Positions 1 through 64,000 of a stretch of DNA of 64,000 nucleotides are shown in pieces. The stretch comes from Ottowia thiooxydans DSM 14619 (GTDB lineage Bacteria; Pseudomonadota; Gammaproteobacteria; Burkholderiales; Burkholderiaceae_C), in assembly GCF_000422885.1 (NCBI RefSeq), contig NZ_AUGX01000009.1, forward strand, positions 62,001 through 126,000. Reading direction: 5' to 3'. Both the position numbers and the translations under genes were made by a program. The stretch's first letter is position 1. Every line of letters begins with the position of its first letter. A model generated the notes under the pieces. It saw only the letters and a program-made list of their open reading frames with translations. It was not told the origin of the DNA and did not search any database.

Positions 1-2
1 AG

Positions 3-203
3 ATTGCGGCCATGACTGCAATGGATGCGGCTCATCTCGATCGCTTGGCCATCGTCAGAACCCCTTCATTCCTCGCGGCCTTCCTCGTCACCGTGTGTCT
101 GTGTAGCTACTGGGTCTTTCGGTATGTAGAACTGCCTCTAAAGGAGGTCATTCGTCAGCGACTTTGGCTTCGTCCAGATTCACGGGCTCATGTGGGCACC
201 TAG
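3..203 (+). CDS. Acyltransferase 3 family protein, C-terminal end (partial)
   Basis: The reading frame is open at the left edge of the window and stops at 201-203, so only about the last 66 residues are present. They contain one hydrophobic segment (roughly AAFLVTVCLCSYWVF) followed by a short basic tail. The pattern 'Y-W-V-F-R-Y-V-E-L-P-L' resembles the last transmembrane helix of membrane-bound O-acyltransferases of the acyltransferase 3 (OafA/YrhL) family, whose final helix usually ends in a short E-x-P motif. These inner-membrane proteins transfer acyl groups to cell-surface sugars. The catalytic histidine region lies upstream of the window, so substrate and activity cannot be judged. Another polytopic membrane protein is possible. 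Confidence 0.5.
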   Translation: MAAMTAMDAAHLDRLAIVRTPSFLAAFLVTVCLCSYWVFRYVELPLKEVIRQRLWLRPDSRAHVGT

Positions 204-595
204 CTACTTCAGCAACCTGAGGTCATGCCATGCCTCACGCTGCTGTTCAAAATTTGCTAAGGCGTCGGCATGTTCAATGTGACGAAGCGAATCGACTATT
301 GCGACAGAGATTGCCTAGGCCTTCTGGCCGTAGTCCATGTCAGCAGCCATTCCGTGACCCAGGTCCTAATTCAGAGATCGGAAGGACTAAAAAATACCGA
401 TCGCTTTCTTTAGTACTCAAAATTCGAGCACTGATCAAAACGAAAACCACGTTTGCTATCATATTGTTAAGTTTGTTTTCAAAAGTATCCTTTGAAAACA
501 ACCGGAGCATGCGATAGGAGTCGAGTCTGCTGCGGGGAGCGTATGCCTTCCCGCTAGCGCCACTCCCGCTTGTCCTCTGAAAAAAGGAAACCTTC
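204..595. other. Intergenic region, no gene supported
   Basis: No reading frame here has credible composition or a ribosome site. Positions about 390-500 are AT-rich and probably carry the promoter of the downstream exported-protein genes. A purine-rich AAAAGGAAA at about 580-588 is the likely ribosome-binding site for the gene starting at 596. Confidence 0.4.
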
Positions 596-1078
596 ATGAC
601 ACACGTTTCGGGCGTCCGGGCGGCATTGACTCTGGCGCTGGCGCTTTGTTCAGGGATGGCGCTGGCGCAAGTCCAGGTGCCCGCGGGGGCCAACCTGGAT
701 CTCGCCCAAGGCCGTATGACACTGGGCTGCACTGATTTGCAGGTGGCTGGCAGGCTCGCGCTGGGTGCCGGCGGCACGTCAACGGAGATTCGCGATGTAT
801 TGATTGAATCCGCTGGCGTGACGCAACTGAACGGCGGCTCTCTCGAACTGGCCGGGCAGTGGAGCAATCAGGGTCAGGTGGCGGGGCCTGGCAGCGTGCG
901 GCGCGTGGCCGTCGATGTGCCTGGCTGCGCCGTGACTGGGGCATTAGGCCCCATTGCGTATGGGCCGCCGCTAGCGGTTATGCCGGTTCCAAGCTTGGGA
1001 ACTGCGGCGCTGGCACTGCTGGCATTGGTACTGGGTGGACTGGGCATGCGCGCGCGTCGGCGCGACGACGTCCGGTGA
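596..1078 (+). CDS. Small exported protein with IPTL/PEP-CTERM-like C-terminal anchor
   Basis: The product has 160 residues. Residues 1-24 form a signal peptide ending in A-L-A. The middle is rich in Gly, Ala and Leu and looks like a short beta-rich surface module. The C-terminus has the tripartite layout of an exosortase-type sorting signal: a short V-P-S-L-G-T motif near residue 130, a hydrophobic helix of about 18 residues, and a closing Arg cluster (R-A-R-R-R). IPTL-CTERM signals usually begin I-P-T-L-x-x-W, so this is a divergent variant and could be a plain membrane anchor. The gene sits 23 bp ahead of the first collagen-like gene and is probably co-transcribed with it. The mature function is unknown; a surface or envelope role is inferred from the targeting signals and neighbours. 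Confidence 0.65.
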
Positions 1079-1101
1079 CTATGGCAAAAGGAGTGTTCGA
1101 G

Positions 1102-2070
1102 ATGATTCTTTCGTTGCAAACCGGGCGTACGCTGATTGCCTTGGCGGTCTTGTCTGTGCTGTCTGCGCTGCCCGCAGCTGCCGCAGACGTCACCATCACG
1201 CCAGCGTCAGGCGGTGGCGTGACCATCAACTCTGCGCCGGGAACGGCTGCGCTGAAAGTCGCGCCTGACAACACGGTACAACTCCCAGGATTGCCTGGGG
1301 CGCCTATCTACACCGACTTCGTCTGTCGCGACGCCAGTGGCATTTTAGGAGCCTGCCAGGCGCCACCGAGCGGGGCCGTCGGGCCTGCTGGTGCCACGGG
1401 CCCGGACGGACCAACAGGCCCCACGGGGTCTGTCGGGCCTACGGGCCCAACTGGGCCAGCCGGTGCGGCAGGGCCGGCCGGTGCGACAGGGTCAGCCGGT
1501 GCGACGGGGCCAGCCGGTGCGACGGGGCCGGCCGGTGCGACAGGGCCAGCCGGTGCGACAGGCACAGCCGGTGCGATAGGCACAGCCGGTGCAACGGGGC
1601 CGACCGGTGCGACGGGCCCGGCAGGCACCTCCGGTTCTAGCGGGGTGCTTCGCTACCATGTCCGCGGCTCGGCTGGTCGCCCCGGCGTCACCAGTACGGT
1701 TGCGACCCTGCAGCCGAGCATGACCCAAACATTCACTCTCAGCAACAGCGCCAACGTGGCGATTTGGGCCACCATAGGTGCCCGCTCCACTGCGGTAACG
1801 ACGGGCGCTTGGGCTTACGTGGACGCGATCATCCACCTGAACGGCAGCCCCCTGTCGGCTGGCGGATGGAGTCGGTTCGGCATCGTCAATGGAACTTCAA
1901 CAAACGTCTTCAACACAGTGGCCCTCAACACGTTGATCGGTTTGCCGGCTGGAACGCACACCATTGAACTGCGTACCGCGCGTTCTGGCGGTAGCACGTC
2001 CGTGGACATAGGCGGCAATTCAGCGGCCGAGGTCAACCCCGGTGAATTGACGATCCTGGTTCTACAGTGA
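1102..2070 (+). CDS. Secreted collagen-like triplet-repeat protein, copy 1
   Basis: The product has 322 residues in four parts: signal peptide (about 1-28, ending A-A-A-A), a conserved head (A-D-V-T-I-T-P-A to a C-R-D-A-S-G-x-L-G-x-C-Q segment with two Cys), a Gly-X-Y collagen-like tract of roughly 28 triplets dominated by G-A-T-G-P-A, and a beta-rich tail of about 140 residues ending G-E-L-T-I-L-V-L-Q. The ATG at 1102 is preferred because AAAAGGAG sits about 9 bp upstream; the in-frame ATG at 1081 has no clear ribosome site. The tail ends in a strand rather than an anchor, so the protein may be secreted or may trimerise like other bacterial collagen-like proteins. Function is unknown; adhesion or surface display is an inference. 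The next gene is a tandem paralogue. Confidence 0.85.
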
Positions 2071-2211
2071 TGGTCCGCTTGGCCTATTCAGGACGATGGT
2101 CGCCATTTCGAAGTGGTGGCAATCAATGATGAGCACAGTGACTTGGCGACCGATCGAGCTTGGCTCTGCGGCTGCTTTCCTGTCGCGTTCGGGTCTGCGT
2201 AAGAGTCTTTT

Positions 2212-3180
2212 ATGAACGGGGCTTGCAGTATGATTTTTCCGCCGTGTTTCCGCCGTGCTCTGCTTGCCACAGCGGCGCTGTCTGCGCTGTCTGCGGCGGC
2301 CGCAGATGTCACCATCACGCCAGCGCCAGGCGGTGGCGTGGTCATCAACTCCGCGCCGGGAACAACGGCGCTGAAAGTCGCGCCTGGCAACACGGTGCAA
2401 CTGCCAGGATTGCCCGGAGCGCCCACTCACACAGACTTCGTCTGTCGCGACGCCAGCGGCACTTTGGGACAATGCCAACTGCCACCGACCGGGGCCGAAG
2501 GGCCTGCTGGTGCCACGGGCTCGGCTGGGCCTGCTGGCTCGACTGGGCTTGCCGGGTCAGCGGGGCCAACTGGGCCAACCGGGGCGACCGGATCAACCGG
2601 TGTTTCAGGGCCTGTAGGTGCTTCGGGGCCTGCCGGTGCTTCGGGGTCTGTAGGTGTTTCCGGGCCTGCGGGTGTTCCAGGGGCTGCAGGTGTTTCAGGG
2701 GCTACAGGTGCTACAGGGGCGACGGGCCCAGCAGGCCCTACGGGTTCTTCTGGCGTGACTCGCTACCACGTCCGCGGCACGGCTGCCCGCCTCGCCGTCA
2801 ACACTGTAACGCCGACCGTGCAGCCAGGCCTGACACAAACCTTCACCCTCAGCAACAGCGCCGATGTGGTGGTCTGGGCCAACATCGGCACCCGCAACAC
2901 TTCAGCGACGACGGGCGTCTATTCTCACGTCGATCTGGTCATCTACGTCAACGGCAACTACTTGCCCGATGGTGGCTGGAATCGGTTCACCACCGTCAAT
3001 GGAAGTTCATCAAACGGCATCAACACCGTGGCCATCAACACCTTGATCAATCTCCCGGCTGGCACGCACACCATTGACCTGCGTACCTTGCGCAACGGCG
3101 GTAACACGGACGTGGACATAGGCGGTAATTCAGTCACCGGCCCCAACCCGGGCGAAATGACGATCCTGGTTCTGGATTGA
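2212..3180 (+). CDS. Secreted collagen-like triplet-repeat protein, copy 2
   Basis: This is a tandem paralogue of the preceding gene with the same architecture: signal peptide, two-Cys head, Gly-X-Y tract (about 28 triplets, richer in G-V-S and G-A-S than copy 1) and a conserved tail ending T-I-L-V-L-D. Head and tail share long identical stretches with copy 1 ([24 protein letters not shown]), while the collagen tracts differ in triplet choice. That is expected when repeats drift faster than the folded ends. The start is uncertain: ATG 2212 gives the longest product, but ATG 2230 gives a signal peptide that aligns better with copy 1, and neither has a strong ribosome site. A probable cell-surface or extracellular fibre-like role is inferred only. 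Confidence 0.83.
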
Positions 3181-3205
3181 TATGCCGCCTGGTGCAAAGG
3201 GTTAT

Positions 3206-3236
3206 GTTGCCGTAAGGGAACCCTTAGTCTGGCAAC
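3206..3236. terminator. Inverted repeat between convergent genes, possible terminator
   Basis: GTTGCC (3206-3211) pairs with GGCAAC (3231-3236), with an inner AAGGG/CCCTT stem. It lies 26 bp after the second collagen-like gene and before the end of the convergent Bug gene. There is no clear T-tract, so rho-independent activity is uncertain. Confidence 0.4.
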
Positions 3237-3272
3237 ACGAAATCCATCGCCTCTGACATTGAGGCGACTTCC

Positions 3273-4253
3273 TCATTTTTTCGGTATGCCAGCGGCACTG
3301 ATCAGTTGGCCATACCGCTTGATTTCGGATGAGACAAAGCTGCGCAGTTGATCTGGGCTCAATTCCATCGGTGTAGCGCCCATCTTTTGAATGTATTCCT
3401 TGCCTTGCGGGCTGGCGATGATCTTGTTGATCTCTGCATTCAGTCGTTTCACGATCGCCGGATCAGTTTTGGCTGGCGCGAACACTGCAACAAAACTCAC
3501 GAGCGCAACGTTTTGATAGCCAGCCTCGGTCATGGTGGGAATGCTGGGTAACAACTGCACCCGCGTCGCATCGGTCACACCCAGCGCCTTGACCTGCCCG
3601 CCGTTGATGAACCCCGCTGCCGCGAACGGGTCTGAAAACGTGAAATCGATTTGCCCACCGACCAGATCTGTCATGACCTGCGGCATGCCACGGTAGGGGG
3701 CAATCGTTAGTTCCAGACTGCCCGCAGTTTTCAGCAATTCCGCCGCGATTCGACTCGATGTATTCCCGGTGCCCAGCGACAGAGGCTTGCCAGCAGCGCC
3801 ACGTTCCTTGGCCAACTTGATAAAGCTGTCGACATCATTGGATGGAAAATCCTTGCGCACCACCAGCATCTGGGGGATCTTGATAACGCCAGCAACGGGT
3901 TCAAAATCCTTTTCTGGGTCGTAGGGGAGCGTGTTGTACAACGCGGGATTGGAGCCGTGAGCGGAGTTGGTGCTCACCATCAGCGTATAGCCATCCGGCG
4001 GCGCAGCCTTGACAGCCTGCGCTGCGATGATGCCGTCGGCGCCCGTACGATTGTCGATTACAAACGTTTGTCCAAGGCTTTTGCGCAGCTCGTCAGCAAT
4101 GAAACGAGATACGCCGTCAGTGGCGCTGCCCGGTGGGAAAGGCAAGACCAGCTTGATCGGCCGGTCTGGAAAGGTCTGAGCCAAAGCCAGGGAGGCGCTT
4201 GAAAGCAAAACGCTGGCTGCGAAGAGATGTTTGAGCAGACGAACTACGTTCAC
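3273..4253 (-). CDS. Bug/TctC-family periplasmic solute-binding protein
   Basis: The product has 326 residues and a Sec signal peptide (about 1-25, ending L-A-L-A). The family pattern follows: P-D-R-P-I-K-L-V-L-P-F-P-P-G-S near the mature start, the N-R-T-G-A-D-G segment, A-P-P-D-G-Y-T-L around residue 85, and L-P-Y-D-P-E-K-D-F. Bug receptors bind small carboxylates or related organic ligands in the periplasm, some feeding TctAB membrane proteins and many acting as orphan receptors. The start is GTG at 4253, supported by GGAG about 8 bp upstream. No catabolic genes flank it, so no ligand can be inferred. Confidence 0.9.
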   Translation of the reverse strand: MNVVRLLKHLFAASVLLSSASLALAQTFPDRPIKLVLPFPPGSATDGVSRFIADELRKSLGQTFVIDNRTGADGIIAAQAVKAAPPDGYTLMVSTNSAHGSNPALYNTLPYDPEKDFEPVAGVIKIPQMLVVRKDFPSNDVDSFIKLAKERGAAGKPLSLGTGNTSSRIAAELLKTAGSLELTIAPYRGMPQVMTDLVGGQIDFTFSDPFAAAGFINGGQVKALGVTDATRVQLLPSIPTMTEAGYQNVALVSFVAVFAPAKTDPAIVKRLNAEINKIIASPQGKEYIQKMGATPMELSPDQLRSFVSSEIKRYGQLISAAGIPKK

Positions 4254-4735
4254 GATATGTCTCCAGAATTTTTTTATGGGGAATCGGCGCAGTGCGCACT
4301 TACACGGTTTACTCCGATCGAGCGCAGTCTATGAATGGCACTTGTCATGTGTCCATTCGTTTTTTCGGGATGCGGAGTCCCTGATTCCTGAAGATGCAGC
4401 TTTCGAGAGCCTCTGCGGGAGTTCTCTGTGACGCGTTAATTTTGCTGGTGCGCAGACGCTAGCGATTGATCTTTCGCACGTGGACCATGCGGCCATTGCC
4501 TGGTGCTCCATTGCGATGGCTTGGTGGGAACGAAGGGTAGGCTGGTGACTGACCACACCTGCGGCTCATCAAACTCACCATCTCCCGACGTGCAGGAGTG
4601 AGCATACTGATCCCGGGTGGTGTGGTGTGATGATTTGATTGAATAATGAGTGAAAAATAAAACAAGGATATAGAAATAAGTTGATATTCAATCTTTCTCC
4701 TTGGTTCTGATTGGAAAATGTGATATTTTTAGTAC
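4254..4735. other. Intergenic region with possible abiE operator
   Basis: No gene is supported. The last 120 bp are AT-rich and hold the likely promoter of the AbiEi gene. An 8-bp inverted repeat, GATTGAAT (4637-4644) and ATTCAATC (4686-4693), flanks this stretch. AbiEi-type antitoxins are known to repress their own promoters through inverted repeats, so it is a candidate operator, but the 41-bp spacing makes this weak. Confidence 0.3.
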
Positions 4736-5494
4736 ATGAATAGAACTCCACGACACGCTCTAATCAAGAAGCTCCAGACCAGTCTGCCGCGCGGGATGCC
4801 GTTCGATCTGGCCACTCTGGAGCGTATTGGTGTGTCTGGCCAACTGGCTGCCCACTACGCTGAAAGCGGTTGGCTGAACCGGTTGGGCCAAGGGGTCTAT
4901 GTGTTTGCCGGTGACACCTTGAGCGCGCATGGCGCGATCAAATTCCTGCAAACGCGTGTCACCGGCTTGCATGTGGCAGGCAGGAGCGCACTGGCGCTTC
5001 AGGGCGTGCGCCACAACCTCGTGGCACGCGAAGCGCTGGTGCTGTGGGGTGACGTGCGCTTTGTGCTGCCGGTGTGGTTCACTTCCCAATTCCCATCGCG
5101 TTATGTGTCCGCCAAGTTGTTCAACTGGCTGGATGGCACGCTTGGCAGCAAAAGTTTGACGACACCGCCCGGCGTGACTGATGGATTGCGCGTCTCAGTC
5201 CCCGAGCGAGCTGTCCTTGAGCTGCTTTACGACGTTGGTACGCATCAGGGGTTGGAGGAGGCGCGGAATCTGTTCGATGGTCTTCGCAACCTGCGCAAAG
5301 ACGTTCTGAGTGAGCTGTTGCAATCCTGTACCAGCATCAAAGCCGTTCGACTGTTCCTGACCTGGGCACGCGAAACCAATGTGGTCGATGTAGACGCACT
5401 GCAAAAGCTATATACGCTGCCTGTCGGCGGCGACAAACGATGGATCACCCGCATGAAAGATGGCAACCTGCTGAGCCTGAAACCTTATGGATAA
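4736..5494 (+). CDS. abiEi: AbiEi-type antitoxin of a type IV toxin-antitoxin pair
   Basis: The product has 252 residues. The N-terminal 75 residues look like the winged-helix DNA-binding domain of AbiEi antitoxins, with the typical 'G-W-L-N-R-L-G-Q-G-V-Y-V' wing near residues 44-56. The rest matches the AbiEi C-terminal region: H-V-A-G-R-S-A-L around residue 80, and S-V-P-E-R-A-V-L-E-L-L-Y near residue 155, a stretch that recurs in this family. AbiEi represses its own operon and neutralises the AbiEii nucleotidyltransferase toxin. The gene overlaps the next one by 8 bp, the usual arrangement. It is intact whereas its toxin partner is truncated, so it may be an orphan antitoxin now. The assignment comes from motif recognition and gene pairing. 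Confidence 0.8.
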   Translation: MNRTPRHALIKKLQTSLPRGMPFDLATLERIGVSGQLAAHYAESGWLNRLGQGVYVFAGDTLSAHGAIKFLQTRVTGLHVAGRSALALQGVRHNLVAREALVLWGDVRFVLPVWFTSQFPSRYVSAKLFNWLDGTLGSKSLTTPPGVTDGLRVSVPERAVLELLYDVGTHQGLEEARNLFDGLRNLRKDVLSELLQSCTSIKAVRLFLTWARETNVVDVDALQKLYTLPVGGDKRWITRMKDGNLLSLKPYG

Positions 5495-5867
5495 AGCATA
5501 CGCCGATACAGTCCGCTTGCTGCTGACGGTCGCGCCCGATGTGTTTGACAACGACATCTTCGCGATGAAGGGAGGCACAGCTATCAACCTGTTCGTGCAG
5601 GACATGCCGCGCTTGTCAGTCGATATCGATGTGGTCTACACGCCCTGGCAAACTGCTCGCGAGCAGGCCTTGAAAGCCATTAGCGAGGAACTCGATGCCA
5701 TTGCCGGACGGCTGGCCCGGTTGGGTCTTGCCACACGCAAGGTCAACTCCAAAGACCTGGGTGATACCAAACTACTGATTGAAAATGCCGAGGCCCAGGT
5801 TAAGGTTGAGGTCAACGTAGTGTTTCGGGGCACCGTGCTCCCGATCGAGCTACATCGAAGCAATTGA
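5487..5867 (+). pseudogene. abiEii: AbiEii nucleotidyltransferase toxin, 3'-truncated
   Basis: Only 126 residues are encoded, where AbiEii toxins usually run to about 250-300. The N-terminal nucleotidyltransferase core is present: M-K-G-G-T-A-I-N-L-F at residues 27-36 (the GG...N motif) and S-V-D-I-D-V-V-Y at about 44-51 (the D-x-D metal-binding motif). A beta strand, V-K-V-E-V-N-V-V-F, supplies a third acidic position near residue 112. Similarity to the family ends at about L-P-I-E, and a stop follows six codons later; the sequence beyond about 5850 does not resume the C-terminal half in any frame. It is therefore probably a deletion remnant that cannot form the complete toxin. A short functional form cannot be excluded. 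Confidence 0.75.
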
Positions 5868-5963
5868 CCAGGAAAAAAACAGTCCTTACCTTTTGTTGAA
5901 AACCACAAGCTAATGATTCCCGAGACTCAATGAACATGTCACGAGCACTGGGCGTCAGGCGAC

Positions 5964-6398
5964 CTAACGTGGCAGTTGCTCCCAGCCGATACAGGCTAGG
6001 CCAACGGTTTTCGGGACAGGCCTGGTTCCGCTTCGGTAGTACGCCAGTATGCGGCGAGATAGCCCGAGTTCATCAGCAGCTTGCTCAAGTGTGAGGCGGT
6101 GTCTCGCCATCCAGTTGAGGACGGATTCGTGCGAAAACTCCCCGACTTGCTCAATAGCTCGGGCGCGCAGGTTATCGGCGGCAAGCTCTAAGTCGTCGTC
6201 ATCATCCCAGATGACGCTCAAGCCGTGATAGCCAAGCTTAACTTTGGAGAACACGTTGTGAATGCGTTGGAGTCTTGAATGTCCCCTGATGATCTGCGCA
6301 ACATCGACATCGAACACTCCGCCATCAGCGTAGGTGAGTTTCAGGGTCATGACATCCGCGGGGTGCGCGGCAGTTAACGTGAAGTGTCTATTTGTCAT
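5964..6398 (-). CDS. DUF2442 protein with C-terminal helix-turn-helix
   Basis: The product has 144 residues. Residues about 12-80 resemble DUF2442: an N-terminal strand pair (L-T-Y-A-D-G-G-V-F-D-V-D-V) and a G-L-S-V-I-W-D-D-D-D-D-L-E-L core. Residues about 95-140 look like an XRE-type helix-turn-helix (L-T-L-E-Q-A-A-D-E-L-G-L-S-R-R, then Y-Y-R-S-G, ending K-T-V-G-L-A-C-I-G-W-E). DUF2442 proteins often sit beside a DUF4160 partner and are suspected toxin-antitoxin components, but no DUF4160 gene is visible. A DNA-binding regulatory or antitoxin-like role is inferred. It lies in the same small accessory patch as the abiE pair. Confidence 0.65.
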   Translation of the reverse strand: MTNRHFTLTAAHPADVMTLKLTYADGGVFDVDVAQIIRGHSRLQRIHNVFSKVKLGYHGLSVIWDDDDDLELAADNLRARAIEQVGEFSHESVLNWMARHRLTLEQAADELGLSRRILAYYRSGTRPVPKTVGLACIGWEQLPR

Positions 6399-6444
6399 GG
6401 TTTAACGCATGCCATCTAGCAGCAGCCACTACCCCGTTGATTTA

Positions 6445-6657
6445 CTAAGCCTGTTCAATTTTCCGCCAAACCTCATCAGCGCTGCGATCTTTGATCCAGG
6501 GATGAGGCTGTGAGTCGCACAGCCAACAACTGCACGGTGTTGCAGTGGCCACGGCCCTGCCCAAGGCACGGGGGTCCTTACGCAAGTCTCGACCATAGAA
6601 AAAAAGCCGCTTCGCTTTGATGCGGGCTTGATGGTGACGGCGCTCTGATCTAGGCAT
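6445..6657 (-). CDS. Small conserved protein with T-P-C-S-C-W-x-C motif
   Basis: The product has 70 residues, is basic, and carries a R-I-K-A-K-R segment near the start, then G-R-D-L, then T-P-C-S-C-W-L-C at about residues 43-50. I recall small uncharacterised bacterial proteins with a near-identical C-S-C-W-M-C-G-N-P-R signature, in which the cysteines may bind metal. No function is established that I know of. The start at 6657 is chosen because the conserved region begins just after it; an in-frame ATG at 6702 would add 15 unconvincing residues. Neither start has a strong ribosome site. It is 46 bp upstream of the DUF2442 gene on the same strand. Confidence 0.5.
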   Translation of the reverse strand: MPRSERRHHQARIKAKRLFFYGRDLRKDPRALGRAVATATPCSCWLCDSQPHPWIKDRSADEVWRKIEQA

Positions 6658-6839
6658 CTGAGCATTTTCACTCAAAAAGATCGAGTGCGCGCTCAAAAGC
6701 ACTGGCGTGCAGGGCTAGGGGAATGACCTAAGCTGCCGGATTGTTTCCACATGTCGGTGGTGGCCGGAAAAATTCACGAACGCCCTCCTGGTGTCTCGAC
6801 TTTGTCCACGCCACTTAGGTGCCTGCCTTCTGCAGTTTT

Positions 6840-8204
6840 CTAAAGAACGCCCGTAGCCATGGTGTTCAATTGAAGCATCAGCGCCTTGTCCTCATAGCGA
6901 GCCAACCCCAGCGTCTTGGCGTATGCAGGCAACGCGCTACCCGCCACCCAGGCCGCGCAAAGCGAGCCCGTCGCACACGCGGCCATCGTGCCGAATCCCG
7001 ACAATGCACCCGCCACAAAGGCGCCTTCGGAGCGCATCGGTCCGATCAGGGGCCAGTTTTCGTCGTTCATCGTGTAGTAGCCACCATAGTGATGTGCGCC
7101 GCGCGGCAAACGACCAATGTAGGCTGCTAGGCCTGGGTGCAGCCGACTTCCAGCGCGCAGCACCAAATCGGGAAACTGTGGGTCTGCGGGCTCATCATCG
7201 TGCGGGTTAGTCGCTGTAGTGTTGTACGCCCAACCCATCTTGATCCAGTTGCCGTCCACTGCACCGTCCGGCCGGCAGTGTATGCCGCCGGGCATGGGTT
7301 CCACCAGCTTGCGGCTGGCAGGATCTGAGGCCAGCAACTCACGGTCTTCGTCCGACCAGGCGAGCGTCTGGCCGTCCAGGTCTATGGTGAAAGGCATCTG
7401 GCGCGGGATGGCGCCCTCGCGGTCCTGGAACGCGATCTTCTGCTGGTAGAGACATTTGACGGGGAGATCTTCACCCAGCATATTCGCGATGTCGCGCAAG
7501 AAGGGGCCAGCGGCATTCACCAGACGGCCTGCGCGTAGGGTGGTGGTGCCGCCGCCTTCCGCCTCCAGCTCCAGCGTGAACGGCTTGGCGCCCGAGATAC
7601 CCCTGAGCTGCGTGCGCACCAGTTTTCCACCTGCAGCGCGGAATTGCTCCAGCATGTACTGGCCCATTTGCTGGCCGCTGATCGAGCCGGCGCTGCGGAT
7701 GTGGATGATGCTCCGCACGTCAGCCGCCAGGTGCGGGAAGTGCTCCCTGATCAGCGCGGTGTTGAGGAGGACATCGACACCATCTGGCGCCGCTTGCCAG
7801 GGCGAGCGTACCGGCGGCTGGTAGCTGGCTGAGGGTGATTCGCGAAGGCGGATCTGCTGGCTCGATTCCGCATAGCCTCGGTACAGATCGTCGATGAGAT
7901 CCTGCGGCCGCTCGCGCCGGGTGACCAGGGCGTAACCACCACGCGTCATATTCAGACGGCCACCGCTGGCGGCATCCAGCTCTTCCATCAAACGGGTACT
8001 GTGGTCAGTGAACGCGGTCATGGTGGGATGCGGCCACCAGTTGCGGTAGTTTTCTCCGGACTGCGCCGAGGTCAGACTCATAGGGTCGCGCGCATCAATG
8101 AGCGCCACACTTTTGATGCCCTGCTCTTTGACCAGGTAGTAGGCCACGGCGATGCCGGCATTGCCTGCGCCGATGACGGCGACGTCAACTTCTTCCATAG
8201 ACAT
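6840..8204 (-). CDS. FAD-dependent amino-acid/amine oxidoreductase (DAO family)
   Basis: The product has 454 residues. An N-terminal dinucleotide-binding motif (V-I-G-A-G-N-A-G-I-A, about residues 10-19) marks it as a flavoprotein. The body follows the DAO fold: a second FAD contact at G-R-L-V-N-A-A-G-P-F in the middle, and a C-terminal G-A-L-S-G-F-G-T-M-A region. No signal peptide is seen, so it acts in the cytoplasm. It is the last gene of the run binding protein, permease, permease, oxidoreductase, with an 18-bp gap to the permease. This suggests it oxidises the imported compound, probably an amino acid or N-methylated or amine derivative. The exact substrate cannot be read from sequence. 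Confidence 0.85.
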   Translation of the reverse strand: MSMEEVDVAVIGAGNAGIAVAYYLVKEQGIKSVALIDARDPMSLTSAQSGENYRNWWPHPTMTAFTDHSTRLMEELDAASGGRLNMTRGGYALVTRRERPQDLIDDLYRGYAESSQQIRLRESPSASYQPPVRSPWQAAPDGVDVLLNTALIREHFPHLAADVRSIIHIRSAGSISGQQMGQYMLEQFRAAGGKLVRTQLRGISGAKPFTLELEAEGGGTTTLRAGRLVNAAGPFLRDIANMLGEDLPVKCLYQQKIAFQDREGAIPRQMPFTIDLDGQTLAWSDEDRELLASDPASRKLVEPMPGGIHCRPDGAVDGNWIKMGWAYNTTATNPHDDEPADPQFPDLVLRAGSRLHPGLAAYIGRLPRGAHHYGGYYTMNDENWPLIGPMRSEGAFVAGALSGFGTMAACATGSLCAAWVAGSALPAYAKTLGLARYEDKALMLQLNTMATGVL

Positions 8205-8222
8205 TGATTCCTTGGGGATTTT

Positions 8223-8906
8223 CTAGCGAACGATGGTGACGCGCCGCTGCAGGGATTTGGCGACGCGTGAAAGGGTGATGCAGACCACGAGGTACACGAG
8301 CGCGACGGTGAGGTACATCTCGTGCGGACGGCCGTCGCGCTTGGCAACGAAGTCAGCGCTACCGAAGAAGTCCTTGATAGACAGAACCGACACCAGAGAG
8401 ACGTCTTGGAACAGCACAATGGTCTGGCTCAGCAACACTGGCAGCATGTTGCGAAAGGCCTGCGGCACGATGATGTAGGCCATCACCGACCAGTAACCCA
8501 TGCCCAGCGCCTTGCCGGCGTAAAGCTGACCGGGGGGAATGGATTGCATGCCGGCGCGCATGATCTCGCAGAAATAGCATGCCTCGAACAGGATGAAGGT
8601 GATCACGCACGAGGTGAGCGCGTTGATTTCCACTGGCCGCTGGCTGCCTGTCACCCACGCCGCGATGTAGGGCACCAGAAAGAAGAACCAGAAGATCACC
8701 AAAAGCAGCGGAATGGAGCGCAGCGTGTTGACGTAGGTGCCGATCGCCCGGGACAGCACCGCGTTGCCTGACATCCGCCCCAGCGCCAGCAGCGTGCCCA
8801 GCACCACACCGCCGAGGGCGGAGATGGCGGTCAGTTGCAGCGTGAACCAAAAACCCTTCGCGAGCTGCGGCCAAACACGGATGATGAGGTCGGTGTCGAA
8901 GTCCAT
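8223..8906 (-). CDS. Polar amino acid ABC transporter permease (GltK-like)
   Basis: The product is a 227-residue integral membrane protein with about five hydrophobic segments and the 3-TM amino-acid permease (HisM/GltK) pattern. The cytoplasmic EAA-loop sequence is present as G-K-A-L-G-M-G-Y-W, followed by I-I-V-P-Q-A-F-R-N-M-L-P. That loop contacts the ATPase subunit. Six bp separate it from the preceding permease, so the two are almost certainly translated together and form a heterodimeric channel. No ATP-binding subunit is encoded in the cluster; an ATPase from elsewhere in the genome would be needed. Confidence 0.9.
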   Translation of the reverse strand: MDFDTDLIIRVWPQLAKGFWFTLQLTAISALGGVVLGTLLALGRMSGNAVLSRAIGTYVNTLRSIPLLLVIFWFFFLVPYIAAWVTGSQRPVEINALTSCVITFILFEACYFCEIMRAGMQSIPPGQLYAGKALGMGYWSVMAYIIVPQAFRNMLPVLLSQTIVLFQDVSLVSVLSIKDFFGSADFVAKRDGRPHEMYLTVALVYLVVCITLSRVAKSLQRRVTIVR

Positions 8907-8912
8907 GGCCCT

Positions 8913-9647
8913 TCACCTCGGCTGCCGGATGCCCAAGCCTGGCACGTCGAGCTTGCGCTCGATGAATGCCATGAGCCTGACGACCAGCAGATTCACTGCC
9001 AGGTAGATCAACGTTGCTGCCGTGAACGCCTCGAAGATCTGGAAGGTGGTTTCCTGCATCGACCGCGTGGCGGCCATCAGCTCCACCACGGCGATGGTGA
9101 ATGCCACCGAAGTGTTCTTGATGACGTTCAGGAACTCATTGGTCAGTGCTGGCAATATCTTGCGCAAGCCCACCGGCAGCAACACATACCTATAGACTTC
9201 GAAGGTTCGAAGCCCCAAGGCGCGCGCTGCATAGCTCTGTCCCGTGGGGATGGCCTGAATACCGGCGCGCACTTGCTCCGCCACGCGGGCGGAGGTGTAA
9301 AAAGACAGGCACAGGATGGCTGCGACCACGTTGTACTTGTCCCAGGCCTTGATGGCGGATGCGGCACTTTCCGGCAGCAGATCGGGTGCCACATAGAACC
9401 ACAGGAACATCTGCACGATCAGCGGAATGCTGCGAAAAAATTCCACATACGCTTCGGCCAAGCGCGCGAAGACGCCGCCGGTGAAGGTGCGTGCGATGCC
9501 GACGATGGCGCCAGTCAACAGCGCCGCAGCCCAGGCGCTCAAGCCAACCACCAGCGTCCACTTCAAGCCCAGTAGAAGCGTGCCAAGGTAGCTTGAGACC
9601 CCATCCGACGAGGTGGCCCAGAGAATGGGCCAGTTCCACTGATACAT
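8913..9647 (-). CDS. Polar amino acid ABC transporter permease (GltJ-like)
   Basis: The product has 244 residues with hydrophobic segments typical of the HisMQ/GltJ permease family. The EAA loop reads A-A-R-A-L-G-L-R-T-F-E-V-Y-R-Y-V-L-L-P-V-G. The N-terminus 'Y-Q-W-N-W' followed by a long periplasmic or early membrane stretch is characteristic of GltJ-type glutamate/aspartate permeases. It is followed by a second permease (6-bp gap) and preceded by the binding protein (26-bp gap). Together they form an inner-membrane importer for a polar or acidic amino acid; specificity is set by the binding protein. Confidence 0.9.
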   Translation of the reverse strand: MYQWNWPILWATSSDGVSSYLGTLLLGLKWTLVVGLSAWAAALLTGAIVGIARTFTGGVFARLAEAYVEFFRSIPLIVQMFLWFYVAPDLLPESAASAIKAWDKYNVVAAILCLSFYTSARVAEQVRAGIQAIPTGQSYAARALGLRTFEVYRYVLLPVGLRKILPALTNEFLNVIKNTSVAFTIAVVELMAATRSMQETTFQIFEAFTAATLIYLAVNLLVVRLMAFIERKLDVPGLGIRQPR

Positions 9648-9673
9648 GGCGGTATGTCAGACGCCGTCGTGAT

Positions 9674-10579
9674 TTACTCGATACCTTTGTCGTTGGGATT
9701 GGCCAGGACGTTTTTAAGCGCCGCGGTCATCGGGAAATTGAGGTTCACATTTTTGGGCGGGATGGCCGACTCGAACCACTTGGCATAGAGCTTCTGGTAG
9801 TCGCCGGAGCGCACCAAAGCGGCCAGGGTCTTGTCCACCGCAGCCTTGAACTGCGGATCGTCCTTGCGCATTACCAATCCATAGGGTTCCACGCGCAGCG
9901 CCTCGTCAATCAGCTTGAAGTCACCGGGTTTGGCACTGTTGGCCACCAAGGATGCCAGCAGGATGTCGTCCATCACGAAAGCCTGTGCGCGGCCGGTGCT
10001 GAACATCAGGAACGATTGAGCATGGTCAGGGTTGGTGAGCTTCTTGGTCTCAAATTTTTTCTCCTGCTCGAACTTTGTCAGCAGGTTAATAGAGGTGGAA
10101 GCGGCCGTGAGTGCCACAGTCTTGTCGTTGAGGTCGGCAAACTTGTTGATGCCGCTATCACGGCGCACCACGGCGCGGATGCTGGAAACATAAAGCGTAT
10201 TGCTGAACGCCACCTGCTTTTGCCGCTCCACAGTGTTGGTTGCCGGGCCGCAGACGATGTCCACGCCCTGGTTCTGTAAAAGGGGGATCTGCGTGCTGAG
10301 GGTCACGGGGCGAAGCGCGACCTTCACTTCCTGCTTGAGATCGGCTTTGATCGTGTCGACCACGCGGGCGCAGATGTCCATGAAGAAGCCGATAGGCTTT
10401 CCATCGTCGGTAAGGTAGGAGAACGGCACAGACACATCGCGGTGACCAATGCGGATCTCGCCGGTTTCCTTGATGCGCTGCATGGTGCCGTTGAGCGCCT
10501 GGGCGTAGGCCGCACCAGTGGCGAGCAATGCGATTGAGGCGGTGCAAGCGCCCAGAACGAGGTGGCGTAGGTGGTGCAT
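9674..10579 (-). CDS. Amino acid ABC transporter substrate-binding protein (GltI-like)
   Basis: The product has 301 residues with a Sec signal peptide (about 1-26, ending A-Y-A). The mature part follows SBP family 3: I-R-I-G-H-R-D-V-S-V-P-F-S-Y near residue 45, then C-G-P-A-T-N-T-V-E-R around residue 110, both recalling glutamate/aspartate-binding GltI. It would capture a polar amino acid in the periplasm for the two permeases downstream. The ribosome site is CAGGAG about 7 bp before ATG. The 143-bp gap to the lysR gene upstream contains TTTTAG (10665-10670) and CTAAAA (10684-10689), a weak inverted repeat that could be a LysR site. The actual ligand is unknown; the oxidoreductase in the same operon may act on it. 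Confidence 0.9.
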   Translation of the reverse strand: MHHLRHLVLGACTASIALLATGAAYAQALNGTMQRIKETGEIRIGHRDVSVPFSYLTDDGKPIGFFMDICARVVDTIKADLKQEVKVALRPVTLSTQIPLLQNQGVDIVCGPATNTVERQKQVAFSNTLYVSSIRAVVRRDSGINKFADLNDKTVALTAASTSINLLTKFEQEKKFETKKLTNPDHAQSFLMFSTGRAQAFVMDDILLASLVANSAKPGDFKLIDEALRVEPYGLVMRKDDPQFKAAVDKTLAALVRSGDYQKLYAKWFESAIPPKNVNLNFPMTAALKNVLANPNDKGIE

Positions 10580-10722
10580 GGAAGGCTCCTGGGTTGACGC
10601 GAGCGATTATTGAACTGCGAACACCCTGGATTCTTCCGATTTAACTGTTCGTGAAAAGCGATATTTTTAGATTAAATTCATTCCTAAAAGTGATGTTTTT
10701 CTCGCCGCAGTGCCACCAACGA

Positions 10723-11640
10723 CTATCGCCGTGCTGCCGAGGTGTCGATTTGGAACGGCTGGCTGAAATCACAGCACTCCTTAACCAGCTCCACGACGGC
10801 ATCCAGGAACGTGCTGCGCTGCTCTTTCTTGTAGGCGGCCACGTAGGGAATGTCCGGGGCCTGAGGCGTCACCTTGAAGACCTGTAGAAGACCTGCGTTG
10901 ATCAGGGGCGACAGGCACATGTGCGGCAGCCGGCTGACACCCAGACCAGATACCGTCATGGCAACAATTGAGACAAGGTTGCTGCTGACGATGGTGTTGT
11001 CGGGCACAACGCCCAGGCTTTTTAGCCAGCGGTTGAAGATGCGGCCCGTTCCCGAACGCGTGCCTTCTACCAGGAACGTCTGCTCGGTAAGTTCCTGAAG
11101 TGCAATGGTCTTGCGGCGAATCAATCCGGGTTTGCACATCCAGCCCATTTCAACCTCGCCCACAACTTCCTTGACCAATCGGTTGTCTTCCAGCTCTGAG
11201 GGGACAACGATGAGATCGAGCTCGCCAGCCAGCAGCTTGTCGCGCAGAGGCACCATGGCGTCCGCATCCAATTCAATGATCACGCGTGGCCAGGTCAGGC
11301 GTATGCGCGCCATAAGTGCTGGCATCCAGGTCATGGCAGCCACCTCGGTCACCCCGATGCGTAGCCGCCGCTCGATGACGTCCGAGCGCGAAAACGCCTC
11401 GACAGCGGCGTTGCGCTGATCAAGAAGGCCTTTGGCGATGTGATACATCTCCTGGCCTTTTGGGCTCAACTGCGCGGTGCGCAAGGTGCGGTCAAACAGT
11501 AGCGTGTCAAAAAGCGACTCGAGCTCCTGCACACGTTTGGAGACCGCGGACTGCGTGGTATTGAGCCGGGCGGCTGCCTGCGCGAAGCCGCCAAGTTCCA
11601 CCACCCAGTAGATGGCTTCAAGCTGTTTGAACGTCAGCAT
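10723..11640 (-). CDS. LysR-family transcriptional regulator
   Basis: The product has 305 residues. The N-terminal winged helix is typical: L-T-F-K-Q-L-E-A-I-Y-W-V-V, then A-A-R-L-N-T-T-Q-S-A-V-S-K-R-V-Q-E-L-E as the recognition helix region, and L-F-D-R-T near residue 50. The C-terminal two-lobed effector domain follows. The start at 11640 is chosen because LysR homology begins there; the longer frame to 11709 adds unrelated residues. The gene is on the same strand as, and directly upstream of, the amino-acid transporter operon, so it likely controls that operon in response to its substrate. Confidence 0.9.
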   Translation of the reverse strand: MLTFKQLEAIYWVVELGGFAQAAARLNTTQSAVSKRVQELESLFDTLLFDRTLRTAQLSPKGQEMYHIAKGLLDQRNAAVEAFSRSDVIERRLRIGVTEVAAMTWMPALMARIRLTWPRVIIELDADAMVPLRDKLLAGELDLIVVPSELEDNRLVKEVVGEVEMGWMCKPGLIRRKTIALQELTEQTFLVEGTRSGTGRIFNRWLKSLGVVPDNTIVSSNLVSIVAMTVSGLGVSRLPHMCLSPLINAGLLQVFKVTPQAPDIPYVAAYKKEQRSTFLDAVVELVKECCDFSQPFQIDTSAARR

Positions 11641-11955
11641 AAATAGTAATGTTGCTGCCCATACAGGGTGGATGGGCGTGCACCCATTGTCACGTTTTGC
11701 GCGTTCCAACTGGAAAGAAGTCGCAACTCACAGTCACACTGAGGGGAGTTCGCTCAAGCTGAAGATGAGCGAATTGCATACGGCGATCGCGATCGCTTAT
11801 TCAGTTTCTGGATGGGCTGGCAAGATGCGGTCAGCCCTCTGAATCAGAAAATGGGAATGAACAGGAGTCCTGCAGTCTGGGGCTTCGAAAACGTGATGCT
11901 TGGGAACGCGTTCACGGCCCCTGGTCCTTAGGAGAGGCGCTAGAAATTTCCCACT
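11641..11955. other. Intergenic region, no gene supported
   Basis: The gap holds the upstream region of the lysR gene and the 3' flank of the gamma-glutamyltransferase-like gene. No frame has plausible coding character, and no convincing hairpin with a T-tract was found. Confidence 0.35.
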
Positions 11956-13569
11956 CTAAAACCCCACAGCTTGCCCATCCCGACGCGAATCTGAAGCCCC
12001 CAAATAGCCCGATTCCAGTTTGTAAACAAATTGACCGGAGCCAAAGCGGATAAAGCCCGTCGGTTTGACGTCGACGGCATGCCCCATATTCAGGAGTTCC
12101 TTTGAGACTTCCTCACCAGCATGCGCTTCGAGCATCAGCGTATTGTCATCATGGTTGACAAGGAAACGGGGAGCATCGCTTGCCGCTTGAGGATTCTGCT
12201 GATGATCAATCATTCTCGACACAATCTGAAGATGACCTTGTGCCTGCATGTTGCCCCCCATGACTCCGAACGCCATTAACGGCTTATCGTCTTTGGTCAT
12301 GAAGGCCGGAATGATGGAGTGAAGCGGCCGCTTTCGAGGTCCAACCTGATTGGGATGACCAGAACGAAGAGAGAAGCTTGAGCCTCGGTTGTGAAGTGCA
12401 ATGCCGGTTCCTGGAACCACGATTCCTGAGCCGAAGCCCAAGTAATTCGACTGGATAAAGGAGACCATGGTTCCCTCTTGGTCCCCCGTGGCCAGATAGA
12501 CAGTTCCTCCCATTCCTGGCCGGCCTGGGTGCATGTCGCTTGCCCGCTTCATGTCGATCAAGCGCGAACGTTCGCTTAAGTAGCTGTTGCTTAAGAGATC
12601 GCTCACGGAAACCGTCATAGCACTCGAATCACCCACGAAGGCGTGCAAGTCAGCGAAGGCCGCTTTCATCGATTCAATAAGGACATGGTAGTAAAGCGGG
12701 CTATCAACTCCCAGTGCAGCCAGGTCAAACTGCTCAGCAATTCCCAATGCCATCAAGGCCGCAATACCCTGACCATTAGGAGGAATCTCGTGAACATCCA
12801 CCCCGCGATAGTTGCGGGAGATAGGCTCAACCCAGTCAGCGGTATTGCTGGCCAGATCTTCCATGCAAAGATCTCCTCCAGTTTTGTTTGACCACGCCAC
12901 AATGGCTTCGGCGATTGCCCCCGTGTAGAAAGCTTCTCCTTTTGTCTCTGCTATGAGCTGCAAGGTGCGAGCCTGGTCAGGAAATGACCAGCGTTCCCCC
13001 GGAGCAGGAGCGCGCCCCTGGCGCAAGAATGCATCTCCGAATCCTGGCTGATCTTTCACCCAGCCCGCCACAAATGGCCAATGTGCGGCAACCAAAGGCG
13101 AGACCGGAAAACCTCCCGTGGCATATCGGATTGCTGGCTCAAAAAGCTTCTGAAATGGCAGTTTTCCAAAGCGATCGGAGAGTACTTTCCAGCCCTCCAC
13201 CTGGCCTGGTACTGTCACGGACTGCCAGCCGAATTTAGGCATGGCCTCCAAGCCGCTAAATCGCTCCGGCGTCCAGGCGGCTGGGGAGCGACCGGTCGCA
13301 TTCAGACTATGCAACTTTCCTTTGTGCCAGACCATGGCATACAGGTCACCTCCAATGCCATTCATCACTGGTTCGACTACTGTCAAAGCAATAGCGGCAG
13401 CCAAGGCTGCATCAACTGCATTTCCCCCCTGCGACATCATCAGCAGACCTGCTTGTGATGCCAGTGGCTGAGATGTAGAGACGACGTTGTCGGCCAACAC
13501 AGGGAGTTTTTGCGATCGATATGGAAGATCCCAATTGAACGCAGGGAGGCTCTGGGTAGGGTTGCTCAT
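11956..13569 (-). CDS. Gamma-glutamyltransferase-family hydrolase (Ntn fold)
   Basis: The product has 537 residues, the normal size for the family. Landmarks are G-G-N-A-V-D-A-A-L-A-A at 48-58, N-G-I-G-G-D at 70-75, P-G-Q-V-E-G-W at 121-127 and I-P-P-N-G-Q-G at 262-268. The small-subunit start is around G-G-T-V-Y-L-A-T, with Thr356 as the predicted self-processing nucleophile. Ntn hydrolases of this family cleave themselves there into two chains. No signal peptide is present, unlike the classic periplasmic GGT, so a cytoplasmic amidohydrolase role is likely. It is the last gene of a minus-strand run with Bug, amidase and aminotransferase genes, 2 bp after the aminotransferase. In this context it probably hydrolyses an amide, gamma-glutamyl or lactam-derived bond in a catabolic route. 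Confidence 0.85.
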   Translation of the reverse strand: MSNPTQSLPAFNWDLPYRSQKLPVLADNVVSTSQPLASQAGLLMMSQGGNAVDAALAAAIALTVVEPVMNGIGGDLYAMVWHKGKLHSLNATGRSPAAWTPERFSGLEAMPKFGWQSVTVPGQVEGWKVLSDRFGKLPFQKLFEPAIRYATGGFPVSPLVAAHWPFVAGWVKDQPGFGDAFLRQGRAPAPGERWSFPDQARTLQLIAETKGEAFYTGAIAEAIVAWSNKTGGDLCMEDLASNTADWVEPISRNYRGVDVHEIPPNGQGIAALMALGIAEQFDLAALGVDSPLYYHVLIESMKAAFADLHAFVGDSSAMTVSVSDLLSNSYLSERSRLIDMKRASDMHPGRPGMGGTVYLATGDQEGTMVSFIQSNYLGFGSGIVVPGTGIALHNRGSSFSLRSGHPNQVGPRKRPLHSIIPAFMTKDDKPLMAFGVMGGNMQAQGHLQIVSRMIDHQQNPQAASDAPRFLVNHDDNTLMLEAHAGEEVSKELLNMGHAVDVKPTGFIRFGSGQFVYKLESGYLGASDSRRDGQAVGF

Positions 13570-13571
13570 CT

Positions 13572-14933
13572 TTACGCTGCCAACGCCCGTTCGGCTTCGT
13601 TTAAGCCGTGCCTGAGGGTTTCCACGATTCTGTCAATTTCCTCCTCACTCACGATCAGCGGTGGGGCAATGCAAATGGTGTCACCAAGGGGCCGAACCAC
13701 CACACCTTGGGCTTCTGCAGCTTTGCCTACAAGCATGCCGGCCTTCACGCTAGGATCGAACGGCGCCTTGGTGGTTTTGTTCTGTACCAACTCGATTGCC
13801 GCCATCAACCCCTTGCCGCGCACTTCTCCGACCAGAGGATGTCCAGACATGGATTGCAGGCCGAGCATTAAGCGATCACCCATGCGTTTGGCATTCGCGG
13901 GTAATTGGCGCTCTTCGTAGATATCCAATGCTTCCAGGGCAACGGCCGCCGGCACGGGGTGACCACCGTAGGTGTAACCATGGCCAAAAATGCCGATCTT
14001 TTCGCTCTGGCTCCGCATGGCGTCATATACGCGCTCGTTAATTAGCAGCGCGGAGATGGGCAGATAAGACGCTGAAAGACCCTTGGCGCAAGTGATCATG
14101 TCGGGTTGCATACCCATGGTTTGCGAGCCCCACATGTTTCCGGTTCGGCCAAATCCGCAGATGACTTCGTCAGCGACGAGCAGGATGTCGTATTTCTTGA
14201 GGATCTTCTGTATGGCAGAAAAATAGCCATCGGGGGCCACCACCACGCCACCGGTACCCATGACGGGCTCCGCGAAGAAGGCCGCAATGGTTTCCGGGCC
14301 TTCCTGGACAATGGTCGTTTCTAGTTCTGCAGCCAATCTCTTCACAAAGTCAGCTTCAGTTTCGCCAGGCAAGCCTTCCCTGTAGAAATGCGGGCACGTC
14401 AGTTGCACCATGCCTGGAATGGGCAAGGCAAAGTCCTTGTGCATGTGCGGCAAGCCTGTCAGGCTGGCAGCTCCGATAGTCGTGCCATGGTAGGAGCGTT
14501 TTCGCGTGAGCATCTTGCGCCGCTGGGGCTGGCCAATCCCGGCCCAGTAATACCACGCAAGCTTCATCGCTGTATCAACAGCTTCGGAACCCGAACACGA
14601 GAACACCACCTTGCTCATGGGTACTGGCGCCATCTGAACCAGCCGTGCGGCCAGTTCGGTGGCGGGCTCAGAAGTGCGGTGAGCAAAGTTCTGCTGATAA
14701 GGCAGCTTTCTTAGTTGACGTTCTGCCGCTTCAATCAGCCTCGTTTCGCTGTAGCCCAGCGTTGCGCTCCACATACCAGACATCGCATCCAAAAATTGCC
14801 GACCTTTATCGTCAAAGGTATAGCAACCTTCGCCGCGGACCATGACGGTGGGCCCGAGCTTTTCATGCAGGGCCAGATTGGTCTGCGCATGAATGTGGTG
14901 GGCAATGTCTTTCTTCTGGATATCGGTAAACAT
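13572..14933 (-). CDS. Class III aminotransferase (omega-amino acid:pyruvate type)
   Basis: The product has about 453 residues. PLP-binding features are visible: G-S-E-A-V-D-T-A-M-K-L-A, L-L-V-A-D-E-V-I-C-G-F-G-R-T-G (the Asp that contacts the pyridine nitrogen) and T-C-A-K-G-L-S-A-S-Y with the Schiff-base lysine. The family moves the terminal amino group of beta-alanine, GABA or polyamines to pyruvate or 2-oxoglutarate, giving a semialdehyde. An aldehyde dehydrogenase of the SSADH type lies upstream in the same run, a natural next enzyme. The start is the ATG at 14933; the frame continues to a TTG at 14984 that would overlap the amidase, with no ribosome site for either. Order: ALDH, Bug, amidase, this gene, GGT. 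Confidence 0.88.
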   Translation of the reverse strand: MFTDIQKKDIAHHIHAQTNLALHEKLGPTVMVRGEGCYTFDDKGRQFLDAMSGMWSATLGYSETRLIEAAERQLRKLPYQQNFAHRTSEPATELAARLVQMAPVPMSKVVFSCSGSEAVDTAMKLAWYYWAGIGQPQRRKMLTRKRSYHGTTIGAASLTGLPHMHKDFALPIPGMVQLTCPHFYREGLPGETEADFVKRLAAELETTIVQEGPETIAAFFAEPVMGTGGVVVAPDGYFSAIQKILKKYDILLVADEVICGFGRTGNMWGSQTMGMQPDMITCAKGLSASYLPISALLINERVYDAMRSQSEKIGIFGHGYTYGGHPVPAAVALEALDIYEERQLPANAKRMGDRLMLGLQSMSGHPLVGEVRGKGLMAAIELVQNKTTKAPFDPSVKAGMLVGKAAEAQGVVVRPLGDTICIAPPLIVSEEEIDRIVETLRHGLNEAERALAA

Positions 14934-14977
14934 GTTGTACTTTGAATAGTTGAATGTTTTTGAACGGGAGACTTGAG

Positions 14978-16444
14978 CTAGCAATCGAGCAGAGGGCTGC
15001 GCCTCAAACTCTGACCTGAGGCTTGCTCATAAGCGCATCCAAGTTGCAGCAAGGACCAATCCGCCTGCTGGCGACCAATAATCTGAATGCCCGCAGGCAA
15101 ACCTGCTTCGTTGAAACCAGCTGGTGCCGCAAGCGCAGGCAATCCGGCCATGGTTGCGGGGATGGCCACCTTCAGCCATTCGTGATAAGTCGTCATCTGG
15201 TGGCCATTGATGCTCTGAGGCCAATGGATGTCTGCATCAAATGGAAAGACCTGCGCGCTGGGCAACACGAGGAATTCATACTGCTTGAGCAGCCGGTTGA
15301 TGGCTTGGTACCAAGCCGTACGGACGCAACTGGCTTGAAAAAATTCACTGCTTTTAAGAGCAAGCCCGCGTTCGATTTCCCATACAGCTTCGGGTTTGAG
15401 CAACGGCTTCTTTCGCGAATCTGAGTACAGCGCACCGCCAAAGCCAGATACGGAAAAACTACGGAGATCCAGCCAGGCCCTCCACAGGCTTTGCAAGTCG
15501 AAGTCCACCGCGGCCTCCTCCACAAGGCAACCGATGGCCTCAAGGCTGCGCAATGCGCTTTCCGCAATGGCCATCACGCCGGGCTCCATCGGAAGAAACC
15601 CCTGCATGTCGCCGAGCCATCCCACACGACAGCGCTTGAAGCTTCGCTCAAGTCCGCTCACATGATCAAAGGCGGGCTGTTTGTAGCTGGTTGGAACCCG
15701 AGCGTCATAACCTGCTTGCACGCTTAGGAGTAGTGCCAAGTCCTGCGGATTCCGGGCCATAGGCCCTGCAACAGTGAATTGCTGAAGGAAGACCTCGTCG
15801 CCCGGTCCGTAAGGAACGCAGCCTGGGGTTGTGCGCAGACCCCACACATTGTTGAAGGCCGCTGGCGTGCGGAGCGAACCCATCATGTCCGACCCGTCCG
15901 CTATCGGCAGCATACCTAGTGCCACGGCGGCCGCAGTGCCGCCACTGCTGCCGCCGGCGGATAGCCGAGGATCCAGGGAATTCCCTGTAACACCGTAGAC
16001 GGCGTTATACGTGTGGCCCCCAAGACCGAACTCAGGCGTGTTGGTTCTACCAATAAATATAGATCCGCTTTTGCGCATGCGCTCGAAGACGATGGCATCC
16101 GAAGGCGAGACGGCATCCCTGAACAGTGGGGAGCCCCGTGTGGTCACCATTCCTGCTGCAGGCAAGATGTCCTTCGGCGCCTGAGGCATGCCATGCAATG
16201 GCCCGAGCCACTCGCCTCTGGATAGGCGCGCATCCATGGCGTCAGCCTCAGACAGCAAGCTGGCGCTGTCTCCCAGGGCGACAATCGCATTCACCGTGGG
16301 ATTGAACCGGTCGATCCGGTCAAGAAAGGCCTGCATGACTTCCCTGCAGGACACCTCCTGTGACTTGATCGCGCTACTGAGCCCGGTGGCTGACATGTCA
16401 GCAATCTCAAGCTTGCGCGGGAGCATCTCCATGGCTTGCGTCAT
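14978..16444 (-). CDS. Amidase-signature family hydrolase
   Basis: The product has 488 residues. The amidase-signature catalytic set is visible: Lys91 in A-P-K-D, the G-G-S-S-G-G motif at 164-169 carrying the cis-Ser, and G-S-D-M-M-G-S-L-R with the likely nucleophile Ser190 (the consensus is G-T-D-x-G-G-S-I-R, so D-M-M-G is a variant). The enzyme hydrolyses carboxamides to carboxylates plus ammonia or amine. The start codon overlaps the end of the Bug gene by 4 bp, showing tight translational coupling. In context it may open or de-amidate the compound taken up through the Bug receptor and deliver an omega-amino acid to the aminotransferase; this route is inferred. Confidence 0.88.
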   Translation of the reverse strand: MTQAMEMLPRKLEIADMSATGLSSAIKSQEVSCREVMQAFLDRIDRFNPTVNAIVALGDSASLLSEADAMDARLSRGEWLGPLHGMPQAPKDILPAAGMVTTRGSPLFRDAVSPSDAIVFERMRKSGSIFIGRTNTPEFGLGGHTYNAVYGVTGNSLDPRLSAGGSSGGTAAAVALGMLPIADGSDMMGSLRTPAAFNNVWGLRTTPGCVPYGPGDEVFLQQFTVAGPMARNPQDLALLLSVQAGYDARVPTSYKQPAFDHVSGLERSFKRCRVGWLGDMQGFLPMEPGVMAIAESALRSLEAIGCLVEEAAVDFDLQSLWRAWLDLRSFSVSGFGGALYSDSRKKPLLKPEAVWEIERGLALKSSEFFQASCVRTAWYQAINRLLKQYEFLVLPSAQVFPFDADIHWPQSINGHQMTTYHEWLKVAIPATMAGLPALAAPAGFNEAGLPAGIQIIGRQQADWSLLQLGCAYEQASGQSLRRSPLLDC

Positions 16445-17424
16445 TGCATCGTCAGCCCGGCTTGCTTGACCAGCTTTTCTGTCTTCGGAAGCTCGGTGCG
16501 CACCATTGTCTCAACCGCTTTGGCACCGGCTTGCCCAGGTTCTGCACCAAGTTGGGCCAGCTTGTTTTGGAAGGCCTCGTCCTTCATCAGCTTGTCCATT
16601 GCGTCGCTAAGCAACTTCACCACGGGGGCAGGTGTGCCTGGCGAAGATAACAAGGCGTACCAAGGTGCCAGGTCATAACCGGCATAGCCCTGCTCTGCGA
16701 TCGTTGGAACCTGTGGCGCGATCTTGCTGCGCTGCGCGCTGGTCACCCCGAGCGCTCTTAGCTTGCCGTCTGCGATCAAGGGCAGGCTGGTCGTGATGGT
16801 GTCGAAATACATGGACACCTCGCCAGACATCACGGCAGGCAGTCCCGTTGCGGCGCCCTTGTATGGAATGTGCAAGATGTCTATGCGCGCTATGGACTTC
16901 AGCATCTCACCAGCCAGATGCGACAGTGTGCCGGCGCCTTGCGATGCATACGTAAGCTTGCCAGGATTGGCCCGCGCGTAAGCCACCAGCTCAGGCAATG
17001 TCTTGAAGGGAGATGAACTGCTGGTCACCAACAAGTTTGGCGTCACAGCTACCAGGGCAATCTTTTCGTACGCGTCAGGGTTGTAGAGCAGTTTCTTGAA
17101 CGTGAATCGATTGGTCACCAGCGTGGCTGGAGTCGCCAACAAGAGGCTGTAGCCATCTCCTGGTGCGCGCGCAACCGCTTCTGCACCAAGAATCGTTGCA
17201 GCGCCGGGCTTGTTGTCAACAATAAACGGCTGGCCAAAATGCCTCCCAAGCCCTTCTGCAAGGATCCTGCCCAGCACATCGGTCGTTCCACCTGCAGGGA
17301 AGGGAACGACAATCTTCACAGGGCTCGCTGGCCATGCTTTGCCAGTCTGAGCCCATGCAAGATTGCCAGCAAGCATTGCCGCGCTCAACGATCCAGCGAG
17401 TTTGATGAAATCACGTTTTTTCAT
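16441..17424 (-). CDS. Bug/TctC-family periplasmic solute-binding protein
   Basis: The product has 327 residues. The N-terminus K-K-R-D-F-I-K-L-A-G followed by a hydrophobic stretch and A-W-A is a signal peptide with a near Tat-like pattern, one Arg being Lys. The mature protein begins with S-P-V-K-I-V-V-P-F-P-A-G-G and has A-P-G-D-G-Y-S-L-L and I-P-Y-K-G-A-A, all typical of Bug receptors. The ribosome site is AGAGGTA. The gene lies between the aldehyde dehydrogenase (203 bp upstream) and the amidase (4-bp overlap), so its ligand is probably the amide or amino compound degraded by this cluster. A degenerate copy of the IclR-type operator lies just upstream. Confidence 0.92.
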   Translation of the reverse strand: MKKRDFIKLAGSLSAAMLAGNLAWAQTGKAWPASPVKIVVPFPAGGTTDVLGRILAEGLGRHFGQPFIVDNKPGAATILGAEAVARAPGDGYSLLLATPATLVTNRFTFKKLLYNPDAYEKIALVAVTPNLLVTSSSSPFKTLPELVAYARANPGKLTYASQGAGTLSHLAGEMLKSIARIDILHIPYKGAATGLPAVMSGEVSMYFDTITTSLPLIADGKLRALGVTSAQRSKIAPQVPTIAEQGYAGYDLAPWYALLSSPGTPAPVVKLLSDAMDKLMKDEAFQNKLAQLGAEPGQAGAKAVETMVRTELPKTEKLVKQAGLTMQ

Positions 17425-17579
17425 AGTTACCTCTGAGTTAGTTCAATCGGTCCCTGCAACGGCCTGCCTGGACACCCTTTCAACCTCGCTGCTTGCTACC
17501 TAAGCGACCGCAACGCGAAGCACATGCAACCGCCAACCCTTATCCAGGGAATTTGCCTGCCCTGGATTGGTATGCAACA

Positions 17580-17617
17580 TGCGTGCCATGAAGAACATCA
17601 TTCTTTTGAGAGAAACG
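17580..17617. promoter_or_regulatory. Second, degenerate copy of the IclR-cluster operator
   Basis: Positions 17597-17617 read ATCATTCTTTTGAGAGAAACG. This matches the right half of the strong inverted repeat at 19076-19114 (ATCATTCTTCTCAAAGAAACA) at nearly all positions, while the left half here is degraded. The element sits about 170 bp upstream of the Bug gene, so it could give the Bug-amidase-aminotransferase-GGT genes their own control by the same regulator. Confidence 0.5.
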
Positions 17618-17626
17618 AAAATTGGG

Positions 17627-19060
17627 TTAAATGCCAACTTGGCTGATAAATTTTGGCGACAGGTAGGCGCTCAGACCTTCAGAACCCCCCTCGCTTCCGT
17701 AGCCGCTATCTTTGATGCCGCCAAAAGGGGTCTCCGGTGCGGCAAGCCCAAAATGATTGATAGACACCATGCCTGCGGCCAGCTCGTCAGACAAGAGCGT
17801 TGCACGTTTGATGGAACCTGTGAACGCAAATGCGGCTAAGCCAAACGGTAGGCTGTTCGCAATTGCAAGAGCGTCTTCGATCTCTTCAAACCTGACAACA
17901 GCGGCCACGGGGCCAAAGGGTTCATCCCTCATCAGCTTGGCCGACGCGGGTACGTCAGCCAGAATGGTCGGCGCGTGAAAAAAACCGTGCTCAGAGACTG
18001 GGGTGTTTTTGGTGGCTAGCGTGGCCCCGCTTCTTAATGCATCTGCTACGAAGTCCTGCATGGCCGACACGCGGCGAGCATTCGCAAGTGGCCCCATTTG
18101 AGTGGCTGAGTCCAGCCCGGAGCCGACCACGACTTTCCCCGCTGCTGCTGAAAACGAATCCAGAAACTTGTCATATACCGCCGACTGCACCAGATAGCGT
18201 GTCGGTGCAGCGCAGACTTGGCCGGCATTGCGAAATTTGAGCGTGCTGGCTATCTGCGCGGCAGCGCCAACATCGGCGTCATCGCAAACAATAAATGGTG
18301 CGTGCCCACCCAGCTCAAGCGTGCACCGTTTCAGATGTTGGCTTGCCAGCGCTCCCAGGTGTCTGCCAACCGGAACTGAACCAGTAAACGAGACCTTTCT
18401 AATCACATCGGAACGGATGAGGTACTCCGAAATTTCATGCGGCACGCCAAATACAAGATTGACCACCCCGGCTGGAACGCCCGCATCCTGAAAGCAGCGC
18501 ACCAATTCCATGCACGAGGATGGTGTCTCTTCGGGCCCCTTCGCAATGATTGAGCAACCCGCGGCGAGTGCCCCGGCTATCTTGCGGACCAACTGTGAAA
18601 CAGGGAAGTTCCACGGACTGAAAGCGGCCACCGGACCTATCGGCTCCTGCAGAACCGTTTGCCGGACACCGATCGCGCGGGACGGTATCACTCGGCCGTA
18701 GGCACGACGACCTTCCTCGGCATACCAGTCGATGTGGTCGCCCGCACCACCAGCTTCCATCCTGGCTTCTGCAATCGGCTTACCCTGTTCACGGGTAATC
18801 ATCTGAGCGATTTCTTCCGCCCTGGCCCGAGTCAAATCGGCGGCCTTTCGCAAGATCCTGGATCGCTCATAGGCGGACGTTTTTCGCCAGATCTCAAATC
18901 CCCGTGAAGCTGATTCGAGGGCTGCCGCCAAATCCTCAGGGCCTGCGAAGCCCACCTCATACAGTTTCTTGCCTGTCGCCGGGTCAATCACATCGCCCGC
19001 CAGCCTATGGCGCCCCGCTGTCCACTCGTTGTTGACAAAAATTGACTTCAGTTTCTCCAT
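17627..19060 (-). CDS. NAD(P)-dependent aldehyde dehydrogenase, SSADH type
   Basis: The product has 477 residues, the normal length. Landmarks are F-S-P-W-N-F-P (cofactor site), the P-V-G motif after F-T-G-S, catalytic Glu in E-L-G-G-H-A-P and catalytic Cys in N-A-G-Q-V-C-A-A-P. The wording around these sites fits succinate-semialdehyde dehydrogenases and relatives. The ATG at 19060 is chosen because ALDH similarity begins right after it; the frame runs further to 19117 across the operator. It is the first gene of the minus-strand run and would oxidise the semialdehyde made by the class III aminotransferase. The promoter region holds two palindromes shared with the divergent IclR gene. Confidence 0.9.
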   Translation of the reverse strand: MEKLKSIFVNNEWTAGRHRLAGDVIDPATGKKLYEVGFAGPEDLAAALESASRGFEIWRKTSAYERSRILRKAADLTRARAEEIAQMITREQGKPIAEARMEAGGAGDHIDWYAEEGRRAYGRVIPSRAIGVRQTVLQEPIGPVAAFSPWNFPVSQLVRKIAGALAAGCSIIAKGPEETPSSCMELVRCFQDAGVPAGVVNLVFGVPHEISEYLIRSDVIRKVSFTGSVPVGRHLGALASQHLKRCTLELGGHAPFIVCDDADVGAAAQIASTLKFRNAGQVCAAPTRYLVQSAVYDKFLDSFSAAAGKVVVGSGLDSATQMGPLANARRVSAMQDFVADALRSGATLATKNTPVSEHGFFHAPTILADVPASAKLMRDEPFGPVAAVVRFEEIEDALAIANSLPFGLAAFAFTGSIKRATLLSDELAAGMVSINHFGLAAPETPFGGIKDSGYGSEGGSEGLSAYLSPKFISQVGI

Positions 19061-19075
19061 GGCGTGTCTTTCATT

Positions 19076-19114
19076 TGTTTCTTTCAAAAGAATATCATTC
19101 TTCTCAAAGAAACA
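19076..19114. promoter_or_regulatory. 39-bp near-perfect inverted repeat, candidate IclR operator
   Basis: The arms TGTTTCTTT (19076-19084) and AAAGAAACA (19106-19114) are perfect. The inner arms AAGAAT (19088-19093) and ATTCTT (19097-19102) are also perfect, around a central ATC. Only a few inner positions mismatch. It begins 15 bp upstream of the aldehyde dehydrogenase ATG and about 205 bp from the divergent IclR start. IclR-family proteins bind such palindromes in the divergent gap. It is the strongest regulatory palindrome found in the window. Confidence 0.7.
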
Positions 19115-19136
19115 CAATGCAAATTGATTTCGGGTT

Positions 19137-19154
19137 AAACCTGTTGACAGGTTT
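19137..19154. promoter_or_regulatory. Perfect 18-bp palindrome in the IclR/ALDH divergent region
   Basis: AAACCTGT (19137-19144) and ACAGGTTT (19147-19154) are perfect inverted 8-bp arms around TG. It is unrelated in sequence to the 39-bp repeat 22 bp away. It may be a second operator for the IclR regulator (autorepression) or for another regulator, since transcription in neither direction would need a terminator here. Confidence 0.5.
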
Positions 19155-19319
19155 TCAGCCCGTAGCTCGCCAAAACGATTTCCCGACGTTGATCGTGCGC
19201 CTCAAGCGCGGCTGCATCTGATGAACGTCGACTTGAATGGGATGAGGCAACTGATGGCTTGGGGAGGTGGTTTAGGATTGGAATTTGTGCGTCTGTTCGC
19301 AGCCAATTGAAAGCCCTTC

Positions 19320-20153
19320 GTGAAAAAGCTTCCGTCAACCGCTCCTGTACCCGTCGGAATTCTCGAGTCCGTAGGAATGGTGTTTCAGTTACTCGACAAA
19401 TTGATGTTTGCGCGTGGCCCTATCGGAATCACCGAGATGGCGGAGTTGCTCAATGAACCCAAGCCTCGCGTGTACCGTCATCTCGCCTCATTAAGACAAC
19501 TGGGTATCGTCGAACAAGATTCCCAGACAGAAAAGTACCGCCTGGGCGCCCGACTGGTTGTTTACGGGCAGGCTGCCAGTGAGCAGTTTGACTTGAGGGC
19601 CATAGCGGACCCGTATCTCACACGCCTGCGAGATGCCACAGGGGAGTCCGCCATGGTGTCTATTGCAACCAATGGAACCGCGCTGGTGATTGCCACCGCA
19701 GACTCTCTCAATAATGTTTGCATTTCGGTCAAGCCGGGCAACAGGGTGCATGCGCACTGCACCGCGCAGGGGCGGATCGTTCTTGCTTTTACCGAGGAAT
19801 CTGCTCTGAACCAGGTCGCTGCAAGTGAGATGCGAAAGTTTAATGCGTCCACCATCTGCACATCCACAAATCTGCGTCAGAGGGTCGCTCTCGTTAAAGA
19901 ACGCATGTGGGATGTCGCAGAAGGGGAAATTACCCCGGGCATCAGTGCAATTGCTGCTCCTGTCTTCAGGAATGAGAACACGCTCGCGGGAACCATAGGA
20001 ATCGTGGGTGCGAGCGTTAACATTCCGGCCGATCCGCCCATTGCGCTGGTCAGGGAAGTGCAGAAGATTGCAGCGGAAATGAGCGAACGTTTAAACAACC
20101 ATAGCTACTCGGCTGTCTTTTCCAAGACCCGGGAAGGCCGGCGCCGGAGTTAA
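19320..20153 (+). CDS. IclR-family transcriptional regulator
   Basis: The product has 277 residues. The N-terminal winged helix reads S-V-G-M-V-F-Q-L-L-D, then G-I-T-E-M-A-E-L-L-N-E-P-K-P-R-V-Y-R-H-L-A-S-L as the recognition region. The effector domain is typical of IclR: H-A-H-C-T-A-Q-G-R-I-V-L-A around residue 142, and E-I-T-P-G-I-S-A-I-A-A-P-V-F around 200-213. It starts with GTG at 19320; ATG 19377 is a shorter alternative that would cut the DNA-binding domain. It faces the ALDH-Bug-amidase-aminotransferase-GGT run across two palindromes and so is its probable regulator. Confidence 0.9.
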   Translation: MKKLPSTAPVPVGILESVGMVFQLLDKLMFARGPIGITEMAELLNEPKPRVYRHLASLRQLGIVEQDSQTEKYRLGARLVVYGQAASEQFDLRAIADPYLTRLRDATGESAMVSIATNGTALVIATADSLNNVCISVKPGNRVHAHCTAQGRIVLAFTEESALNQVAASEMRKFNASTICTSTNLRQRVALVKERMWDVAEGEITPGISAIAAPVFRNENTLAGTIGIVGASVNIPADPPIALVREVQKIAAEMSERLNNHSYSAVFSKTREGRRRS

Positions 20154-20198
20154 GCATCGCTTCTTCGAATCCTGTTCTGTAGATTTTCAGAGCACGGC

Positions 20199-20822
20199 TC
20201 ACGCAATACCATTGCGGCCATGCAGCTGGAAACCTCTCCTTTCGTTGAGGCGATCGTAGTAAGCCTCAACCGCTGGTAGTTCAGGGCGTTCCATCGGCGT
20301 CATGAACCATCGATGAGTCGATAGCCCGAGCACAACGTCGGCGAGCGTGAAATGCTCGCTCGCGACGAAGGCACCTGTCGTCTGCAGACGTGTTTCAAGA
20401 ATTTGCATGTGGCGGTTCCATCCGTCAATGCCTGCTTGCAGCAGGTGCGGGTCCTGGTGTTCGGCGCTCCCACGCACCAGAGACAGGAACGGATACCGCC
20501 ATGAAGGGTTGAGTTCGGCCACTTGCCAGTCCATCCACTGCTCAACACAGGCGCGCTCACGGGGATGGGCCGGCAGCAGTGAAGTACCGCCGCGACTTGT
20601 CGCCAAGTACCGGCAGATCGTGTTGGACTCCCACAGAACAAACCCGTCGTCGACGATAACGGGAACCATCGCGTTGGGGTTAAGAGCAAGGAACTCCGGT
20701 ACCTTGGTGTCGCGATGGTCTGAGCCCCAGTATTCAATCTCATGAGAGATATCAAGCTCCACGCAAGTCCAAAGTACCTTGCGCACATTGATGGATGAGG
20801 GTTTGCCCAGGATTTTTAGCAT
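20199..20822 (-). CDS. Glutathione S-transferase
   Basis: The product has 207 residues. The thioredoxin-like N-terminal domain has S-S-I-N-V-R-K-V-L-W-T near residue 10, P-N-A-M-V-P-V-I at about 48-55 (cis-Pro) and W-E-S-N-T-I-C-R-Y-L at about 64-73 (the glutathione gamma-glutamyl contact). The all-helical C-terminal domain has F-T-L-A-D-V-V-L-G. It does not show the S-S-C-S-W-R signature of zeta-class maleylacetoacetate isomerases, so it is not an obvious partner of the fumarylacetoacetase at 30.8 kb. It stands alone between two regulators. Conjugation or reductive detoxification is inferred. Confidence 0.9.
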   Translation of the reverse strand: MLKILGKPSSINVRKVLWTCVELDISHEIEYWGSDHRDTKVPEFLALNPNAMVPVIVDDGFVLWESNTICRYLATSRGGTSLLPAHPRERACVEQWMDWQVAELNPSWRYPFLSLVRGSAEHQDPHLLQAGIDGWNRHMQILETRLQTTGAFVASEHFTLADVVLGLSTHRWFMTPMERPELPAVEAYYDRLNERRGFQLHGRNGIA

Positions 20823-21096
20823 GGAGGTCTTGGGATCATTCGTGATAGTGCCTCTTAGCTTTGATTAAAGCGAGAAGCGCGCTGGAAATTCAGGCCTTAT
20901 TGTGGGATCTGTTGTCAGGGAAAAAAAACGTTTTCAGGCTGTTAAATCGATTTACAGCTCACAAGCTGTTTAAGCAGTCTTTGCTATGTTTTTAGCTTGC
21001 GAACCAAGATGCGTAGATCAAGAAAACAGCTCATGTTATGTATGAATTCGCCCTGCTGTACAAGGTTTTCTGACTCTTGTCGCCTGGGGCGTATTT

Positions 21097-22050
21097 CTAC
21101 GATCGTGTGAGTCCGTCGCTTTGTGAGTGAATCCTTCTTTCCCAGGGCGGAATGGGAACGAAGTGTTCAATGAGCCCGTCAACCACTGCCCGGACTTTCG
21201 GGGTGACTTGTCGGCTACGTGGCCAGACAACGTGAATCGGCCAACCATCACATGCGTGGTCGCTTAGAACCTGCTGCAGTTTCCCCGAGGCCAGGTCATC
21301 GGCCACAAGCCATGTGGGCAGTTGCGCAAGTCCAAAGCCTGCGATGGCTGCGTCGGCAATGACGTCTCCGCTGGCAAACGCAAAGTGCCCGTCGACAGCA
21401 TGCGAGCGTGTGCCTCCTGTCGCGTCCTTGAATATCCAAGGATTGGGCCGGGTTGACCGGTTGTAGGTAATGCAATCGTGGAGGCTTAGATCTTCAATGC
21501 TCTTGGGCTCGCCACGCGCGCGCAGATACTTTGGTGACGCGCAAACCACCATCGACTGCACGCCCAACCTTCTGGCAACCAGCTCAGAGCTGTCTTCTAG
21601 ATGCCCAATACGGACAACCAGATCAATATCCTCTTCGAGCAGGTCGGTGTGTTTATTGGTGAAGGAAACGTCCAGGCGCAATTTTGGATAGCGCCCGGCG
21701 ATCTCCAGAAGAACCGGGGTTACGGAATGCCTGCCGAAGACGATGGGGAGATCAATGCGAATCCTTCCTGATGGCGTCCCGCTGTGAAGGGCCAGGCGGT
21801 CCTCTGCATCACTGAGCTCACGTAGGGCACGGCAACACCCTTCGTAGTAGGTGCGCCCTTGGTCGGTAAGTCCCAGGCTTCTTGTGGTGCGATTCAGCAG
21901 ACGCACGCCAAGGCGCTCCTCAAGCTGAGCGACCGCCTTTCCCACTGCAGATTTAGTCAAACCAAGGTGGTCAGCCGCTGCCGTGAAGCTTCCGCTGTCA
22001 ACGGACTGAATAAAGGCCTTGATTCCACTGAGTCGCTCTAGTTCACTCAT
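21097..22050 (-). CDS. LysR-family transcriptional regulator (divergent to SDR-liv cluster)
   Basis: The product has 317 residues. The N-terminal helix-turn-helix reads G-S-F-T-A-A-A-D-H-L-G-L-T-K-S-A-V-G-K-A-V-A-Q-L-E, followed by L-L-N-R-T-T-R-S-L-G-L-T. This wording is typical of the large CrgA/DsdC-like LysR group. The effector domain follows from about residue 90. It is transcribed away from the SDR gene at 22164, with 113 bp between them containing a clear inverted repeat, the usual layout for a LysR protein and its target operon. Confidence 0.92.
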   Translation of the reverse strand: MSELERLSGIKAFIQSVDSGSFTAAADHLGLTKSAVGKAVAQLEERLGVRLLNRTTRSLGLTDQGRTYYEGCCRALRELSDAEDRLALHSGTPSGRIRIDLPIVFGRHSVTPVLLEIAGRYPKLRLDVSFTNKHTDLLEEDIDLVVRIGHLEDSSELVARRLGVQSMVVCASPKYLRARGEPKSIEDLSLHDCITYNRSTRPNPWIFKDATGGTRSHAVDGHFAFASGDVIADAAIAGFGLAQLPTWLVADDLASGKLQQVLSDHACDGWPIHVVWPRSRQVTPKVRAVVDGLIEHFVPIPPWERRIHSQSDGLTRS

Positions 22051-22081
22051 GTTGATTGAAGAAAAAAAGTATTCAACGTGT

Positions 22082-22102
22082 AGATAAATGGCTTGTTTAT
22101 CT
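22082..22102. promoter_or_regulatory. Candidate LysR binding site
   Basis: AGATAAA (22082-22088) and TTTATCT (22096-22102) are perfect 7-bp arms with a 7-bp spacer, fitting the T-N11-A core of LysR boxes. The site lies midway between the divergent lysR and SDR starts. Confidence 0.6.
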
Positions 22103-22163
22103 TAGAAAAATTCTCCAATAAAGTCCATCTCGTAGATCGAAACACATCAACAGAGGAACCTAA

Positions 22164-22931
22164 ATGAACTTGGATTTGCAATCGCGTACCTGCGTGGTGA
22201 CGGGTGCTAGCGCGGGGATCGGTCGTGGCATCGCAAAGGTGCTGGCTAAGGAAGGTGTTCGCCTGGCAGTCGTGGGGCGAAGGAAAGCACTGCTTGAGGA
22301 ATTGGCGAGTGAAATCCAAGGCGAAGGGGGAGCACGGCCTCTGCTCATTGCGGAAGACCTCGCCAGCTCTGATGGTCCGGCCAAAGTAGCGAAACAGGCG
22401 CTGGCCGAGTTTGGCCGAGTGGACATCCTTGTGAGCAACGCTGGCGCTTCCAGGCCCATAGAACTGGAGAGCGGTCCCGCGACTGAGCTCATCTGGGAAG
22501 AGGCGCATGCCTTGAATTTCACCGCGGGGCGCCGTCTGGCTGATGCGCTGCTTCCTGGCATGCGTGCAGCGAAGTGGGGACGCATTGTCAACGTGACTGG
22601 CTACATGGAACCACGGCATCTCAACGCCGCGTATTCGGCAAAGGCAGCCATGAACGTCTGGGCCAAAGCTCTTTCTGTGGCGGTCGCCAAGGACGGGGTG
22701 GCCATCAACTGCATCGCACCGGGCCTCATTAAAAGCGAGCAAATCCTTGGGCGCATCCTGCCGGATGAACAGATCCGCCAGTCGTTTGTCGACGCCAACA
22801 TCCCCATTGGGTACTTGGGCGAACCGGAAGACATTGGAAACCTGGTTGCATTTCTTTCATCCCCGCTGGCCGGGTACATCACCGGCGCCCTTATTCCGGT
22901 CGATGGTGGGATGCACTACTACGCAGGATAA
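22164..22931 (+). CDS. Short-chain dehydrogenase/reductase
   Basis: The product has 255 residues, classical SDR length. Cofactor motif T-G-A-S-A-G-I-G-R-G is at about 13-22, N-A-G near residue 90, catalytic Y-S-A-K at about 155-158, and the P-G-L-I-K segment after the active site. The C-terminus ends G-A-L-I-P-V-D-G-G-M. It oxidises or reduces an alcohol or ketone with NAD(P). AGAGGAA precedes the ATG. It is the first gene of a plus-strand cluster with an EthD-domain protein, a branched-chain-type ABC transporter, an FAD dehydrogenase, a VOC protein and fumarylacetoacetase, and probably performs one dehydrogenation of the imported compound. Confidence 0.92.
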   Translation: MNLDLQSRTCVVTGASAGIGRGIAKVLAKEGVRLAVVGRRKALLEELASEIQGEGGARPLLIAEDLASSDGPAKVAKQALAEFGRVDILVSNAGASRPIELESGPATELIWEEAHALNFTAGRRLADALLPGMRAAKWGRIVNVTGYMEPRHLNAAYSAKAAMNVWAKALSVAVAKDGVAINCIAPGLIKSEQILGRILPDEQIRQSFVDANIPIGYLGEPEDIGNLVAFLSSPLAGYITGALIPVDGGMHYYAG

Positions 22932-22941
22932 GGAGATAGCT

Positions 22942-23616
22942 GTGATCAACCGATTTGTCTTCATTGAGCGGAAGACCGATATCTCGCTGGATGCTTTCCG
23001 TCAGCACTGGCGTCAGGTCCACGCTCCCATCGCTGCTCAACTACCTCGACTGCGTCAATACACGCAGTACGACGAAGTAGGCGATTCATTGCGTGGCCTT
23101 CTGTTGGGCAGCAAGGTGGCCATTGATGGCATTGCGCTGCTCGCATTCGACACCATCCAGGATATCGAAGCCGCATTTACGCCAGAAATCGTGGAGGCGC
23201 TTGTCGCTGATGAGGGTCATTTCATCGGCAAGTTGGAATTGGTATCCACCGTTCCACACCTTCTGGGCAAGCTGCCAGAGGAGGAGGGTAGTGCGCGGCG
23301 CATCTCGCTTATCAAGCGAACGCCTGGCACCACTCTCAGCGAGTTTCAGCAACGCTGGTGGCATGACGGGGGCAAGACCGGTTCAGTGCCAGAAGGGGCT
23401 CACGCCTGCATTCGAAACCTGGTGATCGACCGTGGATTTGGGCGTAAGCGTGACACCCCTTACGAGGAATTTCCTTTTGACGGAATTGAAGAAACCGTCA
23501 TGAAAGACGGAGTGAGCGGAGAGGCCTTGTCGAAAGAGCGCTTTGGGCGGCCGGCGATGGGACCCTACGCCGAAGAGTTAGCAGTGTTCACGGTCAAGGC
23601 GTATCCCATCGTCTAG
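22942..23616 (+). CDS. Protein with two EthD-like dimeric alpha/beta-barrel domains
   Basis: The product has 224 residues. The start is GTG at 22942, supported by AAGGAG 7 bp upstream; a longer frame exists inside the SDR gene but has no support. The sequence splits into two similar halves. Each starts with a strand (R-F-V-F-I-E-R-K-T and R-I-S-L-I-K-R-T-P) followed by a helix with F-R-Q-H-W or F-Q-Q-R-W-W-H-D and a later His/Ala-rich strand. That is the EthD/ferredoxin-like fold pattern. EthD proteins occur in catabolic clusters and some lyase or monooxygenase relatives act on hydroxylated intermediates. The exact role is unknown. Confidence 0.75.
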   Translation: MINRFVFIERKTDISLDAFRQHWRQVHAPIAAQLPRLRQYTQYDEVGDSLRGLLLGSKVAIDGIALLAFDTIQDIEAAFTPEIVEALVADEGHFIGKLELVSTVPHLLGKLPEEEGSARRISLIKRTPGTTLSEFQQRWWHDGGKTGSVPEGAHACIRNLVIDRGFGRKRDTPYEEFPFDGIEETVMKDGVSGEALSKERFGRPAMGPYAEELAVFTVKAYPIV

Positions 23617-23677
23617 GACACGTGGGGCGGAAAAGTTGGCGTGTGCAAAGAACGAAAAATCAATTTAGGAGACAAAC

Positions 23678-24865
23678 ATGAAACTACATTCTTCCATCAA
23701 GGGATTGTTCGCGGCGGCGTTGGCTACCGCGTCGTTAGGGGTGGCTGCTCAGGCAATCAAGCTGGGTTTCAACGGCGACATATCAGCATCGCCAACAGCC
23801 CAATCCGGTCAGGTGGCACTTCTCGGAATACAGGCAGCCATCGAAGACATCAACAAGTCTGGCGGTCTTCTTGGACGCCAGCTTACCCTTCTGGTGCGGG
23901 ACGACCAAGCTCAGCCCCCACGATCGCTTCAGATCATGAATGAGCTGATCGACAATGAAAAAGTTGCTGCGGTATTTGGCCCCACACTTTCTGGAAATGC
24001 GCTGGCATGGCGTCATATTCCCAATGAAAAGAAAACTCCAGTGATCGTTCCTATTGCAGCAGGAACTGCTGTAACGAAGGCACCAGGATCGAACAACTTC
24101 ATTTTTCGCGTCTCCATGGTGGATCGTGATCAAGTTGCCGGGCTGATGGCGTACGTGAAGAAAAACCCAGGGTCCAAGCGCGTGGGATTCTTCGCCGAGA
24201 CCAGTGGGTACGGGCTCGGTGGCTTGAAAGACTCGGAGGAAATTGCGGCGTTGCACGGAATCAAGCCTGTCATCGTCGAGAAATTCGAAGCACGTGATAC
24301 GGACATGACTTCGCAGCTGAACAAGGCGAAGGCGGCGGGTGTGGACACGGTGGTGGTCTGGGCGCAAAGCGTACCGATTGCCCACCTGCTGCGCAGTATG
24401 GAAAAGCTCAACTACTTTCCATTGGTTCTCGCCAGCTGGGCGGCCGGCAACGATGCGTTTGTTCAGGTGGCCGGGAAAAATCTGGTCAGCAAGCCGCTCT
24501 TCATGACGACCGTTGCAGATGAGAATTCAGGCAAAAATTCAGAGTTGTACAGGCGTCTGGCCAACAAGATTCCCAACGCCAGCCTGTACTTGTTCGCAGC
24601 TCAAGGGTATGACGCTGTGAGTCTCTTCGCCGCAGCCGTCAGACAAGCCAAATCGATTGATGGCGTTAAGGTCAAAGAGGCGCTGGAGAGTCTCCAGCTA
24701 CCGCTGGAGGGTTACGTCAAGACCTACAAAGTTCCCTTCTCCGCATCGCAGCATGAAGCCTTGGGATCGAGTGATTTCCGATGGGTCCGCTGGAGTGATG
24801 GCCGCGTGGTTTCCTACTCTGATTCAGTGACGTCTTCCCTGAAAGCCAGCGACTACAAGAAGTAG
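23678..24865 (+). CDS. Branched-chain-type ABC transporter substrate-binding protein (LivK-like)
   Basis: The product has 395 residues. The signal peptide spans about 1-24, ending V-A-A-Q-A. The mature start I-K-L-G-F-N-G-D and the Q-V-A-L-L-G-I-Q-A-A-I-E-D-I-N-K-S-G-G-L-L-G-R pattern are typical of the LivK/periplasmic-binding-protein type I family, as is F-G-P-T-L-S-G-N-A near residue 105. Relatives in catabolic clusters bind aromatic or other carboxylates as often as branched-chain amino acids. It is preceded by a good ribosome site (TTTAGGAGA) and followed by two permeases and two ATPases. Confidence 0.93.
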   Translation: MKLHSSIKGLFAAALATASLGVAAQAIKLGFNGDISASPTAQSGQVALLGIQAAIEDINKSGGLLGRQLTLLVRDDQAQPPRSLQIMNELIDNEKVAAVFGPTLSGNALAWRHIPNEKKTPVIVPIAAGTAVTKAPGSNNFIFRVSMVDRDQVAGLMAYVKKNPGSKRVGFFAETSGYGLGGLKDSEEIAALHGIKPVIVEKFEARDTDMTSQLNKAKAAGVDTVVVWAQSVPIAHLLRSMEKLNYFPLVLASWAAGNDAFVQVAGKNLVSKPLFMTTVADENSGKNSELYRRLANKIPNASLYLFAAQGYDAVSLFAAAVRQAKSIDGVKVKEALESLQLPLEGYVKTYKVPFSASQHEALGSSDFRWVRWSDGRVVSYSDSVTSSLKASDYKK

Positions 24866-24897
24866 GTCGGCCGCGAAACGCATTTCAAGGAGGCATC

Positions 24898-25815
24898 ATG
24901 ACAGAGCTGTTACAGGCCATCATTGGTGGGCTGGCGATTGGTGGAATCTATGCGCTCGCTGCGCTTAGCTTCAGCATCACGTTCACGACCACCAAAACCC
25001 TCAATTTTGCGCAAGGCGATTTCACATCAGTCGGTGCGTTGATCGGAGCTTCGGTGGCGCTCATGGTGATGGGACGGCCGTTCACTTCCGGATTTGGCGG
25101 CGAAGCTATAGGCGTTTGGCATTCCGTGATTTCGATCATTGCAGTGGTTGCAATATGTGCAATCGCTGGCGCCATTCTCTATCTGGCTGCAGTGAAGCCG
25201 TTTGCGGGCAAGCCGGGTTTGTCCTGGGTGATGAGCACACTCGGCTTCGGCGTTGTGCTTCAGAGTGTCGCTCTAGGAGTTTGGGGACCAGGGTCGATCA
25301 TGGTGCCTTCACCGCTAGGCGATGAACTCTTGCGCTTCGCGGGTGCTGCAGTGCGTCCGCAGGAGCTACTGGTGATTGCCGTGAGTCTTGGCGTGGCGTT
25401 GGCGTTCGATTGGATGCTGAACCACACGATTGCCGGCAAGACCATGCGCGCCGTTGCCCATAGTCCGCAGCTGGCCAGCTTGATGGGAATCAATGTGGGT
25501 GTGGTGATGATTGCAGCATTTGCGATCAGTACGGCACTTGCGGGGCTCAGCGGTGTACTCGTCGCGCCAATCACTTCCGTGTCGATCTACATGGGCCTTG
25601 TCATTGCGCTTAAGGGGTTCTGTAGTGCCATTGTGGGCGGGATGACCAACCCCAGAGGCTGTGTGATCGGCGGGTTCTCGCTGGGTCTTCTGGAATCGGC
25701 TATCAATCTCTGGCAGGCGCAGTGGCGTGAAGTAGTTGTGTTCATGCTTGTCATTCTTGTGCTCTCCTTGAAGCCAACTGGATTGTTTGGCAAGCAAATG
25801 GTGGAGAAGGTATGA
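24898..25815 (+). CDS. livH: Branched-chain-type ABC transporter permease (LivH-like)
   Basis: The product is a 305-residue polytopic membrane protein. The N-terminus 'L-L-Q-A-I-I-G-G-L-A-I-G-G-I-Y-A-L-A-A' and the N-F-A-Q-G-D-F segment are hallmark LivH features. The C-terminal half has G-K-T-M-R-A-V-A-H-S, the EAA-like loop, and G-G-M-T-N-P-R-G. The stop overlaps the next gene's ATG by 4 bp. It forms the transmembrane channel with the LivM half of the following fused protein. The substrate is set by the LivK-like protein upstream. Confidence 0.93.
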   Translation: MTELLQAIIGGLAIGGIYALAALSFSITFTTTKTLNFAQGDFTSVGALIGASVALMVMGRPFTSGFGGEAIGVWHSVISIIAVVAICAIAGAILYLAAVKPFAGKPGLSWVMSTLGFGVVLQSVALGVWGPGSIMVPSPLGDELLRFAGAAVRPQELLVIAVSLGVALAFDWMLNHTIAGKTMRAVAHSPQLASLMGINVGVVMIAAFAISTALAGLSGVLVAPITSVSIYMGLVIALKGFCSAIVGGMTNPRGCVIGGFSLGLLESAINLWQAQWREVVVFMLVILVLSLKPTGLFGKQMVEKV

Positions 25816-27602
25816 ACAGTCGTACTTCAACACTTCTCGGCTTGGTTGCGGTGTCCGGGGTGGGTATTTGCGCGTTTGCGTTTGCAAACGACTTCTATCT
25901 CCGGATTCTCTTCATGATTTGCGTGTACTACCTGTGCGCTAGCGGCACCAATGTTCTGGTTGGCTTTGCCGGTCAGAAATCGTTAGGCCAGGCTGGTCTT
26001 TTCGCGGCAGGCGCCTACACCGCGGCGGTTCTCACTTCCCGGTATGGAGTCAACCCATGGATTGCCTTTTTGTGCGCGCCGTTGGTTGCTGGACTCATTG
26101 GAGCGTTGATCGCGTTGCCCGCGCTGCGAGTGAAAGGGCCGTATCTTGCACTCGTCACGCTGGCTTTTGGCGTCATGGTGGAGAAGATCGCCACAGAGTG
26201 GGTCGACTTCTTCGGAGGGCCACAAGGCATCTACGGTGTTGGACCTCTTACGTACCAGGGACAAGCATTGACAAGCGCGCAGTGGTTGTGGCTTGCTCTG
26301 GCGGTTTGCACTTTGGTCCACCTTGGTTTGCGCAGCTTGCTTTCCGGCAAGTTCGGCAGAGCGCTCCTGTCGATCAACACTGACGAAATCGCTGCAGCCT
26401 CGACCGGGGTCAACGTGCATCGCTACAAACTCCTTGCATTCGTGGTCTCCGCAGTGACCTGCGGATTGGCCGGGGCACTTGTGGCGCAACAAAACCAGTA
26501 CTTCAACTCGGATTTCGTCACTCTGCATCTATCGATCTTCATCCTCCTTCTGGTGCTTTTTGGAGGCGCGGGAACGCTTCTGGGTCCGCTCGTCGCGGCC
26601 ATTCTTCTCGTGGCTTCAGATGCGCTTCTCGCACGTTGGCCAGCGATTCAGCATCTTGCTTACGGAGCACTCTTGCTGTTCGCGCTTTACTTCATGCCGC
26701 GGGGAGTGGTTGGTGCAATCCAGGATCTGTTCGCCTTGAAGAAGCCGCCTGTGAAGAATGATCCAGCTGGAGATTCGAACGTGCGGTGCCTGGCCAGGCG
26801 CGAACTGAAGGCGGCCAGTGGAAGTTTGCTGAGTGTCATGTCGCTTCGAAAAGCATTTGGCGGCGTGTGCGTGGCTGACGACATATCTTTCAACATCGAA
26901 TCCGGTCGAATATATGCGCTGATCGGGCCCAACGGCGCAGGTAAAAGCACGCTAGTCAACATGCTAACGGGGCTTGTGCCATCAACGTCAGGGCGCGTGG
27001 TCTTCCACGGAACGGATATTTCAGGAATGGCTGCTCACGAGATCTGTCGCCAAGGCATTGCGAGAACGTTTCAGAATATTCGTCTGTTCGGCGATCTATC
27101 TGTGATGCAGAACGTCATGGTGGGCAATCACAGCCAGATGAGCACAGGTCTGTGGTCTGCTGTACTTGCGATGCCAGGAGCACGGCGAGAGGAGAGGTCC
27201 AAGCAGCAGCGCACGCTAGCCATTCTCAATATGCTGGGCCTTAGCCAGTACAGAGAATTGCCGGCGCGCTCACTTTCCTACGGCCTCCAAAGACGAGTGG
27301 AGCTCGCTCGATGCTTGGCAAGTGCACCGTCCTTGCTGCTACTCGATGAGCCGGCTGCGGGTTTGAATCCGCAAGAAGTCAAAGAGTTTGGCCGTCTGAT
27401 CCGCATGATCAATGAGGCGGGAGTCACCGTCCTGATGATCGAGCACCACATGGACTTGGTTATGAGCGTATCCGATCACGTGATCGTGCTCGATGAAGGG
27501 CGCAAGATTGCCGAGGGTTTGCCCGCTGACGTGCAAGCGAGCCCAGCGGTTGTCGAAGCCTATCTTGGACCACAGCTTTCGAGGGAGCTTGCCCTAGCAT
27601 GA
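25812..27602 (+). CDS. Fused LivM permease - LivG ATPase
   Basis: The product has 596 residues. Residues 1 to about 300 form a LivM-type membrane domain: G-Q-K-S-L-G-Q-A-G-L-F-A-A-G-A-Y near residue 55, and V-T-L-A-F-G-V-M. After a short linker, residues about 340-596 form a LivG-type ABC ATPase: Walker A G-P-N-G-A-G-K-S-T near 375, the LivG-typical F-Q-N-I-R-L-F, signature L-S-Y-G-L-Q-R-R-V-E (a variant of L-S-Y-G-Q-Q), Walker B L-L-L-L-D-E-P-A-A-G-L-N-P, and a C-terminal switch His in I-E-H-H-M-D. Such fusions are known in branched-chain-type transporters. It overlaps its neighbours by 4 bp on both sides. Confidence 0.93.
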   Translation: MNSRTSTLLGLVAVSGVGICAFAFANDFYLRILFMICVYYLCASGTNVLVGFAGQKSLGQAGLFAAGAYTAAVLTSRYGVNPWIAFLCAPLVAGLIGALIALPALRVKGPYLALVTLAFGVMVEKIATEWVDFFGGPQGIYGVGPLTYQGQALTSAQWLWLALAVCTLVHLGLRSLLSGKFGRALLSINTDEIAAASTGVNVHRYKLLAFVVSAVTCGLAGALVAQQNQYFNSDFVTLHLSIFILLLVLFGGAGTLLGPLVAAILLVASDALLARWPAIQHLAYGALLLFALYFMPRGVVGAIQDLFALKKPPVKNDPAGDSNVRCLARRELKAASGSLLSVMSLRKAFGGVCVADDISFNIESGRIYALIGPNGAGKSTLVNMLTGLVPSTSGRVVFHGTDISGMAAHEICRQGIARTFQNIRLFGDLSVMQNVMVGNHSQMSTGLWSAVLAMPGARREERSKQQRTLAILNMLGLSQYRELPARSLSYGLQRRVELARCLASAPSLLLLDEPAAGLNPQEVKEFGRLIRMINEAGVTVLMIEHHMDLVMSVSDHVIVLDEGRKIAEGLPADVQASPAVVEAYLGPQLSRELALA

Positions 27603-28324
27603 CTAAGAGCCATGAACTTCAAATGCGATCAGTGGACGTGCGCTACGGCGCGGTTCAAGCGCTGCACGGCATATCGCTGGAGGTGCGTTCCAACGAAATC
27701 GTTGCACTTATCGGGGCGAACGGAGCTGGAAAGACAACACTGCTCAAGTGCATTGCAGGCCTCGAGAAGGCCGCCGCAGGTACCGTGCATTTCGGTGATC
27801 TCGATCTGAACAGGCTACCTCCTCATGAGCGAGTGAAGGCTGGTATCGCGTTGGCGCCAGAAGGCAGGGGAATATTCCCGGATCAGACCGTTGAACAGAA
27901 CCTGGAGCTGGGGGGGTACGTTCTGCGTGGAGACCGCACGGCCCTTGGAAGGAATACAGAACTGGTCTTCGACCTTTTCCCGCGGCTTAAGGAGCGACGC
28001 ACCCAGATGGCTGGAACCATGTCAGGCGGGGAGCAACAGATGCTTGCGATCGGGCGGGCATTGATGAGCGAGCCTCGCTTGTTGCTGCTCGATGAGCCCT
28101 CGCTTGGATTGGCACCTCTGGTCATTGTCGAAATATTCACAGCCATTCAGGGGCTTCGTGCGCAAGGGCAGACCATTCTGCTCATTGAGCAGATGGCGCA
28201 GCAAGCGTTAGCAATTGCTGATCGAGGATACGTTCTTGAGAATGGAACGATCACGTTGGAGGGGACTGGTTCCAGTCTCGCGAATGACCCCAAGGTGCGC
28301 CAGGCGTACCTTGGAATGCACTAG
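27599..28324 (+). CDS. livF: Branched-chain-type ABC transporter ATPase (LivF-like)
   Basis: The product has 241 residues. Walker A is G-A-N-G-A-G-K-T-T near residue 40, the signature is M-S-G-G-E-Q-Q-M-L-A-I-G-R-A-L, and Walker B is L-L-L-L-D-E-P-S-L-G-L-A-P. The A-P-E-G-R-G-I-F-P segment is characteristic of LivF. It provides the second ATPase of the importer, paired with the LivG domain of the preceding fusion. It overlaps the fused gene by 4 bp and is followed 7 bp later by the FAD dehydrogenase gene, so it is firmly in the same operon. Confidence 0.94.
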   Translation: MTKSHELQMRSVDVRYGAVQALHGISLEVRSNEIVALIGANGAGKTTLLKCIAGLEKAAAGTVHFGDLDLNRLPPHERVKAGIALAPEGRGIFPDQTVEQNLELGGYVLRGDRTALGRNTELVFDLFPRLKERRTQMAGTMSGGEQQMLAIGRALMSEPRLLLLDEPSLGLAPLVIVEIFTAIQGLRAQGQTILLIEQMAQQALAIADRGYVLENGTITLEGTGSSLANDPKVRQAYLGMH

Positions 28325-28331
28325 GCTGGCT

Positions 28332-30110
28332 ATGGAACCTAAAAACTTTTCTTCTTCTACCGCGACCAGCGCTACCGCCAGGCCGGAAACGTCAAATGCA
28401 CACTGGTGCGATCTGCTTGTCATTGGCAGTGGTGCCGCCGGACTCTCCTCCGCTGTGACCGCCGCCCATCGAGGCCTGCAGGTCGTCGTCGCGGAGAAGG
28501 AGCCCTTGTATGGGGGCACAACTGCACGATCTGGTGGTTGGCTTTGGGTTCCGGGAAATCCTCTGGCCAAGGAGGCCGGGTTGCCCGACACCCGAGCTGA
28601 CGCACTGGCCTATATGCGTCACGAGGCTGGCGAGTTCTTTCATGAAGAACTGGCAGCCGCTTTTCTGGACAACGGACCGAAGGCCATTGAGTTTTTCAGG
28701 AAAAATACTGCTGTGCAGTTCGAGATGCCTGTACGCATTCCGGATTACCACGCAGAAGCACCAGGTGGGTCATTAGGTGCGCGATCGATCGTTGCTGCGC
28801 CGTTCGATGGCCGCTTGCTCGGGGATCAAGTGGAGTACCTAGCCCCGCCGTTGCATGAGCTCACGGTTTTCGGTGTGATGGTTGCATCCGGCGCCGATTA
28901 CACGCATTTTTTACATGCTACGCAGTCATTGCGATCTGCGTGGTACGTCACCCGCAGACTATCCATACATTTCCTGCAGAAGTTGCGCTATGGACGGGGA
29001 ATGAAGCTGGTCAATGGTAATGCACTGGTCGGCCGCCTGGCAAAATCCGCGTTCGATCTGGGCGTGGACCTATGGCTGCAGTCCCCCGCGCAGCGCCTGA
29101 TAGTTGAAGACGGTCGCGTGGTGGGCGCCATCATTCGCCGCGCTGGTTCAGATGTACGAGTGATGGCCCGCCATGGAGTTGTCTTGGCCTGCGGGGGCTA
29201 CCCACACGACATCGAAAGGCGAGGGCTCACTTTTCCCGGCTCAGGGGCCGGCGAACGGCACTATTCACCCGCGCCGGCGGGCAACACCGGAGATGGAATC
29301 CGGATGGGTGAAGGAGTAGGCGGCTATACGCCCAAGCTTGCCGAGCCAGCGGCTTGGCTTCCAGTGTCTATAACTACTCGCAAGGACGGGAGCAAAGGGG
29401 TCAATCCGCACATCTTCGACAAATCAAAGCCGGGCGTCATTGCGGTTTCATTGACGGGCTTAAGGTTTGCTAATGAAGGCAACTCATATCACGATTTCGT
29501 TCGTGCCATGAGAGCGCAGTCCGCACCGGAGGCGGAGGTTGCGGCGTGGCTTATCTGTGACCACAAAGCCCTTCGAAAGTATGGCTTGGGATACGTCAAA
29601 CCCTTCCCATTTCCAATTGGCCGGCACCTTGCGTCCGGGTATTTGATCCGTGCAAATAGCGTGTCTGAACTTGCAAAAAAGTTGAGTGTGAAGACGGGCA
29701 TTCTCGTGTCGACTGTGGAGCGCTACAACCAACTGGCCACGACAGGAGTCGATGACGACTATGGAAAGGGTGACCTGATCTACAACCGTTACCTCGGTGA
29801 TCCCTGGAACAAGCCGAATCCAAACATGTCGCCGCTCGAAACCGGTCCCTATTACGCAGTGAAGTTGCTGGTGGGGGATCTGGGTACCTTCGCCGGGTTG
29901 GCGACGGATGGGTCGCTTCGCGTTGTTGATCAGTCCGGCCACCGAATCTCCGGCCTCTATGCGGTTGGAAACGACATCTCCAGCGTTATGGGGGGGAGCT
30001 ACCCCGGCGCCGGGATAACGCTAGGGCCTGCTCTGACATTTGGCTATTTGGTCGGGATCACGGTTGCAGACGAAGCTGAACGGCTGCACACGACTGAAAC
30101 CGGCACATAA
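28332..30110 (+). CDS. FAD-dependent dehydrogenase (fumarate reductase/3-ketosteroid dehydrogenase-like)
   Basis: The product has 592 residues. The dinucleotide motif V-I-G-S-G-A-A-G-L-S-S-A is near residue 35, then E-K-E-P-L-Y-G-G-T-T-A-R-S-G-G, the FAD-contact pattern of the FrdA/KstD superfamily. The closing FAD motif G-G-S-Y-P-G-A-G-I-T-L-G-P-A lies near residue 565. Members dehydrogenate or reduce C-C bonds next to a carbonyl. The ATG at 28332 is chosen because it lies just after livF and starts the conserved region; an upstream frame runs inside livF. No secretion signal is seen. The substrate is probably the compound imported by the Liv system. Confidence 0.88.
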   Translation: MEPKNFSSSTATSATARPETSNAHWCDLLVIGSGAAGLSSAVTAAHRGLQVVVAEKEPLYGGTTARSGGWLWVPGNPLAKEAGLPDTRADALAYMRHEAGEFFHEELAAAFLDNGPKAIEFFRKNTAVQFEMPVRIPDYHAEAPGGSLGARSIVAAPFDGRLLGDQVEYLAPPLHELTVFGVMVASGADYTHFLHATQSLRSAWYVTRRLSIHFLQKLRYGRGMKLVNGNALVGRLAKSAFDLGVDLWLQSPAQRLIVEDGRVVGAIIRRAGSDVRVMARHGVVLACGGYPHDIERRGLTFPGSGAGERHYSPAPAGNTGDGIRMGEGVGGYTPKLAEPAAWLPVSITTRKDGSKGVNPHIFDKSKPGVIAVSLTGLRFANEGNSYHDFVRAMRAQSAPEAEVAAWLICDHKALRKYGLGYVKPFPFPIGRHLASGYLIRANSVSELAKKLSVKTGILVSTVERYNQLATTGVDDDYGKGDLIYNRYLGDPWNKPNPNMSPLETGPYYAVKLLVGDLGTFAGLATDGSLRVVDQSGHRISGLYAVGNDISSVMGGSYPGAGITLGPALTFGYLVGITVADEAERLHTTETGT

Positions 30111-30142
30111 AGATATTACTGAGCCATGCCGAGATCTCGCGC

Positions 30143-30169
30143 GGGGCACCCGTGCGGGTGAACGGCCCC
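30143..30169. other. Intercistronic hairpin
   Basis: GGGG (30143-30146) and CACCCG (30147-30152) pair with CGGGTG (30155-30160) and CCCC (30166-30169), giving a GC-rich stem between the FAD dehydrogenase and VOC genes. No T-tract follows, so it may stabilise or process mRNA rather than terminate it. Confidence 0.4.
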
Positions 30170-30236
30170 TGCACGACCTCTTGTAGAGCGAAGTGCTTTT
30201 TTGATTAGTCAGTGTTCTAAAGATCAGGAGCGTTCA

Positions 30237-30770
30237 ATGAAGATTCAAAGAATCCATCACGTGGCATATCGCTGCAAGGATGCGAAGAAAACGGTGGATT
30301 GGTATGCCCAATACCTTGAAATGCCGTTTCAGATGGCGTTCGCAGAGGACAGTGTGCCGTCCACAGGGGCTGCGGACCCGTACATGCATATTTTTCTCGA
30401 TGCTGGAGCGGGGAATGTCCTTGCATTCTTTGAAGTACCCAACTCGCCACCTATGGGACGCGATACCAATACGCCAGACTGGGTTCAGCACATCGCGTTT
30501 GAAGTGGAGTCGGTCAAAGAATTGGAGTCTGCCAAGTCCCGGCTGGAGGCGGACGGGATTCCGGTCGCCGGCGTGACGGACCACGCGTTATTCAAATCAA
30601 TCTATTTCTTTGATCTGAATGGACATCGTTTGGAACTGACGGTTGATACGAGCACGCCGGAACTGAGTGAACGAGCTGCAAACGTGAGGTGGGAGATGCT
30701 TGATGAGTGGGACCGCACTCGACGCGCGCCTAGACAAGCTGCGTGGTTGCATCAAGGTGGAGGCCGATAG
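30237..30770 (+). CDS. VOC-family (glyoxalase/extradiol-fold) protein
   Basis: The product has 177 residues. The start is ATG 30237 with CAGGAG upstream; 12 residues of a longer frame are not supported. Single-module VOC features include I-H-H-V-A-Y-R near residue 6, W-V-Q-H-I-A-F-E-V in the middle and H-R-L-E-L-T-V near residue 125, giving possible His/His/Glu metal ligands. The family includes isomerases, lyases and dioxygenases. Its gene overlaps the fumarylacetoacetase start by 1 bp. It may ring-open or isomerise an intermediate ahead of the hydrolase; the exact activity is unknown. Confidence 0.8.
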   Translation: MKIQRIHHVAYRCKDAKKTVDWYAQYLEMPFQMAFAEDSVPSTGAADPYMHIFLDAGAGNVLAFFEVPNSPPMGRDTNTPDWVQHIAFEVESVKELESAKSRLEADGIPVAGVTDHALFKSIYFFDLNGHRLELTVDTSTPELSERAANVRWEMLDEWDRTRRAPRQAAWLHQGGGR

Positions 30771-32098
30771 TGAAGCAATTTTTGAACACTACGCACGACC
30801 CGTCTCTAAAAAGTTGGGTGGCAAGTGCAAACCATCCAGAAGCCGAGTTTCCAATTCAGAATCTTCCGTTCTCGGTTTTTCGGAGGCACCAGCGCGACGA
30901 ATCGTTTCGAGGAGGCGTAGCAATCGGGGATCAAGTTCTAGACATGCGTGTGGCTTGCAACTCCGGCATATTCACAGGGCTTGCAGCAGAGGCCGCAGTT
31001 GCTGCCGGCCAAGACAAGCTGAACGCTCTAATGGCCCTTGGGGCTCCTGCATGGAGTGCATTGAGGAGGGCACTATCCGACGCACTCGCAGAAGGATCAC
31101 CTGCGCAATCCATATTGAGCCAATGTTTGGTTCCAACGAGCGAGGTGGAGTTTGATGTGCCGGCTCGTATCGGCGGGTACACCGACTTCTACACCTCGAT
31201 CCATCACGCCACCAATCTTGGGCGTCAGTTTCGTCCGGACAACCCCTTGCTACCTAATTTTAAATGGATTCCGATTGGCTACCACGGGCGGACATCAAGC
31301 ATCGGTATCTCGGGTGAATCCATCACGCGCCCTCTGGGGCAGGTGATGCTTCCCGGAGAGGACACTCCAACGGTTGTCCCATCTCGCTGCCTGGATATGG
31401 AGCTTGAGCTGGGTATCTTCATTGGGCCCGGGAGCCGCCGTGGCGAGCCCGTGGCGATAGGCGAAGCCGAGCAGCAGCTATTTGGACTTTGTTTGTTGAA
31501 CGACTGGTCTACGCGTGACGTCCAACGTTGGGAGTACCAACCATTGGGCCCATTCCTAGCCAAGAATTTCGCGTCCACAATTTCGCCTTGGATCGTGACG
31601 ATGGAGGCGTTAGCTCCGTTTCGCGTCCCGTACACGCGATCGGGGGAAGATCCCGCCCCCCTGCCGTATCTGGATTCACCTGAGAATAGACAAAGAGGCT
31701 TGCTGGACATCAAGATGCAAGCTGATTTGATGACACCGAGCATGCACGCTGCCGGTCTTGCACCTGAGACTCTGTGCGTGACCAGCTATCGGCATGCCTA
31801 TTGGACACCAGCCCAACTAGTCGCGCATCACACCATGAACGGATGCAATCTTCAGCCCGGAGATATGTTGGGTAGCGGCACTATGTCAGGGCCCGGCACG
31901 GGCGAATCCGCAGCGCTCATAGAAATAACAGGAGGTGCCAAGAATCCTGTAGCGCTTCCGTCAGGTGAGAGCCGAACGTGGCTGGAAGATGGCGACACGG
32001 TGATTCTGCGAGCTTGGTGCGAGAGACCCGGATCTGTTCGCATTGGGTTTGGGGCTTGCAGTGGAACGATTCTTCCTTCGCGACCACACGCCTTCTAA
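30770..32098 (+). CDS. fahA: Fumarylacetoacetase
   Basis: The product has 442 residues, close to bacterial and eukaryotic fumarylacetoacetases. Family landmarks are D-F-Y-T-S-I-H-H-A (Asp metal ligand and catalytic His near residue 140), P-I-G-Y-H-G-R-T-S-S-I, E-L-E-L-G-I-F-I-G (metal Glu ligands), L-L-N-D-W-S-T-R-D-V-Q-R-W-E and G-T-M-S-G-P-G. It hydrolyses fumarylacetoacetate or a related 1,3-diketo acid to fumarate plus acetoacetate. The GTG at 30770 has GGAGG 6 bp upstream and overlaps the VOC stop by one base. No homogentisate dioxygenase or maleylacetoacetate isomerase is nearby, so the natural substrate may be a different diketo acid from this pathway. Confidence 0.92.
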   Translation: MKQFLNTTHDPSLKSWVASANHPEAEFPIQNLPFSVFRRHQRDESFRGGVAIGDQVLDMRVACNSGIFTGLAAEAAVAAGQDKLNALMALGAPAWSALRRALSDALAEGSPAQSILSQCLVPTSEVEFDVPARIGGYTDFYTSIHHATNLGRQFRPDNPLLPNFKWIPIGYHGRTSSIGISGESITRPLGQVMLPGEDTPTVVPSRCLDMELELGIFIGPGSRRGEPVAIGEAEQQLFGLCLLNDWSTRDVQRWEYQPLGPFLAKNFASTISPWIVTMEALAPFRVPYTRSGEDPAPLPYLDSPENRQRGLLDIKMQADLMTPSMHAAGLAPETLCVTSYRHAYWTPAQLVAHHTMNGCNLQPGDMLGSGTMSGPGTGESAALIEITGGAKNPVALPSGESRTWLEDGDTVILRAWCERPGSVRIGFGACSGTILPSRPHAF

Positions 32099-32216
32099 GG
32101 TGTTTGACCGTCGTTGAACGACCAGCTCAACTCCACTCCTAACTCCAGAGCCTCGATTCGCTGTCCAAACGCTGTGGGCGCAAGCGTACCGTCCGCCGGC
32201 GTCTTTTCATTCTTGT

Positions 32217-32248
32217 ATCCGTCCTGCTTAAGCGGGACGGATTCTTTT
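32217..32248. terminator. Bidirectional rho-independent terminator
   Basis: ATCCGTCC (32217-32224) pairs with GGACGGAT (32235-32242), and the inner GCTTAAGC is itself palindromic, followed by TCTTTTC. It lies between the convergent ends of fumarylacetoacetase (+) and a Bug gene (-). Confidence 0.75.
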
Positions 32249-32257
32249 CAATGACGG

Positions 32258-33199
32258 TTACTGCACCCGCACATCAGCCTTCTGAATCACGTCCTTCATC
32301 AGCTCGTCGTCCTTGGCGATCTGGGCTTTGAATTCCTTAGGACCTTGATACGACGGAGCCATGCTCATCTTGGTGAGTTTTTCAGTATCCATGGACTGCA
32401 TTACTTCGCGTGAAGCTTCGCCGAGTTTGTCGACCACGTCTTGAGGCGTGCCTTTGGGCGCAAACACGCCATACCAGTTTGGTGTGTCCAGGTCTACGCC
32501 AACTTCCTTGAGGGTGGGCACATTCTTGAGTTCGGGGTGGTGAATATTGACCATGCTCACCATGGGCCGCAATTGGCCGGCCTTCACCTGGGGAACGACA
32601 ACGCTGTCGTAAACGAAATCCACGCGGCCAGAGATGAGATCGGGAATGAATTCGGCAGAACCCTTGTAGGGTACATGCACGGTCTTCACGCCCAGCTTGA
32701 GGTTCATCAGTTCGCCCATCAGGTGCGTCATGGTGGCAGGGCCAGCCGAAGCGAATGAGTACTTGCCCGGGTTTTTCTTCAGCTCTGCCACCAGTTCGTT
32801 GAAGGTGTTGGCAGGGAAGTCTTTGCGTACGACCATCACGGGTATCCATGAGGTGAGCTTGGCCACAGGCACGAACGCATCGAGCGGGTCCATGCCCATT
32901 TTGGTGAGGTGCGGAGTGGCCACGAAAACGGCGGTGGGTGCGACGAGCAAGGTATTGCCATCAGCCGGTGCGCGTGCCGCTGCTTGAGCGCCGATCAGAG
33001 CGCCTGCGCCCGGTCGATTTTCCACCACTACCGGCCGGCCTAGCTTTTTGCCCAAGGCTTCCGCATAGAGCCGACCGATGTTGTCGGAATTGCCGCCAGC
33101 AGGGTAGGGCACGATGACACGCAGAGTCTTGTCTTGCTGAGCCATGGCAGGCAGTGCCAGGGCCAGGGAAGTCAGCGCGAGCGCCAGTCGTCTTTTCAT
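32258..33199 (-). CDS. Bug/TctC-family periplasmic solute-binding protein
   Basis: The product has 313 residues. The signal peptide M-K-R-R-L-A-L-A-L-T through P-A-M-A is followed by L-R-V-I-V-P-Y-P-A-G-G-N-S-D-N-I-G-R, then N-R-P-G-A-G-A, A-P-A-D-G-N-T-L-L and V-P-Y-K-G-S-A, all standard Bug features. It is convergent with the fumarylacetoacetase gene and has no same-strand enzyme partner close by. Its first 20 codons and about 74 bp of upstream sequence are duplicated near 39.2 kb, where the copy is broken. The ligand is unknown. Confidence 0.92.
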   Translation of the reverse strand: MKRRLALALTSLALALPAMAQQDKTLRVIVPYPAGGNSDNIGRLYAEALGKKLGRPVVVENRPGAGALIGAQAAARAPADGNTLLVAPTAVFVATPHLTKMGMDPLDAFVPVAKLTSWIPVMVVRKDFPANTFNELVAELKKNPGKYSFASAGPATMTHLMGELMNLKLGVKTVHVPYKGSAEFIPDLISGRVDFVYDSVVVPQVKAGQLRPMVSMVNIHHPELKNVPTLKEVGVDLDTPNWYGVFAPKGTPQDVVDKLGEASREVMQSMDTEKLTKMSMAPSYQGPKEFKAQIAKDDELMKDVIQKADVRVQ

Positions 33200-33273
33200 G
33201 GTCTGTCTCTCTTCTTTATGGTGATGGTTTTAGTATGAGCTATTTCCCTAACTTTAGGCAAAGCAGGGTTTTC
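33138..33273. repeat. 136-bp direct repeat, copy A
   Basis: This covers the signal-peptide codons and upstream region of the Bug gene above. It matches 39191-39326 with one mismatch in the 74 upstream bases and several in the coding part. Both copies have the same orientation and bracket the racemase/Bug/SDR block. Confidence 0.85.
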
Positions 33274-33710
33274 GCGTCTAGACGAAATGCCGATCACCTT
33301 CCTCAAGATCGGGGTTAATTGGTGACAACGTACGCAAGATTTCATGCGCTGGTCGCGCAATCTGTGCCGATCAATATGTTGACCTATACGTCAGGAATGG
33401 TGCGACCGGATTCCGTCAGCCTGTCGTCCGTTGAGGTGTTAATGCGGGACGGTACGCGTGCCTCAAGGGCTCCGGCGAGGTATTCGGCGGTCCATTAGGA
33501 CCAACCTTTCCAGCTTGGTTCATGACCACGGTCCAAATTTTCTCTATGCGGTCGATCTTCGTGGGAAAGACATCGCTTGCGCTGAGCTACCTCGTTGGGT
33601 GGCTTGCACAGGGTTGCGCTGATTTCACTCGATTGCGGCTTTACAAGAATGACTGGACTGTTATTATTAGCGATATCTAATAACGCTAAGCGTAACGTAA
33701 CTATGATCTG
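33274..33710. promoter_or_regulatory. Gene-free region with palindrome upstream of the racemase-like gene
   Basis: No gene is supported over these 437 bases. TTATTAG (33664-33670) and CTAATAA (33677-33683) are perfect inverted arms around CGATAT, with TTAGCG/CGCTAA also pairing partly in the same stretch. The element is about 40 bp upstream of the next gene, where an operator of a GntR- or TetR-like regulator would be expected. No regulator gene is adjacent. Confidence 0.45.
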
Positions 33711-33719
33711 GTGCTAAAA

Positions 33720-34559
33720 ATGAGAATCTGGTATCAAAGTTTGACCAAAGCTTCAGCCTGGCCGGCATACAACGCAGCGCTCAGGGATGTGCTCGTCGGC
33801 GTTGCAGAGCCAGATACCGAGATCGAAATTCATGGAATCACCGGTCGTGGTGGCGTTGGTGATCAATACCGCTATCTGGAATTCATCGAAACACTCGAGG
33901 TGCTTGAAAACGTCGAGCGCGCCACCCGCGAAGGCTTCGACGCCTTTCTGATCGGCAATAGCTGCGATCCTGGCTTGCGTGAAGCGCGCGAGATTACCGA
34001 TATGCCTGTGTTGGGCTTAGGCGAGACCTCGGGCTACGTTGCGAGTCTCATGGCCGGCAATTTCGCGATCGTGACCGGATCGCAAAAGCATGTGCCACGC
34101 CTCATCGAGAACTATCGCCGCTATGGCCACGCGCTCACGCTGCACAGTGCGCGCTCGATGCAGATGATTCGTCTTGTCGATCTGGACGAGGGTTTCTCGA
34201 ACCCGGCCGTAGGCGCGGCGTTGATAGAACGATTCCTATCGGAAGCCGAATCGGTTGCCGCCGAAGGCGCCGAATTGGTGATTCCAGCAGTCGGCGTGCT
34301 CATGGCACTGCTGGCTCGCGAACAGGTACATGAGACTGCCTCCGGCATCCCGATCATGAATGGTGTAAAGGCTCTCGTGAAGATGGGCGAGACCGCTGTG
34401 AAGCTGCGCGCTTCCATGGGTGGCGTTTGGACTTCGCGTCGAAATGCATATCAGCAGCCACCGGCCAGCCAGCTTGCAGAGATCCGTCGTCACTACGGCG
34501 CAGTCTACTCAACGTTGCCAGACCCGGACTCAGACACCGGTCTCAAAGCCAATTCTTGA
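33720..34559 (+). CDS. Aspartate/glutamate/hydantoin racemase superfamily protein
   Basis: The product has 279 residues. The fold is recognisable from R-I-W-Y-Q-S-L-T at the start, F-L-I-G-N-S-C-D-P-G-L at 77-86 with Cys82 in the position of the first catalytic cysteine, and L-G-L-G-E-T-S-G-Y-V. The second half of a racemase active site normally has a second Cys; here the matching strand reads L-V-I-P-A-V-G-V-L without it. It may therefore be an isomerase, decarboxylase or hydrolase relative rather than a two-base racemase. The start could also be GTG 33711. It begins a plus-strand run with two Bugs, a CMD-like protein and an SDR. Confidence 0.8.
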   Translation: MRIWYQSLTKASAWPAYNAALRDVLVGVAEPDTEIEIHGITGRGGVGDQYRYLEFIETLEVLENVERATREGFDAFLIGNSCDPGLREAREITDMPVLGLGETSGYVASLMAGNFAIVTGSQKHVPRLIENYRRYGHALTLHSARSMQMIRLVDLDEGFSNPAVGAALIERFLSEAESVAAEGAELVIPAVGVLMALLAREQVHETASGIPIMNGVKALVKMGETAVKLRASMGGVWTSRRNAYQQPPASQLAEIRRHYGAVYSTLPDPDSDTGLKANS

Positions 34560-34588
34560 CTCGACCTACTCGACCTACTGGAATCCTT

Positions 34589-35584
34589 ATGAAGCCCTTC
34601 GTCATCTTGCCTTTCGCAGTTCGCCGTGCCATGTTTCTTGGCATCGCCGGCTGCTTCGCTCTGTCTGCTGTGCCCGCACTCGCGCAGGACTATCCGAACA
34701 GGCCGATCAAGATCATCGTGCCCTATGGTGCCGGTGGAAGCGTCGATGCGATTGGCCGCACGCTCGCCCAGGAACTCACGCAGAGACTCGGGCAACCGGT
34801 CGTGGTTGAAAACAAGACCGGTGCGGGCAGCAACGTGGGGTCCACATTCGTAGCCAAGGCGCCGGCGGACGGCTATACGCTGCTTCTCACTTCCCCTGGC
34901 AATGCGATCAACGTCACGTTGTTCAAGACGATGCCCTATGACGTCAAGACCGAGCTGACGCAGGTCGCAGTGGTCGCCCACGCGCCCGGCATCCTGCTGG
35001 TCCGTCCGTCGTTTCCGGCGAACAACCTGAAGGAGTTCGTCGCGATGGCAAAGAAGGCGCCTGGTACCTTGAATTTCGGGTCGGGTGGTCCTGGCAGCTC
35101 CGAGCATCTCGCGGCCGAAATGTTCAAGACCCTTGCCGGAATCGACCTGACCCATGTTCCCTATAAGGGCGGCTCCGCGGCAGTCAACGATGTTCTTGGC
35201 GGGCATGTACAGGCCTATTTCACAAACCAGGCCAACGTGATCGGCCAGATCAAGGGCAATGCTGTCAAAGTGATTGCCACGGCGGCCACACAACGCTCAG
35301 CGCTTTTGCCTAACGTGCCCACGTTCGCGGAAGAGGGCTATCCGGAGCAGCAGGTGTCGGTCTGGTGGGGCATTGCTGCGCCGGCCAAGACACCTGTTGC
35401 GATTCTGGATCGGCTGAACAAGGAAATACTCGCAGCGGGCGCTTCAGCTGGCATGCGTCAGCGCGTAGCCGAAATGGGAGCGGAATCGCTCACCACGACC
35501 AGGGAACAGGCCAACGCATTTCTGGATGCAGAAATTCTCCGCTGGGGTCAGGCTGTGAAGTCGTCAAACGCCCAAGTCAACTGA
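34589..35584 (+). CDS. Bug/TctC-family periplasmic solute-binding protein
   Basis: The product has 331 residues. The signal peptide is about 1-29, ending P-A-L-A. Motifs are P-I-K-I-I-V-P-Y-G-A-G-G-S-V-D-A-I-G-R, E-N-K-T-G-A-G-S-N-V-G, A-P-A-D-G-Y-T-L-L and V-P-Y-K-G-G-S-A-A-V-N-D. The ATG at 34589 is chosen at the signal peptide; the upstream frame lies inside the racemase-like gene. A 9-bp tandem repeat (TCGACCTAC twice, 34561-34578) lies in the short gap ahead of it. A second Bug gene follows 27 bp later, so this operon encodes two receptors, possibly for related ligands. Confidence 0.92.
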   Translation: MKPFVILPFAVRRAMFLGIAGCFALSAVPALAQDYPNRPIKIIVPYGAGGSVDAIGRTLAQELTQRLGQPVVVENKTGAGSNVGSTFVAKAPADGYTLLLTSPGNAINVTLFKTMPYDVKTELTQVAVVAHAPGILLVRPSFPANNLKEFVAMAKKAPGTLNFGSGGPGSSEHLAAEMFKTLAGIDLTHVPYKGGSAAVNDVLGGHVQAYFTNQANVIGQIKGNAVKVIATAATQRSALLPNVPTFAEEGYPEQQVSVWWGIAAPAKTPVAILDRLNKEILAAGASAGMRQRVAEMGAESLTTTREQANAFLDAEILRWGQAVKSSNAQVN

Positions 35585-35611
35585 GTATTACAACCACCGA
35601 AGGCCTCCACC

Positions 35612-36622
35612 ATGTCAAAGACTGACGTCTCCACCAAATCCATGCATCGACGCACCGTGCTCGGCGCTCTTGGCGCTGGGCTCGCAGCCCATGCGATGCC
35701 GGTGTTCTCGCAAGCTGACGCATGGCGGCCTTCGAAGCCGATACGGCTTATCAATGGCTTTGCTGCCGGTGGCTCGGGTGACCTCGTTTGTCGCATCCTG
35801 GCTGAAGGCCTGCGGCCGATCCTCGGACAGGCTGTGGTGGTCGAAACCCGCGCCGGTGCCAATGGATTCATAGCGGCGGAGGCAGTCGCTCGCTCTGTAC
35901 CCGATGGCTTAACTATCGGCTTTGCAACGATGAGTATGCTGGCGGTTGCGCCGCAGTTGCCAGGCATGAAGATCCCGTTCGACCCGAAAACGGACCTGAC
36001 CCCGATTGGATCTGTTGCCAACATCTTCTCGCTTCTGGTCTCTTCGAATGACGCACCTTTCAAGACGGTCCCCGAATTGATCGCCCATGCGAAGGCGCAT
36101 CCAGGCGCAATTTCGTATGCGTCAGCGGGAACCGGATCCATTGGCCATCTCGCTGGTGAACTGTTTCGCCGCCAGGCCAACATCGACATTGTTCATGTGC
36201 CTTACAAGGGCGGGTCGCAGGCGATGATCGATCTGCAGGCCGGCCGCGTGCAGATGTTGCTGGGAAACATGTCTGATTACCTCGGTCAAGTGAAGGCTGG
36301 GCAATTGCGCGGCATCGCGTTTGGTGGTGAACGCGCATCCCCGCAGCTTGCAGGGCTTCCGTTGATCAGCCGCACGTTGCCTGACTTCAACATGAGTAAC
36401 TGGTTCAGCATAGTGGGCCCCGCCAACATGCCGCAGCCGATCACGAATGCGCTCTCGAGTGCGATTCAGAAGGCGCTGGCCGATCCTGGCGTGATTCAGC
36501 GTCTCTCGGAACTTGGGGCGGAACCGCTGTCGTCCACTCAACCCCAGTTTGTGCGACTGATTGAGGCCGAGCGCACGCGGTGGGGTGACGTGATTCGCTC
36601 GGCCAATATTCGGGTCGAGTGA
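35612..36622 (+). CDS. Bug/TctC-family periplasmic solute-binding protein, Tat-type signal
   Basis: The product has 336 residues. Residues H-R-R-T-V-L-G-A-L-G near position 12 followed by a mild hydrophobic stretch and F-S-Q-A form a twin-arginine (Tat) type signal, while the preceding Bug has a Sec signal. Mature motifs are P-I-R-L-I-N-G-F-A-A-G-G-S-G-D, E-T-R-A-G-A-N-G-F and V-P-Y-K-G-G-S-Q-A-M. It overlaps the following CMD-like gene by 4 bp. It probably binds the same class of ligand as its neighbour; both sit with the racemase-like protein and SDR. Confidence 0.92.
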   Translation: MSKTDVSTKSMHRRTVLGALGAGLAAHAMPVFSQADAWRPSKPIRLINGFAAGGSGDLVCRILAEGLRPILGQAVVVETRAGANGFIAAEAVARSVPDGLTIGFATMSMLAVAPQLPGMKIPFDPKTDLTPIGSVANIFSLLVSSNDAPFKTVPELIAHAKAHPGAISYASAGTGSIGHLAGELFRRQANIDIVHVPYKGGSQAMIDLQAGRVQMLLGNMSDYLGQVKAGQLRGIAFGGERASPQLAGLPLISRTLPDFNMSNWFSIVGPANMPQPITNALSSAIQKALADPGVIQRLSELGAEPLSSTQPQFVRLIEAERTRWGDVIRSANIRVE

Positions 36623-37383
36623 TGGTGGCTGCGATGCCAAAAACTCCCTACAGGCCCACGGCTGAAGCCGTGCGTCAGCGCATTGAGGACTTTCGAGCGC
36701 GCCGCGGCTATGTTTTGCCTCACCAGGGTGTCATGGCTGCGGCGTTGCCGGAGCTGCAGGATGTGTACGGCACGATCTACAAGACACTCACGCTTGACCT
36801 GCATCACCTCAGCGAATTCGAGCGCGAGTTTGTCTGGCTTGCATTGCTCACAGCAGCAAAAGAAAAGATCGGCAAACATCACATCCAGCTGTTTTTCCAG
36901 CATGGTGGTACCGACCGACTCGCGGAAGCGGCGTTCAGGCTGGTGGCGTGGTCGCAGGGAGTGGATGCCTACAAATTTCTCGAGGCGCACTGGGAAGGGT
37001 ATTTTCCGGAGCCGGGTGCGCGTCGCGCGTACGTGACGGGAAAGCAAGCACTGCTGTCGGAGTTTTCCGAACTACCCCATGAACTCGCGCATTTGGCGTT
37101 GCTCGTGTCGTTTGCGTCGCGCGACGAGCATTGGGGGCTGGAAGTGGAGCTTGAGCACTGCTATGAATGCGGAGTGGCTGAGACGAAGATTGCAGAAGCA
37201 CTGAGCCTTGTGCTCTGGCCCTGCGGTGTCAATCGATTCCTCGAAGCCAGCGACGTCTGGTTGAAGGTCCTTCAGTCTGGCAAGGTTGATGCTTCCGAAC
37301 CGTTTCAAGCTTGGGCGGCCACGCCCGATCAGGACGGATTCCAACTCGCACCCAGAACTCCAGTTGGAAAGGCCAAGGGATGA
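36619..37383 (+). CDS. Carboxymuconolactone decarboxylase/AhpD-like protein
   Basis: The product has 254 residues. The sequence suggests two repeats of the all-helical CMD fold. In the first half, L-S-E-F-E-R-E-F-V-W-L-A is followed by I-G-K-H-H-I-Q-L-F-F-Q-H-G-G-T-D-R-L-A-E-A. In the second, R-D-E-H-W-G-L-E-V-E-L-E-H-C-Y-E-C-G-V-A-E-T-K-I-A-E-A. The typical pattern is H-x(3)-A-x(3)-G-x-x-x-x-E-I-x-E-A. The second repeat has a C-Y-E-C pair in this region. Some family members are peroxidatic (AhpD) and others lactone decarboxylases; neither activity can be assigned. It overlaps the Bug gene by 4 bp upstream and the SDR gene by 4 bp downstream. Confidence 0.6.
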   Translation: MMVAAMPKTPYRPTAEAVRQRIEDFRARRGYVLPHQGVMAAALPELQDVYGTIYKTLTLDLHHLSEFEREFVWLALLTAAKEKIGKHHIQLFFQHGGTDRLAEAAFRLVAWSQGVDAYKFLEAHWEGYFPEPGARRAYVTGKQALLSEFSELPHELAHLALLVSFASRDEHWGLEVELEHCYECGVAETKIAEALSLVLWPCGVNRFLEASDVWLKVLQSGKVDASEPFQAWAATPDQDGFQLAPRTPVGKAKG

Positions 37384-38105
37384 GTGGCGCACGCCGTATT
37401 GCGATCAGTGGAAGCACTGGGGGACTCGGTCGTGGAATCGCGCAACGGTTCCACGATGCTGGTGACAGCTTGCTGCTTATCGATACCAATCGCGCTGCGC
37501 TCGATGAGTTGCGCGCTGCGCATTTTCCGCGCGCCGATATCCTCATCTGTGATCAGACGCACTCGTCAGATATCGATGCCTTCAGCGTTGCTGCATCCGA
37601 TGTGGATGTCTTCATCAACAACGCGGCCATGACTCTGCGCAAGCCGCTTGAGGAAATGTCGCACACGGAGGTGCGGCTCGTTCTAGATACGAACGCCGCC
37701 GGACCCATCGCCATGGCCATCGCCGCTGCACGCGGGATGTTGATGCGCAAGAGCGGCGTGATCGTCAACGTGACCTCGCAGCTTGCTTTCAAACCGACGC
37801 CGGGTCGCGCGACTTATGGCGCCGCCAAGGCCGCGTTGGTTCACTTCACCAGGACGGCAGCATCCGAATGGATTGGCAGAGGGGTCAGGGTGGTGGGTAT
37901 CGCGCCTGGCCCGATCGACACCCCGATGGTGCGCGAGCTCCTTGCAACGCCTGAGGGAACTGAAAAGCTGATGGCAGGCATGCCGATCGGACGCCTCATG
38001 AGCGTGAGCGAGATTGCGGAATCGATCCATTTCCTGACATCGCCTGCTGCGTCCGGCATTGTTGGTGAAGTGTTGGTAGCCGATGGTGGCAATCTGCTGA
38101 CCTGA
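37380..38105 (+). CDS. Short-chain dehydrogenase/reductase
   Basis: The product has 241 residues. Cofactor motif S-G-S-T-G-G-L-G-R-G is near residue 9, N-N-A-A near 80, catalytic Y-G-A-A-K near 143 and P-G-P-I-D-T-P-M after it, ending V-L-V-A-D-G-G-N. ATG at 37380 overlaps the CMD-like stop by 4 bp and has an AAGGG ribosome site. It closes the racemase-Bug-Bug-CMD-SDR run and likely oxidises or reduces an intermediate of the compound bound by the two receptors. Confidence 0.9.
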   Translation: MSGARRIAISGSTGGLGRGIAQRFHDAGDSLLLIDTNRAALDELRAAHFPRADILICDQTHSSDIDAFSVAASDVDVFINNAAMTLRKPLEEMSHTEVRLVLDTNAAGPIAMAIAAARGMLMRKSGVIVNVTSQLAFKPTPGRATYGAAKAALVHFTRTAASEWIGRGVRVVGIAPGPIDTPMVRELLATPEGTEKLMAGMPIGRLMSVSEIAESIHFLTSPAASGIVGEVLVADGGNLLT

Positions 38106-38218
38106 CGAAGTCGAGCGCTTATCGCAGGCGAACATGAGTGCTCCCTACCTTGTTGTCTGTCACCTTCGATGTACCAGCCGGTAGAGTGTTGTAAGAAGGA
38201 CCTTTTGGTGCGACGCCG

Positions 38219-39013
38219 CTAGCTTTGAAGTCGTTGCGTCCACCCGCCAAACAGGGACTCACCTTTGCCGGGCGAGGGGAGCGCTGCTGGCGAACCTGTT
38301 TTCCTGAGTAGTGACCAGGCCAGGCACAGGTTCGAAGAAAGAACCGGTTTGCCGACCGAAGCCGAGATGAGCGGAATCGCACGTAGCGTGGGCATGCCGG
38401 TACCGGTGAGCAGAACGACGTCTGCGTCGCTCGTGTCCAACTGCTGGACGTGCTCGAGAAGATGCCGCGAGCGAACCAGGTACACGCTGCGCGTGTCCGA
38501 TGGATCGAGTGAAACCGTTGTAGTGTCGGTGACTTCATAGCCGCAAGATGCCCAGTACTTCTGGCTGGCATCGCTCAGCCACTGCGGGTAGGGTGCAAAG
38601 ATAGCAATCTTGCGCGCGCCGAGATGGTTCAGCGCCTCGCGAATGGCTTGGGCGGCACTAATCACCGGATAGCCGAAGCGCTCGGAGATCTCTCCGAACT
38701 GCCGGTCTTCGGATTCGTGACCAATCAGATACGAGGTTCCAGTGCACGCGAAGCCCACTCCATCCAGGGGTGCGGTGTCGTAGGCTTCGAGACTCCTATC
38801 GAAATTTTCGAGGTAGTCGAGGAGGCGATTGTTCGAGTTAGTGCGGCTTCCTCGCAGCCGTGTCACGAGCATGCTGACTCTATTGGGCATGAGCGCCGCC
38901 ATCTCTGGCTCCACGGTGGGGTTCGCCTGCGGTACGGCAATGCCGAACGTTGCTAGTGCGCCGTATTCTCTGTCGTGCAGTGTGTCGTTCGAGTTCATGT
39001 CTGGATCATTCAA
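38219..39013 (-). CDS. Arylmalonate decarboxylase/maleate isomerase-like protein
   Basis: The product has 264 residues of the Asp/Glu racemase superfamily, closest in pattern to maleate cis-trans isomerase and arylmalonate decarboxylase (AMDase). The first active-site segment reads G-F-A-C-T-G-T-S-Y-L-I-G with Cys90. The second reads L-L-T-G-T-G-M-P-T-L-R-A-I, where two-cysteine members have S-C-T-N, so the second cysteine is Gly204 here. AMDase has the opposite arrangement (Gly first, Cys second). The protein thus has the geometry for proton transfer from one face only. It is transcribed towards the SDR operon (convergent) and shares the block with another racemase-like protein. The substrate is unknown. 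Confidence 0.78.
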   Translation of the reverse strand: MNDPDMNSNDTLHDREYGALATFGIAVPQANPTVEPEMAALMPNRVSMLVTRLRGSRTNSNNRLLDYLENFDRSLEAYDTAPLDGVGFACTGTSYLIGHESEDRQFGEISERFGYPVISAAQAIREALNHLGARKIAIFAPYPQWLSDASQKYWASCGYEVTDTTTVSLDPSDTRSVYLVRSRHLLEHVQQLDTSDADVVLLTGTGMPTLRAIPLISASVGKPVLSSNLCLAWSLLRKTGSPAALPSPGKGESLFGGWTQRLQS

Positions 39014-39168
39014 AAGCTGAGCGGTTTTTGCGGATGTCGGGGCAGGGCGTTGGCCGTCTGGTGAGATGAATCGGAAGGCCGACGGACGACGGCCTAGTCG
39101 TCACGCCACATGTTTTTTTCTCATGATTGCCAAATTCGCCTGAATGAATCCGCACGAAATGCGCTGCC

Positions 39169-39252
39169 TCAGGCAAGCACAGACGCTTGGTGAGCCATTG
39201 AGGGAAGTGCCGGGGCCAGGAAAGTCAGCGCGAGCGCCAGTCGTCTTTTCAT
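39169..39252 (-). pseudogene. 5' remnant of a duplicated Bug gene
   Basis: The ATG at 39252 opens M-K-R-R-L-A-L-A-L-T-F-L, the same signal peptide as the Bug gene at 32258-33199 with three substitutions. The frame leaves the family after M-A-H-Q and stops at 39169, giving 27 residues. The upstream 74 bases are almost identical to those of the intact gene, so the promoter may still be active. Confidence 0.75.
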
Positions 39253-39326
39253 GGTCTATCTCTCTTCTTTATGGTGATGGTTTTAGTATGAGCTATTTCC
39301 CTAACTTTAGGCAAAGCAGGGTTTTC
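39191..39326. repeat. 136-bp direct repeat, copy B
   Basis: This matches 33138-33273 in the same orientation. Similarity stops abruptly at both ends (after TTTTC on the right, before TGAGCC on the left), which marks recombination breakpoints. About 5.9 kb lies between the copies. Confidence 0.85.
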
Positions 39327-39390
39327 ATATGGTTCCGTTTTTGCGCGTGGGGAGCTAGAGGCGCTGAAGAACGGCGCGACGTCTCGGCTG

Positions 39391-40320
39391 TCAAACTGCA
39401 GAACGCGCCAGCGGTTCGGCGGTCTTCACACCTTCAGTGATGCTGGTCCGATATTCAGAGGGTGTCTGTCCCATCTCTCGAGTGAAGAACCTGCTGAAGT
39501 AGGCAGGATCTTCATACCCCAGTTTGGAGGCGACTATTGCCACCGGCGCGGGGGTGTAGGCAAGCAAGCGCCGCGCCTCCAGGAGAACGCGATCATGCAA
39601 GATTTGGAGCGCCGACTTACCACCTACCTTGCGGCACGTCCGGCTCAAGTGGTCAGGTGTCACACCCAGGGTGCAAGCGTAAAAATCCATCGACCTATGT
39701 TCCACATGGTGCTTCTCAACCAACGTTGTGTATCGTTGCAGCAGAGTATCCCGCACGCCGCGTGAACTCTCGCGTTCGAACTGATCGCGGCGGTGACGCA
39801 AGGCAAAGACTGCAATCAGAGTGGCGAGCGCCAACAGGGCGTGCACTCGGCCCGGTGCACTCTCTACGAATTCGCGCGCAACCTGCTCAAACAAAGCGCC
39901 GACCGCGGCGTGATCGGCATCCATCGTCGTGATGACGAAAGAGGCGTCCAAGGTGCTGTCAACCAATTCGGAGCTGCCAAGCAGAGTGCGCAGCGTAGCT
40001 GTCGGAATGGTGACTTGATGCCCCACTGCGCCAGCGGTATATCGGAATCCGTGCACTGAACCCGGTGAAAGCACGATCAAGGTCGGACCAACCGCTTCGA
40101 ACGGACGCCCGTCAATAGTTCCCGTCACCGCGCCACGGCTGAGCAGTTGGAATTGGTGTAAACCCTCGTGGCGATGTGCGGGAATCGTCCAGTCCATCTC
40201 TTCGCCTCTCACGGCTACTGACTCGTAGTGCAGACAATCGTCAGGCTCGTCGTGACGGACTTCGCGGAAAGGAACGAGTAGTTGCGGCGCTGGCTTCATG
40301 GTGCCGATTGTCGTAGTCAT
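39391..40320 (-). CDS. AraC-family transcriptional regulator
   Basis: The product has 309 residues. The N-terminal cupin-like sensing domain carries H-R-H-E-G-L-H-Q-F-Q-L-L (near residue 50) and G-S-V-H-G-F. The C-terminal AraC DNA-binding domain has L-G-V-T-P-D-H-L-S-R-T-C-R and V-A-S-K-L-G-Y-E-D-P-A-Y-F-S-R-F-F-T-R-E-M-G-Q-T-P-S-E-Y-R. The layout resembles PobR-type regulators of aromatic catabolism. The ATG at 40320 is chosen; a TTG 15 bp earlier is the alternative. It faces the fused decarboxylase-dehydrogenase gene 83 bp away; TCCAAG (40331-40336) and CTTGGA (40357-40362) in that gap form a possible site. It likely activates that operon. Confidence 0.9.
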   Translation of the reverse strand: MTTTIGTMKPAPQLLVPFREVRHDEPDDCLHYESVAVRGEEMDWTIPAHRHEGLHQFQLLSRGAVTGTIDGRPFEAVGPTLIVLSPGSVHGFRYTAGAVGHQVTIPTATLRTLLGSSELVDSTLDASFVITTMDADHAAVGALFEQVAREFVESAPGRVHALLALATLIAVFALRHRRDQFERESSRGVRDTLLQRYTTLVEKHHVEHRSMDFYACTLGVTPDHLSRTCRKVGGKSALQILHDRVLLEARRLLAYTPAPVAIVASKLGYEDPAYFSRFFTREMGQTPSEYRTSITEGVKTAEPLARSAV

Positions 40321-40403
40321 GCCGGGAAAGTCCAAGAATACTCAGAAATGTCCATCGCTTGGAAAGGAGATGTAGTCGACGATTGGCGCCTCTGGCCTCA
40401 ACA

Positions 40404-43400
40404 ATGACTCGTAACCCTCTATCCCCAGTGGACACACTCTTTAAGCATTCTCAGGCGGCTCCGTTGCGCCTCAACGGAGCGCAGGCGCTAGTTCGCATCC
40501 TGCTGGCTGAAGGTGTGGACACGGTGTTCGGCATCGTCGGCGGCAAGCTCTCGCCGCTGTTCCATGCACTGAGCCAAGAGCCGAAAATCCGCTTCATCGG
40601 CGTGCGGCACGAAGCCGCGGGGCCGATGATGGCTGCCGCCGTCAATGCAGGCACCGGCAAGATGTCGGTGGCGGTGGGTGAGTTGGGCCCTGGCGGGCTC
40701 AATATGGCTTCCGGCCTGGGGGTTGCTTTCAACAACAACCTGCCGCTCCTGGCTATTACCACCAACCAGCACCGAGCATCCTCGTATCCGCACAGCGGCG
40801 TGTTCATGGATATGGACACGAAAGCCGTCACCACTCCCCTGACGAAATGGAATGCGGTGGTACAGGATGCGCGTCGCATGCCCGAGCTGGCGCGGCGTGC
40901 ATTCCGTGAAGCCTTGAGTGGCCGGCCCGGCCCGGTGCACCTGGACATCCCGCAGGACGTGCTGGGTGAAGTGCATGCCTTTGCGGCCGATGAGTTTGAT
41001 GTGGCGCCGGCGCGATACCGCGCCACGCTCCCGCCGCGTCCCGCCGATGCGGCGGTCGAGGCCGCCGTGGCGCTCCTGCGCCATGCCAAGCGTCCGCTCG
41101 TGGTCGGCGGCGGTGGGGTAGTGGTGGCAGGCGCTGCCGCTGCGCTGCGCGAACTGGCTCAGCGCCTGAACGCCCCTGTGGTTCCCACGCAGATGGCTTT
41201 GGGCGTCGTGCCCTCCGACAGCCCTCACTTCATCGGCCACGGCGGGATCATCGCGGGAGAATCCGTCAAGCATGCCTTCGAACGTGCCGACGTCATCATC
41301 AGCATTGGTTGCCGATGGTCCTCGTGGATGTGGGACGAGCGCGGTGCACTCGCACGGCGCCACCACAAGCTCATCAACGTCAATATAGACCCTTCTGCGC
41401 TGGGCGGGGCAGCCATGCATGATGTGGCGATGCAGGCGGACGCCGGCGAGGCCTTGCGCGATATTCTCGCCGCACTCGGCGATGATGCACGGGCCGACGG
41501 CACCTGGCTCGCTGAAGTCCGCGCCGTTCGCGCCCGCTACGAACGAAAGCTGGCCATTATGGCCACCGATACGGAAGAGACGATGCATCCCGCCGCTTTG
41601 GCGAAAGCCATAGCCGATGCATTGCCTAAGGACTCACTCGCTGTTTACGACGGCGGCCACACCACTTTCTGGAGCAATGACTTCACACCGGTCCATGAGG
41701 TGCGCACGCGCTTCCACGAACCGGGCATGAGCCATCTGGGCTACGGACTGCCGGCGGCCATTGCGCTCAAGTCGCAGCGCCCAGAAAAGACCGTGGTGAA
41801 CATCACGGGCGACGGCGCCTTCGGCTTCACGCTCAATGAGCTGGACACCGCACGCCGCTATCGGCTGCAGGTTATCACCATCATCCACAACAACGCTGCC
41901 TGGGGCGTGATCCGCATGGGCCAGAAGCTGGGCCTGGATTTCGAGATGGGCACCGCGCTGGAGGATACCGACTACGCGGCCATTGCACGCGGCTTCGGTT
42001 GTCACGGGGAAGTGGTCACGCGCGCTGGTGACATAGCCGGTGCACTGCAACGCGCCATCGCTTCCGGGTTGCCAGCAGTGCTGGACTGCCGCACCAAATT
42101 CCTACCCCATCCTTCGGTGGGGCAATTCGTCAGTATGAACAAGTATGGCTTTCAGTCGCTCACGCGCGTGCAAGCACACAAGGAGAACACCATGAACGAT
42201 ATCCGCATGCTCATCGGGGGCGAGAAGGCCACTTCAGCTTCTGGCAAGACCTTCGAGCGGCGCAACCCGCTGGACGGTACAGTCGCCACACGCGCACCTG
42301 CCGCCACGGTCCAGGATGCCGTGACCGCGGTCGATGCAGCCGCCAAGGCTTTCCCCGCATGGTCAGCGATGGGCCCTGGTGCGCGCCGAGCCCTGCTGCA
42401 AAAGGCGGCTATGACGCTGGAAGCGAACGCACCCAAGTTCATCGAGGCGATGGCTGCCGAGACAGGCGCCGCTGGGCCCTGGGCCGGTTTTAACGTGCAT
42501 TTGGCCGCGGGCATGCTGCAGGAAGCAGCCGCGATCACGACGCAGATCGGCGGCGAGGTCATCCCCTCTGATGTGCCAGGCAGTCTGGCAATGGGCCTGC
42601 GCGTGCCCGCCGGTGTGGTGCTGGGCATCGCACCGTGGAATGCACCTGTGATTCTGGGTGTGCGTGCGATCGCTACGCCGCTGGCGTGCGGCAACACGGT
42701 CGTTCTTAAAGGCTCGGAGCTTTGCCCTGCCACGCACGGCCTCATCATCGAAGCGCTTCAGGAAGCAGGCTTGCCGCCCGGCGTGGTGAACTTCGTGACC
42801 AATGCGCCGGCAGACGCTGCAGAAATCGTCGAAGCGATGGTCAGCCATCCTGCCGTGCGCCGCGTCAACTTTACCGGTTCGACCAAGGTCGGAAGGATCA
42901 TCGCGCAGACCTGCGCCAAATACTTGAAGCCAGCCATTCTGGAACTGGGCGGCAAGGCTCCAATGGTGGTGCTGGACGATGCAGACCTCGACGCGGCGGT
43001 CGATGGCGCGGTGTTCGGCGCTTTCGCGAACTCGGGCCAGATTTGCATGTCAACTGAGCGTCTCGTGGTGGACGACAAGGTAGCCGACACCTTTGTCGCC
43101 AAGCTGGCTGCTCGCGCTGTGGGCCTGCCGCTGGGTGACCCGCGCAAAGGTCCCGTCGTACTGGGCTCCGTTGTGGATATGAGTACTGTTGAGCGTTGCA
43201 ACGCAATGATCGACGATGCGCTGGCCAAGGGCGCCACGCTCGTGTGCGGCGGAAAAAGCGACAACACGCTCATGCCGGCCACGGTGCTCGACCATGTGAC
43301 GAGCGATATGAAGATCTATCACGACGAAAGCTTTGGTCCGGTCAAGCCCGTCGTGCGTGTCCATGGTGTTGAGGCCGCTATCGCCTGTGCCAACGACAAC

Positions 43401-43643
43401 CCATATGGCCTGTCCGCCGCAGTGTTTGGCCGCGATGTGGCCCGCGCCATGCAGGTGGCGCAGCGCATCGAGTCAGGCATATGCCACGTGAACGGCCCCA
43501 CGGTGCACGACGAAGCGCAGATGCCATTCGGCGGAACGAAGGACTCCGGTTACGGCCGGTTCGGCGGCAAGGCGGGCATTGAGGCCTTCACCGAACTGCG
43601 CTGGATCACCGTGCAGACGACCCCGCGTCACTACCCATTTTGA
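40404..43643 (+). CDS. Fused ThDP-dependent decarboxylase - aldehyde dehydrogenase
   Basis: The product has 1079 residues. Residues 1 to about 585 form a ThDP enzyme of the acetolactate synthase/benzoylformate decarboxylase type: catalytic Glu70 in V-R-H-E-A-A, and the ThDP/Mg motif G-D-G (469-471) with N-N at 496-497. From Met597 to the end is a complete 483-residue aldehyde dehydrogenase of the vanillin/salicylaldehyde dehydrogenase group: P-W-N-A-P-V-I, E-L-G-G-K-A-P, and catalytic Cys881 (Cys285 of the module) in S-G-Q-I-C-M. The join codes for K-E-N-T-M, and the DNA there is AAGGAG, 6 bp, ATG: an intact ribosome site. It may make both the fusion and a free dehydrogenase. Probable reaction: a 2-oxo acid to its aldehyde, then to the acid, with the aldehyde handed over within one protein. 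A Bug and a GlcG-like gene follow. Confidence 0.85.
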   Translation: MTRNPLSPVDTLFKHSQAAPLRLNGAQALVRILLAEGVDTVFGIVGGKLSPLFHALSQEPKIRFIGVRHEAAGPMMAAAVNAGTGKMSVAVGELGPGGLNMASGLGVAFNNNLPLLAITTNQHRASSYPHSGVFMDMDTKAVTTPLTKWNAVVQDARRMPELARRAFREALSGRPGPVHLDIPQDVLGEVHAFAADEFDVAPARYRATLPPRPADAAVEAAVALLRHAKRPLVVGGGGVVVAGAAAALRELAQRLNAPVVPTQMALGVVPSDSPHFIGHGGIIAGESVKHAFERADVIISIGCRWSSWMWDERGALARRHHKLINVNIDPSALGGAAMHDVAMQADAGEALRDILAALGDDARADGTWLAEVRAVRARYERKLAIMATDTEETMHPAALAKAIADALPKDSLAVYDGGHTTFWSNDFTPVHEVRTRFHEPGMSHLGYGLPAAIALKSQRPEKTVVNITGDGAFGFTLNELDTARRYRLQVITIIHNNAAWGVIRMGQKLGLDFEMGTALEDTDYAAIARGFGCHGEVVTRAGDIAGALQRAIASGLPAVLDCRTKFLPHPSVGQFVSMNKYGFQSLTRVQAHKENTMNDIRMLIGGEKATSASGKTFERRNPLDGTVATRAPAATVQDAVTAVDAAAKAFPAWSAMGPGARRALLQKAAMTLEANAPKFIEAMAAETGAAGPWAGFNVHLAAGMLQEAAAITTQIGGEVIPSDVPGSLAMGLRVPAGVVLGIAPWNAPVILGVRAIATPLACGNTVVLKGSELCPATHGLIIEALQEAGLPPGVVNFVTNAPADAAEIVEAMVSHPAVRRVNFTGSTKVGRIIAQTCAKYLKPAILELGGKAPMVVLDDADLDAAVDGAVFGAFANSGQICMSTERLVVDDKVADTFVAKLAARAVGLPLGDPRKGPVVLGSVVDMSTVERCNAMIDDALAKGATLVCGGKSDNTLMPATVLDHVTSDMKIYHDESFGPVKPVVRVHGVEAAIACANDNPYGLSAAVFGRDVARAMQVAQRIESGICHVNGPTVHDEAQMPFGGTKDSGYGRFGGKAGIEAFTELRWITVQTTPRHYPF

Positions 43644-43667
43644 TCAAATAATTAAAGGAGACAAACC

Positions 43668-44645
43668 ATGCAACGTAGAGACTTACTTCGCGCAGCAGCT
43701 GCCGCCGGCCTCGTCGGAGGCGGGCTTCCCGCTTTCGGACAACCATCAGGCAACATCGTCGTTTGGTCGGGCTTCCCCTCTGGAGGCTTGGGCGACCAGG
43801 TGAGCCGCCCGCTAATGGATCAGTTGCGAGGAAAATTCCCTCAAAACCTGATCTATGACTCCAAGCCAGGTGCAGCTGGCCGCATCGCGGCGGAGTTCGT
43901 CAAGCGCAGTGCCCCTGATGGGAACAACCTCTTCCAGGCTCCAGCCGGTCTCCTGACATTGCATCCGCACGTCTTCAAGAAGTTGCCCTACGACCCATTG
44001 GTGGATTTCACGGCTGTGGCTGGCCTCTGCAATTTCACATACTCTTTTACGGCTGGCCCTGGCCTGCCGGCGCACATCAAGACAGTGCAAGAGTATCTCG
44101 CCTGGGCTAAGGCCAATCCCGGTCAAGCCAACTACGGCGTTCCCTCCATCGGGACATCGCTGCACCTCTCGGGCATGCTGCTTTCGCGGGCGTCCGGCGT
44201 TGAGCTTCGTGCCATTCCTTACAAAGGGGGCGGGCCGTTGTTGACAGATCTGCTTGGGGGGCAAGTCCCAGTGAGCTTTAATGTGGTGAGCGAAGTCCTG
44301 CCGCATGTGCGCTCTGGCAAGCTGCGCACCCTGGCCGTCACGAGTCCCAACCGCTGGAAGGGAATGACGGACATCCCTACGTTGGTGGAGCTGGGCTATA
44401 AAGACATTTCTTTTGTCGAGTGGCTGGGTTGGTTCGCCCCTGCAGGAGCGCCTGCTGCCAAGGTGGCGTCTTTGAACGCCGCAGTGAATTCTCAACTGAC
44501 ATCGCCCGCGATGGCAGAAGTCTTTGAGAAGAACGCGCTGCAGCCACTGGGCGGCTCCCCAGCGCAGCTCACTGCGCTGGTCAAGAGTGATTACGACCAC
44601 TACATGAATGTGGTGAAAGCCACGGGCTTCACGCCGGAAGAATGA
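43668..44645 (+). CDS. Bug/TctC-family periplasmic solute-binding protein, Tat-type signal
   Basis: The product has 325 residues. The N-terminus Q-R-R-D-L-L-R-A-A-A-A-A-G-L and following hydrophobic stretch form a Tat-type signal ending A-F-G-Q. The mature pattern diverges from the norm at the start (I-V-V-W-S-G-F-P-S-G-G-L-G-D) but has K-P-G-A-A-G-R, A-P-D-G-N-N and I-P-Y-K-G-G-G. The ribosome site is TAAAGGAG. It sits 24 bp after the decarboxylase-dehydrogenase fusion and overlaps the GlcG/HbpS gene by 4 bp, so its ligand is probably the 2-oxo acid or a precursor, possibly aromatic. Confidence 0.91.
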   Translation: MQRRDLLRAAAAAGLVGGGLPAFGQPSGNIVVWSGFPSGGLGDQVSRPLMDQLRGKFPQNLIYDSKPGAAGRIAAEFVKRSAPDGNNLFQAPAGLLTLHPHVFKKLPYDPLVDFTAVAGLCNFTYSFTAGPGLPAHIKTVQEYLAWAKANPGQANYGVPSIGTSLHLSGMLLSRASGVELRAIPYKGGGPLLTDLLGGQVPVSFNVVSEVLPHVRSGKLRTLAVTSPNRWKGMTDIPTLVELGYKDISFVEWLGWFAPAGAPAAKVASLNAAVNSQLTSPAMAEVFEKNALQPLGGSPAQLTALVKSDYDHYMNVVKATGFTPEE

Positions 44646-45070
44646 TGTCAATGCTTACCCTCGAACAAGCGAATCAGATCATTAGCGCCGCTCTCGCTGC
44701 ATCGCAAAAAGCGGGCTACCGCCCCATGGGAATCGCGGTGCTGGATGATGCCGGGAATTTGAAGGCCTATGCGAGCGAGGACGGGGCCAGCATGTTCCGC
44801 TTTGACATCGCTCGCGCGAAGGCGTGGGGCGCCGTTGGCATGGGTGTGTCCAGCCGGAAGCTCGGCGAGCGTGCCAAAGAGAATCCAAACTTCTTTGTCT
44901 CCCTGGCCGCAACGGCTTCCGGGAAATTCATCGCCCATACCGGGGCAGTGGTGATCAAGGACGCGCAAGGCAATACCCTTGGCGCAGTTGGTGCCAGTGG
45001 TGGTACGGGCGAGGAGGACGAAGCGATCTGTATCGCCGGGGTCCTGGCCGCAGGCTTGCAACACGGGTAA
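44642..45070 (+). CDS. GlcG/HbpS-family (DUF336) protein
   Basis: The product has 142 residues. It shows the family pattern: L-T-L-E-Q-A-N-Q-I-I at the start, M-G-I-A-V-L-D-D-A-G-N-L-K-A around 28-40, and G-A-V-G-A-S-G-G-T-G-E-E-D-E-A near residue 115. HbpS of Streptomyces binds haem, and GlcG belongs to the glycolate cluster of E. coli with unclear function. No signal peptide is apparent, so it is probably cytoplasmic. Its start overlaps the Bug stop by 4 bp (ATG at 44642; ATG 44645 and 44651 are possible). Its role in this catabolic operon is not known. Confidence 0.85.
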   Translation: MMSMLTLEQANQIISAALAASQKAGYRPMGIAVLDDAGNLKAYASEDGASMFRFDIARAKAWGAVGMGVSSRKLGERAKENPNFFVSLAATASGKFIAHTGAVVIKDAQGNTLGAVGASGGTGEEDEAICIAGVLAAGLQHG

Positions 45071-45076
45071 CACCGC

Positions 45077-45109
45077 CAAGGCAACCCCGTCTTACCCGGC
45101 GGGGCCTTG
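45077..45109. terminator. Hairpin between convergent genes, possible terminator
   Basis: CAAGG (45077-45081) pairs with CCTTG (45105-45109), with an inner CCCCG/CGGGG stem. It lies just after the GlcG-like gene, before the convergent LysR gene end. No direct T-tract follows; a run of six T occurs about 17 bp later. Confidence 0.5.
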
Positions 45110-45190
45110 AATAGCAAGGTCTGCCGGTTTTTTAGCCGGTGGACGTATCGGCGTGGATTGCGCCGAAGACCTCAAGGCTCACGTTGAGAT

Positions 45191-46120
45191 TCAGCCAGGC
45201 AACTTGGCGCCCGGGGCGCGACGGTTGGTTTCGTATAGCAAGCCTCGGAACCATTTGTTGGCGGGGTCGCTTTGCATACGGCGATGCCAGTACTGCTGCA
45301 CCTTGATCTGGGGCATCTTGAAGGGCAAATCAATCCTCTTCAGTTCGATGTGACGACCCACGACGGTGGCGATATCGTCCGGCACCGTTGCAATCAGGTC
45401 GCTCCCAGGTAACAAGGCCACCAGGCTCATGTAGTGTGAGAGCTCGAGCGTCACGTGACGATGCCATCCCTTGGTGTTCAGAAAGTGATCCAGCTCGTGT
45501 TCACGTCCATCAGGTCGAACAACGATATGACGCGCTGCGAGATACTGACGAAGTGTCAGGCGTTGTCCGGCGGCGACGTCGTTTCCTGCGCAAACGATGC
45601 ATGCGTACGAAGTCGTGAAGAGCGCTTGCTGGAAGAAGTTAGCTCTTTGCAAATCCGGGAAAAAGCCCACGGCAAGTTCGGCCTCGCCCCGCTCGAGGGC
45701 TTCAGCTGCCGCTGAACGAGGTTTCGCCAACGCTCTCAATCGAATCTCAGGCGCTTCAAGGCGCAAACGCTTCAGCAAGCCTGGAAGGAATGCGACCTCC
45801 CCAATGTCCGGGGTGAGGATGGTGAAAGTCCGGTCGGCCAAAGCAGGGTTGAACCCGGCCTGCTGAAGAATTTCCGACTGAATTGTTTGCACCACGCTTT
45901 GAACTACAGGCGCCAACTTGGCTGCCAGCGGTGTCGGCTCCATCCCGGAGCCGGTGCGTACAAACAAGGGATCGTTGAAGAGCTTGCGCAAACGCCCCAG
46001 CGCCCCGCTGGTTGCCGGTTGGCTGAGTCCAACAGCTTCGGCCGTCTTGTTCACGCTGCGATGGCGCGCCATCGCATCGAAGATGAGCAAGAGGTTCAGG
46101 TCGACGGTTCGAATATCCAT
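45191..46120 (-). CDS. LysR-family regulator, NahR/NodD-like group
   Basis: The product has 309 residues. The N-terminal part reads D-L-N-L-L-L-I-F-D-A-M, then S-V-N-K-T-A-E-A-V-G-L-S-Q-P-A-T-S-G-A-L-G-R-L-R, then F-N-D-P-L-F-V-R-T-G-S-G-M-E-P-T. This wording is typical of the NahR/SyrM/LinR branch that controls aromatic degradation or signalling genes. The ATG at 46120 is chosen because homology starts there. It is divergent, with a 78-bp gap, from the amidohydrolase at 46199, and so is the likely regulator of the cluster up to the Bug gene at 51.7 kb. Confidence 0.92.
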   Translation of the reverse strand: MDIRTVDLNLLLIFDAMARHRSVNKTAEAVGLSQPATSGALGRLRKLFNDPLFVRTGSGMEPTPLAAKLAPVVQSVVQTIQSEILQQAGFNPALADRTFTILTPDIGEVAFLPGLLKRLRLEAPEIRLRALAKPRSAAAEALERGEAELAVGFFPDLQRANFFQQALFTTSYACIVCAGNDVAAGQRLTLRQYLAARHIVVRPDGREHELDHFLNTKGWHRHVTLELSHYMSLVALLPGSDLIATVPDDIATVVGRHIELKRIDLPFKMPQIKVQQYWHRRMQSDPANKWFRGLLYETNRRAPGAKLPG

Positions 46121-46198
46121 GAAACGGATTTTACTAATTCGCCAAATCGTCTGTACAGCATGGGGAACGATCCCTAACATTCGACGCGGAGACACGAA

Positions 46199-47239
46199 TT
46201 GAGCTACATCAAAACATCATCAGGTTGCAACTGCGGCATCGATACCCACGCACACGTGGTGCCGGAAAACTTTCCGGCCTACATCGGCGCGGAGGTGCCT
46301 GCCGACTGGCCCTCGATGGCTGCAGCCCAGGCATGCCATCGCAGCGTGATGATCTCGGGCAAGGTCTACCGCACTGTGTCTGATAAATGTTGGGACACAG
46401 GTAAACGCCTGGTCGATCTTGAGTCGATGGGCATCGCGCTACAAGTCGTGTCTCCCATGCCCGAGTTGCTCTCCTATTGGATGAAGCCGGCGGCCGCACA
46501 GCAATTGCTCCGATTTCTGAATGATCAGATCGCAGGTATGGTCAATGAGAGTGGAGGCCGGATCGCAGGTTTAGGGGCCGTCCCGCTACAGGACATCGAA
46601 TTGGCAATGCGTGAGTTGGAATACTGCGTCAAGGTGCTGGGCTTCGCTGGTATCGAAATCGGCAGCAATATCAATGGTGTGCCGATCGGTGATCCCAGGT
46701 TCCACCCGTTCTTTGCGGCCTGCCAGGAGACGGGCGCCGCCGTCTTTGTGCACGCTATTCGGCCCGCTGGAATGGAGCGACTGGTTGGACCTGCTCCACT
46801 TCAGCAGGTTCTTGCTTATCCCGGGGATGTGGGCCTTGCCGCCGCATCGGTCATCACGAGCAATCTGATGGAGACGCATCCCAAGTTACGCCTTGCGTTC
46901 AGTCATGGCGGTGGAACGCTCGCGATGCTGCTTCCTCGTCTGCAGCAGGGCTGGCAGGTCTTCCCAGCGCTTGCAGAGAGCATCAAGGCGGCGCCGGTGG
47001 AGCAGGCCCGCAAGTTCTTCTACGACACGCTGGTGTTCGACACACCAACGTTGCGTCACCTGGTGGACACGTTCGGTGCTTCCCAGCTAATGGTTGGCAC
47101 CGACTATCCGTTCAACTTCCACGACCGTAAGCCCATCGAGCGCATCACCGAAGCTGGATTTGACGAAGGTACCGCTATGAACTTGATCAAACACAACGCC
47201 GAGCGGTTCCTCGCTCGCGCACTGGAGACCATGCAATGA
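46199..47239 (+). CDS. Amidohydrolase-family protein (ACMSD/gamma-resorcylate decarboxylase-like)
   Basis: The product has 346 residues and begins with TTG, supported by GGAG 7 bp upstream. Metal-binding features of the ACMSD branch are present: D-T-H-A-H-V-V-P near residue 14 (H-x-H), F-V-H-A-I-R in the middle, F-S-H-G-G-G near residue 240, and G-T-D-Y-P-F near residue 300 with the conserved Asp. Members of this branch remove CO2 without oxidation from aromatic acids or muconate semialdehydes. It overlaps the VOC dioxygenase gene by 4 bp. Beside a ring-cleavage-type VOC protein, decarboxylation of a ring-cleavage product or a carboxylated phenol is the likely role. Confidence 0.85.
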   Translation: MSYIKTSSGCNCGIDTHAHVVPENFPAYIGAEVPADWPSMAAAQACHRSVMISGKVYRTVSDKCWDTGKRLVDLESMGIALQVVSPMPELLSYWMKPAAAQQLLRFLNDQIAGMVNESGGRIAGLGAVPLQDIELAMRELEYCVKVLGFAGIEIGSNINGVPIGDPRFHPFFAACQETGAAVFVHAIRPAGMERLVGPAPLQQVLAYPGDVGLAAASVITSNLMETHPKLRLAFSHGGGTLAMLLPRLQQGWQVFPALAESIKAAPVEQARKFFYDTLVFDTPTLRHLVDTFGASQLMVGTDYPFNFHDRKPIERITEAGFDEGTAMNLIKHNAERFLARALETMQ

Positions 47240-48135
47240 CATCCCCCTGGATAGAAGGGTTACGCAGCGTGGCGTTGAACGTTCCCGACCTCGCGAAGGC
47301 AGAGCAGTTCTACGTCCAAGTCTGGCACTTGGAGGTGGCGCACCGCAAGGACAACGCCATCTACCTTCGTGGAAGCGGCGGAGATGACCATCTTTTAGCT
47401 CTGTACGTGGGTGGCGAGGTGCCGCAAGTGAGACAGGTGACGCTTCGGGCGCGGAGCGCTGAGGCACTGCTGAAGGTTGCGGAGGCGACCGTGCGCGCGG
47501 GTGGCAGCATCGTGACGCCTGTTGGGCCACTGACGAAGAACCCCGCCGGCGGCACCGGCGTCACGGTACGCGACCCGCACGGACGTATCTTCCAAGTGGT
47601 ACACGGAGATGCGCGCCATGAACCGCAGCCTCCGGTCCAAGACAGACCCATTCGCTTGACACATGCAGTTCTGAATAGTCACGCAGTGGATGAAACAAAG
47701 CAATTCATGGAGCAGGCATTCGGCTTTCGGCTTGCAGACCGTACAGGAATCATGGCGTTCATGAACTGCGACCGTGATCATCACACCATCGCTATCGGCA
47801 TCACCGATAACGATGCGCTCAATCACATCGCATTTTTGATGCCCGACATGGAATCCGTGATGCGCGGGGGCGGGCGCATGAAGGATGCGGGATTTCCGAT
47901 TCAGTGGGGGCCTGGCCGCCATGGTCCTGGCAACAACCTTTTCAACTACTTCATCGATCCGTTCGGGATCGTCATCGAATACACAGCCGATGTAGAGCAG
48001 ATCGACGAATCCTACGTGGCACGCGGACCGTCCGATTGGAAATGGCCAGAAGGTCGTTATGACCAGTGGGGCATTTCACAGCCTCCCGGCGCACCGCTCA
48101 AAGAGGCTCAGCGCCGCGTCTTCTTCGTTTCCTGA
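47236..48135 (+). CDS. Two-domain VOC protein, type I extradiol dioxygenase-like
   Basis: The product has 299 residues arranged as two VOC modules, the layout of catechol 2,3-dioxygenases and 2,3-dihydroxybiphenyl dioxygenases. The C-terminal module has the metal ligands: His in R-L-T-H-A-V-L (about residue 142), His in A-L-N-H-I-A-F (about 196) and Glu in V-I-E-Y-T (about 250). The conserved Tyr near the final Glu is also present. It would cleave a catechol-type ring next to the hydroxyls in a cytoplasmic Fe(II) reaction. The gene overlaps the amidohydrolase by 4 bp and is followed by an FAH-family hydrolase and an MhpA-like monooxygenase. Confidence 0.85.
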   Translation: MTSPWIEGLRSVALNVPDLAKAEQFYVQVWHLEVAHRKDNAIYLRGSGGDDHLLALYVGGEVPQVRQVTLRARSAEALLKVAEATVRAGGSIVTPVGPLTKNPAGGTGVTVRDPHGRIFQVVHGDARHEPQPPVQDRPIRLTHAVLNSHAVDETKQFMEQAFGFRLADRTGIMAFMNCDRDHHTIAIGITDNDALNHIAFLMPDMESVMRGGGRMKDAGFPIQWGPGRHGPGNNLFNYFIDPFGIVIEYTADVEQIDESYVARGPSDWKWPEGRYDQWGISQPPGAPLKEAQRRVFFVS

Positions 48136-48150
48136 TTGAGAAAACACTCT

Positions 48151-49017
48151 ATGAAATTCACAACCTATCTTCGCCAAGGGGCACCGCGCCTGGCTGTCGT
48201 TGACGGCGCCAACATCGTTGACTTGAACGATGCGCAGCCTAACGTTCCCGCAGACATTCGCCTGGCGCTGAAGTCCGGCATCGACCTGGATGCGGCGGCG
48301 CGTACTGCCATTGCGGGCAAGGCTGCACGCCAACTTCTAGCGGACGTCAAGCTAGCGCCACTCGTGCCCGAGCCTGGCAAGATCGTGTGCCTCGGTCTCA
48401 ACTACTTCGACCACGCCAAGGAAGGGGGGCGTGACAAGCCTGAATACCCCTGGTTCTTTTTCCGTGGCGCGTCTTCTCAAGTCGCGCACGGCGAAGCGGG
48501 CTGGCTGCCACGGGTGTCGACCCGCTTCGACTACGAGGCCGAACTGGCCGTCGTGATTGGCAAGACCGTGCCGCGTCACACGAAGGAAGCTGACGCCCTG
48601 CAATACGTGTTCGGCTACAGCTGCTACAACGACATGAGCGTGCGCGACTACCAGAAACGCACCCCACAGTGGACCATTGGCAAGAACTTCGACCGCACCG
48701 GCGGCTTTGGCCCTACTCTGGTGACGGCGGATGAACTGCCTGCCGGTGCGGTCGGCTTGCGCATACAGAGTCGCTTGAACGGCCAGGTGATGCAGGACGC
48801 CAACACGAGCGACATGATCTTCACCGTTGCCGAGACCATCGCCCTATTGGCGGAGGTGCTGACACTCGAGCCTGGAGACGTCATTGTGATGGGCACACCC
48901 GCGGGGGTGGGGCAGGCGCGCACGCCGCCGGTTTGGATGAAAGCCGGTGACACGATCGAGATAGAGATCGACCGCGTGGGTCTTTTGTCGAACCCGATTG
49001 TTGCCGAGCCAGCATGA
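48151..49017 (+). CDS. Fumarylacetoacetate hydrolase-family protein
   Basis: The product has 288 residues. The N-terminal domain of short FAH proteins is followed by the core: V-C-L-G-L-N-Y-F-D-H-A, Y-E-A-E-L-A-V-V-I-G-K (metal Glu ligands) and Y-N-D-M-S-V-R-D-Y-Q (Asp ligand), then G-T-P-A-G-V-G near residue 255. The family includes 2-oxopent-4-enoate hydratases, oxaloacetate or 4-oxalocrotonate decarboxylases and 2-oxohepta-3-ene-1,7-dioate hydratases. The ATG at 48151 is used; TTG 48136 is possible. It overlaps the monooxygenase gene by 4 bp. In this set it likely hydrates or decarboxylates the meta-cleavage product. Confidence 0.9.
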   Translation: MKFTTYLRQGAPRLAVVDGANIVDLNDAQPNVPADIRLALKSGIDLDAAARTAIAGKAARQLLADVKLAPLVPEPGKIVCLGLNYFDHAKEGGRDKPEYPWFFFRGASSQVAHGEAGWLPRVSTRFDYEAELAVVIGKTVPRHTKEADALQYVFGYSCYNDMSVRDYQKRTPQWTIGKNFDRTGGFGPTLVTADELPAGAVGLRIQSRLNGQVMQDANTSDMIFTVAETIALLAEVLTLEPGDVIVMGTPAGVGQARTPPVWMKAGDTIEIEIDRVGLLSNPIVAEPA

Positions 49018-50603
49018 GCGAGGAGAGCATCTACGACGTTGCGATCGTCGGCTATGGGCCGGCGGGCGCGGTCGCAGCCGGACTGCTGGGTCAACAAGGC
49101 TTGAACGTGTACGTGTGCGAGAAGCTGCAGAAGGTGTACGCGATTCCGCGTGCCATCGCGATGGACCACGAGATCCTGCGTGTGTTGCAGCAGCTGGGAG
49201 TGGTGGATGCCGTTGCGCCGTTCATGGAACCGTTCACGGACTCCGAGTATTTCGGCGTTGATGGGCAACTGATCAAACGGATGACCATGCTCGGCGCACC
49301 TTATCCGCAGGGATATACACCCTCCAATGTGTTCACTCAGCCGCCGGTGGAGGAGGCATTGCGTGCCCGCGTGAAGCAGTTGCCCAATGTGCACGTGGAC
49401 CTGGGTGTCGAGATGATGCGTGTTCACCCTGATGTCGACGGTGTGACGCTGAGCATCGATGAAAGAGGCCAATCGAAGCTTGTTCGCGCCAAGTATCTGA
49501 TCGCATGCGATGGGGGCTCCAGCCCTGTGCGGACGCAGTTGAACATGCCACTGGAAGACCTGGACTTCGACGAGCCCTGGCTGGTGGTAGACGTTCTGGT
49601 TAACGAGCAGGGGCTGGCCAAACTTCCTACGACGAGCGTGCAGTATTGCGAGCCGGAACGGCCGTGCACGATGGTCATCGGGCCTAAGAACCATCGGCGG
49701 TGGGAGATATCGCTCAAGCCAGACGAAGACCCCATGGAAGTGCAAAGGCCCGAGGAGACCTGGAAACTGCTCTCGCGTTGGCTTACTCCGCAAGATGGCG
49801 AGTTGTGGCGTCAGTCGAGTTACCGTTTCCACGCGCTGGTAGCTTCGGAGTGGCGCCAAGGTCGCGTGTTCCTCGCAGGAGATGCGGCGCATATGCAGCC
49901 CCCCTTCCTTGGCCAGGGGATGTGCCAGGGAATCCGTGACGTCACCAATCTCAGCTGGAAGCTGGGTTCAGTGCTCCGAGGCGAGGTGCAGGGTGATGTA
50001 GCTAGGGAGCTGCTGGATAGTTATGGCATCGAGCGCAAGGCGCATGTACGCGAGCTCACCAGCCGCATCAAGCACGTAGGTGAAGTGATCTGCGAACGAG
50101 ACCCTATCAAGGCGCGCGAGCGCGACGCGAAACTCCTGGCCGAGTGTGGCGGGGTGGTGAAAGACACTCCGCGACAGGACATCATTCCAAAGTTGGAGAC
50201 TGGATTGCTGTCGCAAGAGGCATCGACTGCCCGCGGCGCTTTGTTTCCGCAACCTTGGATCAAGCAAGAGAGCGCTCCGCAACGGATGGATGTACTTGCC
50301 GGTAACGGATGGCGACTCGTGATGGCTTCGAACGTGGAGGTTTCCGAAGCGCTCAAAGGATTGCCGAAAGTATCAGTCATCTCGCTCCAGACGCCTGCGT
50401 ACTCGGAGATGGAGGGAGTGGCAGCCGCCTGGTTCCGACGGCACGAGTGCGTCGCGGCATTGGTGAGGCCTGATAACTATGTGTTCGGCACCGCGGCCAC
50501 TACGGCCGAGTTAGCCAACTTGCTTGCGGAGTGGCGAATGCGTATGAGCAACTCAAGGGAGACCGATCGCAACGCAATGCAAGCCGGGCATTCGGTCCAC
50601 TAA
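49014..50603 (+). CDS. FAD-dependent aromatic monooxygenase (MhpA-like)
   Basis: The product has 529 residues, the size of 3-(3-hydroxyphenyl)propionate hydroxylases. The N-terminal FAD motif V-G-Y-G-P-A-G-A-V-A-A-G is at about 12-23, followed by V-C-E-K and P-R-A-I-A-M-D-H-E, nearly the MhpA wording P-R-A-I-G-I-D-D-E. The second FAD motif G-D-A-A-H-M-Q-P-P-F-L-G-Q-G-M is near residue 287, and D-G motif C-D-G-G-S-S-P-V-R near 163. It uses NAD(P)H and O2 to add a hydroxyl to a phenolic ring, giving a catechol for the VOC dioxygenase. It overlaps the FAH gene by 4 bp. A Bug gene follows 95 bp later. Confidence 0.9.
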   Translation: MSEESIYDVAIVGYGPAGAVAAGLLGQQGLNVYVCEKLQKVYAIPRAIAMDHEILRVLQQLGVVDAVAPFMEPFTDSEYFGVDGQLIKRMTMLGAPYPQGYTPSNVFTQPPVEEALRARVKQLPNVHVDLGVEMMRVHPDVDGVTLSIDERGQSKLVRAKYLIACDGGSSPVRTQLNMPLEDLDFDEPWLVVDVLVNEQGLAKLPTTSVQYCEPERPCTMVIGPKNHRRWEISLKPDEDPMEVQRPEETWKLLSRWLTPQDGELWRQSSYRFHALVASEWRQGRVFLAGDAAHMQPPFLGQGMCQGIRDVTNLSWKLGSVLRGEVQGDVARELLDSYGIERKAHVRELTSRIKHVGEVICERDPIKARERDAKLLAECGGVVKDTPRQDIIPKLETGLLSQEASTARGALFPQPWIKQESAPQRMDVLAGNGWRLVMASNVEVSEALKGLPKVSVISLQTPAYSEMEGVAAAWFRRHECVAALVRPDNYVFGTAATTAELANLLAEWRMRMSNSRETDRNAMQAGHSVH

Positions 50604-50697
50604 ACGCTTGGGCGCCTGGAGGGCGGTCAGGCCAGGGTTGCAGCCAGCACTGTGCTGGGCTTCAACCGATGAGCTACCAAATATTAAAGGAGACAAG

Positions 50698-51672
50698 ATG
50701 AAACGCCGTGACTTCACTCGTTGTGCAACCGCTCTCGCCATGGCCGCTGCGGCGCCGGTGGCCTTCGGACAGACTTGGCCGGAAAAGAGCGTGAAGCTGA
50801 TCCTGTCGCAACCTGCGGGTTCGGGGGCTGATGCCATGGCGCGGATGATCTCTGATCAACTCGCGAAGAAGTGGGCTCAATCCATCGTGGTCGAGAACCG
50901 CCCTGGGGGGCAGAACGTCATCGGCGCGCAGGCTGCAGCCAAATCGCCTGCAGATGGATATACGTTTTACTTCGCCACTGCCGCGGCTCTGGTGACCAAC
51001 CCCTACTTGATTAAAAACCTTCCCTACGACCCGCAGAAGGACTTCGTTCCTGTGGGCATGGTCGGCAAGGTTCCGTTCGTCGTCAGCGTGAATGCCGGCT
51101 CTCAGTTCAAAACGCTAGAGGACCTCGTCACCTATGCCAAAGCAAACCCGGGGAAACTTGCCGTCGCCAACGAAGGGCCGAAGACCTTCGGCGGCATGGT
51201 GACCCGTCTTCTCGCATCGCAGCTTGGCATCCAGGTGAATGCCGTTTCCTATGTGTCCGTGGGTGCCGCCGTTACGGACACGGTAGGCGGGCAAGTGGAG
51301 GTGCTTTTGAGTGATATGCCCTCAGCGGTTCAAATGATTCGCAGCGGGAGGCTGCGCCCCCTCGCGGTGACGACAGCCAAGCGCGTTGCGGGCCTTGAGA
51401 ACGTTCCTCCGATCGCGGACACGCTGCCGGGCTTTGATTTCGCCGGCTGGCTCGTCATCGTGGCACCGACGGGTACGCCCGCTGCGGTGGTACAGCGCGC
51501 CAACCGCGATCTCGAAGCCATCCTCACGGACAAAGACATCGCCGGCCGCCTTCTGGCGATTGGCCCCATTACCGAAGGCGCGGGCACCGTGGAACAGACG
51601 GGTGCGTTCTTGCGACGCGAATACGAGCGCTGGGGTAATGTCACCAAAGCCGTGGGCATCCTTCCGGAGTAA
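50698..51672 (+). CDS. Bug/TctC-family periplasmic solute-binding protein, Tat-type signal
   Basis: The product has 324 residues. The N-terminus K-R-R-D-F-T-R-C-A-T-A-L is a Tat-type signal ending A-F-G-Q. The mature start K-S-V-K-L-I-L-S-Q-P-A-G-S-G-A-D-A has Q-P in place of the usual P-F or P-Y. Also present are E-N-R-P-G-G-Q-N-V-I-G and S-P-A-D-G-Y-T-F. The ribosome site TTAAAGGAGACAAG closely matches that of the Bug gene at 43.7 kb. It lies between the MhpA-like gene and the Rieske oxygenase gene (4-bp gap), so an aromatic acid is a reasonable ligand guess. Confidence 0.92.
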   Translation: MKRRDFTRCATALAMAAAAPVAFGQTWPEKSVKLILSQPAGSGADAMARMISDQLAKKWAQSIVVENRPGGQNVIGAQAAAKSPADGYTFYFATAAALVTNPYLIKNLPYDPQKDFVPVGMVGKVPFVVSVNAGSQFKTLEDLVTYAKANPGKLAVANEGPKTFGGMVTRLLASQLGIQVNAVSYVSVGAAVTDTVGGQVEVLLSDMPSAVQMIRSGRLRPLAVTTAKRVAGLENVPPIADTLPGFDFAGWLVIVAPTGTPAAVVQRANRDLEAILTDKDIAGRLLAIGPITEGAGTVEQTGAFLRREYERWGNVTKAVGILPE

Positions 51673-51676
51673 TTGA

Positions 51677-52750
51677 ATGGCGTTCCTTAAAAACACCTGG
51701 TACGTCGCGGCGTGGGCCGACGAAATCACACGCGCATTGTTGCCCCGGCAGATACTGGGCGACCGAGTCGTTCTGTATCGAAAACTGGACGGCAGTGCTG
51801 CGGCTGTAGCAGATCGTTGCCCGCATCGGTTCGCGCCCCTGTCTATGGGAAAGCTTGTGGACGACACTATCGAATGTGCGTACCACGGCTTGCGGTTCGA
51901 TTGTTCCGGCAAGTGCACCTTCAACCCGCACGGCAATGGAATGTTGCCTCCCAGGGCGCTGGTACGCAGCTTTCCCGTGGCAGAACGCTACAAGCTTCTG
52001 TGGATCTGGATGGGCGATCCGGCCAAGGCCGACGAGGACACCATTCCGGAATTCGATTTCCTGTCGAACCCCACGTTCCAGAACGTGAAAGGCTACACGC
52101 TCGCTGAAGGCCACTACGAATTGATGACTGACAACATCATGGATCTCGGGCACATCGAATTCCTGCACCCAGGGTTGCTAGGTAGCGAAGCGGTTCGCAA
52201 GGCGAAGACGGAGATCGTCCAACGCGGTAACACCGTGTTTTCCAATCGCCTCACCAGCGATGAGATTCTGCCTCCAGTGCTGCAGAAATGGTACGAGGCT
52301 GGCGAGCGCACGGTGCAGCGTTGGCTCAACGTGCGCTGGGACCCGGGCGCGATCATGAAGCTGACGGTTGGCGTGCTTCCTGATGGTGAGCCCCAGGACC
52401 AGGCTCATGAAAGTCAGGGATGCCACCTTATGACCCCGGCTACCGAAACCACGACTCACTACTTCTGGGCGCAAGGGCGCAACTGGGGTACGCCGGATCC
52501 GGCGATGGACTCACTGCGGCTGGAGTCTCTGCGCACCGCATTCGACACCCAGGACAAACCGATGATCGAAGCCGTCCAGCGCAACATGGGCACGACTGAC
52601 CTGGACTCGCTCAGCCCTGTCATGCTGTCCTCGGACGGAGGCCCCGTGCGCGCCCGCCGAGTCCTCAAGCAGCTGATTGCGGAAGAGGCCAAGGCGGCGG
52701 CGCAGTTAGGTGTGGGCGTGGTCGAATCTCCAATCGTGCGGGTCGGCTGA
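51677..52750 (+). CDS. Rieske oxygenase alpha subunit (VanA-like)
   Basis: The product has 357 residues, typical of vanillate O-demethylase oxygenases. The Rieske motif is C-P-H-R-F-A-P-L (C-x-H) with C-A-Y-H-G-L (C-x2-H), about residues 39-66. The catalytic iron site D-N-I-M-D-L-G-H-I-E-F-L-H is near residues 152-164. The VanA group demethylates vanillate to protocatechuate or acts on related methoxy- and carboxy-aromatics, and needs an electron-donating reductase (VanB). The next gene is a wrecked fragment of such a reductase, so electrons must come from another reductase if the enzyme works. Position next to ligAB/pobA fits production of protocatechuate; the exact substrate is inferred. 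Confidence 0.87.
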   Translation: MAFLKNTWYVAAWADEITRALLPRQILGDRVVLYRKLDGSAAAVADRCPHRFAPLSMGKLVDDTIECAYHGLRFDCSGKCTFNPHGNGMLPPRALVRSFPVAERYKLLWIWMGDPAKADEDTIPEFDFLSNPTFQNVKGYTLAEGHYELMTDNIMDLGHIEFLHPGLLGSEAVRKAKTEIVQRGNTVFSNRLTSDEILPPVLQKWYEAGERTVQRWLNVRWDPGAIMKLTVGVLPDGEPQDQAHESQGCHLMTPATETTTHYFWAQGRNWGTPDPAMDSLRLESLRTAFDTQDKPMIEAVQRNMGTTDLDSLSPVMLSSDGGPVRARRVLKQLIAEEAKAAAQLGVGVVESPIVRVG

Positions 52751-52751
52751 C

Positions 52752-52920
52752 ATGGATTTGCTTCAGGTCCGAGTTGCGGCCAAGAAGACGGAGGCGCAAG
52801 ACATCTCCTCATTCGAACTGGTGGTGGAGTTTTTCTCAAGAACCGCCCAAGAGTGACACCGCGTTCGACGTGCAGTTGATACGCTCAGGCCTCATGCTCC
52901 GCGTTGACCATTCCGGTCAA
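52752..52920 (+). pseudogene. vanB: VanB-type reductase remnant with internal deletion
   Basis: The ATG at 52752 is 2 bp after the oxygenase gene and encodes V-R-V-A-A-K-K-T-E-A-Q-D-I-S-S-F-E-L-V, which resembles the start of phthalate-dioxygenase-type reductases such as VanB. It stops at 52856 (34 codons). In the next frame, 52852-52920 encodes D-T-A-F-D-V-Q-L-I-R-S-G-L-M-L-R-V, which resembles the start of the C-terminal 2Fe-2S domain of the same family. About 200 residues between (FMN and NAD domains) are missing, the two parts are out of frame, and the rest of the 2Fe-2S domain is lost where the convergent MarR gene ends. No functional product is expected. Confidence 0.75.
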
Positions 52921-53468
52921 CGCCGTTCGCCCAGGTGTGGCAATTCCACGAATTCGCCCACGGAGCCGCGTCGCCGACCGCCGTGTCTGCGATCCGCCTT
53001 TTCAGGCAGTCGATGGGACTTGACCAGAGCATCTGCGGCATCGGTGAGCTTGGTCATGGCCATGTCGAACGCGTTGCGCTCCGCTTCGCTCAGCGTGGAC
53101 AGTACGAGATTGTTGAGCTGAACCGATTGCGGAAAAAACTCCGCATGCAAGGCTCGGCCGCTTGGCGTGATGTTGACCCAGGCGCGCCGGCGGTCATCCG
53201 GATCGATGACACGTGCGAACAGCTTTTTGGTCACCAGATCGGATACGTGCCGCGACACGCGGGGGCGTTCCAAGTGTGACCGCTCCGCCAGTTGAGAAGG
53301 CGACATGGCGCCGTGGTCGGCCAGGATGCAAATCAGGCGCCACTCGCGGCGAGTGATGCCGTAGCGGCCCTCGCAGATGCGCGTTACCAAGGCTCCGCTG
53401 CTGGCCAATAGTCGGTTGAGCCGGTAGTTCAGGAGGTCATCGACGGTGGTGGGCTGGGCAAAGGACAT
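52917..53468 (-). CDS. MarR-family transcriptional regulator
   Basis: The product has 183 residues. The winged helix-turn-helix is clear: Y-G-I-T-R-R-E-W-R-L-I-C-I-L-A, then M-S-P-S-Q-L-A-E-R-S-H-L-E-R-P-R-V-S-R-H-V-S-D-L as recognition helix, then D-P-D-D-R-R-R-A-W-V-N-I-T in the wing. The ATG at 53468 begins the conserved part. The C-terminal about 30 residues are Arg-rich and unlike the family, probably because the gene end runs through the junction with the vanB remnant. It is divergent from ligA (141-bp gap) and likely represses ligAB-pobA until an aromatic acid binds. Confidence 0.88.
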   Translation of the reverse strand: MSFAQPTTVDDLLNYRLNRLLASSGALVTRICEGRYGITRREWRLICILADHGAMSPSQLAERSHLERPRVSRHVSDLVTKKLFARVIDPDDRRRAWVNITPSGRALHAEFFPQSVQLNNLVLSTLSEAERNAFDMAMTKLTDAADALVKSHRLPEKADRRHGGRRRGSVGEFVELPHLGERR

Positions 53469-53609
53469 GGGGCAGATGATGCAAGAAAGACGCCAGCGCA
53501 GTGTGAACGACCCCTGCACCTCTTGGCAAGTAAGCCCGAGTTAGTTGTATAGAAGAATTACCGCATTCAATCCTAGACTGGTTTCAGCGACCTACTCTGG
53601 AGCCTTTGA

Positions 53610-53972
53610 ATGACGCAGCAGCTGCCCCCGCAGGGCTTGAAAATCTCTGATTCCGACGTGTTCGATCTGAACATGTCCTGGCGCGGTCTCCGCATCAACA
53701 CGATGTGCAACGCGCTTTCTGACCCTACCAACCGCGAAGCCTGCAAGGCTGACGAAGAAGCTTTTATGGCACGCTTCGAGCTGACCGAGGCCGAGAAACA
53801 ACTGGTGCGTGCACGCGATTTCAGCGGATTGCTCGCCGTCGGTGGAAACATCTACTTTTTACTTAAGCTGGGGGTGGTCACGGGCAACGGTCTCTACAAG
53901 ATGGGCGCTTCTATGCGTGGGGAAACACACGAGCAGTTTCTGGCCACACGTAACGACAGCGGAGCGGTGTAA
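53610..53972 (+). CDS. ligA: Protocatechuate 4,5-dioxygenase alpha subunit
   Basis: The product has 120 residues and is all-helical. The sequence follows the LigA small-subunit pattern: C-N-A-L-S-D-P-T-N-R-E-A-C-K-A-D-E-E-A-F, then L-T-E-A-E-K-Q-L-V-R-A-R-D, and G-G-N-I-Y-F-L-L-K-L near residue 80. LigA covers the active site of the beta subunit and is needed for activity. Its stop overlaps the beta-subunit start by one base, and a MarR regulator is divergent upstream. Together with LigB it opens protocatechuate to 4-carboxy-2-hydroxymuconate semialdehyde. Confidence 0.93.
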   Translation: MTQQLPPQGLKISDSDVFDLNMSWRGLRINTMCNALSDPTNREACKADEEAFMARFELTEAEKQLVRARDFSGLLAVGGNIYFLLKLGVVTGNGLYKMGASMRGETHEQFLATRNDSGAV

Positions 53973-54814
53973 TGGGTGGAAAGATCATCGCCGGCATCGG
54001 CACTTCACATGTTCCCTCCATCGGCGGCGCCTACGACCGTGGCCGCGCTCAGACACCGGCCTGGAAGCCACTCTTTGATGCCTACGTGCCGGTTCGCGAA
54101 TGGCTCCAGGAGATCAAACCTGACGTAGCCATCATGGTCTACAACGACCACGGGGCCGATTTCTTCTTCGACAAGTATCCAACCTTTGCCGTGGGATGCG
54201 CGGACCAGTACGCCATTGCCGATGAAGGTTTCGGCACGCGGCCCTTGCCGGCCATCCCGGGCGATCTGGCGTTCTCTCAGCACCTATGCCGCTCGTTGGT
54301 GTACGACGAGTTCGACATCACGGTGTGCCAGAAGATGGCAGTGGAGCACGGATTTTTGGTGCCTATGCACCTGTGCTTCGATCACACAGATACTTGGCCC
54401 GTGGCCTCGGTACCGATCGCGGTCAACGTGTTGCAGCACCCACTGCCTACCGCGCGCCGGTGTTTCCGCTTAGGGCGGTCAATCCGCCGTGCGGTGGAAA
54501 GCTATGAGCGCGACTTGCGCGTGGCCATCATAGGCACCGGCGGTATGTCGCACCAGCTCACCGGCAAGCATTTTGGTGACATGCATCGCGATAACGACCT
54601 GGACTTTCTCAATCGCATCGAGCATGACCCCGAGAGTCTGACCGAGCTCACACACCAGACTCTGATGGAGAAGTTTGGCGTGGAAGGTATCGAGTTGATT
54701 ATGTGGCTGGTGATGCGCGGAGCGCTCTCTGGCAGCGTGAAGCAAATGCACCGAAATTACTACGCGCCCATGACTACCGGCATGGGCCTCATCACACTAG
54801 AGGAGGCCATTTGA
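53972..54814 (+). CDS. ligB: Protocatechuate 4,5-dioxygenase beta (catalytic) subunit
   Basis: The product has 280 residues. Iron ligands match LigB: His13 in G-T-S-H-V-P and His60 in Y-N-D-H-G-A-D-F, with the Glu near residue 239 in G-I-E-L-I-M-W. The catalytic His lies in G-G-M-S-H-Q-L near residue 194. This type II extradiol enzyme uses Fe(II) and O2 to cleave protocatechuate between C4 and C5. The genes ligA and pobA overlap it by one base each, so the three are tightly coupled. The later pathway genes (ligC, ligI, ligJ, ligK) are not in the window and must lie elsewhere. Confidence 0.94.
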
Positions 54815-55992
54815 TGCGGACACAAGTTGGCATTATTGGCGCAGGACCGGCTGGGCTGATGCTCTCGCACATGTTGCACCTCGAAGGCATTGAATCCGTG
54901 ATCATTGAGCGTGCGGCGCAAGAACACGTGCAAAACCGTTTACGTGCCGGCGTGCTGGAGCAAGGAACAGTGGAGATGATGCGGTCTCTAGGTTTGGGTG
55001 AGCGCATTGGCCAGTTCGGGCTGGAGCAGCACAGCATTGATTTCCGCTTTGGGCGCGAGTCGCACCCAATCAACTTTCACGAGGCTACGGGAGGGCGCAG
55101 CGCTTGGGTGTATCCGCAGCACGAGGTGGTGAAAGACCTGATGGCCGCGCGCACTGGGGCTGGGGCGCAGATGTTGTTCGAAACCCCAGTGACCGCGATA
55201 GAGGGTATCGGCGGGCCGCGCCCGGTGGTGCGCTTCGAGAAAAATGGTGTACCCGGCGAACTGCACTGCGACTTCGTGGTCGGTTGCGACGGCTTCCGCG
55301 GCATTAGCCGCCACGCCATTCCTTCGCAGGCGGGCGAGGTGCACGATCGTATCTACCCCTTTGGCTGGCTCGGCATCCTGGCAGAGGCCGCGCCCGCCAC
55401 GAACGAAGTGACCTGGGGCTGCCACGAAGACGGCTTTGCAATGATGAGCATCCGCACGAAGTCGATCACGCGCCTTTACCTGCAGTGCGCACCGGATGAG
55501 AGTCCTGATAACTGGTCCGACGACCGCATCTGGTCGGAGCTGCACAAACGACTCGACGTACCGGGTTTGCCGCCGATCAATGAAGGCCGCATCACGCAGA
55601 AAGGCGTGACGGTCATGCGAAGCTTTCTGTTCGAACCCATGCAGCACGGGCGCTTGTTCCTGGCCGGCGACGCCGCACACATCGTGCCGCCCACCGGCGC
55701 CAAAGGCCTGAACTCGGCGATGGCAGACGTGAAGGTGCTAGCCCGTGCGCTCGAACAGCACTACAGGCGCGGTGTCAACGGGCTGCTAGAGCGTTACTCG
55801 CAGACATGCCTGAAGCGCATGTGGCTGGTGCAGCGGTTCTCTGCCGGCCTGTGCACGATGGTGCACAGCTTCGAAGGAGACAGCTCATTCATCAAGCGCC
55901 TGCAGCGCGCCGACCTGGAATACATGACGGGCACCCATGCCGGCCGTCTGCAGTTTTCCGAAAATTTCACTGGTCTTCCCATCGACGCCTGA
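54814..55992 (+). CDS. pobA: 4-hydroxybenzoate 3-monooxygenase
   Basis: The product has 392 residues, matching PobA (about 394). The FAD motif [10 protein letters not shown] is at about 6-15, then I-E-R, then [12 protein letters not shown] (substrate-side region near 39-50). V-G-C-D-G-F-R-G is near residue 157 and [16 protein letters not shown] near 285. The enzyme uses NADPH and O2 to convert 4-hydroxybenzoate to protocatechuate, the substrate of LigAB just upstream. The ribosome site AGAGGAGG lies within ligB. A Bug gene follows 12 bp later and may bind 4-hydroxybenzoate or a related acid. Confidence 0.95.
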
Positions 55993-56004
55993 AGGAGCTA
56001 TCTC

Positions 56005-57012
56005 ATGCCACACCTGCCCTCCCTGTCTTCTTCAGCGCGCCGGACTCTGCTGGCGAGCGTCATGGCTGTCCTTGTGCCGCTGGCGATGCCCACCACCGCA
56101 CTAGCCCAGGCCAGTGCCTGGCCCTCAAAGCCAATCCGGGTAGTGGTCAACTTCCCGCCTGGTAGTTCACCCGACGTGCTTGCGCGCGCGATTTCGCAAC
56201 CGCTGCAGCAAGCCTTGGGTCAGCCGGTCGTCATCGAGAATCGCGCAGGTGCCAGCGGGATGATTGGCGCTGAGGTCGTGGCGAAATCCGCGGCTGACGG
56301 GCACACGCTGTTGATGACGGCGGGCAGTGTCATCACCACCAATCCGTTCATCTATGCCTCGATTCCTTACGACACCGCGAAGGACCTCACGCCGGTGGCC
56401 GCGGTGGCGCGAATCGTGCTGTTCCTCGAAACAAGAGCCAGCCTGCCGGTGAAGGACGTCAAGGAATTCCTCGCCTATCTCAAGGCCAACCCCGGCAAGC
56501 TGAGCTACGCGTCTGCTGGCAATGCCACAGGCCTACACTTGGCCGGTGAGATGCTAAAGAGCAGGGCTGGTGTATTTGCGCTGCACGTGCCTTACCGTGG
56601 TTCGGCTCCTGCATTGCAAGATCTGTTGGCTGGACAGGTGGATTTTTTCTTTGATCCCGGCATCGGCCTGACCCACGTGCGGGCTGAAAAATTACGCCTG
56701 TTGGCGGTAGCCGGCATGCGCCGTTCGGCGGCGTTCCCCAACGTGCCTACGTTGGACGAAGCTGGCCTTACGGGATTTGATGCCGGCCAGACGCACGGCT
56801 TCTATGCACCTGCGGGTACACCCGCGGCAGTGGTAGAGCGCCTAAACCGCGAGATCAACCGCGTATTGGCGACGCCAGCGGTAAAAGCGCAGATTGAAAC
56901 GATCGGGGCCGAGGCCACGCCCCTGACGGTGCCGCAGTTCGCAACTGTGATGGCCGACGACAGTAAGCGCTATGGAGCGATCATTAAGGAGCGGAACATC
57001 AAGGCGGATTGA
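56005..57012 (+). CDS. Bug/TctC-family periplasmic solute-binding protein
   Basis: The product has 335 residues. A long signal peptide (about 1-36, ending T-T-A-L-A) is followed by K-P-I-R-V-V-V-N-F-P-P-G-S-S-P-D-V-L-A-R, E-N-R-A-G-A-S-G-M-I-G, A-D-G-H-T-L-L and V-P-Y-R-G-S-A-P-A-L-Q-D. It is 12 bp after pobA with an AAGGAG ribosome site, so it is part of the ligAB-pobA operon. The natural inference is a receptor for 4-hydroxybenzoate, protocatechuate or a precursor. No membrane components of a tripartite carrier are nearby. Confidence 0.92.
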   Translation: MPHLPSLSSSARRTLLASVMAVLVPLAMPTTALAQASAWPSKPIRVVVNFPPGSSPDVLARAISQPLQQALGQPVVIENRAGASGMIGAEVVAKSAADGHTLLMTAGSVITTNPFIYASIPYDTAKDLTPVAAVARIVLFLETRASLPVKDVKEFLAYLKANPGKLSYASAGNATGLHLAGEMLKSRAGVFALHVPYRGSAPALQDLLAGQVDFFFDPGIGLTHVRAEKLRLLAVAGMRRSAAFPNVPTLDEAGLTGFDAGQTHGFYAPAGTPAAVVERLNREINRVLATPAVKAQIETIGAEATPLTVPQFATVMADDSKRYGAIIKERNIKAD

Positions 57013-57496
57013 GGCCTGCGACACGTGCGTTCGCTCGGAGTCATCTCAACAACGCCGCAGCTTGCAGCTCATCGCAAGCATTGCACCTGAGTTCGCCGCT
57101 TACGAGGCTCTTGGAAGGACATCCCGGCGACCAGGTTCATCCTTGGTGTTCTTGGGCGCGAGTTACCTCACCGCGTTCTGCCAGATCCCTGCTGGGAGGG
57201 TTGAAGTGACGGGGGACGAGTGCTACTTGATCGGTTTGGTACTAATTTGGGTGTACGCGGTCGTGCGTCAAAGTGCTAAGAAATATAAGATGTGCTCTAT
57301 TTGATATGAAAAAACTATCGAAATTAGCCAATCTACATTGTTAGATGATCTTTATAGATAGGAAGCTAATAGCAAATACAGCATACATAGGACTTTGCGT
57401 AGGTTTGCCTTATTTGCTATATATTGAAGAGGGTTTTTTGGAAATCCCGCTGGGTTTGCAATCATGTCACGTAAAAATTTATAGCAAATAGAGCAT
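57013..57496. promoter_or_regulatory. Gene-free region with hipBA operator repeats
   Basis: The first half shows no gene. The second half is AT-rich. TAGCAAATACAGCATA (57370-57385) and TAGCAAATAGAGCATA (57482-57497) are near-identical 16-bp direct repeats, the second ending at the A of the hipB ATG. TATTTGCTA (57411-57419) is the same core on the other strand. HipB-type antitoxins repress their own promoters by binding several such sites. Confidence 0.65.
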
Positions 57497-57778
57497 ATGA
57501 ATAGCCTACCTGACCTCGGTCGAGCAGTTGCCCGCCTGCGCAAAGAGCGCGGTATGACTCAGAAGGAGCTGGCCGCGTTGAGTGGCATGGGCCAATCCAC
57601 GCTTGCGCGATTCGAGACGGGCGGTGTCGCCGAGTTTGGCTCCCGCAAACTGCTGCGCCTGCTCGAGGTCCTCGGCTATGAGATGAGCTACGTGCCGATG
57701 AAACGAGACTTCACGCTCGACGACGCGCTGGCGGAACGGCAGCGTGCCTTCTCCGGTGACCGCGAAGCGCAATCATGA
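57497..57778 (+). CDS. hipB: HipB-like XRE antitoxin/repressor
   Basis: The product has 93 residues. An XRE helix-turn-helix is evident: L-G-R-A-V-A-R-L-R-K-E-R-G-M-T-Q-K-E-L-A-A-L-S-G-M-G-Q-S-T-L-A-R-F-E, about residues 7-40, followed by a short tail. It overlaps the kinase gene by 4 bp. HipB proteins neutralise HipA and repress the operon through repeated operator sites, which are visible in the upstream gap, one of them overlapping this start codon. No standard ribosome site is visible, which fits operator occupancy of the start region. Confidence 0.88.
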   Translation: MNSLPDLGRAVARLRKERGMTQKELAALSGMGQSTLARFETGGVAEFGSRKLLRLLEVLGYEMSYVPMKRDFTLDDALAERQRAFSGDREAQS

Positions 57779-59097
57779 AACTGCATGTCTTCGTTCATGA
57801 CAAGCCAGTAGCAACTCTGGAATCCACGGATGGTTTTCGCCACGTGATGTCCTATCACCCGGATGCCCTGCCCGAGCAGTTCGTTTCTCTGCTGATGCCC
57901 GTGCGGACGGAGTCCTATGCCTATCCTGATCTGCACCCCATTTTCAGAATGAACCTGCCGGAAGGCTTTTTGCTGTCCATACTCCAGGAGCAACTGGGGC
58001 CCCAGGTCGGCGCTTCGCCACTCAACCTGCTGTCGGTGGTCGGGCGCAACGCTATCGGGCGCGTCAAGGTCGCGGCGCCGGGCGCGGATCCGACACAACC
58101 GCCCGTGCCTTTTGAGCTTACAGGCATTCTGCGCGGGGATAACTCCGAAGCGGCTTTCGTTGATCTGGTGCGCCGCTACGCCGTGTCTGGTGTGTCGGGC
58201 GTCGTCCCAAAATTTCTTTCACCCAACGCGCTGACGGAATACGGTAAAGGGACGCTGGCCACTGACAGGTACATCATCAAGGGAGGCACCGCCCGGTTTC
58301 CGGGCGTCGCGCTGAATGAACACCTCTGCATGGAGGTGTCGCGTCAGGCAGATATTCCTACTGCGATGACTGAAGTTTCCGAGGATGGTCAAGCGCTTGT
58401 AGTACATCGGTTCGACTTGGAGGAGGACGGCGTCACGCGCAGGGGCATGGAAGATCTGTGTAGTTTGTTGTCGCTACGACCTGAAGAAAAGTACCAGTCG
58501 ACTTGGGAGCGCGTGGTTGGTCGTATCAAGGATGTGGTGGGTGTGCCGGCACAACAAAACGCGGCACTGTCGCAACTGGCGGATCTCCTGCTACTGACCT
58601 ATGCGCTACGAAACGCGGACTGCCACACCAAGAACATCGCACTGCTCTACTCATCGCGCGAAAGCATTGCACTGGCTCCGGTCTACGACATGCTGACCAT
58701 TTCGGTCTACGACGACTATGCGAAGAACCCTCCGGGAATGCCTGTTGAAGGGCGCAGCACCTGGATGCCGGGAAAGGCATTGGAGCGGTTTTTGCAGACG
58801 CGGTGCGGCGTGATGCCCACACAGACCAGGGAGCGAGTGGAGCGCATCTGTGATGCTATTGTCCATGTGACTCCTCAGGTGGTGGAGGCGACCAACCGCT
58901 ATCCCGGATTCCACGAGACGGGCAAGCGTATGCTGCATGCATGGAATACCGGGATGAACAGCCTGCGCCTACAAAGGACCTGGAGTCTACCGTCGCTGGA
59001 TGTTGCGATCACCCAGGCCCGCTTCTCGGATGTCATACCTGCGGTGCCGACGCCGCAGGAAAAAGTTGGTCGCTCGCCGCTTCTGGGAAAGCGCTGA
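57775..59097 (+). CDS. hipA: HipA-like serine/threonine kinase toxin
   Basis: The product has 440 residues, the usual HipA length. Family motifs are S-G-V-V-P-K-F at about 142-148 (usual S-G-V-Q-P-K; ATP-binding lysine), Y-I-I-K at about 164-167, A-D-C-H-T-K-N (the H-x-K-N catalytic loop, usual N-x-D-x-H-x-K-N) near 283-289, and A-P-V-Y-D-M-L near 302-308. HipA phosphorylates a tRNA synthetase in E. coli and slows growth. R-N-A-D-C-H-T-K-N keeps the Asp and Asn needed for catalysis, so the kinase looks intact. The paired antitoxin precedes it. It lies in a small accessory patch beside a broken TOTE-type gene. Confidence 0.9.
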   Translation: MKLHVFVHDKPVATLESTDGFRHVMSYHPDALPEQFVSLLMPVRTESYAYPDLHPIFRMNLPEGFLLSILQEQLGPQVGASPLNLLSVVGRNAIGRVKVAAPGADPTQPPVPFELTGILRGDNSEAAFVDLVRRYAVSGVSGVVPKFLSPNALTEYGKGTLATDRYIIKGGTARFPGVALNEHLCMEVSRQADIPTAMTEVSEDGQALVVHRFDLEEDGVTRRGMEDLCSLLSLRPEEKYQSTWERVVGRIKDVVGVPAQQNAALSQLADLLLLTYALRNADCHTKNIALLYSSRESIALAPVYDMLTISVYDDYAKNPPGMPVEGRSTWMPGKALERFLQTRCGVMPTQTRERVERICDAIVHVTPQVVEATNRYPGFHETGKRMLHAWNTGMNSLRLQRTWSLPSLDVAITQARFSDVIPAVPTPQEKVGRSPLLGKR

Positions 59098-59187
59098 TGC
59101 TTGCCGCAAGCAGCTATCGCGTGGGAAAGCTGGCCCTCTTCGCGCGCAGGCGTAAGTCAAGTTGATAGCAGGAAGTCGTCCACCATC

Positions 59188-60339
59188 ATGAGTGAGTATC
59201 AGTACTACGAGTTTGCTGCGATCGACTGTGCGCTCACCGACGCAGAGATGGCGCAATTGCGCGCGGTTTCCACTCGCGCAGAGATCACTCCTTTTGGCTT
59301 CATGAACCATTACGAGTGGGGCGACTTGAAGGCCGATCCCGCCGACTGGATGCGGTGTTATTTCGACGCCTTTGTCTACACCGCCAACTGGTGTAGTTGT
59401 CGGTTGGCTTTGCGCGTGCCGCGCTCTACGTTTCGCAAGGCAGAGCTGGAGCCTTTTAGCGGAGGGAGCCGGTTGACTATTGAGGCCGGCGATGAGCACT
59501 GGATCTTCGATTGGTCGCTCGAAGAGAGTGAGGACTACAACCGGTTCGGCGCGGAAGCAGGCCATGGTTGGATGCGACGCTTGGCGCCCCTGCGCGACGA
59601 ACTCCTGCGCGGCGACCTGCGGTCGCTGTACCTTGGGTGGCTCGCTGCGGCTGACGATATCTGCGATGATGTGCTGGAGCCGCAAGTCCCGCCCGGTTTG
59701 TTGGACCTATCCCTGGCGCAGCAGGCGCTGGTCGATTTCATCGAAGTCGATCCCGATATGCTCGCGGCCGCAGCGATGGGAAGCGGGCAGACTGTGAACG
59801 ACGATTCCGCTCAAGCGGCCGGTATCAATGCATGGCTCGTCGGATGGTCGCGTGAGGAGATGGTGGCCATGCTGAAGCTGATCGCGCAAGGTCAGGGGCG
59901 GGAGGCAGAACGTCGAATCAGGTCTGGCCACGCCGCGTGGCTGAAGGCGCACCATCCGCTATCTGCAACTAGTGAGCCACGTCGCACGGTGGGACTGTTG
60001 TGCGAACTCTCGCAACTTGAGTCGGGTATGCGGCTGGCGCGCGAAGCCGAGGAGCGTGAAAGACAGGAAGCCGATCGCCGCGAGCAACGCGAGGCAACTT
60101 TGAGGCTGTTGATGGCAGACGTGGCTCAGCGCTGGGCCGTTGTCGATGCCCTGGCGCAGCGAGGCTCGGCATCGGGTTATGAGCAGGCTGTGCGAGCGGT
60201 GGCGGATCTGGCTGAGGGCTACGCGCTCACCTCCAGTCCCAAAGCCTTCGATCGCGCACTGCGAAACCTGGTGGTGCGCCATGCTACTCGGGGAGCGTTG
60301 CTACGCCGCCTGACCGCGGCCGGCCTGTGGTCGGGGTAA
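59188..60339 (+). CDS. Conserved hypothetical protein, possibly TOTE-associated
   Basis: The product has 383 residues. The ATG at 59188 starts the segment S-E-Y-Q-Y-Y-E-F-A-A-I-D that I recall as a conserved opening of an uncharacterised bacterial family, followed by A-E-I-T-P-F-G-F and Y-E-W-G-D-L-K. The middle is alpha/beta and the C-terminal third is helical and highly charged (E-A-E-E-R-E-R-Q-E-A-D-R-R-E-Q-R-E, about residues 287-305), probably a coiled coil. It is 9 bp upstream of the broken primase/helicase gene with an AAGGAAGG ribosome site between them, suggesting they were once one operon. Function is unknown; I cannot support a specific activity. Confidence 0.6.
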   Translation: MSEYQYYEFAAIDCALTDAEMAQLRAVSTRAEITPFGFMNHYEWGDLKADPADWMRCYFDAFVYTANWCSCRLALRVPRSTFRKAELEPFSGGSRLTIEAGDEHWIFDWSLEESEDYNRFGAEAGHGWMRRLAPLRDELLRGDLRSLYLGWLAAADDICDDVLEPQVPPGLLDLSLAQQALVDFIEVDPDMLAAAAMGSGQTVNDDSAQAAGINAWLVGWSREEMVAMLKLIAQGQGREAERRIRSGHAAWLKAHHPLSATSEPRRTVGLLCELSQLESGMRLAREAEERERQEADRREQREATLRLLMADVAQRWAVVDALAQRGSASGYEQAVRAVADLAEGYALTSSPKAFDRALRNLVVRHATRGALLRRLTAAGLWSG

Positions 60340-60348
60340 GGAAGGCTT

Positions 60349-60700
60349 ATGCCCGACGGCGACCTTGATCACGTAACGCACGAACTGGCACAGCTGCGTG
60401 CAGAAAACGCGCGCCTGATTGGTCTGCTTGAAGCTCACAGTATTGCGTGGCGCGAAGCCTCATCGCCGAGTACGCAGGCGGCATCGTCGCCGTTCACCAC
60501 AGACGATAAGGTCGTTCTCTTCGGGCGTCTGTTTCGTGGACGGACCGACGTGTACCCGATCCGATGGGAAAGCAGGGCAGGAAAGAGCGGATACTCGCCG
60601 GCCTGCGCCAACGAATGGCGTGCGGGAATTTAAGAGAAGCCTCTCATCAAGTGTGCGGACTGACCGCTACGCCTATCCGGCGTGACGGACGCCAGTCGAT
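60349..60700 (+). pseudogene. Broken TOTE-type primase/helicase gene
   Basis: The ATG at 60349 encodes L-R-A-E-N-A-R-L-I-G-L-L-E-A-H near residue 18 and then L-F-G-R-L-F-R-G-R-T-D-V-Y-P-I-R-W-E-S at about 64-82, ending A-C-A-N-E-W-R-A-G-I. This resembles the N-terminus of large proteins carrying the TOTE-type archaeo-eukaryotic primase domain fused to a helicase. A TAA at 60631 replaces the expected Cys, after which the same frame still reads E-K-P-L-I-K-C-A-D. In another frame, 60657-60695 encodes G-L-T-A-T-P-I-R-R-D-G-R, which resembles the T-A-T motif of the helicase domain. Several hundred residues between are missing. No function is expected. Confidence 0.7.
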
Positions 60701-61316
60701 TGAGAATGTGGGGCAAGCGCCAGCGCGGCTATCAAGCTATGGGCTACCGAGTTCCTGCCAAATTGGTCAATGACAGTCTGGATTTTGAATCTGTGGCGCC
60801 GTGAGTTGCGAGGAAATCCATAGGTGGTTGGCCAGCTAGACGCCATCGGCACGAATCTGTCTACAAGCTGCTAGGGCGTATCGGGGCGGACGAATAGCCT
60901 GAGGCGCCGATGCCTAGTCTTCGGTCCGGATGTGATAGACCGGGACTCGGGATATACAGCCAGCCCGCTGAGAAGGTGTCGCGGATTGAGGCATCAACCA
61001 AATCGCAACGGAGCGGTCGCAGTTGCTTCCACGTCGCCGTAGTCCAGCAGCCCCATGCAGTAGGGGGCTTTCGCTTGGGATCCCGTGACATACCCCTGGC
61101 GCACGTTGTTCGCTACTGCCCACAGCATTGCGCAACTTTTTCGCGCGATGAGGTCGGGAAACTACTTGCTTGCCGTCATTCCACGTAACGGATATCATTT
61201 AATGTATTGAACGCTACATTTAATCCTTGAGAACGCCTTTCTTGCTTTCAAGGTGTGAATTTTTTCCCTAATTTATTCATGGATTGATCCATACATTAAT
61301 TTATGAGAAGAACAAC
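60701..61316. other. Gene-free region
   Basis: I found no gene here. A minus-strand frame at 60861-61091 has no recognisable content. The last 120 bases are AT-rich and probably hold the promoter of the acyl-CoA synthetase gene; TTTAATGTATTGAACGCTACATTTAAT there contains imperfect inverted ATTTAATGTA/TACATTTAAT arms. Confidence 0.4.
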
Positions 61317-63443
61317 ATGAAAAGCCCGGAACGCCCTCGGTCAGATCGTCCAATGCCTTTGCGTCATCTTCTCGCTCCGCGCTCCATTGCGATCGTTGGT
61401 GCCTCGGATCGGCCCGGATCGATTGGCGAGATCATTCTGAACTCGCTCAGGAATCTCGGATATGACGGTCAGGTCTGGCCCATCAATCCAAAGTATCCAA
61501 AGTTATTGGGTTATGAGTGCTTCGCGTCCCTGGGCGATCTGAGTGAAGTTCCGGATGTGACGGCGATCTGCCTGAATGGCAGCAGCGCTCTCCACGAACT
61601 TGGCAATCTCGCGAGGATTGGCGCGAGAGCCGCAGTGATGTATGACGGTGGGTTTGCAGAGGCGGGGGAAGAGGGCCAAAGGCAGCAGGAGCAGCTGTTG
61701 TCCATAGCGCAGAACGCTGGTATGGCCGTTTGCGGACCCAACTGCATGGGTATTGTGAACCTGGTTGATGGCAGTTCAACATACAAGCTGCCTATCCTGG
61801 ATGGGCGAGCGCTGCGCGGAAATATTGGCCTGGTGTCTCAGAGCGGATCGATCACGATTGGCCTTCTGAGCGATACGCGCAGGTTCGGCTTCAGCCATGT
61901 GGTTTCCGCGGGTAACGAAGCCGTCGTCACGGCAGGGGACTACGTTAACTTTCTGGTGGACGACGAAAATACAGAAATCATCGCGCTATTCCTGGAAGCG
62001 GTGCGTAATCCGGCTGAATTCAGATCGGCACTTCTGAAAGCGGCCAGAACCAGAAAGCCGGTAGTCGTCTTGAAGGTGGGCAACAGCCGGCGGGCTATGG
62101 AAGCCGTGGCCAGCCACACAGGAGGGCTCGCCGGCGAAGCGAGGGTTTTCTCCGAACTTCTCAAGACCGTTGGCGCTATCGAAGTGGCGTCGCTTGATGA
62201 AATGACGGAAATCCTTGCCGCCTTCCAGGCCAAAAGACTTCCCCAGGGCGAGCGGATCGCAGTGGTCACCGGGTCGGGTGGACACACCGAACTGGTGTTG
62301 GACACGGTCGACCGTGCAGGCCTGAATCTTCCCCCGATGCAGCCTCGTGAAATCGAATCCATGCGTGCGGCGATTGGACACTTTGCGGGCGATGGAAACC
62401 CGCTTGACGCGTGGGGAGCGGGTGACGTCAGTGCCAACCTGAGAACGGCACTGCAACACTTCTCTTTGTCCCCGGATTACGACGCCATTGTCCTGTGCAA
62501 CGAGAACAATGAGAACGCGGCGATTGGGCGGTCGGAGCTGGCATGCACAGTGTTTGCACAGTCAGCGGCGACATCCGAAAAACCTCACTACCTCCTTAAT
62601 ACCCGGCCTGGCTTGATGCATACGGGAAATCTGGAGCTTTTGGGTGGCGCGGGTGCGGCGATGCTCGGTGGCGTCCGGCAGGGGCTTTCCGCCATCGATG
62701 TGCTTGCGCGTTGGAGCCGCACGGATGTGCAATCTGCGGAGCTACCCGTGCCTCGGGGCGAGAACGTACTGGCTTCAATGGGCGCAAGAACGACGGTCAA
62801 CGAGTACGACGCGAAGGCGCTGCTTCGGGAGTTCGGCGTTCCCTGTGTTCCTGAACTCCTCACCAATGACTTCACGGTATGCCTGGCGGCGGCGGAGCGA
62901 TTCGGATGGCCGGTGGTTCTTAAGGTGGCATCCGATGAGGTACCGCACAAGACAGAGGCGGGCCTTGTCGTCCTCAGTATTCAGGACGCCAGCGACCTCA
63001 AGAACGCTTGGGACGTGCTGTGCACCCGCTGCGCAGCGATGGGTTTGTCCAAAGACCACCTCCTCGTTCAGAAGATGGTTAAGGGTGGCATGGAGGTGTT
63101 CCTTGGGGTCAAGCGCGATCCAGCCTGGGGGCATGTACTGGCATTTGGGGTTGGCGGGATTCTGATCGAACTCATAGACGAGTTGGAGTTGAGATTACTG
63201 CCGGTAAGCGAGGCCCAGGTCCGGGAGATGCTGACAATCGGCCGCGCCGGGAAACTTCTTCAGGGATTTCGTGGAAGGCCTGCCGGCGATATCCAGGCTT
63301 TGGTCGACTGCACCTTGGCCGTGTGCAAGTTTGTAGCGACCTGCGGCGATTCACTCGAAGAGATGGACTTGAACCCCATTCTGGTGCTTCCCCAGGGGCA
63401 AGGATGCCTGGTGGTTGACGCCTTGATCAAAGCGAACTCTTGA
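61317..63443 (+). CDS. NDP-forming acyl-CoA synthetase (acetate-CoA ligase family)
   Basis: The product has 708 residues. Residues about 12-150 form the CoA-binding domain (I-A-I-V-G-A-S-D-R-P-G-S-I-G), about 150-300 a succinyl-CoA ligase-like domain (L-V-S-Q-S-G-S, and S-H-T-G-G-L-A-G near 266 with the phosphorylated-His region), and about 490-708 an ATP-grasp domain (V-V-L-K-V-A, H-K-T-E-A-G). The enzyme makes an acyl-CoA from an acid, CoA and ATP with ADP formation. The ATG at 61317 is chosen over TTG 61284. It is followed 13 bp later by an enoyl-CoA hydratase, which suggests activation of an unsaturated or aromatic acid and then side-chain oxidation. Confidence 0.9.
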   Translation: MKSPERPRSDRPMPLRHLLAPRSIAIVGASDRPGSIGEIILNSLRNLGYDGQVWPINPKYPKLLGYECFASLGDLSEVPDVTAICLNGSSALHELGNLARIGARAAVMYDGGFAEAGEEGQRQQEQLLSIAQNAGMAVCGPNCMGIVNLVDGSSTYKLPILDGRALRGNIGLVSQSGSITIGLLSDTRRFGFSHVVSAGNEAVVTAGDYVNFLVDDENTEIIALFLEAVRNPAEFRSALLKAARTRKPVVVLKVGNSRRAMEAVASHTGGLAGEARVFSELLKTVGAIEVASLDEMTEILAAFQAKRLPQGERIAVVTGSGGHTELVLDTVDRAGLNLPPMQPREIESMRAAIGHFAGDGNPLDAWGAGDVSANLRTALQHFSLSPDYDAIVLCNENNENAAIGRSELACTVFAQSAATSEKPHYLLNTRPGLMHTGNLELLGGAGAAMLGGVRQGLSAIDVLARWSRTDVQSAELPVPRGENVLASMGARTTVNEYDAKALLREFGVPCVPELLTNDFTVCLAAAERFGWPVVLKVASDEVPHKTEAGLVVLSIQDASDLKNAWDVLCTRCAAMGLSKDHLLVQKMVKGGMEVFLGVKRDPAWGHVLAFGVGGILIELIDELELRLLPVSEAQVREMLTIGRAGKLLQGFRGRPAGDIQALVDCTLAVCKFVATCGDSLEEMDLNPILVLPQGQGCLVVDALIKANS

Positions 63444-63456
63444 AAGGAAATCCCGA

Positions 63457-64000
63457 ATGAGCACACTCGTCACTTACCACTGCGAGGACAAAGTGGGCGT
63501 CGTTACGCTTCGCCGTCCCGACAAACTGAACGCGATAAACGCCGCATTGAAAGAGCAACTGATCGCGGCGCTTGAAGGTGCAGATACAGATGACGAAGCG
63601 AGCGTGGTTTTGCTGGAGGCTGAAGGCCGTGCCTTTTCAGTGGGGTTCGACATTGTGGGCGCGTCCAGCGACGATGCAAGCGCTCATGACCCGTTTCGCT
63701 GGGAATCGATTCTTCGCAACAGCATGCGCATGGCCCTGGCCCCTTGGAGCATGAACAAGCCCGTGATCGCAGCGGTCCAAGGTTATGCGCTTGGAGGAGC
63801 GTGCGAACTTGCAATGATGTGTGACCTGACCATTGCCGCCGACGACGCCAAATTCGGAGAGCCGGAGGTGAAGTTCTCTCATGTGGGGCCAGTGATGGTG
63901 ATGCCCTGGATGATTGGCCTAAAGCGCGCGCGCGAACTGGTTTTCTTCGGAGATTTGATCGATGCGAAGACTGCGCTGGATTATGGAATGGTGAACAAAG
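63457..64000 (+). CDS. Enoyl-CoA hydratase/isomerase family protein (partial at right edge)
   Basis: The frame opens at ATG 63457 with an AAAGGAAA ribosome site and runs off the window after 181 codons. Crotonase features are V-T-L-R-R-P-D-K-L-N-A-I near residue 16, G-R-A-F-S-V-G-F-D at about 56-64 (first oxyanion-hole strand) and V-Q-G-Y-A-L-G-G-A-C-E-L-A near 107-119 (second oxyanion hole, with a Glu-bearing segment following). The family hydrates or isomerises acyl-CoAs, or cleaves feruloyl-CoA in some branches. The gene directly follows the acyl-CoA synthetase, so it likely acts on the CoA ester formed there. The C-terminal third is not visible. Confidence 0.9.
   Translation, partial: MSTLVTYHCEDKVGVVTLRRPDKLNAINAALKEQLIAALEGADTDDEASVVLLEAEGRAFSVGFDIVGASSDDASAHDPFRWESILRNSMRMALAPWSMNKPVIAAVQGYALGGACELAMMCDLTIAADDAKFGEPEVKFSHVGPVMVMPWMIGLKRARELVFFGDLIDAKTALDYGMVNK

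Follow-up and report, generated by a model that had tools for sequence, protein, structure and literature searches.

A 64,000-nt stretch of the genome of Ottowia thiooxydans DSM 14619 (hereafter, the window) contains an open reading frame in which a ThDP-dependent enzyme runs on into an aldehyde dehydrogenase (ALDH). Is this joined frame real, how did it arise, and which reactions might its two halves carry out?

One frame with two complete enzymes

The frame (40404..43643, plus strand) translates into 1079 residues with zero internal stops, from ATG 40404 to the stop codon at 43641-43643. The frame is open already from 40317, and in the alignment five relatives (L014, L016, L019, L020, and L021) begin at the same residue as ATG 40404. 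In Pfam, TPP_enzyme_N, TPP_enzyme_M, and TPP_enzyme_C cover residues 24-562 and Aldedh covers residues 612-1068, all far above their cut-offs. The ThDP half (residues 1-588, 40404..42167) ends at a conserved LTR motif. It is followed by a linker of 24 nt, or 8 codons (VQAHKENT, 42168..42191), and then by the ALDH half (residues 597-1079, 483 amino acids, 42192..43643), which starts at an internal ATG. The joint reads AAGGAG (42180..42185), AACACC, and ATG (42192-42194); the AAGGAG resembles the Shine-Dalgarno (SD) site of a former ALDH gene.

The ThDP half has the hallmarks of its fold: the three TPP_enzyme domains, the glutamate of the Glu-ThDP pair, and a GDG...NN motif. In an alignment of the 12 fusions that we know of, E70, G469-D470-G471, and N496-N497 are invariant. 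N746, E847, and C881 are also invariant in all 12; we take these to be the catalytic Asn, Glu, and Cys of the ALDH. An earlier reading of this DNA, made from the sequence only, had described a fusion of two complete enzymes, with Glu70, GDG at 469-471, NN at 496-497, and AAGGAG, 6 bp, and ATG at the joint. All of these are present at those places, Glu70 within an RHE, and the unbroken frame, the Pfam domains, and the 11 further fused loci bear out the fusion itself. Compared with the closest relative (L014), the ThDP part has a dN/dS of 0.048/0.81 and the ALDH part one of 0.042/0.96. By this comparison both halves are under purifying selection, and both are presumably functional. In the fusion's own genome, neither half has another close copy: the best other ALDH is 37% identical (41 matches) and the best other ThDP enzyme 34%.

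To find relatives, we scanned one genome per species (84,980 species) with short peptides of the fusion as queries, from which remote fusions could escape, and we sorted the loci by their stop-to-stop frames. Among the 57 related loci, all from other assemblies where fused, 11 have one unbroken frame across both halves, four have ThDP and ALDH genes that are adjacent on the same strand (L044, L048, L058, and L061), and 42 lack an orthologous ALDH immediately after the ThDP gene. The last group includes partial contigs such as L052, which ends within the ThDP gene and hence cannot be classed. The 11 other fusions are 75-93% identical to the window's. Seven are from records marked as metagenome-assembled genomes (MAGs); the other four are from Caenimonas sedimenti HX-9-20, Hydrogenophaga sp. 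2FB, Hydrogenophaga flava NBRC 102514, and Ramlibacter paludis XY19. The carriers of the fusion are bacteria from soil and water.

The sequence-only reading had allowed that the relatives might all have separate genes and that the frame might rest on an error, and this is not what we see. Because the same unbroken frame occurs in 11 loci from other assemblies, including the four non-MAG records, a chance fusion is excluded and so is a sequencing or assembly error at the joint; the chance that such an error conceals a stop codon or a frameshift here is negligible. We conclude that a single frame uniting a complete ThDP enzyme and a complete ALDH is real.

In samples of whole genomes, both halves were matched unbroken in 2 of 29 from the genus and in 3 of 399 from the family (the window's own genome included each time). 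We found no unbroken two-half match, except in the window's own genome, among 399 genomes sampled from the order and 398 from the phylum; these and the other whole-genome samples partly overlap. Of the plasmid records, 251 matched the fusion, none with one place that covers 80% of the query, so none of them carries it.

Origin of the fusion and its possible internal ribosome site

A conserved L(T/S)R closes the ThDP part, and the distance from this motif to the start of the ALDH is informative. In the fused loci, this spacer is 24 nt in 10 of 12, 30 nt in L023, and 39 nt in L050. In the split loci, it is 30 nt in L044 and 39 nt in L058, both with an in-frame TGA, 41 nt in L048, where the genes overlap, and 70 nt in L061, where they are out of frame. 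The fused L050 and the split L058 are sisters with full support in the ThDP tree, and their ThDP parts are 78% identical. They share the 39-nt spacer, the GAG of the ribosome site lies in the same codon, and L058 has TGA at a codon where L050 has a sense codon. This pair supports the proposal of the sequence-only reading that the fusion arose by loss of a stop codon, in place, between two genes. An in-frame stop would have been lost between two co-transcribed genes, and the old spacer would have become a short, variable linker. The window's 24-nt linker, whose length is shared by most fusions and whose sequence varies, is probably such an old spacer with its ribosome-binding site.

How often this happened is harder to say. 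We built a ThDP tree from 52 of the 58 loci, omitting L052, L057, L063, L064, L067, and L070 as partial, frameshifted, or remote. On this tree, the fused state requires at least five changes, four of which are forced by well-supported branches. When the 16 paired loci are put in a tree of their own, 11 of the 12 fused rows form one group (95/96) and L050 stands apart. Two fusions followed by losses of the ALDH part would be the shortest story, and such trees cannot separate gain from loss.

We also built an ALDH tree, from which we omitted duplicates (L001, L009, L071, and L072), partial sequences (L012 and L013), and matches under 440 residues. The ALDHs of the 12 fused loci and of three of the four adjacent loci form one group, which is moderately supported (81/86) and set apart from ALDHs found in other contexts (99/95). 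The ALDH tree, unlike the ThDP tree, places L023 and L029 with part of the window's clade. This placement of the two loci is rejected by the ThDP data (p-AU 6.6e-07), while the ALDH data reject neither grouping expected from the ThDP tree (p-AU 0.205 and 0.353); the two tests differ in power. L023 and L029 made us suspect that halves of different fusions had recombined; this may have happened, but on these tests we do not claim it.

The fusion might also be nearly neutral: a stop codon would have been lost between genes that were always co-expressed, and the enzymes would work as before, with no channelling. The frequent changes of state on the ThDP tree, the existence of four split pairs, and the short, unconserved linker are all in keeping with this. 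On the other hand, the frame is unbroken in all 12 fused loci, at identities to the window's as low as 75%, and the linker lengths differ by whole codons only. We give near-neutrality a serious chance, short of even odds.

In 42 of the 57 loci (some of them partial), the ThDP gene is not directly followed by an ALDH gene, so the two enzymes need not be physically joined. We searched 12 genomes with such a ThDP gene, and 10 have an ALDH orthologue elsewhere (74-81% identity; the match in L057 is partial). In the other two (L017 and L024, both MAGs), we found no ALDH orthologue at E 1e-140. In Roseinatronobacter (L068), ThDP, MhpA, FAH, dioxygenase, and ALDH are separate genes in one run. In two Bacillaceae (L065 and L069), a remote relative of the ThDP enzyme is near a distant ALDH (37% identity). 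In L069, we also identified a TRAP transporter, a LysR gene, and, near the ThDP gene, a glucarate dehydratase, which we did not count as evidence about the substrate.

If the old ribosome site still works, then the gene would yield, besides the 115-kDa fusion, a free ALDH of about 51 kDa from ATG 42192 (both masses are estimates from the sequence-only reading). In the window, the SD-like site (duplex energy -8.5) is stronger than at any of the 32 other in-frame ATGs of the fusion gene. Its GAG is kept in 11 of the 12 fusions; L015 and L016 have TTG instead of the internal ATG, and TTG is still a start codon; and among 41 ALDH matches in the window's genome, none besides the fusion exceeds 37% identity. 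Against this, the site scores only -3.7 in L014, a weak value that 8 of 30 other ATGs equal or better, and it is absent from L034 (-1.0). The energy averages -6.8 over the 12 fusions, versus -5.6 for synonymous recodings, with a pooled P of only 0.028 over rows that are related and not independent. The claim that the old ribosome site is kept holds well for the window itself and more weakly across the fusions. Internal initiation could yield the free dehydrogenase, but the support is weak, and we think it unlikely that both products are made.

Predicted activities and gene neighbourhood

The ALDH half is the easier one to place. Its best matches among solved chains are a vanillin dehydrogenase (9ihb, 641 bits), a salicylaldehyde dehydrogenase (6qhn, 640 bits), and NahF (4jz6, 564 bits), and the next solved chain scores 336 bits. 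E values against the vanillin and salicylaldehyde dehydrogenases range from 2.5e-168 to 9e-192. By sequence similarity, the ALDH half belongs to the vanillin/salicylaldehyde dehydrogenase group of the ALDH superfamily. Among the best 25 of its 45 NCBIfam matches, none passes its cut-off (the best is HpaE, with 347 bits versus a cut-off of 638), and no model for vanillin or salicylaldehyde dehydrogenase is among those 25.

The context of ALDH orthologues hints at a partner reaction. We examined 25 loci with orthologues of the ALDH half (77-82% identity), drawn from the family-level genome sample and viewed with a 1.5-kb flank. In 10 of the 25, the orthologue is directly behind a gene for an MdlC-type benzoylformate decarboxylase, a proportion that is biased, as seven of the 10 ranked high since the search had joined an in-frame MdlC to the ALDH; MdlC is within the flank in three of the other 18. 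The MdlC of L078 matches the benzoylformate decarboxylases 6qsi and 1bfd (E 1e-125 and 3e-123), and the other nine MdlC proteins match that of L078 at 60-74%.

The ThDP half itself is not of this kind. The MdlC proteins of the relatives match it at only 23-30%, mostly in pieces, and benzoylformate decarboxylase is absent from the best 25 of its 52 NCBIfam matches and the best 60 of its 149 PDB matches. When four MdlC sequences are aligned with the window's, their GST, LHS, and YHV face GGK, GEL, and WMW. The active-site Ser, His, and His of MdlC, which we take to be Ser26, His70, and His281, are thereby replaced by Gly47, Glu93, and Met309. Given the missing active-site residues and the low similarity, we reject membership in the benzoylformate decarboxylase (MdlC/BzfA) family. 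Instead, the subfamily has motifs of its own: GCRxSSW and DGGHT(T/S)FWSND.

Among solved structures, the ThDP half is best matched by acetolactate synthase (6lpi), BbmA (8x3x, second), and glyoxylate carboligase (7ct6), at 207-235 bits. Pyruvate oxidase is also among the nearest solved relatives. None of the best 25 of its 52 NCBIfam matches passes its cut-off. The curated equivalog for acetolactate synthase (TIGR00118) scores 336.8 bits, below its cut-off of 538.35.

The genes around the fusion suggest a catabolic role. Divergent from it is an AraC-family regulator (39391..40335, minus strand), which matches HpaA in NCBIfam with 154 bits (below the cut-off of 275) and has homologues at 10 of the 11 other fused loci and all four adjacent ones. 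On the plus strand, 24 nt past the fusion's stop codon, is an open reading frame for a solute-binding protein of the tripartite tricarboxylate kind (43668..44645), presumably Bug-type; homologues (at least 40% identity) are found at 11/11 fused and 4/4 adjacent loci. All of the following are also on the plus strand. An HbpS-like protein (44642..45070; PF03928) has homologues at 6/11 fused, 3/4 adjacent, and 24/42 other loci. The ACMSD-like amidohydrolase (46199..47239; PF04909), whose best solved match is 2-amino-3-carboxymuconate-6-semialdehyde decarboxylase (E 8e-54), is a probable decarboxylase of a ring-fission product. Next is a glyoxalase-fold protein that resembles extradiol dioxygenases (47236..48135), with solved matches to 3b59 and homoprotocatechuate dioxygenases and with the HpaD and catechol 2,3-dioxygenase models below their cut-offs. 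It is followed by an FAH-family hydrolase (48136..49017) and by an MhpA-type FAD aromatic hydroxylase (49014..50603; NF004829, 493.5 bits, cut-off 390). These seven families recur around the ThDP gene, and the dioxygenase, FAH hydrolase, and hydroxylase occur jointly (at least 38-40% identity) in the fetched DNA of 26 of the 57 loci. A Rieske oxygenase with a VanA_C domain (51677..52750; PF00355 and PF19112) is outside the conserved core: we found no homologue of at least 50% identity in the fetched DNA of the 57 loci.

We propose, with a probability of roughly 0.55, that the protein is a bifunctional 2-oxo-acid decarboxylase/aryl-aldehyde dehydrogenase within a conserved aromatic-catabolic cluster. 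The substrate of the ThDP half would be an aromatic 2-oxo acid, most probably an arylglyoxylate (a benzoylformate with ring substituents). Its decarboxylation would give an aromatic aldehyde, which the ALDH half would oxidise with NAD(P)+ to a benzoate. Products of nearby genes (the hydroxylase, the extradiol dioxygenase, the ACMSD-like decarboxylase, and the FAH hydrolase) could then degrade the benzoate. The likely route, given that hydroxylase, dioxygenase, and FAH genes recur around the ThDP gene, would be from aryl 2-oxo acid to aldehyde, benzoate, and dihydroxybenzoate, followed by ring cleavage, decarboxylation, and hydrolysis. Aromatic aldehydes are toxic intermediates of lignin-type catabolism. 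Joining the halves probably fixes a 1:1 supply and holds the toxic aldehyde near its oxidant. Direct handover of the reactive aldehyde between the halves, which the sequence-only reading had raised, is putative and chemically sensible.

This proposal is supported by the unbroken fusion in 12 distinct loci (the window and 11 of the 57) with invariant catalytic residues, by the purifying selection on both halves, by the match of the ALDH half to vanillin and salicylaldehyde dehydrogenases, by the ALDH orthologues behind MdlC genes, by the shared cluster of ThDP and ALDH genes in Roseinatronobacter, and by the same functional pair being known as separate genes. The analysis shows the fusion and its recurrence, the preserved catalytic residues, the selection, and the recurring neighbourhood. 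The substrate, the order of the steps, and the benefit of fusion are what we infer, and our assignment is least secure for the reaction of the ThDP half. This half lacks the Ser, His, and His of benzoylformate decarboxylase, and none of its best 25 of 52 NCBIfam matches passes a cut-off, so it could use another 2-oxo acid or catalyse a carboligation or lyase reaction.

Specifically, the ThDP half might act on a different 2-oxo acid (such as a ring-fission product from the same pathway) or be a C-C lyase or carboligase, with the ALDH oxidising the aldehyde that is released. Its nearest solved relatives, including pyruvate oxidase, its own motifs, and the downstream genes that resemble ring-cleavage enzymes would fit with such a reaction. 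Yet the ALDH half belongs with the dehydrogenases of aryl aldehydes, and true benzoylformate decarboxylases adjoin some of its orthologues. We consider this other chemistry less likely than not.

A more speculative idea, which we hold tentatively, is that the ThDP half founds a new, non-MdlC family of arylglyoxylate decarboxylases that is wide in Burkholderiales aromatic catabolism and was probably welded twice to its ALDH, giving one chain that would take an aryl 2-oxo acid to a benzoate with no release of the aldehyde. The fusion directs attention to a ThDP subfamily of its own with a conserved catabolic neighbourhood. Also, with a natural fusion and with split and unlinked relatives as controls, whether joining lowers free aldehyde is directly testable.

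Comparison with known systems

Among titles and the beginnings of abstracts, with most subscription papers outside the search, we found no published case of a natural fusion of a ThDP decarboxylase and an ALDH. The solved relatives of the ALDH half (9ihb, 6qhn, and NahF, 4jz6) resemble the window's C-terminal half but are stand-alone chains of 467-500 residues. Similarly, 6lpi, 8x3x, and 7ct6 align over most of the ThDP half, but with the modest scores given above. Judged by title, the papers listed for BbmA dealt with other subjects.

Closer parallels come from pathways with the same pair of functions. In Rhodococcus jostii RHA1, a cluster for 4-hydroxybenzoylformate comprises a decarboxylase and the vanillin dehydrogenase vdh; the passages on this cluster treat the genes or enzymes as separate and mention no fusion, and the taxon is different from the window's (PMC9811514). 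In Pseudomonas sp. LLC-1, bzfA (benzoylformate decarboxylase) and bzfC (benzaldehyde/vanillin dehydrogenase) are described as separate genes (PMC7760541). BzfA/BzfC, and MdlC/MdlD of the mandelate pathway, are likewise pairs of a ThDP decarboxylase and an aryl aldehyde dehydrogenase (PMC7760541). In both pairs, however, the two genes are unfused and the decarboxylase is from the MdlC family, while the window's ThDP half lies outside that family and shares a chain with its dehydrogenase.

Genes around the cluster

Upstream of the conserved aromatic-catabolic genes that surround the fusion of the ThDP enzyme and the aldehyde dehydrogenase (ALDH), the window encodes an Asp/Glu racemase family protein (PF01177; 33711-34559, forward strand) and an arylmalonate-decarboxylase-like protein (PF17645; 38219-39013, reverse strand). 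Several solute-binding genes, probably of the Bug type, surround these two genes. By eye, other ORFs (53972-55992, forward strand) appear to encode a LigB-type dioxygenase and a 4-hydroxybenzoate 3-monooxygenase (PobA-like).

Related loci in Ramlibacter and Bacillaceae

Ramlibacter terrae has a ThDP gene that is divided between two frames (9001-10712 of locus L057), and the ALDH match in its genome ends at residue 309 of 483. Both have frameshifts or are decayed, in a record whose title describes a complete genome. In a Bacillaceae genome, a glucarate dehydratase (above the cut-off; 343-1692 of locus L069) is encoded close to ALDH and ThDP genes.

Pairs separated by one stop codon

A single TGA separates the two halves in the full-length matches at L073, L075, L076, L077, L078, L081, L086, L100, and L101. 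In the first seven of these loci, the gene upstream of ALDH, and in the same frame, encodes benzoylformate decarboxylase (MdlC), a family that does not include the ThDP half from the window. The match pattern of L100 and L101 is like that of these seven loci. Pairs with just one intervening TGA could become fused by the route proposed for the fusion in the window, the loss of an in-frame stop codon between adjoining genes.
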